Below, piece after piece: positions 1 through 41,332 of a stretch of DNA of 41,332 nt (position 1 is its first letter; every line of letters starts with the position of its first letter). Position numbers and translations under genes: made by a program. The notes beneath the pieces are model-generated. The model was not told the origin of the DNA. It made no database searches and saw only the letters and a program-made list of their open reading frames with translations. The stretch is from a virus, in IMG/VR virus record IMGVR_UViG_3300021170_000037, positions 1 through 41,332 of that record. The stretch is one strand, 5' to 3'.

Positions 1-97
1 CTCGGTATGGTCGCGGATAGACATTTTTCCGCCAGTAGGCCCAACTGCCCATGCAGAGCCCGATGTACCAGGCGGTAAAAATCTCAAGCCAAAACAT
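1..97 (-). CDS. Small membrane-associated protein, 3' end cut by window edge
   Basis: An open frame starts at an ATG at position 97 and runs off the left edge, giving 32 visible residues beginning MFWLEIFTAWYIGLCMGSWA. The first 20 or so residues are hydrophobic and aromatic and could form a membrane segment, followed by a basic stretch (WRKN, RPYR). A clear ribosome binding site (GAGGAG) lies a few bases upstream of the ATG, 3' of the methyltransferase stop codon. It is co-directional with the methyltransferase and probably in the same transcript. I do not recognise the family; many phages carry such tiny membrane peptides. Confidence 0.55.
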   Translation of the reverse strand, partial: MFWLEIFTAWYIGLCMGSWAYWRKNVYPRPYR

Positions 98-107
98 GGG
101 CGCTCCT

Positions 108-770
108 CTATTCCGCAGCTTGTTTCATAGACATATACCGGATTGCCGCGCGCCCGATATATTCCGCGTAGGCCGGCGGGATCGCTTCGTTGATTTCGTC
201 CTTGGTCATCCAGTCAATCCCCATCGCGTCACGGGCTGCCGCCACAGAGCTATTGCCACCGCCCGTCACTTGCACGAAGTCCATCATGTCATCGGTCTTG
301 CCGTAGTGCGCCTTGCGCTTGTCCTTCGTATGGCAGAGCGGGTGCTTGCCGTGGGGCGGGACGACCAACGGGAAATTGCACTCGAAACCACGATGGCGAA
401 GGACGCGGAGGCCCGGGAACATTGTTCCGCAAAGCACGACGGCGTTGCGAAGTGGAGCGCCTTCGACATTCTCGATGCAGTAGAGAGCACCGGATGCGAT
501 CAGGCGCTCACGGATCGGCGCGACAAGATCGGGCCACGCATGGGCGTTCCGGTTCCGCTTGGCAAGGTCGCTAAACTTCTGGCACGGCGGGCTGGCCCAG
601 ATGAAGTCATAGCCAGTCAGCGGGAACGTCAGCGCCTCAGCCTGGTGAAACGCGAAGGGGTAACGAGGCCGCGCAACAATGTCCACGCCGGTCACGTCAA
701 AGCCCGCGCGATGCAGCCCCATACCGGCACCGCCGGCACAGCAAAAAAGATCAAGAGCCTTGGGTTTCAT
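108..770 (-). CDS. DNA (cytosine-5) methyltransferase, compact phage type
   Basis: This 220-residue protein should transfer a methyl group from S-adenosylmethionine to carbon 5 of cytosine in DNA. The C5-methyltransferase motifs are visible in order: motif I (DLFCCAGGAGMG, residues 7-18, binding the cofactor), motif IV (SPPCQ, residues 60-64, catalytic Cys63), motif VI (ENVEG, residues 100-104), motif VIII (RHRGFE, 125-130) and a motif X-like end (PPAYAEYIGRAA). It is shorter than typical bacterial enzymes (over 300 residues), which suggests a minimal target-recognition domain between about 130 and 185. Its ATG overlaps the stop of the upstream 43-codon gene (ATGA), so translation is probably coupled. 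No restriction endonuclease is next to it. The likely role is modification of phage DNA against host restriction or of regulatory sites; the target sequence cannot be read from here. Confidence 0.9.
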   Translation of the reverse strand: MKPKALDLFCCAGGAGMGLHRAGFDVTGVDIVARPRYPFAFHQAEALTFPLTGYDFIWASPPCQKFSDLAKRNRNAHAWPDLVAPIRERLIASGALYCIENVEGAPLRNAVVLCGTMFPGLRVLRHRGFECNFPLVVPPHGKHPLCHTKDKRKAHYGKTDDMMDFVQVTGGGNSSVAAARDAMGIDWMTKDEINEAIPPAYAEYIGRAAIRYMSMKQAAE

Positions 771-898
771 GTTTCTTCCATGAGTGCGTCTGCCAGCTTT
801 CCGAATAGTTGAGCAACCTGGGGCTTTGCGTCATACGGTGTCATACGAAGCGACCACAGAAGAAGCCGCGCAGCAAAGTAAAGTCGCATTTGCCGCAC
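767..898 (-). CDS. Tiny hypothetical protein upstream of the methyltransferase
   Basis: A 43-codon frame with a GTG start at 898, preceded by GAGAGG at normal spacing; an ATG three codons later (889) is the alternative start. The product begins VRQMRLYFAARLLLWSLRM, an amphipathic or weakly hydrophobic helix with arginines, followed by a polar tail. The stop codon overlaps the ATG of the methyltransferase by the ATGA arrangement, strong evidence that both are translated from one message. The family is not recognised; it resembles small phage peptides with an N-terminal membrane-seeking helix, but no function can be claimed. Confidence 0.55.
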   Translation of the reverse strand: MRQMRLYFAARLLLWSLRMTPYDAKPQVAQLFGKLADALMEET

Positions 899-910
899 CA
901 AGGTCGCCTC

Positions 911-1078
911 TCAAATGTTCTTGATGGCCGCTAGAAGCATTTCGGCACCGTGCCTGATGCCCTGCTGATATGCCCTGTCGTCTTTAGCAGTTTCCACTTT
1001 CTGAGAAGCGCGCGCCTTCTTAACCAGCACGGCGCACTCTTTGTGAATGTCGGAAAGTGCAATCATAACGCGCGCCAT
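911..1078 (-). CDS. Small hypothetical protein (55 residues) after the recombinase
   Basis: The frame starts at ATG 1078 with an AGGAG site seven bases upstream and ends with TGA at 911. The product begins MARVMIALSDIHKEC and is mostly helical, with alternating lysine/arginine and glutamate residues (KKARASQKVETAKDDRAYQQG) and an amphipathic C-terminus. It lies 10 bases after the recombinase stop and 12 bases before the next gene, so it belongs to the recombinase-methyltransferase transcript. No family recognised. The good ribosome site and the snug fit between neighbours support it as a real gene. Confidence 0.6.
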   Translation of the reverse strand: MARVMIALSDIHKECAVLVKKARASQKVETAKDDRAYQQGIRHGAEMLLAAIKNI

Positions 1079-1088
1079 GACAGTGCTC

Positions 1089-1736
1089 CTAGTTTTGGTT
1101 TAATTCTTTGAGAAGATTATATACCGTGCCGTTGCTGACCTTCAGCGCCTCGGCCACTTGCAGCTTGCTATAGCGCGGACGCCACACAGATTTACCGCCT
1201 ACGATCTTGCGGGTTTTCTCAGCCAGCATCTTCTTGGCCTTAGCCTTTAGCTTCTTGTCCAACTTCTTCGGTGCGCCCAGTTGCAAGCCACGCGCCCGCA
1301 GGGAGGCCATACCGGCCTTTGTGCGCTCAATTGTAAGCTGGCGCTCAAACTCTGCCATGATTGCCAACATGCCCAGGATAAGCCTCCCTGTGGCTGTGGT
1401 GAAGTCAAAGGCTTCGGTCAGGGACTTGAACCCAGCGCCGGCCGCTTCTACCTGGGCCAGCCGCTCGTATAGGTCTTTGATGGACCGGCTAAGGCGGTCC
1501 AGCCGCCACACGACCAGCGTATCGCCGGGGCGAAGGTCTTTGATCGCCATATCCAATACGGGGCGGTTTTTCTTGGCCCCACTGGTGGCTGGTTCCTCAT
1601 GGATGTTGAGACAGCCCGCCGCTTTCAGGGCGTCAATCTGTAGGGTCATCACCTGATCGGCGGTGGAAACGCGCGCATACCCTATCAATTCCCCTTTTGA
1701 GGGTAGGGCGGCAGGCGGGTTCGGACGATTATTCAT
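1089..1736 (-). CDS. Serine recombinase of the resolvase/invertase family
   Basis: A 215-residue site-specific recombinase. The catalytic serine is in YARVS (Ser24), followed by an NTPase-free resolvase core with GDTLVVWRLDRLSRS (the conserved arginines near the active site), and the long E-helix region ending in AEFERQLTIERTKAGM. The C-terminus has an unusually lysine-rich linker (KKLDKKLKAKAKKML) and then a helix-turn-helix (SKLQVAEALKVSNGTVYNLL). The start at 1736 is chosen because GGAGGG sits just upstream; longer frames lack a site. Length matches small resolvases and DNA invertases, not the large serine integrases. It lies beside the collagen-like fibre gene, a position used by tail-fibre invertases in some phages, but I could not see an invertible segment. 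It may instead resolve multimers or act in establishment of lysogeny. Confidence 0.88.
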   Translation of the reverse strand: MNNRPNPPAALPSKGELIGYARVSTADQVMTLQIDALKAAGCLNIHEEPATSGAKKNRPVLDMAIKDLRPGDTLVVWRLDRLSRSIKDLYERLAQVEAAGAGFKSLTEAFDFTTATGRLILGMLAIMAEFERQLTIERTKAGMASLRARGLQLGAPKKLDKKLKAKAKKMLAEKTRKIVGGKSVWRPRYSKLQVAEALKVSNGTVYNLLKELNQN

Positions 1737-1755
1737 GACCCCTCCCATACGCCTA

Positions 1756-1784
1756 TTGACGATTTTGCGCAAGTGGAATATATG
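1756..1784 (+). promoter_or_regulatory. Candidate sigma70-type promoter for the divergent 59-codon gene
   Basis: TTGACG (1756-1761) and TATATG (1779-1784) are separated by 17 bases on the plus strand, a near-consensus bacterial vegetative promoter. Expected transcription start is about 1790-1792, which coincides with the ATG at 1792, so the transcript would be nearly or fully leaderless. It is located in the 55-base gap between the recombinase start and the plus-strand ORF. This is pattern reading only. Confidence 0.45.
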
Positions 1785-1791
1785 GTTGGGT

Positions 1792-1971
1792 ATGGAACTG
1801 GACGCGGATATGCTGATCGACGCCAATGCGCTGGGGGAAATTGCGACTGCGCTTGGCCTCCGTGAACCCGTGCCGGAACGCCTTATCTGGCGCGCGTTGA
1901 CTTGCGCCCAGACCATCATCCACAACCAAGCCGCAAGGCTAGACGCGGTGAAAGCCGCTCTCGAACAATAA
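1792..1971 (+). CDS. Small divergent protein (59 residues), possibly leaderless
   Basis: A plus-strand frame opposite to its neighbours, from ATG 1792 to TAA 1969-1971. The product starts MELDADMLIDANALGEIATA and looks like a compact helical protein (…PERLIWRALTCAQTIIHNQAARLDAVKAALEQ). A longer version from ATG 1735 would overlap the recombinase start and is less likely. There is no clear ribosome binding site, but a good promoter-like pair ends seven bases upstream of the ATG. It converges with the collagen fibre gene, leaving a 17-base gap with no terminator-like hairpin. It could be a small regulator of the recombinase; family unknown. Confidence 0.5.
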   Translation: MELDADMLIDANALGEIATALGLREPVPERLIWRALTCAQTIIHNQAARLDAVKAALEQ

Positions 1972-1988
1972 GGGCCGCCAGTTACCAG

Positions 1989-4223
1989 CTACGGTGTGTA
2001 AGGCACGATGACCGAAGCCACCTTGGTCTTGTCCAGAATCACAGACTGGCGCGGGTTCAGGATGCCGTCGCCATGTACCAGATGGTCGATATTGGCGGAG
2101 GCAGCGTCCAAGTTCGGCCATGTTGTCTTAATGTCGAGCAACCCCTCTTGGTGGAGATATTGCGCCTGGACCAGCACGGCGCGCGTGGTTTCCAGATATT
2201 CCCAGCCAATCATGGCCTTGCCGCCGTTGTAGGGGTCCCCGCCCTTGGCTGGGTCTAGAGCGTCGATCTGGGCCTGGGTTGGCGGCACTTGCTGGCCCGT
2301 CACCCCGTTGAGGAACGACTGATACCAACTTGGAGCCGAGCCATCCTGATAATATTGGCAGCCATAGCCTGGCGGGTATTTCTGGTAGGAATAGTCGGCG
2401 CGGGCCATGACATTGCCGAGCGCCCACAGATAGATCGGTCCCCATTCCTTGTGGCCGGTCAGGATGCCGAAGGCGAGCGCCGACAACACATAGTCGGCCA
2501 TCCATGGGGCAAAGAACGACATGCCACCGGGCACGATCAGCCGGAACACTTGGCAGGCCGGATCGGTCAGCACCGAACTATAATAGGCCCGCGAGTTGTC
2601 GAGCAGCGTTTGAAAATAGCTCGAAGGATGCAGCCACTTCGGCCATGGCTTTCCGGCAGCCGCGAACTTCGCTTCCATGTCGGCAGTAGCGACGTGAGCG
2701 GCGAACAGGTCGCGCATTCCCCAACCCCAGCCGCGGTATTCACCTGTTATGATCGCTTTACGAAACGAACTGCTTAAATAGGCATCGCACAACACCATAA
2801 AGTTGGCCTGGTATTGCAGGTTCTCCAAGAAGCCGAGATCGTCTGTGAATTGATGAGCCATATAGCTCAGTTCGGGATAGTGAGCCTGCTGCGGCGTCCA
2901 GCCACCGCCCCACTGAGAATAGACCGGAGCTTTCGCATCGGGTATGCCCTTACAAAGCCAGGGCGATCCCTGCAGGCCCGGAAGATCGGCAGCATTGGCG
3001 CTCGGGTAGGTCAGCAAGCTGATCGGGCGATCGGTAGTCTGGTCGCGGAAGAAAATCGGAATGCTGTCGGCAGCCAGGCCCGCATCTATCATGCCACCGG
3101 GGTCTTGGCCCAGCATGGCATAGGCGCTGCTGTCCCTGATAAGTCCCCGGTCAGGCCCCTCGCCAGTGGTCGGCATATACACGGTGATATTATCAGCCGA
3201 GCCCATCAGGGTGTATTTTATACGCGCCGGCTGTGGCGCGATTGGAATGCCAGTGTCGCCGTACGGGAAAGCGCGATGCCGGTTCACGATATCGGCAGGC
3301 GAGCGAATGATCTTGATCGGGCAGTTGGTTCGGTCAGTCCAGCGCTGGTTCCAGGCATGGCCGGGAATGTTGAATTTACCGACCGTGTAGGGTGCCAGGT
3401 TGTGCGCCAGCGCCATGTCGGTGTTGGCGGGCGGCGGTGGCAGAAGTTCGCCCAGTTGAGTCACAACGCGCCCATCTTCCCTGGTCAGCGTCACAAGCGT
3501 CGGATCGGCAGGCGGAGGCGGGAACGGCCCAACCGGCGGCGGGGCCGGTTCCGGCGCGGGAGGCGGCGGAACTGGCGTCGGGCCAGGCGCGGGCGGATTG
3601 ACGGGTCCGCTGGCTGGCGGGTTCAACAGGAACGTGGCCGCGCATCCGTACAGTACGAAGCTGTTGCCGGTGGAATGCACATCCTGCCACACCTTGCCGC
3701 CGTTCGGCGTGTCTGGCTGGGCGACCAGTTGCAGACTTATGGGCCAGATGACAGTGACAACCGTTTGGCCATTGCCCTGGACATTGCCAACGATATGAAG
3801 CGTGCCGGTTGAAGCGGTCAGGTCCAGCGTGGCCGTGGCGGCGCTGGTAATGACATCCAGCGGCGTCGGGGTTTCGATCTTGGAGGTCGGCGACGGCGAG
3901 CCAGTGGCACCAGTAATACCAGTCGTCCCGGTCGTGCCTGTGGCCCCGCCAGTAGCGCCTGTGGCCCCTGTTGCGCCCCCGGTGGCTCCCGGCGGCGGCG
4001 CGCTTGCTGGGCCACCAGCAGGCCCCGTGGGGCCTTGTGGCCCAGCCGGGCCGGTCGCACCTTGTGGCCCTGTAGGGCCGGGAATGCCCTGCGCCCCTGT
4101 CGGCCCTTGGGGGCCTGCAGGACCGGTTGGACCGGGTACTGGCTTGACCGCCGACAATTTTGTGATCGAGGCGTTGAGCTTGGCGACCGCCGCATTCAAC
4201 TGGTCCTGGGTGGCGTAGGCCAT
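1989..4223 (-). CDS. Collagen-like tail fibre or spike protein
   Basis: A 744-residue protein starting at ATG 4223, with GAGGAG upstream. Residues 1-26 are a short helix (likely a trimerising or anchoring coil). Residues 31-108 are a collagen-like Gly-X-Y tract ([10 protein letters not shown], later GATGATGATG). A small beta-rich domain follows (about 115-200), then a proline-rich linker (201-240). The C-terminal part (about 270-744) is rich in Trp and Tyr and contains [11 protein letters not shown] and [21 protein letters not shown], a helical-repeat pattern I remember from a common uncharacterised phage fibre domain. The same pattern occurs in the 1057-residue spike encoded at 7023-10196. 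A trimeric fibre with a receptor-binding or glycan-degrading head is the likely role. No signal peptide is present, unlike the two other fibre proteins here. It is the last gene of the lysis/fibre run. Confidence 0.72.
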
Positions 4224-4233
4224 GACTGTCTCC

Positions 4234-4794
4234 TCACGGTTTTGTCGTAGTGGTGGTTGTCGGGGAACCCGGCGGGCTAGACGGCACCACAATGATCTGT
4301 GGTTGCGGAGGTGTGCCGCTGCTTCGGAGCATGACGGGCACCCCAATAACGATCCCTACGAGCGCGCCAATCCCAAGCACAACCGACAAAATGGTTGACG
4401 CCGACATTCCGACGCCTTCGCGCTTCCCAGCCTGTAGCGTCAGCGCCGTGCTGGTCGAATCCTTATAGGACCGAAATTCTGACTGAGGTACGCTCGCGCT
4501 CACCATGGCCTCTATCCGGCGCTTCCATTCGTCATTCGTATCTCTATAGCCGTCGTAAACCTCTCGGCTGACATTGGCGGCATTGGCGGCGTTAATCCTG
4601 GCCGCCTCATGGTTCAAGTCCGATAGCCTCCGCTCATTCTCTATGGCCTGTTTTTCTAACGCCTTGGCGATTTGGGCCGCCGTCACGTTCTGAAGTTCAA
4701 CCGCAGCATCGTGCTTGGCTTCCAAGGCAGCAATCTTGTTCTCAAACAACTCCTTGAGCGTTGAAAGTGTCCATTCCGATTTAGGCTCCGCCAC
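4234..4794 (-). CDS. Coiled-coil protein with C-terminal membrane segment
   Basis: The likely start is GTG 4794, seven bases after AGGAG and just past the stop of the preceding gene; upstream extension of the frame would overlap that gene heavily. The 186-residue product has a long charged helix (residues 10-125), one transmembrane segment (about 132-157, [20 protein letters not shown]) and a proline/threonine-rich tail ending TTTTTTKP. The topology of coiled coil followed by a membrane helix recalls XhlA-like holin partners. It is within the lysis neighbourhood, so a membrane role in lysis is plausible. No sequence family recognised. Confidence 0.7.
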
Positions 4795-4804
4795 GGTGCA
4801 TCTC

Positions 4805-5167
4805 CTAGGGTGCCCCGTGATAAAGCTGTCTTTGAATACCGTATAATTGTTGCTGTGCCGTGATGGCTTGCTGCCTGGCATAGGGGTTGCTGGGATTGCG
4901 CCTAAGTGCGTCTTGGGCTTGGGCAAGTTGTTGCGTCCAGAAGCCGCTCGCGAGGAAAAGTTGATTTTGCTGCATGGTTACAAAATTCTGAGCGAGCAAA
5001 ACAATTTCCTTATGTTCCTTGTCCACGCGGGCCTGCGACGCCAACGGCGGCGGGTCCGATTGCATGTACGGTCTAGCAAACCCCATAGCGCCGATGACGG
5101 CACCCCCAATAGCGGTAAGAGCGCCGGCCACGGCACCGGCTCTGATTAGTGTTGTTTTTGTGCCCAT
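4805..5167 (-). CDS. Small protein with N-terminal membrane anchor and helical domain
   Basis: 120 residues. Residues 7-29 (LIRAGAVAGALTAIGGAVIG) are hydrophobic and Gly/Ala-rich, likely one membrane anchor. The rest is polar and helical (DKEHKEIVLLAQN, then QQLAQAQDALRRNPSNPYARQQ) and would lie outside the membrane. The arrangement (anchor plus coil, near lysin and a lipoprotein) is what an inner-membrane spanin subunit looks like, but the usual overlap with an outer-membrane lipoprotein gene is absent. I therefore leave it unnamed. It lies 9 bases after its upstream neighbour, in the lysis cassette. Confidence 0.65.
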   Translation of the reverse strand: MGTKTTLIRAGAVAGALTAIGGAVIGAMGFARPYMQSDPPPLASQARVDKEHKEIVLLAQNFVTMQQNQLFLASGFWTQQLAQAQDALRRNPSNPYARQQAITAQQQLYGIQRQLYHGAP

Positions 5168-5176
5168 CTCATCGCC

Positions 5177-5497
5177 TCAATGAATTGGAAATGCGCGCTG
5201 CGACAGCCATCCTACAAGCCCACTTAAGACTGCGATGATGCCAGCCGGAATACGCCCAAGCATGTTTCGACTCATTTGGTCGAGCGATCTTTGTAGCATC
5301 TCCATCGCTTTTCGCTGTTGGTTCCAGCGTTCCGTGCAAAGAACATCATGTGCGTCCATTCTGCCTAAAGCCTTATGGGCCAAGTCGCGCGCATCCTGGT
5401 CTGGCATCTCCTCCGCTCCACCTAATACTCTTGTTGTAGAGCGGGTAAGTTGCTCTTGTTCTCTACTCAATCCGGCACCTTCTGCCGCCTTGGTCAT
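5177..5497 (-). CDS. Small protein with C-terminal membrane helix, holin-accessory-like topology
   Basis: 106 residues. The first 80 are polar and helical with many charged residues (LSREQEQLTRSTTRVLGG, ERWNQQRKAMEMLQRSLDQ) and the C-terminus is one hydrophobic segment (RIPAGIIAVLSGLVGWLSQ) followed by a basic end. This coil-then-membrane layout is like XhlA-type proteins that work with holins. It is in the lysis cassette between a 69-residue protein and the membrane-anchored 120-residue protein. Family not recognised with certainty. Confidence 0.65.
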   Translation of the reverse strand: MTKAAEGAGLSREQEQLTRSTTRVLGGAEEMPDQDARDLAHKALGRMDAHDVLCTERWNQQRKAMEMLQRSLDQMSRNMLGRIPAGIIAVLSGLVGWLSQRAFPIH

Positions 5498-5508
5498 CGT
5501 GCCTCAAT

Positions 5509-5718
5509 CTAGCGCTTTGCGGCATCATCCAACGCCACGTCGGCTTTGGCGGTCGAAGCGGAATCATCGGTCTGCGCCGCGGCCAAGGCGGCGTCTATGG
5601 TCGCCTGATCGGTGGCCGACAGATCGCCTTTGATCGCGTTATAAAGCGCGGTAACCTCGGAAATGGCACCAGGGACGAATTGGATAAGAGTTAAGAGACT
5701 AAGAACGATTTGTGGCAT
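5509..5718 (-). CDS. Small alanine-rich protein with N-terminal hydrophobic segment
   Basis: 69 residues. The N-terminus MPQIVLSLLTLIQFVPGAIS is hydrophobic and could be a membrane helix or a signal-like segment; the remainder is acidic and alanine-rich (TIDAALAAAQTDDSASTAKADVALDDAAKR). A ribosome site (CAGGAG) is upstream. Similar short proteins lie beside lysis genes in many phages, but no function is known to me. Confidence 0.6.
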   Translation of the reverse strand: MPQIVLSLLTLIQFVPGAISEVTALYNAIKGDLSATDQATIDAALAAAQTDDSASTAKADVALDDAAKR

Positions 5719-5738
5719 GGCGGGCTCCTGTTGAATTA

Positions 5739-6116
5739 TTATTTATGGCCGACTAGCGCTTGAACTTGGGAAATCAGCGTGGTCGCCGTGGTGATCTTGG
5801 CTTCCGCGCCTACGGCATCACCCAGTTTGATCGCTGTATCTCCGGCCACTAACGCCGCCTCGGATTGATCCAGATAAACCTTGGCCTGACTTGCACACGC
5901 CGAATGGCACAAGTTGGTGGTGGCCGCGATAGTCAAGAAATCGGCGGTGGCACGGTGCAGTTCGTGGGCTGCGGTGAGAGCCTTTTTTGCGGCGTTCACC
6001 GCATCGGGCGCGACACCGGAGATGGAGCCGGTGGTCGCGGCGCTGATGGTATTCAGTCCGGAGCAGGCTGGTAGCGCCAGAAGAATTACGAAGGGGACTG
6101 CGAGGTGGTATTTCAT
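5739..6116 (-). CDS. Putative phage lipoprotein
   Basis: 125 residues starting with a typical bacterial lipoprotein signal: a basic MKYH, a hydrophobic core (LAVPFVILLA) and LPAC with Cys18 as the likely lipidated residue. The proline at -2 is not the commonest lipobox residue. The mature part is helical and alanine-rich with a Cys pair (LCHSACASQ). Being two genes downstream of the lysin, it could be an outer-membrane spanin component, but no matching inner-membrane gene overlaps it. Alternatively it blocks superinfection at the cell surface. The signal is well supported; the role is not. Confidence 0.7.
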   Translation of the reverse strand: MKYHLAVPFVILLALPACSGLNTISAATTGSISGVAPDAVNAAKKALTAAHELHRATADFLTIAATTNLCHSACASQAKVYLDQSEAALVAGDTAIKLGDAVGAEAKITTATTLISQVQALVGHK

Positions 6117-6124
6117 GTGACCTC

Positions 6125-6574
6125 CTATGTTTTTGTTGACGGTGCAAAATTCTTCACAATTTCCGGTGCCGTTTCTGCCGTGATCGGTTTTGGCGGAGTT
6201 GAGTTGCCGTCTCCCGCCCCCATCGGGATAACTTTTCCGGTGGTATCGACTGCCTTATTGGAGGCGGCGAGATTGAGCGTCGCATTCATTGCCACCAGCT
6301 TCTCGGCCTCCTTGATCTTGTCGATGTCTTTGGTGCGTAAGATGCCCCAAAGCGCAACGGCACCCGCGCTCAAGATTGAAACCAGCGCCCCAGTGACAAG
6401 GAGATTGATGTTTGGGTCTTGGAAACCATGCGCATTGAGCCAGCCGCCTATAATGCCAGTGAGCGCAGTAAGAACCCCAAAAAGGCCGTAACGGATTGCG
6501 GCGTCAACGGTCGCGTTGCCGGTGATGACCAGGGAGGCAAATGGGTTCGGCGTCGCAGGATTATTACTGGCCAT
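6125..6574 (-). CDS. Putative holin, two membrane segments
   Basis: 149 residues. Residues about 25-48 (AIRYGLFGVLTALTGIIGGWL) and 57-81 (INLLVTGALVSILSAGAVALWGIL) are two membrane segments joined by a short polar loop containing NAHGFQDPN. A charged helix and a proline/threonine-rich tail follow. The topology and the position directly after the lysin gene (gap of two bases) indicate a holin, which would permeabilise the inner membrane at the end of infection and let the hydrolase reach the cell wall. It resembles remembered phage holin-like proteins of the Pam3 gp28 sort, but that is not verified. Confidence 0.65.
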   Translation of the reverse strand: MASNNPATPNPFASLVITGNATVDAAIRYGLFGVLTALTGIIGGWLNAHGFQDPNINLLVTGALVSILSAGAVALWGILRTKDIDKIKEAEKLVAMNATLNLAASNKAVDTTGKVIPMGAGDGNSTPPKPITAETAPEIVKNFAPSTKT

Positions 6575-6576
6575 TA

Positions 6577-7020
6577 CTATGCCTCTTTATAGAATAGTTG
6601 ACTGCCAAATTGGCCGCAGAATGTTCCTGGTTTGACACCAGCCGCCGCGTCCCCCGTGACGAAGGTTGGCGTGTGCGTAACAGCCTTCGGATTGTAATAA
6701 TAGATTGCCCCGCCAGTCGGATCGGGCGCTCCATCCGCTGCCACAATAAGCCCCGCGAACGCAACGAGTGCAGGATCGTCATCAGGTAGCGCACAAGATG
6801 TACGGAAGTCTGAGAGCATTTCCGAGTTGGATGGCGTGACTGGACCCCAGGCAGAAAACTGTGATCGCGCAAGACACACAGCCCCGAGTGAATTTCCCCA
6901 TCGCCCAAGATTGCGGCGGTTGATAATCACATGGGCAACTGCGCGCTGGCCCTCAACTGACTCGCCCCTTGCTTCCTGGTAGAGCGTCCGCGCGGCGGTC
7001 ATCGTGTTCCAATCGCTCAT
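6577..7020 (-). CDS. Cell wall hydrolase, SleB family endolysin
   Basis: 147 residues. The N-terminus carries the SleB/Hydrolase_2 signature: ARTLYQEARGESVEGQRAVA, with Glu16 of EARGE the expected catalytic acid, then VIINRRN and the SQFSAW motif at 53-58. The whole protein is the catalytic domain, without a spore-type peptidoglycan-binding domain or a signal peptide, so it needs the holin for access. This family acts as a lytic transglycosylase or amidase-like enzyme on peptidoglycan and is a common endolysin of alphaproteobacterial phages. The start at 7020 is two bases past the spike stop; the frame extends upstream into the spike gene but without a site. Confidence 0.9.
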   Translation of the reverse strand: MSDWNTMTAARTLYQEARGESVEGQRAVAHVIINRRNLGRWGNSLGAVCLARSQFSAWGPVTPSNSEMLSDFRTSCALPDDDPALVAFAGLIVAADGAPDPTGGAIYYYNPKAVTHTPTFVTGDAAAGVKPGTFCGQFGSQLFYKEA

Positions 7021-7022
7021 GC

Positions 7023-10000
7023 TTAGAAGGTCTGTTGGAAGGCGTATTTTGCGTCGTTCGGGACGTACCCGCCAATCGCGGACAAGTTGCTTCGCATATC
7101 GGTGATCGTGGTCGAGTCCACCGCACCACCAACCGCCTGCCACCAATTCAAGGCGCCCGTCTCGTTCTGCATGTAGCCGGAGCCAAGCGCGCCGTCATTG
7201 ATCGAAGTGGTTGTGGCGCTTTTCATGCCGTAGGGTGCAGCGCAGACAACATCGCCGCTGCCGGTGCTACTGATCGAAATAGCGCTGCCGCCGAGCGAAT
7301 TGGAGAGATCAAATTTCTTGGTGCTGTTGTTGGCGTTGACCACGTAAAAGCTATGGAAATACCCGCCGTAGGGGCCAAAGGAAGTCAGCTCAGTCGGAGG
7401 CGTTCCAAAGCCATTGCCCCAAAAGCGGATCACATCGCCATTGGTCAGGATATAGCCGGTCGGGAACGTCGTCATCGTGAAGGCCGGCGAACCGGCGGAC
7501 CAGCCGATTGTCCAGTTGCCGCCCGAGGCATTGTTGGCCGTTCCGCAGATTGCGAAATCTGCGGCGCTGGTCAGGTAGACGCCGAAATCCTGCGAGCCCG
7601 CGCCTGGCGTGTTGTACAGCACAAACTCTCGTTGGAGATATTCGTAAGTCGGAATAACCCAAACGCCAAATGTGCTGTCCAGGAATTTCCAGAACTTGGC
7701 CATGTGATTGCCGAGGGTATAATTTCCCCATGTCGGGCTGTCATTGACAGCGGTGATATAGGACAAGGCCATCATGTGATAACCCTGCGCCCAACTTTGG
7801 GATTGTCCTGTCGCTCCGCTTTCGGCCTCGTTGAACGTCCCGATGAACTGGGCGTAGGCCGGAAGCATGCCGATGTACGCCGCCTCTGCGCCGAATTGCG
7901 CCTTCATAATGTCGGTCAAATAAGTATGAATTGAAGCCGCCGCCTGCCCGTCACCCGTGGCCAAGGCCAAGGCAAGTCCTTCCGTGCGGGTCGTCCATGC
8001 TTCCTGGCGTGCAAGATCATCGAACTCGCTGCTGACCCCGTAATAGGTCGTGCCGTTTACGGTGAAGTTTCTGATCGCGGGACCGTTGCTGCCGATGCCG
8101 CCCATGGCGTTGACTTGCGAACTGACTATCGCGGTGCCCGGATTATTGCCGCCCGGCCAATGGATGAGCGCGGCATTGGCCCAGTTGAGCAGGTTGTCTT
8201 CATATTCTTCCTGCCCAAAGGCGAGCAGCGCGTAGTAGTCCCACTCCGGCATATGCGAGAAGTCTATTGTGCTATAGACGCCCAGCCACATATTGGAATT
8301 GTCAACGGGCTGGATGCCGGAAGCCCCGACCGATGAACTGCCGCTCCAATAGAGCGACGTGTTGCCTGTGGGCATTCCGCTATAGGTCGTGATATTGACC
8401 ACGGGAATCGTGTGGGTGCTACTGTTTAACAGCATCACCGGCATGGCCTGCGCATCCAGCGAGGATGCCCGGATCAGGTTTTCGTCGGCTGCGTCCTGAA
8501 GGAAAACGTGGGACGAAACCCACATCGGTTCCGGGCCGATCCAATCGCTTTCGCCTGTGCCGTTCACGCCATTGTCGGTGGAACCAAGGCTATTGGGAAT
8601 ATAGTTGACGATGTGATTGACATTCTGGCCGCCCCCGGTCGCTCCACTGGATATATTTGCATACGGAGTGACGGGCACCGACCCAATAGCATAAGGCGGG
8701 ATCATCCGGGTCGAACGCCAGTAGGTATTGTTGAAGGTGATACGCACATGGCTGTCGGCGGAGACGGAACCATTGCCCTGGAAGAAGTCGTAAAGTCCTG
8801 TGATGTTCGCCGTAAAAAGCGAACCGAACGGAGGAACGTAAGGATAGGCTATGAACGAGCAGGTTCCCGTGCAGTTGGACGACGGGAATATCTGGCTCGC
8901 GCCGGTCGAGTTTCCGTTAGCCAGATTGAACCATGTCGCGTGTGTGGCGCTTCCAGGGTTCTGGAAATAATCGGTGTTAGCCGCCAGTCCGGTCGGGAAC
9001 CCTCCGCCGGTATTGCTGACCTGAATAACAAAAGCGGCGCCGCTAACGTAGCCGGAGGAAACAAAGAAGCCGTTGACCGAATCCCAGGTGAACGTGTTTG
9101 ACACCCCGAACTGGGTGCTGAACATATTCTTGGCCAGGGATGCGCCGTCATAGGTCGCCCAAGCAGAGAATGTGCGGTAGCTTTGATGCGGGCTGGCTAC
9201 ATCATACCAGGGCTGTGACAGGCGATGCATCCAGCGCGCGTATCCAAACGCCCCGCCGCTATCGGCAATCTCCTGGACGTAGAAATATCCTTCGAGCTGA
9301 CCGTGGCAGGCTCCCGATGTATTGGTCAGATGAAAACAATCTCTCAGGCGTTGCACCGCCCCAGCCTGACCGTCCATGTAATTGACGTTATCGGCGTTGG
9401 CCTCCGAAATGGCCTTGGCCAGATCGGACACGTAGGTTCCGGATAGATTCGACAGCCCGGTGACTTTGACATTTGGATCGTGGCCGCCAGCCGTCAGATT
9501 GGAGGCCGAGAACCCGGATGCCGTGGGTTTTGTCCCACCGGAGAGAATATTGATCGTGAGCGCCTGGTAAAGTGTGCCGCCCGTAATCGCGCTCGTGCCC
9601 ATTCCGGTTGGGCCGTTGATCGTCACATTGGAGCCAACGACACTGGCGACGGTGTAAGTTCCGGTCAGTGCGCCCCAATTGCCGGAGCCGGTCAGTCCAT
9701 CGATATTGACAATCGAGCCGCCGGAAACGCCGGTTGGCGTGCTGGCCGTGGTGATGACGATGACGCCGGTGCCGTTGTTGTACGTGCCGGAGGAAATCGC
9801 GTAACTCCCTCCCACGGTGGTTGGTACCTTGAGCATGAAGGGTGCCCATTCCAGCGACCCATCACCCCAGCAAACCGGATGCAGCCCTTCGCTGAACGGC
9901 ACATTGGTGCCGCCGACAAGCTGGAAGACCGGAGCGCCGCCCGAACAGCCGTTCGGCACATCCCCTTTCTTGAAGGGATGCCCGAATATCTGCGTGACGA

Positions 10001-10196
10001 AGTTGGTGGTCTGCGTGGACCCCGAGGTGTTGACAATCGCCAGGGTGGTGACCAGACCACCTGGGGGCGGCCCAGACCCGTTGGGGATACCGCCATGAAT
10101 ACCACGGGCGCCCGTCTGCATCGGCACAACCGCCAATGCCGCAACAATCAAGAAATTGAACGCGCGCCGCGTCCAGGTTTTGAGCTTATCCTTCAT
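7023..10196 (-). CDS. Large fibre/spike protein with Sec signal peptide
   Basis: 1057 residues from ATG 10196; a longer frame to 10301 overlaps the fibre gene and is rejected. Residues 1-32 form a classical signal peptide: KDKLKTWTRR, hydrophobic FNFLIVAALAVVP, then MQTGARG. Small beta domains follow (about 140-215, 370-450 and 905-985). The first resembles the so-called E1-FCCH-like beta module seen in phage tail proteins. Residues about 572-840 carry the motif series HMPEWDYYALLAF, RQEAWTTRTEG, ALATGD and SWAQGYHMMAL, matching the C-terminal half of the collagen fibre. Outside the signal there are eight cysteines in four close or facing pairs (84/109, 287/297, 442/446, 884/985), which fits an oxidising compartment. 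Probable receptor-binding or glycan-degrading spike, or a secreted protein. It sits between the fibre and lysin genes. Confidence 0.65.
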   Translation of the reverse strand: MKDKLKTWTRRAFNFLIVAALAVVPMQTGARGIHGGIPNGSGPPPGGLVTTLAIVNTSGSTQTTNFVTQIFGHPFKKGDVPNGCSGGAPVFQLVGGTNVPFSEGLHPVCWGDGSLEWAPFMLKVPTTVGGSYAISSGTYNNGTGVIVITTASTPTGVSGGSIVNIDGLTGSGNWGALTGTYTVASVVGSNVTINGPTGMGTSAITGGTLYQALTINILSGGTKPTASGFSASNLTAGGHDPNVKVTGLSNLSGTYVSDLAKAISEANADNVNYMDGQAGAVQRLRDCFHLTNTSGACHGQLEGYFYVQEIADSGGAFGYARWMHRLSQPWYDVASPHQSYRTFSAWATYDGASLAKNMFSTQFGVSNTFTWDSVNGFFVSSGYVSGAAFVIQVSNTGGGFPTGLAANTDYFQNPGSATHATWFNLANGNSTGASQIFPSSNCTGTCSFIAYPYVPPFGSLFTANITGLYDFFQGNGSVSADSHVRITFNNTYWRSTRMIPPYAIGSVPVTPYANISSGATGGGQNVNHIVNYIPNSLGSTDNGVNGTGESDWIGPEPMWVSSHVFLQDAADENLIRASSLDAQAMPVMLLNSSTHTIPVVNITTYSGMPTGNTSLYWSGSSSVGASGIQPVDNSNMWLGVYSTIDFSHMPEWDYYALLAFGQEEYEDNLLNWANAALIHWPGGNNPGTAIVSSQVNAMGGIGSNGPAIRNFTVNGTTYYGVSSEFDDLARQEAWTTRTEGLALALATGDGQAAASIHTYLTDIMKAQFGAEAAYIGMLPAYAQFIGTFNEAESGATGQSQSWAQGYHMMALSYITAVNDSPTWGNYTLGNHMAKFWKFLDSTFGVWVIPTYEYLQREFVLYNTPGAGSQDFGVYLTSAADFAICGTANNASGGNWTIGWSAGSPAFTMTTFPTGYILTNGDVIRFWGNGFGTPPTELTSFGPYGGYFHSFYVVNANNSTKKFDLSNSLGGSAISISSTGSGDVVCAAPYGMKSATTTSINDGALGSGYMQNETGALNWWQAVGGAVDSTTITDMRSNLSAIGGYVPNDAKYAFQQTF

Positions 10197-10203
10197 GTCG
10201 CTG

Positions 10204-11811
10204 TTAACCGTTGATCTGATAGTTATAAACGCTGGTATCGCCCGCCACGGCTTTGACACTGAACCCTGTTCCTGGCGTGACGGCGGAGAGGAACGGGGCA
10301 CCGGCAGGCGTGCCGCCCACCGTCTTGAGCGACATGGTGATCACCGAATTGGCGGAGACATGGGTGTTTGAAACGACTACTGCGGTCGCGCCATTGGCCG
10401 TGAAAGTGCCCCCGTTGGACGACGCAAGCGCCGTGCAGGCATTGACTTGATAATTGGCCCCGTCCGAAGTGATCGAGCATCCCGTGTTGGAGGGAATGGT
10501 CAGGGTGGCCGCGCCGTTGATGGTCGAAGTCGCTGGCGTGATCGTGATTAGCCCGGCCCCAAGATTTTGCACATCCGTGGAATAACCGGCACCGAAACTT
10601 CCGGTCGCCTGGGCAATCGTGACCGCAATGGCCGAGGCATTGGAATAGGTGACGAGCTTTCCGCCATCTGCTGCCACCAGGGCGTCCGTCGTGCCCGTCA
10701 CGGCCCGGATGATATAACTGGCGCTGCAGATCACGCTGCCCGTCGTGGGGGAACAGGTGAGGTTCGCAGAGCCGCTGGTGACGGACGCCACGAAAGTCGC
10801 CCATGACGCATCGCCGCGCCAGACATGGGAGCTATCCGCGTTGCTGCCGCTGTTCAGGTTGGCGACCGGCAAATTGCCCGAGATATCGGTCGCAAGGCTA
10901 ACCTGACTATAGGACGGAGCGCCCGAGGCATTGCCATGCAGAACGGTTGAGGTCGTTCCAGGCCCGATGCCGGATACCGCCGTTCCAGCCGATGCGTAAT
11001 ACGCGACTTGGCCGAGTGTGCCGGAGTTGACGGTGCCCGATCCTCCGCCGCCGCCCGTGCAGGAAGAACCGCTGGTCAGACAGATTGAGCCCGTGCCGGA
11101 GGGTGGGAGGGCCAGCGCAGCCGCTACCCCGGTTCCAAGGCCCGCCAAATTGGCGACTTGATACCCCGTGGCATTGGTCAGAACGCAGCCATTGATCAGG
11201 CAGACGGCACCAGTACCGGAAGGGGATAGCGCAAGCGAAGTTGTCAGCCCTGCCCCAAGCCCTGTCAGGTTCGCTAGCTGATACCCTGTGGCGTTGGTCA
11301 GAACGCCCGAAGCGGGCGTGCCGAGTGCCGCGCCATTCGGGAGCGCCGTGCAATCCTTAAGCAGCGTGCCGCTAACATTGTTCCAGCAAGCCAGATCATT
11401 AACGACGCTGGTTCCGGGTCCGGTAACGCCACCTCCCCCGCCCCCAAACGGAAATGGGTACGACACGCCCTGGACGATGAAAGTCAGCGGGGTATTGGTG
11501 GAGAGCGTTGTCAGGCTGCTGGTCTGGCAGAAGGTGAGAAGGCCGGGCGAACTTCCAGGCGTTCCCGCCGTGGTCTGGCTGCTGATGCCGAAGGGACAAC
11601 TCGGCCCGCCAAACAGGCCGAGGCTGTTCAGGAAGGGTGCGCCGGTCGTGCCGCCGTCCTGCAGGATGCCGTTCTGCTGCCAGCTTCCGGGATGGTACTG
11701 GGTGACGGGACCGGATTGCAGCACCGCGCCCTGGCCAAAGACCGGCGGGGCACAGGCCAGAGCGCAGAGCAAGACGCATATCGCGCCGAGATATCTAAGG
11801 TTTAGGCGCAT
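10204..11811 (-). CDS. Tail fibre-like protein with Sec signal peptide
   Basis: 535 residues. The N-terminus MRLNLRYLGAICVLLCALAC continues APPVFGQG, an n-region/h-region/cleavage-site layout. After it come Gly/Ser/Thr-rich fibre repeats: two 40-residue copies (about 169-207 and 209-247) containing VLTNATGYQ[LV]ANL and LxPSGTG, and a GGGGGSG hinge. The C-terminal 170 residues resemble two small proteins encoded at 31129-31569 and 30814-31116, in the same order. Twelve cysteines after the signal fall into six neighbouring pairs (72/95, 142/154, 204/209, 244/251, 353/362, 445/459). The start at 11811 has GGGAG ten bases upstream, inside a strong hairpin. A fibre that is exported before assembly would be odd; see findings. 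Confidence 0.65.
   Translation of the reverse strand: MRLNLRYLGAICVLLCALACAPPVFGQGAVLQSGPVTQYHPGSWQQNGILQDGGTTGAPFLNSLGLFGGPSCPFGISSQTTAGTPGSSPGLLTFCQTSSLTTLSTNTPLTFIVQGVSYPFPFGGGGGGVTGPGTSVVNDLACWNNVSGTLLKDCTALPNGAALGTPASGVLTNATGYQLANLTGLGAGLTTSLALSPSGTGAVCLINGCVLTNATGYQVANLAGLGTGVAAALALPPSGTGSICLTSGSSCTGGGGGSGTVNSGTLGQVAYYASAGTAVSGIGPGTTSTVLHGNASGAPSYSQVSLATDISGNLPVANLNSGSNADSSHVWRGDASWATFVASVTSGSANLTCSPTTGSVICSASYIIRAVTGTTDALVAADGGKLVTYSNASAIAVTIAQATGSFGAGYSTDVQNLGAGLITITPATSTINGAATLTIPSNTGCSITSDGANYQVNACTALASSNGGTFTANGATAVVVSNTHVSANSVITMSLKTVGGTPAGAPFLSAVTPGTGFSVKAVAGDTSVYNYQING
11067..11307 (-). repeat. Two tandem 40-residue repeats inside the fibre gene
   Basis: Residues 169-207 and 209-247 of the 535-residue fibre are near-copies, each with LTNATGYQ, ANL[TA]GLG and PSGTG followed by a CLxxG turn. 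At the DNA level the copies also look alike (ataccctgtggcgttggtcagaacg and ataccccgtggcattggtcagaacg, each read here as under 26 bases of plus strand), so the duplication is recent or is kept alike by recombination. Confidence 0.75.
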
Positions 11812-11819
11812 GCTCGCAT

Positions 11820-11853
11820 GGCTCCCAACCGGATTTAGTGCCAGTTAAAAGCC
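11820..11853 (-). promoter_or_regulatory. RNA hairpin covering the fibre gene ribosome binding site
   Basis: In minus-strand RNA, GGCUUUUAACUGG (11853-11841) can pair along all 13 bases with CCGGUUGGGAGCC (11832-11820), four of the pairs being G-U, with an eight-base loop (CACUAAAU). The 3' arm contains GGGAG, the only good ribosome binding site for the fibre ATG at 11811. There is no U-run after it, so it is not an intrinsic terminator. It could sequester the ribosome site or be a processing site in the long message. The rest of the 104-base gap between 11811 and 11916 shows nothing else I can name. Confidence 0.5.
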
Positions 11854-11915
11854 ATACCACAAGGACGGTTTGGAAATCGGCGCTAGGCTGTCAGTGCGGC
11901 GGACGGACGCATAGG

Positions 11916-14168
11916 TTATTGCTGTGCAGGCTGCGGCTCCGCGCGTTTCAGCGCCGTCGCGCGATCCATGATGCTTTCGCCCGGAGGCGAAATCGCCAAA
12001 TCCCCGATCATAATTTGGTTCTCCGCGCTTTTGCGGGCGCGTTCCACCGAGCGCTTGATCAACTTTAGGCGGGCGCGGGCTGGAAAGTCTGACCATCCGG
12101 GAAGCGACATGTCATTTTCGATATTGGTACGGGCGAGCCGTCCGGAGGTTTGGATAAAATCCTGATATTGCTCGGGCGTGAGTTCAACTTTCTTAATTCT
12201 GTCCTCCGGAAAGCCAGGCGCATAGCCGAGTTGATTTAACTCTTTCGCTACCGGATCATCGGCAACTTCGGCGCGTTCGCTTGGTGCCCGGCCCCATACA
12301 TCCATGCCGTATTTTTCAGATCCCAAGCGCCCCAGCAATTTATTGCTCTTGGCGTCCGCCGTATCCTTAGCAACTTGTTCCTCGGATTCGACACCGTGCG
12401 CGCCGAACAATATCCGATCTATAGGCCGGTCCTTGAACAGATTTTGCACCATGGCAGGAACATAGCGGTCAGAAATCAGATTGGTGACGTACTTCTCTGT
12501 TCCCTTGATGACGTTGGTGCTGGCGATGTTGTTTACGAGTTCTCCAATCTCATCCAAACCTGGGAGGTGCCGCAATGCCTGCGCGGCACCGTGCGTATAT
12601 TGATTGACGTACTCTCCAACGCCCTGACCGGCATAGCCAGACTTCTTTATTTCCATCATCCCGGCGAGAGATGCGGAAACCGCAGCAATATATTCCGTGT
12701 TGATCCACATTCCCGCGACTTTGACAAAATGGCCGCCATACTTGTCCGTCCGAAAATCATCCTTCGTCATTTGGCTGGTGAGATAGGCCGCAACGCCCAT
12801 AGTTCCAGCCACGCGGATCAGCTTTTGAATGCCACCGCCATATTGTGCAAGACCTTCTAGCTTTTCGTCTTGCACCTCTGAACGCATTTTTTTCGCGCCT
12901 TGCAACATATCCTTGATGCCCAGCGGCACACCGACGCCAGCGTTTTCGATGCTATTGTAAAGCAGCGTGGCGGGGATTTTTGCAATTGGGATAATTGCAT
13001 CGCCAAGCCCATCGTAAGCACCGTTGAGCCACCGCTTTAGGGTAAGCGATAAATCCGCGACAAGATTCTTGTTGGTCGAGGTCACGCGCGCTGCTTGGTT
13101 TTGGCTTTGACTGCGGGCTAGCTTTCCGGCCTCCGACCCCGGTTTCAGCTTCGCGCCATCGGCGAGGATTTCCTGCGCCCGTTGCTCCAGCGCGGGGCCA
13201 GCCAGACCCTCGCTCTTGGCAATCTTGGTGGACATGACATTCAGCATGTCGAAAAACGTCTTTTGATAGAACTTCACGAACGAATAATTGTGTTCCCAGT
13301 CGATGGCGATTTTGGTTGAAATATTGGCTGCGGCGCGCGTGGCGCTTTCGACCGCGTGCAAGGCTGGATTGGTGGATAACATGCCCTCGCGTTTGGCGAA
13401 GCTGGATTTCTCCCCGAGTGCGCCATTTTCGTCCGAAGCAACATTTACGCCCGTCTCCAAGAATTGCTGCCAGGCCTGCTTGTTAGCGGCTTTGGCGAGA
13501 TCAGCCGCAGCCCCGCCGCCAAAACCAAACCGCCGCGTCATCAGGTCTGTGAGATAATTTTCCATCTGCCCAATCGCGGTCTTGATCGGCGTGGAAGGGT
13601 TCATCAGAAGGAAGTTTCGGCCCGTGGTCAGAATATCTTTGCCGATGGCCTTGGCCGCCGTGACCGGCATCAGCGAATTGACATAGTGCCGCAAATCCTG
13701 TTCGGCATTGATGTAGTCGCTGCTGACGCCGGACATTTCGTCCGTCGGCTTCTCGCGTTCCTCAATGGCTGTCTTGGCCAGTGCGGTGATCTTCCCCGCT
13801 TCCTCGGCGGTGACGGTGACGCCCAGTTTTTGGGCCGCCAAGTCCGCGAGAAAGCCTTTTTCATCTTCCGGATTGAGAACGCTGTCCAGCTTTTCAATCT
13901 TAGATACGATATCCCGTTTGGCCGGTTCCGAAACATTGGTCAGCGTCTTTGCCCAACTCAGAAGCCCGCGCTTCTGATCCTTCAGCACCATCTTGCTTTC
14001 AAATAGTGCGTTCACATCTTGGGCGTTTCCCTTGCCGACAATCGGCTCAAAGAACGTGCGCCGATCAGCGCTCGACATATCCATCAGCTTGTCCGGATCG
14101 ACTTCGCCGGATTTCAGCGCATCGACAAAGGCCGAGACGTATCTCTTTGGAAGGCAAAAAGCGACCAT
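11916..14168 (-). CDS. Large internal virion-like protein (T7 gp16 position), second half
   Basis: 750 residues. The start ATG overlaps the stop of the preceding gene as TAATG, implying coupled translation. The N-terminus (YVSAFVDALKSGEVDPDKLM, then SSADRRTFFEPIVGKGNAQDVNALFESK) is a module I remember from very large phage virion proteins. The middle is helical with Ala/Lys-rich segments and weakly hydrophobic stretches (VAGTMGVAAYLTSQM, about 455-470, and IAAVSASLAGMM, about 500), which could insert in membrane or line a conduit. Its place, size and order after gp13-, gp14- and gp15-position genes suggest an ejected protein that helps DNA cross the envelope. No catalytic motif recognised. 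Confidence 0.55.
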   Translation of the reverse strand: MVAFCLPKRYVSAFVDALKSGEVDPDKLMDMSSADRRTFFEPIVGKGNAQDVNALFESKMVLKDQKRGLLSWAKTLTNVSEPAKRDIVSKIEKLDSVLNPEDEKGFLADLAAQKLGVTVTAEEAGKITALAKTAIEEREKPTDEMSGVSSDYINAEQDLRHYVNSLMPVTAAKAIGKDILTTGRNFLLMNPSTPIKTAIGQMENYLTDLMTRRFGFGGGAAADLAKAANKQAWQQFLETGVNVASDENGALGEKSSFAKREGMLSTNPALHAVESATRAAANISTKIAIDWEHNYSFVKFYQKTFFDMLNVMSTKIAKSEGLAGPALEQRAQEILADGAKLKPGSEAGKLARSQSQNQAARVTSTNKNLVADLSLTLKRWLNGAYDGLGDAIIPIAKIPATLLYNSIENAGVGVPLGIKDMLQGAKKMRSEVQDEKLEGLAQYGGGIQKLIRVAGTMGVAAYLTSQMTKDDFRTDKYGGHFVKVAGMWINTEYIAAVSASLAGMMEIKKSGYAGQGVGEYVNQYTHGAAQALRHLPGLDEIGELVNNIASTNVIKGTEKYVTNLISDRYVPAMVQNLFKDRPIDRILFGAHGVESEEQVAKDTADAKSNKLLGRLGSEKYGMDVWGRAPSERAEVADDPVAKELNQLGYAPGFPEDRIKKVELTPEQYQDFIQTSGRLARTNIENDMSLPGWSDFPARARLKLIKRSVERARKSAENQIMIGDLAISPPGESIMDRATALKRAEPQPAQQ

Positions 14169-16465
14169 TAGTAATCACACGCAATAGATTGAGCGAAAGT
14201 CTGTAAAGTTTCCTTCAAGGTCTGTTTTGGCTCCCGTTCGCTGCGGATTTTGGCTTTTATGGTGCCAACTTCGGCGGCTTTTTCTGTTTCGACCTTAGCA
14301 CCGCGCGCCGCCGCCCGCGCATTCTGCACTTCCTGGATCGCGGCAACCGGGGAAGCCCGGTCGCGCTCTCCCAGCGTGCGAATACGCTGGCCCATGGTGG
14401 TGGCTTCTGTCGTCAGGCGTGAGCCCGTCGCCAACTGTCGCAAGGTTTCAACATCGCCTTCTGCGGTCGCGCGTTTTTCGACAGCAACTAGAACGCTCTC
14501 AGGCAACACGCCGCGCGGCGGGGCTTTTGTGCCCATTGCCACAGCCTTGGCTTCTTCATAATCCTTGTTGATGAGTTCAAGAGCTTTGGCAGCTTGATCG
14601 GCCATGCTGACGCGCTGATATTCCGGCAAATCGCCAAAGGTATCGGTCAGCTTGTTTTCGATTGCCAACGCTTCGATATGCTCGGAAAGCCCGCGCGTGA
14701 CAGTCTCGCCGGTGCCTTTAACCGCCCGCATAGGCCGTCCCGTGACACCAGGGGCAGGCTTCTCCGCTACAGCTTCGGCTCGTCCTCCGGCGGCGGCGGG
14801 CTCTCCTGCGGCTTGCTCTGCTCCCAGCTTAGCGCCTTCTGGCGCAGTTTGGTGACCGCTCTCTGAGACTGCTCCAACTGCTTCAGGGATTGCGCGAGGC
14901 CCGGTGCCAGGTCCGGGCGCATTTGGGCCACCTGGAGGAACCGCGTTCTCTCCTGCGACTGCTCCAGCTTCTCCTGCGGATTTGTGGGGGAACTCATTGT
15001 GAATCTCCGGCGCTAGGTTTTTCAGCCCATGTTCAATTTCGGTATCTATGGTGTCAGCCGTGGTCGCTGCATGCTGCGGCGGGGTGACTTCGGCGGCTTC
15101 CTCATGGGCCTGACGCATCGCAGCGGCAATATCGGGTCCAATATCCCACAATTTATGCTGTGCGGTCAATAGGTTACGGCGCACAAAGGCCATATCTGGT
15201 GTGTCTGTGTGGAGCAAATCATGCTGTTGTGCCCGCGCCTCGGCCAATCTCTCCCGCTGAGTGACGGTCAGTCTTTCCTCAACGCCGCCAACCTTGCCCA
15301 AAATAGTATCGATTGTGTCTTGCAGGTCTTTGACCTCGGGCATCTCGGCCCGCTTGGCGCCCAAGTCGTCCAGCCAACGGCGATAGGTTTCCTGCCGAGT
15401 GTTCAAGGAATCGTATTGCTGGAAAGCTGCTGGCTCGATTTCGCGGGCGCGCGTTTCTGTGGGCGAGACAGGTGCCTCCGGTGCTTTCTCTGCCGCAGCG
15501 ACGGCGGAGGCGGGTGCCGGTTCAGTTGTAGTAGGCGCTTCGCCAACCACAGGGCGCTGTGCTTCCGGCTGCTCTGGTGCGCCGGTTACTTTGTGATCCT
15601 CTGCAACACGCTGTTGCTGTCCTTTGATGCCTTCCGCAACTTCGGCTTCAGTGGTTGGCGCGCCGATCACGCCAGCTTCGCGGGCGGCTGCAAGTCGCTC
15701 CGACAAGTCAGCATCAAGCTCTAATGGTGCGTGCGGGATCATCGGCAGTTCAGGAATAGCGCCGCTCAAAACTTCGCCCGCCGCTTCGCCCGCCGCTCCG
15801 AAAGGCCACGCCTCAATCTTGGAAAGCGTCGTCGGTTGTGTGCCTCTGATTTCCTCCGCAGCCTGCTCCCCAAACCCATGGATGCCAGCCAAGACGGCTT
15901 GCGGCGTCTCGACAAGGCCCGCTCTTAGGCCGCTTACCATTTGCGGCGCACTCAATGCGCCAAGTGATACCACTCGCGTAGCGGCATCGGCAGCAACCGC
16001 GAGCCCGCGCAAACTGCTATGGATAAATGCACGCGCTAATGCACTCTTGCCTTTTTCCAGTTGATCATAGACCCCGGCTTTTTTCAGGAAGGTATCCGTA
16101 TCCGGATCGGGAGGCGCTTCGCCTTCAAATGGCATCGCGGCGTCTTGCCCGAACGCTCTAAGAATGCGCCCGGCTGGCGTCTTTGAAAAATACGCATCCA
16201 TCGCAGGCGAGGACGGCGGCTGATTTGCGGGTGTCGCGCGGTGCCAATCGGCGTAGGCGGCAGCCGTGATGTCGGCTGGTGCCATAATGAAACGCCCGAC
16301 ACCCATAGCCGCGCTGTGTACTGCATCATCGACTTTATTGAGAAGGGTTTTCTTGGGTGCAAACAGTTCATCCGTTGTGGGAAGCAACCCATCGCTCTTG
16401 TCCGGCATATTCGGCTTATCGCCAAACAGGTCCGCCGTTGTTGGAAGTTGACCGGGGTTACTCAT
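14168..16465 (-). CDS. Large internal virion-like protein (T7 gp16 position), first half
   Basis: 765 residues from ATG 16465, which overlaps the upstream stop (ATGA); the frame extends further upstream but into the previous gene. The N-terminus has two copies of an LPTTxxLF motif (QLPTTADLFGDK and GLLPTTDELFAPK), perhaps a docking peptide. Then come helical segments (about 30-240), a long Ala/Pro/Glu-rich low-complexity region (about 280-330 and 480-580), and a C-terminal helical domain with LATGSRLTTEATTMGQRIRT and ERDRASPVAAIQEVQNAR, a pattern remembered from huge phage polyproteins. It ends FAQSIACDY right before the next ATG. Probably works together with the 750-residue partner as one virion component. 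Confidence 0.55.
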   Translation of the reverse strand: MSNPGQLPTTADLFGDKPNMPDKSDGLLPTTDELFAPKKTLLNKVDDAVHSAAMGVGRFIMAPADITAAAYADWHRATPANQPPSSPAMDAYFSKTPAGRILRAFGQDAAMPFEGEAPPDPDTDTFLKKAGVYDQLEKGKSALARAFIHSSLRGLAVAADAATRVVSLGALSAPQMVSGLRAGLVETPQAVLAGIHGFGEQAAEEIRGTQPTTLSKIEAWPFGAAGEAAGEVLSGAIPELPMIPHAPLELDADLSERLAAAREAGVIGAPTTEAEVAEGIKGQQQRVAEDHKVTGAPEQPEAQRPVVGEAPTTTEPAPASAVAAAEKAPEAPVSPTETRAREIEPAAFQQYDSLNTRQETYRRWLDDLGAKRAEMPEVKDLQDTIDTILGKVGGVEERLTVTQRERLAEARAQQHDLLHTDTPDMAFVRRNLLTAQHKLWDIGPDIAAAMRQAHEEAAEVTPPQHAATTADTIDTEIEHGLKNLAPEIHNEFPHKSAGEAGAVAGENAVPPGGPNAPGPGTGPRAIPEAVGAVSESGHQTAPEGAKLGAEQAAGEPAAAGGRAEAVAEKPAPGVTGRPMRAVKGTGETVTRGLSEHIEALAIENKLTDTFGDLPEYQRVSMADQAAKALELINKDYEEAKAVAMGTKAPPRGVLPESVLVAVEKRATAEGDVETLRQLATGSRLTTEATTMGQRIRTLGERDRASPVAAIQEVQNARAAARGAKVETEKAAEVGTIKAKIRSEREPKQTLKETLQTFAQSIACDY

Positions 16466-18777
16466 GGGTTGAACGGAACAGTTGGAGGAATGCCAGCTTG
16501 GGCGGCAACAGGCGCTCGCGCCCATCCACGACGCACCGCTTCGGCATCACGCTCTTGCTGTGTGATCTTTTTGGCTTGATATGCAGCCTGCAAATCCGCC
16601 GCCGTCTTGACGTTTTTGAATGTCGCCGCTACGGTCTGAGCATGTTTCAGTAGCGGATTATAAGTAACGTGCTTCTGATCCGGGTCGCTTTGGATATCCA
16701 AGATTTTCTGATCGCTCCGCACGAACCCGCCGCTGAACATGGAATTGTAGACGCCGCCCTTGTTGGAGAGGATTTCAGATAGCGGCTTGCCTGCCTTTTC
16801 TTCGGCGTCGATCTGGCGAAAGGCTTGTCCGACAAAGCGTTGGTATTCCTTCTCCCCGTCCGGATAAAAGATACCAAGATTTTCGTTCTGGATCGGGTTA
16901 ATCAGATGATGCGCGGTCGTGAGGAAATTGCGCAGCATGGCGGTATCGGCTTCGCCGCCTGGGCCGCCGCGCCGCGCAAGGACTGATTCCAGCGCCGCCG
17001 CACCCGTATTGGTCAGCGGGCCGCTCTCTCCCGGTTGGATATAAGCCGATAACTCCGCCGCGCTATGGATACGGCTGGGGTCGCCTTCGGGGGCAAGAAC
17101 GCGCTGCAACATGGAATTGAACTGCGTGCCGTAGGTTTTGGCCTGTCCTTTGGCGGCGGCGGCAAAGCGGTTCTCAACCGCTGCGGCTTGGATGGGGCTA
17201 TCAATCTGCATCCGGTTCCACGCGGCGGCGACCTCCGGGCTGGTGGCGTTGAGTTGATCCTCCGTAATCGGCGGATGGCCAGATGCGAATGCCTGCGTCA
17301 CGGTATGAACGTCAACCTCATATTGCGCACGCTGCTGGGCCATCGTTTGGCTCAGGTGACGGCTGACGTTCGTCACATATCGCTCTTGTGCATCGGGATA
17401 ATTCGGGAAAAGGTCTGCCGCCTTGTCACGCGCCCGGTCCAGAATATTGCCTTCGTTCAGAGCGTAGTAGTCCGCGACAGAAGTATAATTGCCAGCGGTG
17501 TTTTCGTTCGCGCCCAACGTGGGGTGCTTGCCGGCCAGTGATGCGGTGACGCCTTGATTGATCAGGTCCGGTGTAAACGCGGCGCGCTCGCCCGGTTTTT
17601 TCTCCGCCGCGCCGATCCCGGTCATCAACTTGTTCAACGTCGCCGGATCATTCAGGTTCGGTACTGTGCCCGGCGCGATGCCAGATGCTTTGCTGACATT
17701 GCTTACCCAGTTGGCGATGTTCTGAGGGCTAGTGCCTTCCCATTTCGCGCCGATCTGCGCGAGTGTTAGGCCCTTATAGTCGGGCGAACGCAGATTGTTG
17801 GCCGTCAGAATCACACCATCCAACGGACTTGCTGGTTGCTCGAAACCGCCCAAATCCTTCCTTTTGACATTGCCAAGATTATTTGGGTTGGCGCGCAAAG
17901 CCGATACCATGCCCGCCGTGGATTGCTGGGCCTCCGCTTTCACACCGTTAATAAAATCCTCGGTCGCTGGAGCCATCTTGGCATTGATGACGGCGGCTTT
18001 GACCTCATGCGAAATCGCGTCATAATCCTTGAGCGAGCCCAGAATATCGGCGCTTTTGTCCAATACCCGTTGTGCCGCTTCTGGGTCGCTTACACTGAGC
18101 GTGCGGATGCGCGTCAAGGCCACATCTTGATCAGCCTTCAGGATTGCGCCTTCTTGTGGAAATCCAGCGAGTTGGGCATTCTTGGCGTAGGCATGACGGA
18201 CATTTTCTCTTAAAGCCGCGCTGGCGTCATCATCGGCTGCTACACGCGACACGGCATTCAGATTGATCGTCGCCGTCGTTTCATTGGTATTCTGCGCCCA
18301 TACCTTCTGTTGCTGGTCGGCATGCTGGCCAATCTCGGAAAGCGTCTGCGCCCGGTAGCGGCGGGATTCGGTATCAAATTGAAGCTGCGATTCCGGTGTT
18401 GACAGATGCTCGCGCTGCTCGGCAATGTAATCGTCTATCTGTTGTGCCACGGCTTGGCGGTGTTGCATCGCGTCCGCCCCGCGCATTCCGAAATACCCGG
18501 TGTCCGGGACCAACTGTCCGTCCGGTCCCATGACTTGTTTGTTGGGGTCGCCGTAGAGAAGCTTGGCCCGCTGTTCCAGGAAATTGTTGGTCGCGTTGTC
18601 CGCCGCCACCGTGCCGTAGAATTTCGCGGCTTGGGATATGCCTTGGCCTAGCGCTTCGCCACCACGAGCTAACCCAGCGCCGAACGCATCAGGAGAGGCT
18701 TGGATGTGTTGGAAATCTTCCGGCGCTGATATTTCCGGAGCAACTTCAGGCACACCCGTGTAGTCAGTCCGCGCCAC
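16462..18777 (-). CDS. Internal virion protein at gp15 position with NNPGN-like hydrolase domain
   Basis: 771 residues. The N-terminal third is helical (residues 30-290, GEALGQGISQAAKFYGTVAA, long coils). Residues 296-392 look like the NNPGN-type muralytic or cell-wall-binding domain of phage virion proteins: NPNNLGNVK, then GFEQPASPLDGV, LTLAQIGAKWEG, NWVSNVSKASGIAP and a terminal GIGAAEKK. The motif order matches the pattern, but the first motif is NNLGN where NNPGN is usual. The C-terminal part is helical and alanine-rich. The position after a gp14-like gene and before the large polyproteins is that of T7 gp15, a component of the ejectosome. Role inferred: lining or piercing the envelope during DNA entry, possibly with local peptidoglycan cutting. 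Confidence 0.62.
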   Translation of the reverse strand: MARTDYTGVPEVAPEISAPEDFQHIQASPDAFGAGLARGGEALGQGISQAAKFYGTVAADNATNNFLEQRAKLLYGDPNKQVMGPDGQLVPDTGYFGMRGADAMQHRQAVAQQIDDYIAEQREHLSTPESQLQFDTESRRYRAQTLSEIGQHADQQQKVWAQNTNETTATINLNAVSRVAADDDASAALRENVRHAYAKNAQLAGFPQEGAILKADQDVALTRIRTLSVSDPEAAQRVLDKSADILGSLKDYDAISHEVKAAVINAKMAPATEDFINGVKAEAQQSTAGMVSALRANPNNLGNVKRKDLGGFEQPASPLDGVILTANNLRSPDYKGLTLAQIGAKWEGTSPQNIANWVSNVSKASGIAPGTVPNLNDPATLNKLMTGIGAAEKKPGERAAFTPDLINQGVTASLAGKHPTLGANENTAGNYTSVADYYALNEGNILDRARDKAADLFPNYPDAQERYVTNVSRHLSQTMAQQRAQYEVDVHTVTQAFASGHPPITEDQLNATSPEVAAAWNRMQIDSPIQAAAVENRFAAAAKGQAKTYGTQFNSMLQRVLAPEGDPSRIHSAAELSAYIQPGESGPLTNTGAAALESVLARRGGPGGEADTAMLRNFLTTAHHLINPIQNENLGIFYPDGEKEYQRFVGQAFRQIDAEEKAGKPLSEILSNKGGVYNSMFSGGFVRSDQKILDIQSDPDQKHVTYNPLLKHAQTVAATFKNVKTAADLQAAYQAKKITQQERDAEAVRRGWARAPVAAQAGIPPTVPFNP

Positions 18778-18785
18778 GTTTTGTC

Positions 18786-19397
18786 CTAATACAAATCCTG
18801 CATAAACTGGTATTGCTCAGGAACGGAAGGCATCCCGCTCATCAGAGAAGTGGGATTGCCTGTTGCCCCTGGCGCAAAATCTTGCCCCCCACCTCCGCCT
18901 CCGCCGCCCCCGCCACCAACCCAGTTGTCAAAGGTTGGGTTGCTCAAGAGCGTGCCCGCGCCTTTCAAAGCGCCTTCCCATGGGGCCATCGCCGCTTCAT
19001 GGCTTAACAGCCCTGCCTGCGCTTGGTAGCTCGTCGCCTGTGTCTCGTAGCCGTAGACCTGTTGCGCGCCCCGATTGCCGACATTGGCGGTGTCCAATTT
19101 CCCGAGCAGCCGCTCGCTTGTCTGCACATCGCCGGCTGATCCGCTGTTCACGTCTATATTGCCTGCGGCCAGCCCAGCGCGAAGATTTGCGGATTTTGCC
19201 CGCGCCTTAAGCCCTGCTTGCTCGACCGATGCGGCGGTGGCACTTGCGCTATAAGCCGCGTTCTGCCGCGCGGTAATCGCATTGTTGCGCGCGACCTGGG
19301 CTTGATAGTTCAATGAGCTTTGCTGAGCAAAGCCGCCGAGAACAGAACTTCCTGCGGAAATTCCTGCGCCAACTAGAGCCAGAGTCCCCGGGCACAT
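18786..19397 (-). CDS. Internal virion protein, T7 gp14-like
   Basis: 203 residues. The N-terminus MCPGTLALVGAGISAGSSVL is the Cys-containing, Gly/Ala-rich hydrophobic start typical of gp14-like internal core proteins, followed by a long helix (NYQAQVARNNAITARQNAAY) and a glycine run (11 Gly, about 166-176). These proteins enter the cell with the DNA and sit in the outer membrane in T7. An AGGAG site precedes the ATG. The gene is separated from the gp13-like gene by an inserted HNH gene. Confidence 0.7.
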   Translation of the reverse strand: MCPGTLALVGAGISAGSSVLGGFAQQSSLNYQAQVARNNAITARQNAAYSASATAASVEQAGLKARAKSANLRAGLAAGNIDVNSGSAGDVQTSERLLGKLDTANVGNRGAQQVYGYETQATSYQAQAGLLSHEAAMAPWEGALKGAGTLLSNPTFDNWVGGGGGGGGGGGQDFAPGATGNPTSLMSGMPSVPEQYQFMQDLY

Positions 19398-19418
19398 TTT
19401 AGGAAATCTCCTGCTGGG

Positions 19419-19922
19419 TCATTCAATCCTCGCGAACTCACCGTGATATTTTTTGGCAGCGGCGGCATAGGCTGCTGCGGCCAATTCCTTGGTTTCGAAC
19501 AGACCAAGATATCTAGGTCGGCTATCTACCGTTATCTTGGCAGTCCATTTATTGTAATGCTGCTGGACTCCCTTAGCGCCGCTTTTGGCGCGGACCTTTG
19601 AGTTGCAATTATTTTGAGCGTGCGTAGCCTCTCTAAGGTTCTCCCACTTATTGTTTGTTTTATCTGAGTCCACATGATCTATCATGTGTTTGGGATGCTT
19701 CCCCGTCATATACAGCCACGCTAAGCGATGGGCCAACCGCACCTTGTTCTTTACGGTTATTACGAAATACCCATGGTTCCCCGGCTTCGTGTATCCCGCC
19801 ACATCACCAGCTCTAGTGTTATGGCTAACACGGACGCGCCAAGTAAATACCCCAGTCGCCGGGTCATAGAATAGAATTTTCCGGACAAATGCCGCCGTTA
19901 GATCGTTATTAGGCTTAGGCAT
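19419..19922 (-). CDS. HNH homing-type endonuclease with AP2 DNA-binding domain
   Basis: 167 residues from ATG 19922, five bases after GGAGG; the longer frame from 19958 lacks support. The HNH core has LAHRLAWLYM (His65), IDHVDSDKTNNKWENLR (residues 81-97, catalytic His83 and structural Asn) and AQNNCN. The C-terminus (about 115-163, KGVQQHYNKWTAKI, YLGLFETKELAAAAYAAAA) is an AP2-type DNA-binding domain. Such free-standing enzymes cut phage genomes lacking the insert and spread by repair. The start lies inside the end of the gp13-like gene (8-base overlap), and the stretch looks less GC-rich than its neighbours, both fitting recent insertion. Confidence 0.88.
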   Translation of the reverse strand: MPKPNNDLTAAFVRKILFYDPATGVFTWRVRVSHNTRAGDVAGYTKPGNHGYFVITVKNKVRLAHRLAWLYMTGKHPKHMIDHVDSDKTNNKWENLREATHAQNNCNSKVRAKSGAKGVQQHYNKWTAKITVDSRPRYLGLFETKELAAAAYAAAAKKYHGEFARIE

Positions 19923-20466
19923 CCTGACCTCCGTGCCCGAACGACGGATGACACCCAAGAGCTATAACAAAACTATCCCCAATAGGGATTTTCATGCGAG
20001 GGTCCGCCACGATAGCCGCGACCATTTCCTTTCGCGATAGATGGCCATCATCATTCTCTCTATCGTGAAACCCCATCGCGACCGCGAACCGGATAGCCGC
20101 TTCATCATTTGGTAGCACAGTAATCGCCACCTCTTTGTGATCGTCCATAATAACCGCCAATTCGGCGCGGGCTTCCTTCACCACCGACACGGGCATCTTG
20201 GTCACTTCATCGGACAGTACAAGCCAGACTAGGGCTTCTTCTCCCAACAGCGTGCCCTTGGCCCCCCACATGGCGACAGGCTTGCCGTCCATCAGAGCGG
20301 TCCTGCAATAGCGTGAGGCGATGAAAGCCCGATGCAGCGCCGCCCGTGGCTCGTAGCCGAAGTCCTGCAAAGTGATACAGGCTGCAGCCCGCAGTTGCGC
20401 CGCCATCGGTTTGATATGGCGTGGGCTTGCGGCAACAACGCTGTATACGGAGCGGGTCATGCTCAT
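19915..20466 (-). CDS. T7 gp13-like virion assembly protein with GNAT-like fold
   Basis: 183 residues. The pattern (PMAAQLRAAACITLQDFGYEP, MDGKPVAMWGAKGTLLGEEA, LVWLVLSDEV, AIRFAVAMGF) resembles acetyltransferase-fold proteins annotated as T7 gp13-like (DUF2833). In T7, gp13 is needed for assembly or stability of the internal core. The order gp13-gp14-gp15 is kept here, which supports the call. The ATG overlaps the stop of the nozzle-like gene (ATGA). Whether it has acetyltransferase activity is unknown. Confidence 0.75.
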   Translation of the reverse strand: MSMTRSVYSVVAASPRHIKPMAAQLRAAACITLQDFGYEPRAALHRAFIASRYCRTALMDGKPVAMWGAKGTLLGEEALVWLVLSDEVTKMPVSVVKEARAELAVIMDDHKEVAITVLPNDEAAIRFAVAMGFHDRENDDGHLSRKEMVAAIVADPRMKIPIGDSFVIALGCHPSFGHGGQDA

Positions 20467-23400
20467 AGTCTGCCCCCTCCGCCGCCAATCATCCAGCGTC
20501 CAGGCCCGCGCTGCTGTTGATGCTCCTGGCCTGCCGATTGCGGCTTGGGCTGATAGGTGACTTCCTGGGCGTCGCCTGGCAGCACCTCCGGCGAAACCAT
20601 GGTCACCTCCAAAGCGAGTGGCAACCGCTGCTGCACGGCCACCTGGCCCTTGCTATTCCAATCTGCGCCGTCCCCGATGACCCGGAAGTCTCCGGTCCAT
20701 ACCTGGGTCACAGTCTGGCCACCGGGGCTTGTATACGTTATGGGCGGGGCCTGCCCGCCTGTCATCTGAGCATAGATCGAGGGCGTCATGGGTGCCCAGT
20801 TGGGGGCCAACTGCTGCGGGTTCTGCGCTCCGCCGTCCGGTTGGTTGGTCCCGAACTCGAATGGCCCGCTGGCGGCGACCCTGACCGTACAGGCTGGAAT
20901 GACCTTCCTGGCTCCTTGCGTCACCTGCTGGCCGTTGAGATATGGTGTCTGCATCTGGGCGGTAAAGGACAGCCCGATTTTCACATTGCTGGCCGGGAAC
21001 GGTAGCGTGGCAATTCCATTGGTGCCCACCGCCAGACCAGAGAACGGCACGCCATCTCCAAGACCGACCACCGTGGTCCCTGCCAGATGGGGAGCATTCA
21101 AAGTGGTGACCTGTTCGGCGATCGACCAGTTGCCGGCCGCCGCGAAAGGCGTGCCCACGACGCCATTGGAAGCCCCCAATAGCCAGGTGCCCGTAACCTG
21201 AAACGGCGAGGTATACGCGGTCACCCTGGCAATTCCTCCGCTCATGCGGATGATCCGGTTTACACTCAAACTGCTGAACGCACTTGCCCCTGCCGTGAAA
21301 GTCACGCCCGTGCCCGACGCCGCGCTGGCTAACAACGTGGTGGAGGGAAAACTCATCGGGTTGGAAACCGCGCAATCCACGGCATAGGCATCCTCAACCG
21401 TCTGCCATAGCCGGTTGTCCATGCGCTCCATGTAATAGCCGCTGCCCGAAACGACGGACGGAGCGCCAAACGACAATTTCAGGAACGGCCCACTGATTTT
21501 GTTGCTATTGATGAACCCTTGGCGGAACGCCAGATAGGCGGGCGTGAGGAAACAGAGATTGGCGCCGGCATCGTTGCCCGCCCAGTAAAAAGCATTCTGC
21601 TGGCTGTCATAAATTCCAGCATCGCCAATGGCGTCTGAAATCTGGAAGGAGCCGAGAGAATTATAAACCACGTTTGTGTTGCCGATACTCGCGCCGTAAG
21701 CGGAATAAGCAGTGTCCCAACCGTTTTCGTCATAAATTTGAACCACCGTAGGCGCTGATCCGGAGGCAAATTTATATTGCACCATGATTGTGTGGGATTT
21801 TGTTACATCATAGGACCACGACCCGGCCACAACGGGTTGCACCTCAAAATAGAACCAGCGCTTGGTGTAATCCACGCCGGAGAAGGCAAAGGTATTTTGC
21901 CCAAGGTAAAGATCGAGTTCGCGCACATTCAGGACCACCCAGGCAGCAAGTGCAGGATTGCTTGTCGGTGCCCACGAAGCGGTCATGTAGCCCGTGACAA
22001 AGCCTTGGTGATAATCGAAGGTATTTCCAGTTAGCTGGACATAAGTGCAATCAAATCGGGTCAGGTTCGGATTGGACCAGCCTGTGGACGTATCTCCTGC
22101 CCAAAGTTTGTTGATGCACACAAGTTCATTGGTCACAGGCAGATAATAGAGCGAGTATTTATTGACCCCGTAAGTCGATGGCGTGGCGAATATTCCGTCC
22201 ACGGTATAGGCGGCGACATTGGAATTTGGGCCTGTCGCCGGTCCCCATGGTGTAATATCGGTGAAGCCGCCACCTACAGTTGGACCTCCAAACGGAGCCG
22301 CAGATGGCTCGTCAAAGCGATGCAACTTGAATGCGCGCGTGCCGGTCTGCGAGCCGCCGTAGATAAACATGCTGGTAGCATGGTTGAGCACGCTGCGAAA
22401 ATAGTACCCATTCCAAAGCGGGTCTTGGACAAATTCCGCATAGGAAACGAGAACATCGAGGGTAATTTCTGGCGACGTGATGGTTCTCGGTATTAATGCC
22501 AATGTGTAGAAATAGGTCTTTGACACCTGCTCCAAACGAACATAAGTCCAATTATCGGAGATTCCGACCAATTCCAGATGTGCGCCCTGGCCTCGGGGAC
22601 CATGGAACGGCGAAATCACTTGCGCGAAATTGTCACTGCGGCGAAACAGATAAATTATGCAGCCGACACCCCCATGATGCCACGCATCGCCCGTTCGGGG
22701 GTCCACCATCAAGGGATCGTCATTGCTGCAGTCAGAATCATCCTCAACGAAGCGCCGCCACGTCCCATCGCTGGGTGTTGCCCCGCCAGCCAAGGTCGCA
22801 CCGCTGGGCGTTCCGCCAGAGGCAGCGCCCAACGTGTAGGCATTTCCCGCAGTGCCACCCGTGCGGTATGTAATCCCCAGAACGGTCGTTCCTGCGGGGC
22901 TTCCATCGTATGCGGTATAATAGGCGCCCGTGAGCGAGCCGTTGGCCGAATTGTTTAAATCCCAAGAGAGTTGTTTGAAGGATGCAAGGGCCGTTGCCTT
23001 GATGTTTGTCTGGTTTCCCGTTGCCCCACTGGTAACAAACGTCCAGGTCACACCGTTGAGTATGATGGTGTCGCCATTGGACGGGTTGGCAGTGAACTCA
23101 TAGTTGCCGATCGCGGTGGGGCCAATACCGGTTGGCACTAGTTTTGTGCTGTCATAACACTGGTGAAACGTCACCGCGTTGGTGTCGATATTCTTCTCAG
23201 CAATCCAGTGGTTGAACTGCGTCCTGGCATCGTAATTACCGCCGATAGCTATCACGCCAAAAACAGCCGTCCCGCCGCCATCCCAAAGCACGAACCCAGT
23301 TGTATTGACCTGGGTGTTGGTGTTGCGGATACCCATGGTGTAGATGAATTTTCGGCCAACGGCGTCAAACCGCCCCCCGGTACTGATCTTGTTTTGAAGC

Positions 23401-26243
23401 CCGAAATTGTTGGGGAGTGTCCCCAAGACATCAATCCCGTTCACCCAAGTTGGATCGTAATTCTCTTCCGTCTCCATGATGTAAGTGCTGGACGAGGATC
23501 GCGACCCGGGCATCAAAAACCGTTTGACAATCACATACACCGCATTGACCGGCGGTTCGCTGACCGATGCGATTCCGACGACAAGACCTTGCGTGTCATG
23601 TCTCGCCCAGCCGTAGACCTCCTGTTCCTTGAGGTAGGTCATGGAAAGCAGCGTGCCATCGTCGCAGCATGCCCACAGCACTTTGTAGGGGTTTCGTGCC
23701 CAGGTCCATTGCACAATCTGGCGATAGAAGAACAAATGACTGGAGAGGATTGTCAGGTCGGTGCCGGTATAGATGTTGGTCCAGAAATTCCACGCCAAGT
23801 CGCGCACAACCGAGCTGATGGCTTCGACATAAAGCACATCGTAGTCAACCACGATGGGCGGGACTGTGGCGGAACAGCCGTTGAAGGCTTGCGGTTGCGC
23901 TTGCGTGGAAGAAGGCGTGATCGGTTGGGCATTGAGATTGTACGAGCCTTCCCCGATGATCTGCCATGCACGTGAGCCAGTGAATGCAATCAGGCCGCCG
24001 GGCATGGGGATCAGCCATTCGATGCCGTTGACTTGTTCGGACCAGGGAGAGGCGGTGATGGCATCGGTCGCCTTGGTGGGAATGCTGGTGTCGAAATTCC
24101 GGTAAAGCCCGGTCTGGCTGGCCCAGAAGGTATCCGGGTCGTTCAACGAATTGGCGAAGAAATGCCGCTGCTGGAAATAAGCATTGACGCCTGGGAACGT
24201 GCCGCTGGTCGGGCCGATATCGAGAGTCCCGGTCGGAGTGCTGGAGGCATTGGTCCCGCCCGTCAGGGTTGCAGCACTTGGGGTCGCGCCGCTTGTCCCA
24301 CCTGCCAGGGTATAGGAATTGCCGATGGTGCCCACAACTTTGTACGTGATGTTCAGGCGCGTGGTTGTCACGGCATAATTGGAGAGCGCGATATTGGCGT
24401 TGAGCGAGGCCGTGAGGTCGAGCTGGAGTTGGGTCAAGGTCGCCGCGAGATTGCCGCCGATATTGGTTTGGTTGCCCGTCGCTCCGGCCGTAACAAAGGT
24501 CCAAGTCACGCCATCCAGGATGATAGTCTGGGTGTTTGTCGGATTGACGGAGAACAAGAGATTGCCGGTGGCTGCCGCGCCTGCCGCGCCTGATCCGGAG
24601 CCGCCCGCCAGCGTGGCCCCGCTCGGTGTCGCCCGGCTGGCCGCGAGGGTATAGGAATTGCCCGCTGAGCCAGCCGTCTTGTAATTGATCAGCAGATTGG
24701 AGTTGGTGATGTCCACGGTATAGGACGCCAGGATAAGCGCGGGATCGGATGAGGCCGACAGATTGGACGCGAGCGATGCCAGTGTCCCCGACAGCGCTCC
24801 GGCAATGACGGTCTGCTGCGGGCCGGTGATCGAGTTTACGAAGGTCCAGACAACCCCATTGAGGGTAACCGTGTCGTTCGCGCTCGGGTTGGTCGAGCCG
24901 AACTGAATGGAGCCGGAGGCAAAACCCGCCCCGTTGAACGCGATAGTGTCTCCGGGCCTGTACAGCTCGCCATTGTTGGTGATGAGAAACCCGCCAAGGC
25001 TGCCGCCGATCACAATCGGATAGCCCACGAAATTCGTGCCCGCTATCGTGGTGATCGCATAGGTCACCACCGTCTGGCCGGAACCGCCGCCCGTGATGTT
25101 CACCGCCAATATCTGGCCGGGCGCGAACGGATTTTGATGCGTGGGCGGGGTCTGCGTCAGATCCACGACCGAGCGGGTATCGAGGAATTGCGTGCCGTAG
25201 GATGAACCGACAAACCCGAAGATACTGCCGGCAGGAACCGGATTTGGCGTGGCCGAACTTCCGGTCCCGGTATCGACGGACGGCGGCGCGCGATAGACGT
25301 TATAGAACTTGGCCCCTGTGACAAACGACCATGTGATGGTGTTGGTGCCCGCCTCAACTTCCAGATCGGCACCGTGGCAACTGGCCGTCGCGGACGCCAC
25401 ACTTTCATTGCCCTTTCCATCCACCGCCGTGACTTGGTAAGCGAAGGTCGCGTTCACGCCATTGCTCGGAGCCTGCGATTGGCATGCCGCAGAGACCGTG
25501 GTAGGCGGTGCAATCGCCGCGTCGAAATCCGTCAGCGTCAGTGTCCAATCCGCAGCAGCCAAGCGCGTCAAATCGTAGGGCGGATATTCGGTGCCCGTGA
25601 CCGGGTTGGAACAGGTCAGCGACATCACATCGGCAGATTGTGCGTATTTCAGATAGGGCAGATCGATCGCTGCATAAGGCGATGTAATCGTGTAAATCCG
25701 TGACAGCGTGCCGCCGCTGATATAGGCGTTGAACGCCGTGGAATCGACGGGGTTTCCGTTCAGGTCATAGAGCGACAGCGAGCCGCTGGAAACGCCGCTG
25801 ACGATATAGGTATTGCGGTTCAACTGCGTCATGCCGACGACGCCAGCGACAAATACCCAATCTCCGTTGTTGAACGGAGTGCCCGTGACCGAGATCACGC
25901 ACGGATTGGCTTGGCTCGCACCAGTGATCGGAATTGGATTTTCCAGGACATAGCCGCCCTGAAAAACAAAGCGGATATAGTTGTCTCCAAATTCGAGGAC
26001 GTAGGCTTGAGTTATATTGAAAATAAATGGGATGGGCCTTGGCGGTCCCGTTCCGGTAAGTGGTTCCTTGCAACGTCCGACGAACGCAAAGCCTCCGCGA
26101 GACATAAGGCCGCCCTTATACGCGACAATCATATTGCGTAAGGTTGTCGCCGAAGAATTGAATTTCGCTAAGTTGACTTCACCATATAACTCTGGCGAAA
26201 TTTCACCTGCGCTGAAGGCTGTTTGTATCGATGTAACGGCCAT
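20463..26243 (-). CDS. Giant tail nozzle-like protein with repeated beta-rich insertions
   Basis: 1926 residues. The first 200 residues match phage nozzle or tail-tube-B proteins: TAFSAGEISPELYGEVNLAK, then LRNMIVAYKGGLMSRGGFAF, and an E1-FCCH-like beta module (about 112-186) ending in SPYAAIDLPYLKYAQSADVM. A fibronectin-III-like segment follows (about 245-320, ending FYNVYRAP). Two tandem 100-residue repeats (450-548, 558-664) come next. The nozzle core resumes at 683-920 (AYFQQRHFFANSLNDPDTFW, IEWLIPMPGG). A third repeat lies at 1048-1155. The C-terminal 700 residues are beta-rich and Trp/Tyr-rich without a known pattern. Usual nozzle proteins are under 1000 residues, so the gene has grown by insertion. 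It follows three adaptor genes, as expected for the neck. Confidence 0.78.
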   Translation of the reverse strand: MAVTSIQTAFSAGEISPELYGEVNLAKFNSSATTLRNMIVAYKGGLMSRGGFAFVGRCKEPLTGTGPPRPIPFIFNITQAYVLEFGDNYIRFVFQGGYVLENPIPITGASQANPCVISVTGTPFNNGDWVFVAGVVGMTQLNRNTYIVSGVSSGSLSLYDLNGNPVDSTAFNAYISGGTLSRIYTITSPYAAIDLPYLKYAQSADVMSLTCSNPVTGTEYPPYDLTRLAAADWTLTLTDFDAAIAPPTTVSAACQSQAPSNGVNATFAYQVTAVDGKGNESVASATASCHGADLEVEAGTNTITWSFVTGAKFYNVYRAPPSVDTGTGSSATPNPVPAGSIFGFVGSSYGTQFLDTRSVVDLTQTPPTHQNPFAPGQILAVNITGGGSGQTVVTYAITTIAGTNFVGYPIVIGGSLGGFLITNNGELYRPGDTIAFNGAGFASGSIQFGSTNPSANDTVTLNGVVWTFVNSITGPQQTVIAGALSGTLASLASNLSASSDPALILASYTVDITNSNLLINYKTAGSAGNSYTLAASRATPSGATLAGGSGSGAAGAAATGNLLFSVNPTNTQTIILDGVTWTFVTAGATGNQTNIGGNLAATLTQLQLDLTASLNANIALSNYAVTTTRLNITYKVVGTIGNSYTLAGGTSGATPSAATLTGGTNASSTPTGTLDIGPTSGTFPGVNAYFQQRHFFANSLNDPDTFWASQTGLYRNFDTSIPTKATDAITASPWSEQVNGIEWLIPMPGGLIAFTGSRAWQIIGEGSYNLNAQPITPSSTQAQPQAFNGCSATVPPIVVDYDVLYVEAISSVVRDLAWNFWTNIYTGTDLTILSSHLFFYRQIVQWTWARNPYKVLWACCDDGTLLSMTYLKEQEVYGWARHDTQGLVVGIASVSEPPVNAVYVIVKRFLMPGSRSSSSTYIMETEENYDPTWVNGIDVLGTLPNNFGLQNKISTGGRFDAVGRKFIYTMGIRNTNTQVNTTGFVLWDGGGTAVFGVIAIGGNYDARTQFNHWIAEKNIDTNAVTFHQCYDSTKLVPTGIGPTAIGNYEFTANPSNGDTIILNGVTWTFVTSGATGNQTNIKATALASFKQLSWDLNNSANGSLTGAYYTAYDGSPAGTTVLGITYRTGGTAGNAYTLGAASGGTPSGATLAGGATPSDGTWRRFVEDDSDCSNDDPLMVDPRTGDAWHHGGVGCIIYLFRRSDNFAQVISPFHGPRGQGAHLELVGISDNWTYVRLEQVSKTYFYTLALIPRTITSPEITLDVLVSYAEFVQDPLWNGYYFRSVLNHATSMFIYGGSQTGTRAFKLHRFDEPSAAPFGGPTVGGGFTDITPWGPATGPNSNVAAYTVDGIFATPSTYGVNKYSLYYLPVTNELVCINKLWAGDTSTGWSNPNLTRFDCTYVQLTGNTFDYHQGFVTGYMTASWAPTSNPALAAWVVLNVRELDLYLGQNTFAFSGVDYTKRWFYFEVQPVVAGSWSYDVTKSHTIMVQYKFASGSAPTVVQIYDENGWDTAYSAYGASIGNTNVVYNSLGSFQISDAIGDAGIYDSQQNAFYWAGNDAGANLCFLTPAYLAFRQGFINSNKISGPFLKLSFGAPSVVSGSGYYMERMDNRLWQTVEDAYAVDCAVSNPMSFPSTTLLASAASGTGVTFTAGASAFSSLSVNRIIRMSGGIARVTAYTSPFQVTGTWLLGASNGVVGTPFAAAGNWSIAEQVTTLNAPHLAGTTVVGLGDGVPFSGLAVGTNGIATLPFPASNVKIGLSFTAQMQTPYLNGQQVTQGARKVIPACTVRVAASGPFEFGTNQPDGGAQNPQQLAPNWAPMTPSIYAQMTGGQAPPITYTSPGGQTVTQVWTGDFRVIGDGADWNSKGQVAVQQRLPLALEVTMVSPEVLPGDAQEVTYQPKPQSAGQEHQQQRGPGRWMIGGGGGRL
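22779..23102 (-). repeat. Third, distant copy of the nozzle repeat domain
   Basis: Residues 1048-1155 repeat the same plan (GDTIILNGVTWTFVTSGATG, LGITYRTGG, GNAYTLGA, SGATLAGGA). It stands about 385 residues after the second copy, on the other side of the nozzle core, so the domain was inserted twice or moved within the gene. Its opening is closer to the second copy (WTFVT, ATGNQTNI) than to the first. Confidence 0.8.
24252..24896 (-). repeat. Two tandem copies of a ~100-residue domain in the nozzle protein
   Basis: Residues 450-548 and 558-664 share the plan: [DT]T[VI][TI]L[ND]GVxWTFV, then Q[TN] and NL, then a loop with N[LI][LT]xxYK, GNSYTLA and SGATLAGG-like endings. They are separated by a Gly/Ala linker. 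Copies differ enough at residue level that the duplication is old. Confidence 0.8.
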
Positions 26244-26263
26244 TTTTATTGCCTTTTATAGCA

Positions 26264-27085
26264 ATGAGCGTCATAATTCCGCCCATGGTCATCGTCTATT
26301 TGATTACGTGCCTTCCGAGCAACCGGAAATATATTGGCATTACGAAAAATCTGCGGCGCAGATGGAACGACCACGTGTCCGCTGCTACGCGTGGTGATCA
26401 CCCGAATATAATGCTTAGAAAATCTATCCAGAAGCACGGGCGAAATGCCTTCTCTATCGCGACCGTGTACGAGGCTGTGACATGGCGCGAAGCGGAAGCG
26501 GTAGAGCGCGGGCTTATAGCCGCCTACGGCACGCTTGTCCCTAATGGAATGAACATGACTTCTGGCGGTGGGGGCACGGTCGATTTCCACAAACCGCATA
26601 GCCCTGAGACAAGAGCGAAGATCGGAGCAGCGAACAAAGGTCGCATACAATCTACTGAAGCGCGTCTCCTTATATCGGCTGCGAATAAGGGGAGAAAACG
26701 TAGCGCTGAGGTGCGCGCCAAAATGGGCGCAGCCCGTATCGGGTCCAAGCGTCCTGACGCCACCAAGGAAAAGATGGCTAAATCGCGGCGCGCATATTGG
26801 GACCGCTGGCGCGAGAAAAATCCCCGCCCAAAAGTTATGAAACAGACCGATGAGCCGTGTATCTATTGGTGCTTTAGTCACCAAACATGGGCCGTGGAAA
26901 TTGTTGTTGGTGGAAAGAAAATGCGCGCGCCACGTTGCAAGGAGCTTTCTGATGCTATCAAAGCAAGAGACATGCTGCGTGCAGGGATCCGCCCAGAAGC
27001 AAAACAACCATGGCGCAGATCCAAAAACTTTCCTTTGGAGCCTCAATACACGCTCCCGCACCAGGACATAGAATCCCAGCCATAA
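26264..27085 (+). CDS. GIY-YIG homing-type endonuclease with NUMOD3-like repeats, antisense
   Basis: 273 residues from ATG 26264; ATG 26285 is equally possible and puts VYLI close to the N-terminus, as usual. GIY-YIG core: VIVYLITC, KYIGIT (residues 22-27), RRRWNDH, then AEAVERGLIAAYG with Glu81 the likely metal ligand, and MNMTSGG. Three DNA-binding NUMOD3-type repeats follow: HSPETRAKIGAANKGR, STEARLLISAANKGRKRS and SAEVRAKMGAARIGSKRP. The gene is on the plus strand between minus-strand neck genes. Its 3' end overlaps the adaptor gene by 43 bases and its start is 20 bases from the nozzle ATG. No clear ribosome site. It must have its own promoter or be silent; it would be transcribed antisense to the late message. 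Confidence 0.88.
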   Translation: MSVIIPPMVIVYLITCLPSNRKYIGITKNLRRRWNDHVSAATRGDHPNIMLRKSIQKHGRNAFSIATVYEAVTWREAEAVERGLIAAYGTLVPNGMNMTSGGGGTVDFHKPHSPETRAKIGAANKGRIQSTEARLLISAANKGRKRSAEVRAKMGAARIGSKRPDATKEKMAKSRRAYWDRWREKNPRPKVMKQTDEPCIYWCFSHQTWAVEIVVGGKKMRAPRCKELSDAIKARDMLRAGIRPEAKQPWRRSKNFPLEPQYTLPHQDIESQP

Positions 27086-27963
27086 CCAAAATAACCAAGC
27101 GCACCGCCGCCATCTAATGGGCCGCCAAATCCGCCGTTGCCGCCCCATGCCCATTGATTGCGCGCGCGAATGAAACTGGCCTCAAAATCGGTACTCTGCG
27201 GCATTCCTGCCTCATTTCCATTTGCCACGCGCGCATCAGCGATGGCGTTTTTCAGCATGGGAATAAGGCGACCAGTTTCCGCTAGACGCAGTTTGGGGTC
27301 TTCAATCGCGCTTGGGGCAATCGCCAGCGCCATCATCATCACGAAGGCTTGGCGAAAGAGAGAATCCCAAACCTCTATCACAGGTTCGAATCTCGTATAG
27401 ACAAACTCGGCGTTACAGCAATCGGTGAGAATAATCTTCCGGCTCGTTGGCCCCAACCCTTCCGTGCGCGACAGATCGGGCCGCTGCGTCCACGGAGGAT
27501 TGCCGACTTCAACGGGGTAGAGGTCGCTCGATGACACTAAGAAGCGACCCGGCTGCAATCCGTAATTCACACCGACTGATACGCCCGTCGTGAGCGGCAC
27601 GCCCGTAGAACTTAGAGGCTGGGCGTTTGTCGGATTCCACGGTAGCCAACGCCCTTGGATTCCGTCAATCGGCCAAGCCCACGCATAGGTCCATGGACAT
27701 TCCACGACAGGACTAACAGGCAGCGGTGAGTTGCCGGTCGCGTCACCAAGCAGAGTAAGCTTTGCCCGTTTTCTCGCAAAATCCCAGTGCGCCGTGCGCA
27801 ACAACTGACGAAGCCCTTGGCCGTAGTTTCGGCGCGCTGTTTCCGCTATAGCCGTGCCGTCGTTCAGATCGCCAATGAGTTTTCCCGGCTGGCCGAGAAG
27901 ATCAACCGCTTCATTGATTATGGTTGCGGGACTGGAGAGATACGGAATGCCAACAGCGCTCAT
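27043..27963 (-). CDS. Head-tail adaptor-like protein, paralogue 3
   Basis: 306 residues, the longest of three tandem relatives. It has the adaptor pattern seen in podovirus neck proteins: IINEAVDLLGQ, RRNYGQGLRQLLRTAHWDFAR, KLTLLGD, WTYAWAWP and later EVWDSLFRQAFVMMMALAIA. Compared with its two neighbours it has extra loops (about 85-150) and a Gly-rich aromatic C-terminus (GGFGGPLDGGGALGYFGYGW). Such proteins form the ring between portal and nozzle. The stop lies inside the end of the antisense GIY-YIG gene. It starts 3 bases after the previous stop. Confidence 0.72.
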   Translation of the reverse strand: MSAVGIPYLSSPATIINEAVDLLGQPGKLIGDLNDGTAIAETARRNYGQGLRQLLRTAHWDFARKRAKLTLLGDATGNSPLPVSPVVECPWTYAWAWPIDGIQGRWLPWNPTNAQPLSSTGVPLTTGVSVGVNYGLQPGRFLVSSSDLYPVEVGNPPWTQRPDLSRTEGLGPTSRKIILTDCCNAEFVYTRFEPVIEVWDSLFRQAFVMMMALAIAPSAIEDPKLRLAETGRLIPMLKNAIADARVANGNEAGMPQSTDFEASFIRARNQWAWGGNGGFGGPLDGGGALGYFGYGWDSMSWCGSVY

Positions 27964-27966
27964 GGC

Positions 27967-28608
27967 CTACCCCCTGATCCCGCTGGCTGTCTGAGTGACG
28001 GCATTTGCTTCTTCCGCCTGCATCTTGTTGGTGTTGGCATCGGCTCCGAAAGCAATGGCGAACTTCTTGCCGAGGATTTCAATGAGGCTCGCGGTAAATC
28101 CCGGCTCCCACTGGGTCACGTCTGTTACTTGCCTACGGTACACGCCAATCGCATTCGTCATGTTGCACAAGATGACTTTGGCAGGCGGACCAGAGGCAAC
28201 CGGCGGCGAACCGCTCACAACCGGCACGGCATCATTATCCACGCGGAACAGCGCTGGAAGCGGGTCAAGGTCAGGCATCCCGCCAGGCGGTGCGATGATC
28301 GCGCGCAGGTCAAGACAGTCTCCCGGATAGGCATATTCGTAGAGAAAGCCGGGAGGGGGATAAATCGTTGACCAAGGCTGTATAGGATTAAACCCGCCAT
28401 CCGGCGGCGGTCCTTTAAGCAAAGTCAGTGCCAGCACGCCGCGCGAAAACGACCAATCCGTTGTGCGGATAAGTTCATCACGGGATTGACCATAGATTTC
28501 CAGTGCGGTTTTGGCCGCTTCGGAGCCTTCATAATAATCCGCAATTCTGAGCGGCACGCCGCCGGAACGCAGCCCTTGGTTCAGAATGTCAACAATGTCG
28601 TTTGCCAT
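27967..28608 (-). CDS. Head-tail adaptor-like protein, paralogue 2
   Basis: 213 residues. The pattern ILNQGLRSGGVPLRIADYYEG, then ALEIYGQSRDELIRTTDWSFSR, LALTLLKG, YEYAYPGDCLDLR and VTQWEPGF repeats that of the neighbouring genes on both sides. The helical start and the Arg-x-x-x-Trp-x-Phe-[AS]-Arg motif are typical of podovirus neck adaptors (tail tubular protein A-like). It fits between paralogues 1 and 3 with gaps of one and three bases. The C-terminus ends in a polar Asn/Gln-rich tail. Confidence 0.7.
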   Translation of the reverse strand: MANDIVDILNQGLRSGGVPLRIADYYEGSEAAKTALEIYGQSRDELIRTTDWSFSRGVLALTLLKGPPPDGGFNPIQPWSTIYPPPGFLYEYAYPGDCLDLRAIIAPPGGMPDLDPLPALFRVDNDAVPVVSGSPPVASGPPAKVILCNMTNAIGVYRRQVTDVTQWEPGFTASLIEILGKKFAIAFGADANTNKMQAEEANAVTQTASGIRG

Positions 28609-28609
28609 T

Positions 28610-29206
28610 TCAACGTCTCACAGAGCTTTCGTCTACCGTCTCGGCGGTAGACGCCACGCGGGCTGCTTCCTCAAGTATCTCACGCGCAAAATCGGGCCGC
28701 CCGGACAGCGCCATCGCCAAAGGATTGGCCAGACGGCGGCTCACTGCGTCGGCAAAAACAGAATCCCACTGCGCTTCGATTATCAATGAAGTCGTGTAGA
28801 CCGCCAGCGCATTGACTTGGTTGGTCAGGATGACTTTGGTGTTTACTGGCGGGCTTCCGATGATGTCGAAAGCTACGTTGCTACGCACGGGGTAAGGATT
28901 GTTCTGGTCGGCAAGTGACCCCGTTCCTGATCTTGGAGGGCGCACCTGACGTAGCCGCACACATGAATCGGGATAAAGATATTCGTATGCCCACGGCGGA
29001 ATAGGCGTTGGCGCAGCCGAAAGTGTCAAGGTGGCGGTATAGCGCGCGAAGTCGGGATCGAGTTCGCGCAGCATGAGTTGAACGACCGGAGCGTAGACCA
29101 CATTGGCCGCGTTTGCTGCCGGGGAGCCGTCATTCAACGCCGTGATGCGGTATTGGCTGGCTATAAGTTCAAGGGCAGAATTAACTACAGATTGGACAGT
29201 GGCCAT
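28610..29206 (-). CDS. Head-tail adaptor-like protein, paralogue 1
   Basis: 198 residues. SVVNSALELIASQYRITALN, then VVQLMLRELDPDFARYTATLT, WAYEYLYPDSCVRLRQV and IEAQWDSVFADAVSRRLANP match the adaptor plan of the two following genes. This is the most compact of the three and probably closest to the usual tail tubular protein A-like adaptor, which binds the portal and carries the nozzle. It starts two bases after the capsid-staple-like gene stop. Confidence 0.72.
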   Translation of the reverse strand: MATVQSVVNSALELIASQYRITALNDGSPAANAANVVYAPVVQLMLRELDPDFARYTATLTLSAAPTPIPPWAYEYLYPDSCVRLRQVRPPRSGTGSLADQNNPYPVRSNVAFDIIGSPPVNTKVILTNQVNALAVYTTSLIIEAQWDSVFADAVSRRLANPLAMALSGRPDFAREILEEAARVASTAETVDESSVRR

Positions 29207-29208
29207 GC

Positions 29209-29706
29209 CTAGCCCCCTGCCCGCGCCTCTGCGGTTTCATCTTCGTAGTCGAGTGCGGTCACTTGAAGTTGAACCATGCCGCCGCTGAACTCGTTCTCCG
29301 AAATGCTCTCAACCCGCGCCTCACCAATAAGGTGGATAAGATCGCCCATTTCGGCGTTGTTGCTGAGTTCGACCTTTTCCAATTCCGGGCCGGTGAAACA
29401 GATGCAGGCGGGAGTTTCTAGGTCGAAGAACTTGCCATCGTCGCCCGCGAACTCGCTCAGTTGAACCTCGATGCGGCAATCTTCGCGGCCCAGGAATGTG
29501 CTGGTGACTTCGCCCATCGCGGAAAACCGCATGGTGGCATTGGGCTCCGCGCCCTCGCCGCCTGCCTTTTCCAGATCATCCTTGCTGATGCAAAAACACA
29601 GTCCACATGGGTACTCAGGAGGCTCGTAATTCGGCCCCATGCCTCTCGACATATCGTACATTTCTTCGTCGTTGTACGCTGTCGATTTGAGTTGTCTCAG
29701 AGCCAT
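29209..29706 (-). CDS. Small structural protein, capsid-staple-like
   Basis: 165 residues. The N-terminus (MALRQLKSTAYNDEEMYDMS) and PPEYPCGLCFCISKDDLEKAG recall short capsid staple-like proteins in which a YPxGLxIxLD motif is followed by a beta domain. Here an acidic beta-rich domain follows (AMGEVTSTFL, CRIEVQLSEF, GDLIHLIGEARVESI, MVQLQVTALDYE). The Cys-rich start (CGLCFC) is unusual. Position between decoration and adaptor genes supports a virion role. The family call is from memory of the motif and is uncertain. Confidence 0.5.
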   Translation of the reverse strand: MALRQLKSTAYNDEEMYDMSRGMGPNYEPPEYPCGLCFCISKDDLEKAGGEGAEPNATMRFSAMGEVTSTFLGREDCRIEVQLSEFAGDDGKFFDLETPACICFTGPELEKVELSNNAEMGDLIHLIGEARVESISENEFSGGMVQLQVTALDYEDETAEARAGG

Positions 29707-29708
29707 CG

Positions 29709-30074
29709 TTATTCCGTCTGCGGTGCGCCTTCGGCGGGCAGTTGATCCATGTCGCCGTCCGGGTTGCCTGCGGGGCTTTGCATTTCCTCGGCGTGCCGGG
29801 CGTGCATGTCCTTGAACTCGCCTTCGTGGCGTTCGTGCATCTTGCGGTGCGCTTCTTTGTGGTCGCCGTGCATCTCGCGGCGTTCCTTCTCATGCTTTTT
29901 GTGGAGCGCCTCGCGTTCGGCATGGTGCTTGGCGTGGCGGCCATCTTCCTTGCCGCCTTCCGGCTCGTGTTTTTCCTCTTTTTCCTCGCGCTTTTCTTCG
30001 CGCTTGGTTTCCTTCTTTTCTTCCTTCTTGCCGTAGCGGCCTTCGGCGCGGTCCTTCGTCTTTTCTTCGGCCAT
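29709..30074 (-). CDS. Highly charged coiled-coil protein
   Basis: 121 residues, of which roughly half are Lys, Glu, Arg or His. The first 50 residues are a near-continuous KE/EK helix (KKEEKKETKREEKREEKEEK), followed by a His-rich helix (HAKHHAEREALHKKHEKERR, HGDHKEAHRKMHERHEGEF) and a short acidic tail. Low complexity makes homology useless. It could be a nucleic-acid or metal-binding helper of packaging, or a spacer in the virion. A ribosome site (AGGAGAG) precedes the ATG, and the gene fits exactly between neighbours. Confidence 0.65.
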   Translation of the reverse strand: MAEEKTKDRAEGRYGKKEEKKETKREEKREEKEEKHEPEGGKEDGRHAKHHAEREALHKKHEKERREMHGDHKEAHRKMHERHEGEFKDMHARHAEEMQSPAGNPDGDMDQLPAEGAPQTE

Positions 30075-30075
30075 C

Positions 30076-30312
30076 TTATGCTCTCCTACGGTAACGGTGA
30101 TCGGCAGATTTGCTGCCGTGGTGCCAACCCATCATGGTCTTGGCACGGATTGCGTCATTGCGAACTTCGGTATTGGAGGAATGAAGCGCGGCGGCCAGTT
30201 TCGAAGCCGGGATTTTCTGGCCTTCTGGAACATGGAGCTCGCGGTGCAGTTTCCCCTTTTCTCCGCCCGGCTTGAATTTGGACTTCGGCACCCATCCCTT
30301 TTTCTCGCTCAT
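30076..30312 (-). CDS. Small basic phage protein (78 residues)
   Basis: The start ATG at 30312 overlaps the stop of the preceding gene (ATGA); a longer in-frame extension is rejected. The sequence MSEKKGWVPKSKFKPGGEKG, then KLHRELHVPEGQKIPASKLA, and RNDAIRAKTMMGWHH is basic and conserved in style with small phage proteins of structural operons that I remember, without known function. It ends RYRRRA. Confidence 0.7.
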   Translation of the reverse strand: MSEKKGWVPKSKFKPGGEKGKLHRELHVPEGQKIPASKLAAALHSSNTEVRNDAIRAKTMMGWHHGSKSADHRYRRRA

Positions 30313-30644
30313 GTGAACACCCCGATCACAATGACCGAGACATTGGCGCCTGTGGTGATGGTCCAAGCCCCGGATGCGGACACGATGCCTTTGAGGTCGA
30401 TCAGAAACGGCTTGAGGTCCGCAACCGAAGTCGCGCCGCCGGCAAAGACCGTGATCGAGGTTGTCTTGTCCAGAATGGCAATCGCGCCGGGTGACGTTGT
30501 GGCAGGGATGACCAAGATGCCGGCTAAGATGTTGCCGAGCGCGCCCGCCGTGCCCAGCGGTGCGCCGGTTTGCGATGCGGCAACTGCCACGTAGCCGAGT
30601 TTTTGGACGATGCGTGAGTAGGTGGCTGCGTCGGCGGGGATCAT
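30309..30644 (-). CDS. Small beta-rich virion-like protein (111 residues)
   Basis: The start overlaps the stop of the 52-residue gene (ATGA). The sequence has an N-terminal helix (DAATYSRIVQKLGYVAVAA), a Gly/Ala-rich stretch and hydrophobic beta strands with small residues (LAGILVIPATTSPGAIAILD, TITTGANVSVIVIGVF). This style, lacking charge and rich in Thr/Gly/Val, is typical of phage capsid decoration or tail-tip beta proteins. It belongs to the decoration run between cement and staple-like genes. No family named. Confidence 0.62.
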   Translation of the reverse strand: MIPADAATYSRIVQKLGYVAVAASQTGAPLGTAGALGNILAGILVIPATTSPGAIAILDKTTSITVFAGGATSVADLKPFLIDLKGIVSASGAWTITTGANVSVIVIGVFT

Positions 30645-30799
30645 GCCTTGCCCCCAGTCTTTTTCTTGCCGTAGCGGCGCTCTGCCTTGTCCGCGTTCGC
30701 AAAATCCTTGCCGACCGATTGCGGGACGCCGCCATAGCCGCCCTTTGTGTGAGCGGCTATTTCCATCAGCTTGTGCTGGGCGGCTGACTTCGACGGCAT
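30641..30799 (-). CDS. Tiny conserved phage protein (52 residues)
   Basis: From ATG 30799 to TGA at 30641, overlapping the next start (ATGA). MPSKSAAQHKLMEIAAHTKG followed by GVPQSVGKDFANADKAERR and a Lys-rich end is a pattern I recognise in many phage structural operons (SKSxAQ…GVPQSVGKDF), function unknown. The pattern makes this a confident gene although short. Confidence 0.8.
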   Translation of the reverse strand: MPSKSAAQHKLMEIAAHTKGGYGGVPQSVGKDFANADKAERRYGKKKTGGKA

Positions 30800-30813
30800 G
30801 AGGAAAGCACCTC

Positions 30814-31116
30814 TCAGCCGATAATTAAATAGTTATAAACCGACGTATCCGACGCCGTGCCCAGAACCGTAAACCCGGTGCCCGGCGTGATCGTCGCGAT
30901 ATGCGGGAACACGCCAACCGTGCCGCCCACGGTCTGAAGCGTAATCAGGATGTTGGAATTGGCGGTCACATTGGCATTCGCCACCGTCACGGGCGTTGCC
31001 CCGTTCAGCGTGAACGAGCCTTGGGCACAATTCAGAAAGCTCTGCGTCGAAGTTCCGAGGCCGCCGGGGACAATCGGGAGAACGCTGCCGCTGCCGATCG
31101 CTGCTGTTTGTACCAT
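30814..31116 (-). CDS. Decoration-like beta protein, related to the fibre C-terminus
   Basis: 100 residues. The C-terminal half (GSFTLNGATPVTVANANVTA, ITLQTVGGT, PHIATITPGTGFTVLGTASD, TSVYNYLIIG) matches the last 70 residues of the 535-residue fibre (GTFTANGATAVVVSNTHVSA, TPGTGFSVKA, DTSVYNYQING) nearly motif for motif. AAGGAG precedes the ATG. Likely a small trimerising or decorating beta domain on capsid or tail. Confidence 0.68.
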   Translation of the reverse strand: MVQTAAIGSGSVLPIVPGGLGTSTQSFLNCAQGSFTLNGATPVTVANANVTANSNILITLQTVGGTVGVFPHIATITPGTGFTVLGTASDTSVYNYLIIG

Positions 31117-31128
31117 GACGGAATCTCC

Positions 31129-31569
31129 TTATGAGGGAAGCAGCGGCAGCGAGTACCACTGGGTTGCGGAAGTTGCGTAAAGCATGACGGGCACGCCGTT
31201 GGCGCAGGTGAGCGCGCCATGAGCGGCAATCGCGTTGATCGTCGCTGCGGCGTCGGGAAAGATGATGAGCGGTTGGCCGGCGACCGAATTGAACAGCGTG
31301 CAAATCGTACCGGGTGTCGGGACGGCTGGGAGCTTTACCGCCTTGGTGCCGTCCGAAGCCGTAACCAAGGTGAAGCCTGGGCTCAACTGCGCGGCTGTCG
31401 CCAGATTTGTGCCTGTCGCGGCAACCGGTGTGTTGGGCGTTGAGACGCCAAGACTACGGATTTGCCCGGCGGTCAGGGTCGCAAGAACGGCCCCGCCATT
31501 ATCGGCACGAATTATTTCCGAGCCGGTCGGGTTGGTGATTGCTACTGCGCCTGCGCCGTAAACGCCCAT
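31129..31569 (-). CDS. Decoration-like beta protein, related to a fibre module
   Basis: 146 residues, Thr/Ala/Gly-rich beta protein. Segments such as LVTASDGTKAVKLPAVPTPG, TICTLFNSVAGQPLIIFPDA and GVPVMLYATSATQWYSLPLL resemble residues 367-460 of the 535-residue fibre (VAADGGKLVTYSNASAIAVTI, VQNLGAGLITITPATSTINGA) in order. It is directly followed by the 100-residue protein, and the fibre carries both modules fused. A decoration or fibre-tip role is likely; no named family. Confidence 0.6.
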   Translation of the reverse strand: MGVYGAGAVAITNPTGSEIIRADNGGAVLATLTAGQIRSLGVSTPNTPVAATGTNLATAAQLSPGFTLVTASDGTKAVKLPAVPTPGTICTLFNSVAGQPLIIFPDAAATINAIAAHGALTCANGVPVMLYATSATQWYSLPLLPS

Positions 31570-31579
31570 CGGCTAACCC

Positions 31580-32467
31580 CTACCCTGCGCTGACAAATGA
31601 CGGCCCCATGGCCCGGCCTGCTGCGTCGATCCCGTGGCGTTCTTGGACCAGGGTTCCGGCCACGCGCTTGCGGCGAACGTCCTGAACCGGGGCATCGACC
31701 ACTTCGACCGGCCCGCGCTTGGGCATGCCGTTGAGGGCACCTGTCACCAGCGGAGCCTGCTTGGAGGCGATCATGGCGGATTCCACCTGCTCGCCAATGT
31801 CCGGTGTCGTGCCGCCGATCCATTGCAGCATCGCGGCGTGAACCTTTTCGGCCTGCGCGTTCTTCGGAAGGAAGTTCTCGGCGGGCGGGATGTACGTCCT
31901 GATCTGCTGGCCGGCCTCGTAAGTGACCGCATTGGCGCATTCAAAGAACCCGCCATCGCCCAACAGATAGAGGGGCGGCGTATTCTCGGCCTCGTATTTG
32001 GCCAGCAGCGCCTTCATCTCCACATAACCGGCGGCGCGGCGGTCCACTTCCTCGGCGGACAGCGGCTTGATATAGCCCGCCTGCTGCATCGATTGGACTT
32101 CGATCAGATGCGTCAAGGTCTGGGTAAAGGCATTGAACGCATCGCTATTGCCCGCCGGAGCTGAGCTCGGCACCAACTGCGCCACGCGCGCTGCAACTGC
32201 CGCGTCGATAAGTTTCTGAAGCGCGGGGTTGGCCATAAGCGCCGCCAGGGCCGCCGAAGAATTGGCTGCATCTTCTTCCCCGATGCCGAGGTCACTGTCC
32301 GTCTCGCGGGTTTCCTCCGGCTCGCTCTCGCCAATCAAGCCCTTTTTCTTCAGGTGGTAGCGAACGGCTGCGGGCGATACCTCGAAAGCCAGCGCCAGCG
32401 CGCCGATGCCTTCGCCGTCCTTGAAACGAGAGGCAATCGAATTTACGTCTTTGTCCGTTAATGCCAT
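31580..32467 (-). CDS. Hypothetical virion-operon protein with N-terminal helix-turn-helix
   Basis: 295 residues from ATG 32467, six bases after GAGGG; the longer TTG start is rejected. The N-terminus (ALAFEVSPAAVRYHLKKKG) is a recognisable helix-turn-helix, unexpected in a structural gene run. The middle is an acidic Ala-rich linker and a helical region (ALMANPALQKLIDAAVAARV). The C-terminal part has LYLLGDGGFFECANAVTYEA, a beta-rich patch. Possibly a decoration or assembly factor that binds DNA ends, or a regulator. I do not recognise the family. Confidence 0.62.
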   Translation of the reverse strand: MALTDKDVNSIASRFKDGEGIGALALAFEVSPAAVRYHLKKKGLIGESEPEETRETDSDLGIGEEDAANSSAALAALMANPALQKLIDAAVAARVAQLVPSSAPAGNSDAFNAFTQTLTHLIEVQSMQQAGYIKPLSAEEVDRRAAGYVEMKALLAKYEAENTPPLYLLGDGGFFECANAVTYEAGQQIRTYIPPAENFLPKNAQAEKVHAAMLQWIGGTTPDIGEQVESAMIASKQAPLVTGALNGMPKRGPVEVVDAPVQDVRRKRVAGTLVQERHGIDAAGRAMGPSFVSAG

Positions 32468-32484
32468 GAAATCCCTCAAGAGTT

Positions 32485-33006
32485 TCAGAAGTTCGCGGGA
32501 TAAATTGGGTTGTCATCAATGCCGGTCAGCAGGAAGGCATTGACCGTGCCAGCCGTCATCGGGCCGGTCGCCACCACATAATTCACGCGGTAGAAACGCG
32601 GGAAACCCTGGCCGGGATAGCGGCGCGGAACCGTGAAGCTGGCAACCAACTGGCCCGCCGTCAGGAGCGCCACCGCGATGGTGTCGGTTTCCATGATGGT
32701 GTCCCAAGTGCCAGCGCCACCGGAACCATTGTCGATGGCCGCCTGTAACTGGACCTGCATGGTGGCCGAACCGCCAGCGGTAAACGCTGTCCCGACAATG
32801 ACGCCCAACTGCGGAGCGGAGGCATTGTTGGGACCGCCCGTGCCAAGATCGCTGCCGAACACAGCAGCGGCATTGTTCACGATGCCGGTAATATTGGTCG
32901 CCGGAACACCGACACCAAGCCCCGCAGTGTCATAAACTCCGGTCGAAGGTGCCGTGGCTGTCACCGCCTGGGCGTTTGAAAGCAGGCTGTCTACGTCCAA
33001 GATCAT
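32485..33006 (-). CDS. Capsid cement protein, Bbp16-like
   Basis: 173 residues. The start MILDVDSLLSNAQAVTATAP, the Gly/Asn-rich loop, and MQVQLQAAIDNGSGGAGTWD and YPGQGFPRFYRVNYVV match the plan of the Bordetella phage Bbp16-type cement protein, which sits on the major capsid protein and stabilises the head. It follows the capsid gene (separated by the inserted HNH gene), the usual position. AAGGAG precedes the ATG. Confidence 0.78.
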   Translation of the reverse strand: MILDVDSLLSNAQAVTATAPSTGVYDTAGLGVGVPATNITGIVNNAAAVFGSDLGTGGPNNASAPQLGVIVGTAFTAGGSATMQVQLQAAIDNGSGGAGTWDTIMETDTIAVALLTAGQLVASFTVPRRYPGQGFPRFYRVNYVVATGPMTAGTVNAFLLTGIDDNPIYPANF

Positions 33007-33030
33007 CTGACTACTCCTTGCAGTGACGGA

Positions 33031-33795
33031 TCACCAAAATAGCATGCCGTGTTCTTTTGCATGTTCGAGCGGATCGCGCCAAGATTTTTCGAGGTTGCAT
33101 TTCTTGTGCAGCAACCGAAGATTTTTCCGATCATTCGACCCGCCGCGCGCAAGTGGAATGTGATGATCGACATGAAACTTTCCGCGAATGAGAGGCTTGA
33201 GGCAAAAGACGCAGCAGCCATTCTGTTTATCCCAAAGCCATTGAATGTCTTTGCGGCTATGCTTCTCAGGAGCGCCTTTGAGTTTTGCGCGACGATTGCG
33301 GTTATGGACATTGTGCGTTTCACGATAACCGGAATCTGAGCGCCTGCGCTGCTCATGGTACTCAAGTATTTTTTCCCGATTCTCCGCGTAATACTCGCGA
33401 CCATGCTTTCTAGCGTGGTCACCGTGCCGCTCCTGATAAAGTTCACGGCGCCTCTGCTTTTTCTGTTCCGGGGTAAGCGGGTTGGGAGAAAATTCGCGGC
33501 CAATCTTCCCAGGAGTACGGCCTTCGGCAAGTGCCTTAGCGTGCCGCTTCTCTCTGGCGCGGCGAGCTGCGTCAGCGCGGAGCCGATCAGCATTTGCGTC
33601 CTTGTATTTTTGAACAGCAATCTTTCGACGCTCAAGGCGTTCTTCATCAGAGAACTGACGAGGACGGCCAGGAACGAACGGCTCACGGCCAGCAGCGAGC
33701 GCGAGCGCTGCGTGTTTTCGCTTGCTGTGCCGTTTAACCGCTTCACGTCTCTTTGCCTTTTCTTCTTCCGTTAGGTCCGAATACTTCTTTGCCAT
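33031..33795 (-). CDS. HNH homing-type endonuclease between capsid and cement genes
   Basis: 254 residues. The C-terminus has the HNH core with a zinc-binding Cys pair (CVFC, 195-198), HVDHHIPLARGG (metal/catalytic His211-His212), SNDRKNLRLLH and KKCNLEKS (C233). The first 175 residues are long basic helices with repeated (K/R)RR and EK motifs, likely DNA-binding (EEEKAKRREAVKRHS, ERLERRKIAVQKY, PEQKKQRRRELYQ). No other gene is disrupted: capsid gene ends 44 bases before its start and the cement gene's ribosome site lies just after it. A typical free-standing phage homing endonuclease. Confidence 0.88.
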   Translation of the reverse strand: MAKKYSDLTEEEKAKRREAVKRHSKRKHAALALAAGREPFVPGRPRQFSDEERLERRKIAVQKYKDANADRLRADAARRAREKRHAKALAEGRTPGKIGREFSPNPLTPEQKKQRRRELYQERHGDHARKHGREYYAENREKILEYHEQRRRSDSGYRETHNVHNRNRRAKLKGAPEKHSRKDIQWLWDKQNGCCVFCLKPLIRGKFHVDHHIPLARGGSNDRKNLRLLHKKCNLEKSWRDPLEHAKEHGMLFW

Positions 33796-33801
33796 CTGTC
33801 A

Positions 33802-33821
33802 CTCCCGCTGGTTGGCGGAAG
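33802..33821 (-). promoter_or_regulatory. Hairpin between capsid and HNH genes covering the HNH ribosome site
   Basis: Minus-strand RNA CUUCCGC (33821-33815) can pair with GCGGGAG (33808-33802), seven pairs with one G-U, loop of six (CAACCA). The second arm holds GGGAG, the ribosome site of the HNH gene (ATG at 33795). No U-run follows, so termination is unlikely. T4 homing endonuclease genes are known to be silenced in long transcripts by such structures. Confidence 0.5.
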
Positions 33822-33839
33822 CGACATTAGCATGTTATT

Positions 33840-34886
33840 CTATGTGATGCGAGATTCAGAGTTCTTCAGGATATCGAGGATTCGTATGGGGACACCACGG
33901 TAGTTTTCCGTGGGGAATCCGGCGTAATCCTTTGGAGATAAAAGTACATTTTTGTCCCTAATTGCTTGAATGTCCATCCAGCCCCTTAAAGTTCTGTTCG
34001 CGTAAATCGCGGGCCGCACGACCATGCCCATCTCGGACTTCGCGTCGGTCTGCGTGACGCCGGATACCGAGCGCGCCATCTTGGGCAGACGCAGCACCAT
34101 CTTGGACAGCGTGGCGAAGATATCGAACGGGCTTGCACCGCCGAGGCCGGCACCGGTCACATCCAGATTGCACAGCCGCACACCCCAGCGCCAATCTTCG
34201 ACGCAGAAGCCTGCTTCCTGCCGGAACCACGTCACGGCTGCACGATAGGGATTGCCCAGGCTGTCATAGGCGACCTGGGTATAATCCAGCGGTTCCAGTT
34301 TCAGGCCCGCCGTTGAGCCCTTGGGGAACACGCCGTAGATGGAGCGCGGCGACCAGCCGATCAAAAGCAGCGAGGTGTTGTTTGATCCCGTGCCGCCCCC
34401 GTCGAACACATTGGCGGCATTATCGGCGGTCGCGGGGTTGACCGTGTTGTAGAACGCATCGAAGCCGGTGAACTGGGAAGGGTTGGCCAGCGCGTTGCCA
34501 TAGATGAACGTGGAGGCGATGGTCTGGGACATGCCCTCAAGGTGGGCGTTGTCTTCCTCATAGCGGAATTTGTTCTCGTTCTCCGCCATTTCCAGGAGCT
34601 TGCGGTCCAGCGTGATCTGGTCTTCCAGCATGCCGCAGTTGATGCGGCCCTGCGAGACCGTGGACTTGGAGGTGGGCACGCCCTGATTGAGATAGCGCCA
34701 CCAGCCGGGAGGAATGGAGGTCCGCACCGTGTAGACATGGCCGGTGTTGGTGTTGCCCTCTTTCCAGACCAGATCATCATAGATTTCGTTGGCCTGGCTG
34801 AGAATTTCGGCAACGTCAGCCGCATCGCCGGTCGGGTCCGTTCTGCGGGCCAGATCCATCAGGGTGAAGGGGGCGCCAGTCGCCAT
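33840..34886 (-). CDS. Major capsid protein
   Basis: 348 residues. The sequence has the plan of the podovirus/BPP-1-type HK97-fold capsid protein: TLMDLARRTDPTGD, DAADVAEILSQANEI, PPGWWRYLNQGVPTSKSTVS, EDQITLDRKLLEMAEN, a loop with YGNALANPSQFTGFD, then WSPRSIYGVFPKGS, GLKLEPLDYTQ and VVRPAIYANRTLRGWM. It directly follows the scaffold gene (16-base gap) with GAGGAG at the start. It would form the T=7-type head lattice (inference from family). The C-terminus ends RILDILKNSESRIT. Confidence 0.9.
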   Translation of the reverse strand: MATGAPFTLMDLARRTDPTGDAADVAEILSQANEIYDDLVWKEGNTNTGHVYTVRTSIPPGWWRYLNQGVPTSKSTVSQGRINCGMLEDQITLDRKLLEMAENENKFRYEEDNAHLEGMSQTIASTFIYGNALANPSQFTGFDAFYNTVNPATADNAANVFDGGGTGSNNTSLLLIGWSPRSIYGVFPKGSTAGLKLEPLDYTQVAYDSLGNPYRAAVTWFRQEAGFCVEDWRWGVRLCNLDVTGAGLGGASPFDIFATLSKMVLRLPKMARSVSGVTQTDAKSEMGMVVRPAIYANRTLRGWMDIQAIRDKNVLLSPKDYAGFPTENYRGVPIRILDILKNSESRIT

Positions 34887-34902
34887 TGGTTAACTCCTCG
34901 GA

Positions 34903-35691
34903 TTAAAGCGGGCTATTTGTCGTTCTGGGTTTGGTGCCGTAGCGTTTGTCGGCGGGGTTCTCGTTGCGTGCGCCGTTGGTGGGAAGGCCCGAACCCTTGG
35001 AGCCCGGCTCGCGCATGCGCTTGGCGGCCTTGGCCAACAGGTTGATCAGGTGCTTGTTGTCGCCCGCGCCGGTCAGGGCCAAAACGTTCCACAGCTCTGT
35101 GCGCTCTTTGGTGTCCTTCACCAGTTCGGTGACGGCCCATTTCGCGTCGTTGAGAACGGTGTCGCGGCGGTTGCCGGCAGACTTGTCGAAGTCCGATACC
35201 CAGTCGCGGCGCATCTGGGCGAAGGTGTCCTGCTGGTTTTGCTGCATCGCCTCGGCGGTTTTCTTGACCGCCGTGGCGTGGAAATCCAGTAATTCCTGGC
35301 CCGCTTCCTGGCTGATGCCGTACTTGCCCAGCACATTTGTATACGCGCTGATCTGATCGGGAGCGGCCGCGATGCCTTCCGGCATCTTGAACTCGGTGTA
35401 GGTGGGCGCCGCTGGTTTTGCTGGCTCTGCGGCGGCTTCGGTGGCTGGTGCCGCGCCTTCCGCTGGGGCGGGTGTTTCAGCGGCGGGCGCGGCCTCAACC
35501 GCACTGGGTTCCTTGGCCGGAGCCGCGGCAACCGGTTGCTCGGTCGTGACAGGAATAGCTGCCGCCGCGTCCGCCGGAGGGGATTCAGCAACGGGCGCGA
35601 CGGTGCTGGGCGATGCGGACGCTCCCGCGACCGGGGAAGGTGCGGCTGCAGACACTTCAACAGGCTGGGCAGGCGTATTTGCATCGGCCAT
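34903..35691 (-). CDS. Scaffold protein
   Basis: 262 residues. The N-terminal 115 residues are Ala/Pro/Glu-rich low complexity. After that comes a helical domain in the style of phage scaffolds: YTEFKMPEGIAAAPDQISAYT, KYGISQEAGQELLDFHATAV, DWVSDFDKSAGNRRD and ELWNVLALTGAGDNKHLINL. The C-terminus is basic (MREPGSKGSGLPTNG, TKPRTTNSPL), as usual for capsid binding. It is just upstream of the capsid gene. The start has no strong ribosome site. It faces a divergent plus-strand gene across 77 bases in which I see no convincing promoter. Confidence 0.82.
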   Translation of the reverse strand: MADANTPAQPVEVSAAAPSPVAGASASPSTVAPVAESPPADAAAAIPVTTEQPVAAAPAKEPSAVEAAPAAETPAPAEGAAPATEAAAEPAKPAAPTYTEFKMPEGIAAAPDQISAYTNVLGKYGISQEAGQELLDFHATAVKKTAEAMQQNQQDTFAQMRRDWVSDFDKSAGNRRDTVLNDAKWAVTELVKDTKERTELWNVLALTGAGDNKHLINLLAKAAKRMREPGSKGSGLPTNGARNENPADKRYGTKPRTTNSPL

Positions 35692-35768
35692 GCAAATGAA
35701 TTACCACAGGATATTGGGGTTCAACCGTTTGTGCGGTGTATGAACGCATCGCTTCCACTAGCTGGCGA

Positions 35769-36101
35769 ATGTCGGGGATGACGGCTTCGGAACCAAAGAC
35801 AAAGCGGCGCGTCGGCCCGATAGACCTGACGCTGCGCACCCAGCAACTTCAATATCTCGAATATCTGGCGGAGCGCGATGAGCTTCCGCTCTCCCGCGCA
35901 CTAGCCCGCATCATCGACCGCTGCGCTGAAGTACCGTGGTCGCATCCGGTGAACCCGACCAAGAAAGCGCGCAAGCATTTCTTTCTCGCGCCAAAGCATA
36001 TCGCGCTGCTCGATCAGCTATCGGTGATCTGGGGGTTGCCGCGCTCCGATGTGGCGCGCAGGCTAATCGATGAAGCGTTGGAGAAAGACACGACGCTTTA
36101 A
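35769..36101 (+). CDS. Small DNA-binding-like regulator (RHH style)
   Basis: 110 residues from ATG 35769 (ATG 35778 also possible; the GTG at 35736 is less likely). After a basic start (SEPKTKRRVGPIDLTLRT), two repeats of a helix-containing unit appear: LEYLAERDELPLSRALARIID and LDQLSVIWGLPRSDVARRLIDEAL, the second preceded by FFLAPKHIA. Both match the ribbon-helix-helix plan (strand, then helix with polar/hydrophobic alternation), so the protein may be a tandem RHH repressor. It is on the plus strand, divergent to scaffold and inside a minus-strand operon, a position suited to controlling the structural promoter. Confidence 0.6.
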   Translation: MSGMTASEPKTKRRVGPIDLTLRTQQLQYLEYLAERDELPLSRALARIIDRCAEVPWSHPVNPTKKARKHFFLAPKHIALLDQLSVIWGLPRSDVARRLIDEALEKDTTL

Positions 36102-36110
36102 GGATTGACG

Positions 36111-36401
36111 ATGCGAATTGCAGGCGAGACAATCGAGACGGCAGCCATTTTCCACGATGGCAAAGTCTGGACGCTCCCGCGCCCAGCGCGGCATATTGAT
36201 GTGATGCAGCACATATGGAAAGAACTTCACTATAAAACGGATGATGACAAACTCATCGTGATCGGATTTGAAACGCAGGGCTTCGTCACTAGCGCCGGAC
36301 GTTTCGTGCGACGCGAGCCAGCGGCGCGGATCGCAAAGCAGGCCAAGCAGATAATCGCCCTGAAATGGCCGCCAAAACTTTATTCCGAGGACCTTTGGTA
36401 A
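36111..36401 (+). CDS. Small conserved phage protein (96 residues)
   Basis: Start ATG 36111 with AAGGA upstream; TTG 36105 is the alternative. The sequence contains AAIFHDGKVWTLPRPARHID, GFVTSAGRFVRREPAARIAK and LYSEDLW, a pattern I recognise as a widespread phage and bacterial small protein of unknown function (GFVTS.GRFV…SEDLW). It follows the RHH-like gene by nine bases and converges with the minus-strand membrane gene (gap of three bases). Confidence 0.72.
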   Translation: MRIAGETIETAAIFHDGKVWTLPRPARHIDVMQHIWKELHYKTDDDKLIVIGFETQGFVTSAGRFVRREPAARIAKQAKQIIALKWPPKLYSEDLW

Positions 36402-36404
36402 GCG

Positions 36405-36545
36405 CTAAAGCCGCCCCATCAAGGCCAAGACCAACAAGATGACTATGATCAGCCCGAGCGCACCGCCGAGTTGCGCGCCGCCGTAATAAAATCCTCCGCC
36501 ACCAAAGATCAGGAGAAGGATGATTAGCAGGACGATGAGGTTCAT
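36405..36545 (-). CDS. Tiny membrane protein (46 residues)
   Basis: From ATG 36545 to TAG at 36405. Sequence MNLIVLLIILLLIFGGGGFY then GGAQLGGALGLIIVILLVLA and MGRL: two hydrophobic segments joined by a Gly-rich turn, like DUF3309-type small membrane proteins common in Proteobacteria. It lies just after the 88-residue membrane gene and shares its transcript. Function unknown. Confidence 0.68.
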   Translation of the reverse strand: MNLIVLLIILLLIFGGGGFYYGGAQLGGALGLIIVILLVLALMGRL

Positions 36546-36548
36546 AGG

Positions 36549-36815
36549 TCAGCCACCGCGTCGTGGAAATAGATGTGGTCCTGAACCAGAACTAACGAGA
36601 CAACTGATCAGGTCGAACGCGATATAGATGCAGAAGATCGCCACCAGAGCCCACAGAATATAGCCGATGATGGTGAAAACCACACTGGCACCGGGCGGGC
36701 CGCCGAACAGGCCGAGCAGCTTGGGCAGCAGCAAGCGGATGATAGCGACAATGAGACAAACGATAACGAACCAAATCAGAAGTTGCTCAACCCAATCTAA
36801 TGAGAAACAGCCCAT
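36549..36815 (-). CDS. Small membrane protein with two or three helices
   Basis: 88 residues, beginning MGCFSLDWVEQLLIWFVIVC. Hydrophobic segments lie at about 10-35 and 43-73 (VVFTIIGYILWALVAIFCIY). The C-terminus is Gly/Arg-rich (FPRRGG). A GGAGGTGA site precedes the ATG. Position in a run of small accessory genes between portal and scaffold; could be an exclusion or lysis accessory. Not recognised. Confidence 0.6.
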   Translation of the reverse strand: MGCFSLDWVEQLLIWFVIVCLIVAIIRLLLPKLLGLFGGPPGASVVFTIIGYILWALVAIFCIYIAFDLISCLVSSGSGPHLFPRRGG

Positions 36816-36874
36816 GGCTCACCTCCAAATAGAGAGGGCCGCCAGAGAAATTCCAGCGGCCAAAGCTCCTACTA

Positions 36875-37231
36875 TTACGGACCCGCAGGCGGTGTTGGCG
36901 GCGTCTTGCCAGCCAATGTATCTGCCTTGGTCGCCAAAGCAGCGCCGTCCGTTACAAGCTTGTCGATCAATGCTTGATCGGCGGGCGTCACGGTGCCGGG
37001 CGAGTTTTGAAGTTGTGTAATCGTGGCGTTTAACGCGGCAATCGCGGTCTGGATCGCGTCAAGATCAGCGCTGACATCGGCGTTGAAGGCGGATTGCTTG
37101 GCGGCAAAGTCGGAAATTGCGGACATGAGGGTGTCTCCTAGAGATTGAAGCGCGTCTAAAATCTGATCCAGCTTGCGCTCTACGGATGGATCACTGTGAA
37201 TATGGATATGCAGTTCGCGGTCGTCGCTCAT
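36875..37231 (-). CDS. Coiled-coil protein (118 residues)
   Basis: MSDDRELHIHIHSDPSVERK then DQILDALQSLGDTLMSAISD and NADVSADLDAIQTAIAALNA: a His-rich start, then a continuous helix with heptads (LDAIQTAIAALNATITQLQ) and a Pro-rich end (TPPTPPAGP). This alternation resembles small phage coiled-coil proteins near portals whose role is not known to me. The 58-base gap downstream up to the 88-residue gene contains only that gene's ribosome site. Confidence 0.66.
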   Translation of the reverse strand: MSDDRELHIHIHSDPSVERKLDQILDALQSLGDTLMSAISDFAAKQSAFNADVSADLDAIQTAIAALNATITQLQNSPGTVTPADQALIDKLVTDGAALATKADTLAGKTPPTPPAGP

Positions 37232-37305
37232 GGCGTCGCGCTCATCGGGTTAGCGGGGAACGTGCCGATTGAGTTCCAGTTCCCTGCGGGCGTCATGGTA
37301 ACGCA

Positions 37306-37674
37306 CTAGCGACCGTTGACCGGCTTGCCAGCGGTGCGGCGCATCAAGCTCGCCAACTCCGGCGCGGCATCGTCCACGAGCGTCCACAGATGCCAACCAG
37401 CCGCCTTCATGCCCAGCTTGAACTGCGTCGCCATTGGGTCTGGAAAGCCCGTGATACTGGTGCCAAACGCATTCTCAAACGTGCCAAAGCCGTTAAGCGT
37501 ATCCATCAGCCATTCGCGGAATAGTTCCTGCTCCATCAATTGTTTGAGGAACAGGGCGCGGACAACAAGCTTTTCCTGCGCAATCTTCTCGGCTTCGGCT
37601 TCCTGTTCGGGCGTCGGGCGCTCGATGCCGAGTAACTGTTCTTCGGGTTCGGGGAGTTCGCCGCGCTCGCGCAT
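37306..37674 (-). CDS. Bbp19-like phage protein
   Basis: 122 residues with an acidic helical start (EPEEQLLGIERPTPEQEAEA) and a conserved-looking part (FREWLMDTLNGFGTFENAFG, DPMATQFKLGMKAAGWHLWT, APELASLM). This fits the Bbp19-type small protein (Bordetella phage BPP-1) that is encoded near the portal. Function unknown, possibly virion assembly. The stop TAG overlaps GTG of a possible 18-codon frame (see rejected list). The start follows the tiny membrane gene as TGATAATG. Confidence 0.6.
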   Translation of the reverse strand: MRERGELPEPEEQLLGIERPTPEQEAEAEKIAQEKLVVRALFLKQLMEQELFREWLMDTLNGFGTFENAFGTSITGFPDPMATQFKLGMKAAGWHLWTLVDDAAPELASLMRRTAGKPVNGR

Positions 37675-37676
37675 TA

Positions 37677-37784
37677 TCAGAAAAGGCGCCAGCCACAGAA
37701 ATACGCAGCGAGGCTAGACAGGCCGCACAGCAGAAAGCCGATGCAGCCGCAGAAAATGAATTGAGAAGTCCAAGGTGTTAGCAT
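37677..37784 (-). CDS. Tiny membrane peptide (35 residues)
   Basis: From ATG 37784, overlapping the preceding stop (TGATG), to TGA at 37677. Sequence MLTPWTSQFIFCGCIGFLLC then GLSSLAAYFCGWRLF: one Cys-rich membrane helix. AAGGA precedes the ATG. Placement is exact between its neighbours, so it is likely expressed. Function unknown. Confidence 0.62.
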   Translation of the reverse strand: MLTPWTSQFIFCGCIGFLLCGLSSLAAYFCGWRLF

Positions 37785-38239
37785 CAATTCCTTAACCTTC
37801 CTTGCGGTGTCCACGGGCTTTGCGGCGGCTGTAAGTCAGGCAAAACCATCCAGTCTGTCCGCTTAGGCAATATCGGCCCCAGTTTTCCGGTCTTGGCGTT
37901 CTGCAATTCGTCCATGCGGCGCAAGCCGTTCTCGAATAGCTGCTGCATCTGGTTGAAGGCCATCCAATCTTGCCGCACGAATTTTGCTTGAGCGACACGC
38001 ATGGCGCGGGCGTAGAGGAAGCCAAGCTTGGTCCATCTCGTATCAGCTCGAAATGCGGCGAGCTGGCGACATGTGCCTTCCAGCGCGTTGAGCGCGCGTT
38101 TCAGATTGCCATAATGGCGACCGCGCGGCGCCAGATATTCGGGATCAGCGTTGCGGCCCAGCCATTGGCAAGCGTCACGGCCCTCGCCTAACGATTGCTT
38201 GTGCTTGCTGAGGATTTCCTGTTCGGTAAGGCCGCTCAC
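37784..38239 (-). CDS. Hypothetical helical protein with GTG start (151 residues)
   Basis: Start GTG 38239 overlaps the previous stop (GTGA). Sequence includes LTEQEILSKHKQSLGEGRDA, HYGNLKRALNALEGTCRQLA, WTKLGFLYARAMRVAQAKFV and DWMAFNQMQQLFENGLRRMD, i.e. several amphipathic helices rich in Arg and Gln. The C-terminus is Pro-rich. It belongs to the accessory run downstream of the portal. Family not recognised. Confidence 0.62.
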   Translation of the reverse strand: MSGLTEQEILSKHKQSLGEGRDACQWLGRNADPEYLAPRGRHYGNLKRALNALEGTCRQLAAFRADTRWTKLGFLYARAMRVAQAKFVRQDWMAFNQMQQLFENGLRRMDELQNAKTGKLGPILPKRTDWMVLPDLQPPQSPWTPQGRLRN

Positions 38240-38520
38240 TTTAGCGCCTCATCAAGCATCGCCTGCCAAGCCGGCCGCGCCCCAGAACCAACGTAGGGCT
38301 CCTCGCGGCCAGAGGCTTCAATATCAAAGGCAGCATCCTCCATCGCTTGAGTGGGCTCACGTATAGCTTTCATAACCATGCGCGCGGTCCTGCGCCACGG
38401 CTCCTTCATGGGATCAGCCATAGCATCCCACGCCTTGCGCATCTCTGCTTCTGGCAGAAGCGGGATGTTGCGCCAGTTCCAGAAAGCGGCCATGGCACCA
38501 CGTTCTATCATCTCGCTCAT
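38236..38520 (-). CDS. Small helical protein, paralogue of its upstream neighbour
   Basis: 94 residues from ATG 38520, overlapping the previous stop (ATGA). It has MSEMIERGAMAAFWNWRNIP, then WRRTARMVMKAIREPTQAME and WQAMLDEALK, and the same plan occurs in the gene before it (AIREPSLEMLEAG, EWKAMIDKVLE). The plan, (R)xxxAIREPTxxM…W.AM(I/L)D, is one I remember from many phages. Function unknown; the pair appears to have arisen by duplication. Confidence 0.7.
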   Translation of the reverse strand: MSEMIERGAMAAFWNWRNIPLLPEAEMRKAWDAMADPMKEPWRRTARMVMKAIREPTQAMEDAAFDIEASGREEPYVGSGARPAWQAMLDEALK

Positions 38521-38780
38521 TCCAACACCTTGTCGATCATTGCTTTCCATTCAGCCTCGATAATATCGGTAAGCATCGTGCCGCTATGATAATCACCTTC
38601 GGGGTGGGCGTTGCAACCTGCTTCAAGCATTTCGAGAGATGGTTCGCGTATTGCGGTTAGGATTGCGCGTGTTACCTTTGCATAATGCGTCTGGTTCAGC
38701 ACAGGGATAGGAACCTCATCGGGATCATGCCCATAGGCAATGCAAATGGCCCGCGCGGCACGCTCCAATATTTCATTCAT
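38517..38780 (-). CDS. Small helical protein with AIREPS motif
   Basis: 87 residues. NEILERAARAICIAYGHDPD, KVTRAILTAIREPSLEMLEA and AEWKAMIDKVLE give the same plan as the next gene. The start overlaps the upstream stop (TGATG). Function unknown; this motif family is widespread in phages. Confidence 0.7.
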   Translation of the reverse strand: MNEILERAARAICIAYGHDPDEVPIPVLNQTHYAKVTRAILTAIREPSLEMLEAGCNAHPEGDYHSGTMLTDIIEAEWKAMIDKVLE

Positions 38781-39070
38781 CAGTTCCGCTGCTCCTGCAT
38801 CGGCATGAGCGCGCCTTGGTCCTTCAATTCCTGGATCATGCCCACCAACGCCTCGCTGATGCCCGCGACCGCCGCGACCGATGCTGTCATACGCATGTTA
38901 ACACGCCGCTTGGTCATCTGCGTTACCGGATCATAGCTGATGGAGAAGAAAACAAACTTCGCCACGCCATTGAGAAGCGAGACACTGGCATAGCCATCCA
39001 CGAAGATTTCCGGCGCAAGGCCGTTGTCCTCAAGCGGTGGATCAGGGGCGCGGGCGATTTGTTCGGTCAT
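38780..39070 (-). CDS. Hypothetical protein (96 residues) after the portal
   Basis: APEIFVDGYASVSLLNGVAK then FVFFSISYDPVTQMTKRRVN and MRMTASVAAVAGISEALVGM. A beta-rich first half and a helical second half, with Gln-rich end. The start overlaps the stop of the 32-codon frame (ATGA). Small proteins with GYASVSLLNGVAKF-like strands occur next to portal genes in several phages; I know no function. Confidence 0.62.
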   Translation of the reverse strand: MTEQIARAPDPPLEDNGLAPEIFVDGYASVSLLNGVAKFVFFSISYDPVTQMTKRRVNMRMTASVAAVAGISEALVGMIQELKDQGALMPMQEQRN

Positions 39071-39165
39071 TTGGCGACCCCTGCGGACCTTTTCATTTCC
39101 GCATCGCTGTTGCCTAGGACAGCTAGCCGCTTATGCAGGGTCATAAAGTCTCTTTCATTCCACAC
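39067..39165 (-). CDS. Tiny protein (32 residues) between portal and the 96-residue gene
   Basis: GTG start at 39165 with GAGGA six bases upstream (this site overlaps the portal stop codon) and a TGA overlapping the next ATG (ATGA). The product VWNERDFMTLHKRLAVLGNS then DAEMKRSAGVAK is polar and helical. An internal ATG at 39144 is the alternative start. Exact fit between neighbours supports it. Confidence 0.5.
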   Translation of the reverse strand: MWNERDFMTLHKRLAVLGNSDAEMKRSAGVAK

Positions 39166-39173
39166 GTTAATCC

Positions 39174-41000
39174 TCAATGCGGAGCCCCCGCAAGCGCACT
39201 TAGCGCGGTCCCCGGTGCCAGCGAGGTTTGGGATAACGCGCGGGCCGCTTCCGCGCCAGGTTTTGTTTGCGCGAGGAGCTGCTGCATCTGCTGGCTCTTG
39301 GCTTCTTGCTGCTGCAACTGTTTGACCTCGCGGGTGGTGCGCACAATCTTGGAACTTGCGCCGATGCCCTGCGCGAACTCGCGGACTGATTCATCGGCAT
39401 CCACCACAAAGCGGGATTCCGGCCATGCGCCGGATAGCGAGCCCGCAAACTGCATGGTGCGCGCAATCGCGGCGGTCTGTGTGGCCTTGCGTGCTTGGGT
39501 GAGCATGGAAATCAATTCGACCTTGAGCGGCACGCCGCGAAGGCTCTGAGGCTTGCGCGGGAGCAAGCCGAAGCGATTCATAATCGCCAGATGGCGCTTG
39601 ACGCGCTTTCTCAGCGTGCCGTGGATGCGCCCGATCACTGGTCCCATCTGCATCAAGCCTTCTTCCTTGAGTGCGTCAATCTCAGTGGCCGTGACCTGTC
39701 CGCGCACTTCTTGCCGCAAGTTTTCCATCATCTTGAAGATGTTGTTGTACGCTGTCTCCCGCAACCGGGCCTGCACCATCTCGATGTCCTTGGTGATCGC
39801 GGGAATATCAGGTTTGACCTCGTAGAGCGGGAAGAACTTCTTCTCTCCGTTCGCCGTGTTGAAATATGTGATCTTGCCTGGGTTGGTCGAGGATGGCAGG
39901 TTCATCAGGCTCACGTCCGCGCCCATCGGCGGGCGGTTGACCTTCTCGATGCTCTCGGCCTTCTGGCGGGTTTCGAGTTGAAGCTGAATGGTGTCGGCCA
40001 GCATCTTTTCGCCCACCCCGCGCCCATACGGATCATTGGCTTGGGTATCCCAGCGCGAGACGGCGAACGGCTGATCGTGAAAGCCAGCAACCGACAGCGG
40101 CTTGTTGTCCTTCTTGCCGCGCACCCAATAGATTTCGCGCCAGGTGAAGCCGCCGGGCACGACACCAACCGGAGGGCCTAAGCCATTGTCCGACCCGATG
40201 GCAAAGTTCGGCTCGATGCAATGGCCGATCACGCTTTCATATTCCAGCGCGCCGCCTTTCTGGTTCCACATCTGCAAGATATCATCGGAGCAATTCTCGG
40301 GGCTGAACATCTCCACGATCTGGCTGACCGTCATGCGGAACTCGCGGTAGAGAACTTCATCGCTGAAATCAAACCCCGCGCCAAGCATGTATTCGCCAGC
40401 GCAGGGCGTGAAGCAATGCAGGATTTCGTCGGCGTCGGGATAGTCAATGATCGGCGCGGTGCCGAAGAACGTCAGGTCGCTATAGTGCTGGTCCTGAGCG
40501 TCATAGAAATTGGAGTGGTCGTAGACATAGCCCAGGTTTTCGGTCATTTCCTCGTAGTAGCGTTGGCCTTGGCGGTCCAACTCGAAATTTGGAATCGCTG
40601 GACCAAGCCGCATCCATTCGCGGTCTGGATCAGTGAGGCCAGCCATTAGACCGGCGGCGCAGACTTCACCTGCTAGTGTCGCCGTGCGATCCACGATGGA
40701 GAAGTCGTTGCGCAGGCCCTGGTTGTAGAGGTTGGCCGTCACAAATGCATACGCACGCCAAGGGGCCTGGTAGCGTGCGATACTCATCCACGTCGTCCAG
40801 TGAGGCAAACGCCATGTGTACAGCGCCTGAAATCGTGACTCGCAATGCTGGTACATCGTCGCCCATTCCTTGACGGTCTGGTCGGACGGTTTGGTTTCTT
40901 CGGCATCGGCAGGGACAGTTGCCAGCAGGGTGGGCGAGCCCTTAGCGTAGTAGGGCGTATCTTCCTGTTGTGGCTTGTAGCGACGAGCGGTGGCGGCCAT
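39174..41000 (-). CDS. Portal (head-to-tail connector) protein
   Basis: 608 residues. It has the pattern of the podovirus portal family (head-tail connecting protein, Pfam PF12236-like): YQHCESRFQALYTWRLPHWT, RTATLAGEVCAAGLMAGLTD, PDREWMRLGP, FFGTAPIIDYPDADEILHCF and later WREIYWVRGKKDNKPLSVAG, KMLADTIQLQLETRQKAESI, EVRGQVTATEIDALKEEGLM. The C-terminus is Gln/Ala-rich (QLQQQEAKSQQMQQLLAQTK), as usual for barrels of such portals. Twelve subunits form the vertex through which DNA is packaged and ejected. Confidence 0.9.
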   Translation of the reverse strand: MAATARRYKPQQEDTPYYAKGSPTLLATVPADAEETKPSDQTVKEWATMYQHCESRFQALYTWRLPHWTTWMSIARYQAPWRAYAFVTANLYNQGLRNDFSIVDRTATLAGEVCAAGLMAGLTDPDREWMRLGPAIPNFELDRQGQRYYEEMTENLGYVYDHSNFYDAQDQHYSDLTFFGTAPIIDYPDADEILHCFTPCAGEYMLGAGFDFSDEVLYREFRMTVSQIVEMFSPENCSDDILQMWNQKGGALEYESVIGHCIEPNFAIGSDNGLGPPVGVVPGGFTWREIYWVRGKKDNKPLSVAGFHDQPFAVSRWDTQANDPYGRGVGEKMLADTIQLQLETRQKAESIEKVNRPPMGADVSLMNLPSSTNPGKITYFNTANGEKKFFPLYEVKPDIPAITKDIEMVQARLRETAYNNIFKMMENLRQEVRGQVTATEIDALKEEGLMQMGPVIGRIHGTLRKRVKRHLAIMNRFGLLPRKPQSLRGVPLKVELISMLTQARKATQTAAIARTMQFAGSLSGAWPESRFVVDADESVREFAQGIGASSKIVRTTREVKQLQQQEAKSQQMQQLLAQTKPGAEAARALSQTSLAPGTALSALAGAPH

Positions 41001-41002
41001 TT

Positions 41003-41221
41003 CTATCCACCGAGTAACGATTTGGTCGCCGTGGTCTGCGGCGCTGCCGCGCCTTTGCCCCCCGTTACGTCGGTCCCCGAAAACCCGGCCCCTTCCGCAC
41101 TGGCAAGCTTCTGACGTTCTGCCGCGCCTGCTTCGGCAATGGAGGGTTGCGCGATCTGCGGTGCAGCGGGGGGCGGCGGTGCAGGCGGTGGTGCTTTGGG
41201 TGAGCCGAACAAAAAGGACAT
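41003..41221 (-). CDS. Proline/alanine-rich small protein before the portal
   Basis: 72 residues: MSFLFGSPKAPPPAPPPPAA then QPSIAEAGAAERQKLASAEG and TDVTGGKGAAAPQTTATKSL. Proteins of this size and composition (MxFLFGxPKxPxPPP…) precede portals in several podoviruses and may be early scaffolding or linker peptides. GGAG is nine bases upstream of the ATG. Only the composition is diagnostic. Confidence 0.68.
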   Translation of the reverse strand: MSFLFGSPKAPPPAPPPPAAPQIAQPSIAEAGAAERQKLASAEGAGFSGTDVTGGKGAAAPQTTATKSLLGG

Positions 41222-41222
41222 G

Positions 41223-41330
41223 CTATTTCTCCGCCACCACGATTGGGATACCCTGAAACGTGGAATGGCCCACGCTGCCTTTGGCCGTCATGGTGGAACG
41301 TCCGCTGTCTTTGGCGGGGATGACCCCCAA
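41223..41330 (-). CDS. C-terminus of an unidentified gene cut by the right edge
   Basis: The frame enters from the right edge and stops with TAG at 41223-41225, giving 35 visible residues: LGVIPAKDSGRSTMTAKGSV then GHSTFQGIPIVVAEK. A Gly-rich beta-like tail. Its position immediately before the 72-residue gene and the portal suggests a small structural or packaging gene. The part seen is not enough to name it. Confidence 0.5.
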   Translation of the reverse strand: MGVIPAKDSGRSTMTAKGSVGHSTFQGIPIVVAEK

Positions 41331-41332
41331 GT

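Follow-up and report, generated by a model that had tools for sequence, protein, structure and literature searches.

Two fibre-like genes of a tailed phage, with relatives of one, suggest receptor-binding proteins that leave the cytoplasm to fold

The window studied here, meaning the whole stretch of DNA analysed, is the 41,332-base IMG/VR virus record IMGVR_UViG_3300021170_000037 (positions 1 to 41,332). Its genes are of podovirus type and lie nearly all on the minus strand; they include those for a portal, a capsid protein, three tail-tubular-A-like proteins (phrog_394), a tail protein of 1926 aa and internal virion proteins, the portal and capsid being assigned from their place and from a gene layout like that of relatives, not from a profile match. 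After the internal virion proteins come a gene for a 535-aa fibre-like protein with predicted export (10204..11811, minus strand), a gene for a 1057-aa protein (7023..10196, minus strand), a cell-wall hydrolase gene (PF07486), other lysis-type genes and a collagen fibre gene. Both reading frames lie where a sequence-only reading of this DNA had placed them, and the collagen fibre (1989-4223) lacks a signal, as that reading had said. From the relatives only, we infer that the host belongs to the Hyphomicrobiales. The tail protein (20463-26243) is enlarged at 1926 aa, its counterparts in relatives having about 1000-1330 aa, and the C-terminal part of the collagen-repeat fibre has neither a known domain nor relatives in ten related phages. 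A small serine recombinase of the resolvase/invertase type (1089-1925) adjoins this fibre and led us to ask whether the fibre region is switched by DNA inversion; this was rejected, as we found only weak inverted repeats and no convincing inversion sites. Near the capsid genes, signal-less counterparts of the predicted exported domains were found at 31129-31569 and at 30814..31116 (minus strand), the latter encoding a 100-aa protein with the same K1-lyase_C domain as the 535-aa protein.

The start of the 535-aa protein is nearly forced, because its stop-to-stop frame comprises only 546 codons. The N-terminus reads MRLNLRYLGAICVLLCALACAPPVFG, followed after the predicted cleavage point by QGAVLQSG. 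Residues 1-26 (11734..11811, minus strand) form a predicted signal peptide with a positive n-region, a hydrophobic h-region, small residues at -3 and -1 and predicted cleavage between VFG and Q; it scored 4.9 under our rule, aligned with the signals of relatives and contained a helix (residues 5-19) in the AlphaFold2 model, which had a mean pLDDT of 43 and was confident only in this N-terminal stretch. A lipoprotein (SPII) reading was rejected, as the ALAC in the window signal is atypical compared with the lipobox [LVI][ASTVI][GAS]C and relatives do not keep its cysteine; also rejected was a signal-less isoform made from a second, internal start, which is not conserved across the family. The mature protein would begin with the motif QGAVLQSGPVTQYH...ILQDGG (11644..11733, minus strand), which is like the N-terminus of signal-less proteins in the relatives L036/L052 and L053. 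The N-terminal module had no Pfam match, and the signal and this motif stand in place of a virion-anchor domain. Further along are the hairpin motif CWNNVSGTLLKDC with Cys142 and Cys154 (11350..11388, minus strand), a phrog_15797-like domain at residues 364-461 (10429..10722, minus strand; E 3.4e-6) with Cys445 and Cys459, and a K1-lyase_C domain (PF24146) at residues 468-533 (10213..10410, minus strand; E 1.4e-8); these two domains, together with homologues from phage tail regions, are of fibre type. The 12 cysteines after the signal (72, 95, 142, 154, 204, 209, 244, 251, 353, 362, 445, and 459) were paired with their neighbours more tightly than under random placement (p=0.0026).

The 1057-aa protein is a putative exported spike or enzyme. 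Its predicted signal peptide (residues 1-30; 10107..10196, minus strand) also scored 4.9, and its TRRAFNF stretch looks Tat-like, so export could be by Sec or Tat. The signal depends on the ATG at 10196, 7 bases past an upstream stop codon, and an alternative upstream GTG at 10301 would bury it. Eight cysteines follow, in the adjacent pairs 84/109 (9870..9947), 287/297 (9306..9338), 442/446 (8859..8873), and 884/985 (7242..7547), all on the minus strand, and these four pairs were again tighter than random placement (p=0.015). The sequence-only reading had proposed a signal peptide on both proteins, 12 and 8 cysteines after the signals and their arrangement in close pairs; the rule scores, the counts and the pairing beyond chance all agreed with it. 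The protein had no detectable relatives in IMG/VR, INPHARED, 397 genomes, ten relative phages, Pfam, PHROGs, or PDB, so that its case rests on its own sequence. No fibre-type domain was found in it with Pfam or PHROGs, the AlphaFold2 model had a mean pLDDT of 34, and an enzyme domain shared with the collagen fibre was unsupported by BLASTP. Its signal and four adjacent cysteine pairs plausibly agree with the export picture drawn from the 535-aa protein. Neither window protein contained a polysaccharide depolymerase catalytic domain; tblastn of both whole proteins against INPHARED returned no relatives, and PDB searches with both gave nothing meaningful.

Members of the family of the 535-aa protein occur in about 25 IMG/VR contigs, in a prophage of Rhizobium sp. 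BK313 and in a MAG of the Hyphomicrobiales. When the N-terminal module was aligned, 27 IMG/VR loci were recovered, two of them matching the hairpin motif only, and among 397 genomes from the order of Rhizobium BK313 the module occurred in a single one, BK313 itself. A signal peptide was present in every full-length member with a readable N-terminus. These signals are SPI-type, variable in sequence and constant in kind, most of them ending in [AVS]-x-[AG] before a Q, which is the predicted mature N-terminus in nearly all members; L028 has P at -1, a poor cleavage site. The rule used throughout is home-made and not SignalP, and takes in the charge of the n-region, a 10-residue h-region and the residues at -3 and -1; 25 of 26 parsed members passed it, compared with 7 of 167 antisense shadow ORFs, and the remaining member, L030, failed it and has a signal peptide by eye. 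After the signal come the shared mature motif and then interchangeable fibre or spike domains. The IMG/VR and BK313 relatives thus have the N-terminal module and cysteine pairs of the 535-aa protein but carry other C-terminal domains and are often longer: in L003 the module is fused to a pectate-lyase-like beta-helix (the only PF12708 match among the relatives, slightly below the curated cut-off and a candidate depolymerase domain), and elsewhere to a domain common to the AH02 major tropism determinant protein. Other signal-bearing genes contain Gly_rich_2 or T7-type fibre segments.

Counting cysteines after the predicted cleavage site in 26 contigs, we found an even number in 46 of 50 signal-bearing genes versus 91 of 209 signal-less genes (Fisher p=1e-10); partly homologous proteins are included in the parity statistics, and the p-values therefore overstate independence. 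Large signal-less genes on these contigs were even in 25/50. Even counts were seen in 21 of 24 members of the module family (odd in three) and in 31 of 32 signal-bearing genes outside it. The excess persisted outside the shared module (19/23, p=0.0013), where adjacent pairing was also tight (combined p=2e-10). Both cysteines of the ACWNNxxGTLLKDC hairpin were present in every signal-bearing first copy and both were lost in the second copies of L025 and L036, while both partners of cysteine pair 1 were missing in L009 and L026. Judged from these sequences, cysteines are gained and lost in pairs.

Four fibre domains are common to these signal-bearing proteins and to signal-less phage proteins, and serve as natural controls. 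The hairpin had no cysteine at either position in ctpbd312, the Rhizobium phages RHph_Y21 and RHph_TM3_3_13, RcKemmy, or Boilgate, nor in the signal-less L039. The C-terminal domain of the signal-bearing protein of G399 (about 776 aa) has a C..C pair whose first partner was missing in 7/7 homologues from other phages (Caulobacter S2B, the cyanophages PSS2, SS120-1, and S-CBP2, and others), and a cysteine pair in a domain of G404 is missing from the signal-less homologue of that domain in ct7L0027. The phrog_15797-like domain with Cys445/459 in the window was free of any cysteine in its Arthrobacter and Streptomyces phage homologues; in ct3Oc712, two cysteines of a signal-less fibre lie within a single strand of this domain, not at the 445/459 positions, and the signal-bearing protein of L007 has a different pair in it. 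The signal itself was absent from all cultured-phage homologues examined. It looks as though exported copies acquired disulfides repeatedly and independently.

Reading five relatives over their whole length, we found signal-bearing genes interspersed with those for head and tail, and in four of these relatives also downstream of internal virion proteins, the place of the two window genes (the 720-aa gene of G403 was so placed by eye). The system, described as unusual in the sequence-only reading, is wider than was thought there, as several genes in the structural region of the relatives bear a signal. A second signal-bearing family lies near head genes (L014:4052, L015:873, L023:3964, L032:1870, L040:6246, and others), with proteins of about 160 or 430-460 aa and the motif PTDLxQxVxxGxPxAxxxYA; its 160-aa form has a cysteine pair, both members of which are missing in L033:2184. 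In the BK313 prophage (G407), no signal-less fibre was recognised among ten other proteins scanned, and the obvious candidate for receptor binding there is the beta-helix protein that bears a signal. The signal-less neighbour in L053 starts with MPSGNPVLQSGNNITPQHLASWTTDGVIQDSG, resembling the mature start of the module (ALA, then QNGAPVKQGGNVTPTHVGAWTTNGVLQDGG after the cleavage point), and the signal-less neighbour in L036 has a Met start with the motif that signal-bearing proteins would expose after predicted cleavage. It is as if the mature N-terminus and the N-terminus of the signal-less neighbours docked on the same partner. Several relatives also encode porin-like proteins, which possibly serve the exclusion of other phages: G403 has an outer-membrane beta-barrel protein (L060:7988-9031; PF13505), and host-porin-like N-termini (AADLPxKAPP) occur in L036 at about 10413 and in L053 at about 8911.

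Taken as a whole, the two fibre-like genes and the relatives of the 535-aa one suggest that receptor-binding proteins leave the cytoplasm to fold. The sequence evidence for real export and disulfides is strong, and export of this system is very probable. For the 535-aa protein, the earlier proposal of export with disulfides has good support from the family signals, the even cysteine counts and the paired gain and loss; for the 1057-aa protein it is plausible. Our best explanation, to which we assign a probability of roughly 0.55, is that these are receptor-binding fibres or spikes that mature in the periplasm and join virions around lysis. Both proteins would be made with an export signal, exported and freed of it; folding would follow in the periplasm, where the paired cysteines would become disulfides. 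In members of the 535-aa family, the N-terminus exposed by cleavage (Q-x-x-[LIV]LQ-x-G-x-x-T-x-G-H...) would probably serve as a docking peptide, and the variable C-terminal domains would bind surface polysaccharide or cleave it. Once the cell is opened by holin and endolysin, the exported proteins would meet finished heads and tails and complete the virion. The signal peptides, conserved mature motif, paired cysteines, fibre domains and structural-operon position are the basis of this explanation in the sequence, from which we infer cleavage, actual disulfides, docking, assembly at lysis and receptor binding.

Given export, incorporation into the virion is somewhat better than an even bet. 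The same export and disulfide evidence would fit equally well with proteins that are exported and never enter the virion, having instead a periplasmic or outside role, such as binding the receptor from within against superinfection and readsorption to debris, or acting as free depolymerases or adhesins released at lysis. T5 Llp is known to act as a receptor blocker in the periplasm, some relatives encode a porin-like protein (PF13505) and therefore such phages do export surface proteins, and the window phage has another, signal-less fibre, the collagen one, which also counts against our best explanation; nor did we find a precedent among tailed phages for a periplasmic spike reaching a cytoplasmic virion. 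However, the genes lie between those for head, tail tube and internal virion proteins and not apart from them, several different fibre domain types are involved, the mature N-terminal motif is common to signal-less structural-region proteins, and no other fibre was recognised in G407. We therefore favour a virion role on the grounds of fibre and spike domains, operon position, the motif shared with signal-less neighbours and the BK313 prophage, and hold a purely non-virion role to be a real but clearly less probable option. Attachment after lysis is feasible because P22 tailspikes attach to particles outside the cell, as established in vitro.

A very unlikely reading takes the N-terminal hydrophobic helix as an uncleaved attachment or membrane-active element of fibres assembled in the cytoplasm like others. 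The fibre domains and operon position, which are those of ordinary virion proteins, speak for it, as does the poor cleavage site of L028 with its P at -1; but the n-, h- and c-regions are classical, nearly all members having small residues at -1 and -3 and a Q at +1, even and paired cysteines are specific to signal-bearing copies, and the signal-less homologues start at about the predicted cleavage point of the signal-bearing ones. A less probable but real option, of about the same weight as the non-virion role, is that the 535-aa protein is exported as proposed and the 1057-aa protein has nothing to do with it, being perhaps an enzyme that is Tat-exported or linked to lysis and merely adjoins the lysis cassette. 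Its want of detected relatives, its twin-arginine-like n-region and the cell-wall hydrolase encoded next to it would suit such an enzyme; against this, it occupies the same place, downstream of internal virion proteins, as the signal-bearing, mostly even-cysteine genes of G399, G401, G403, and G404, and its 8 cysteines form four adjacent pairs. Extending the periplasmic-maturation reading to the lineage, we would give even odds to a group of Hyphomicrobiales tailed phages with Sec-routed fibres or spikes, periplasmic disulfides and virion completion outside the cytoplasm at lysis, in which one docking motif is common to signal-less and signal-bearing proteins.

The proteins resemble podovirus tailspikes and fibres (T7 gp17 type, beta-helix, K1 lyase spikes) in late structural gene position, in beta-helix, K1-lyase_C, Gly-rich and other fibre domains and in modular C-terminal exchange, and differ from them in that an export signal and a short mature motif replace the virion anchor domain and in that the cysteines are paired. 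Filamentous phages likewise have virion proteins with cleavable signal peptides (pIII and pVIII; here predicted), and pIII has periplasmic disulfides, but inoviruses assemble at the membrane and extrude, whereas the phages described here have tails, and their heads form in the cytoplasm. Receptor blockers such as T5 Llp are also exported proteins encoded by phages and could encounter receptors in the envelope; Llp itself is a lipoprotein of small size, unlike the 535-aa family with its SPI-type signals and large fibre domains. We found no earlier description of signal-bearing tailed-phage fibres in the literature searched, which left most subscription journals outside. In the textbook view, tailed phages assemble in the reducing cytoplasm. 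If receptor-binding proteins are exported first, disulfide-stabilised fibres, dependence on host Sec/Dsb and post-lysis attachment would enter phage biology, and annotating signal-bearing phage genes as lysis or accessory genes would miss receptor-binding proteins; the even-cysteine signature offers a simple means of finding more of them.
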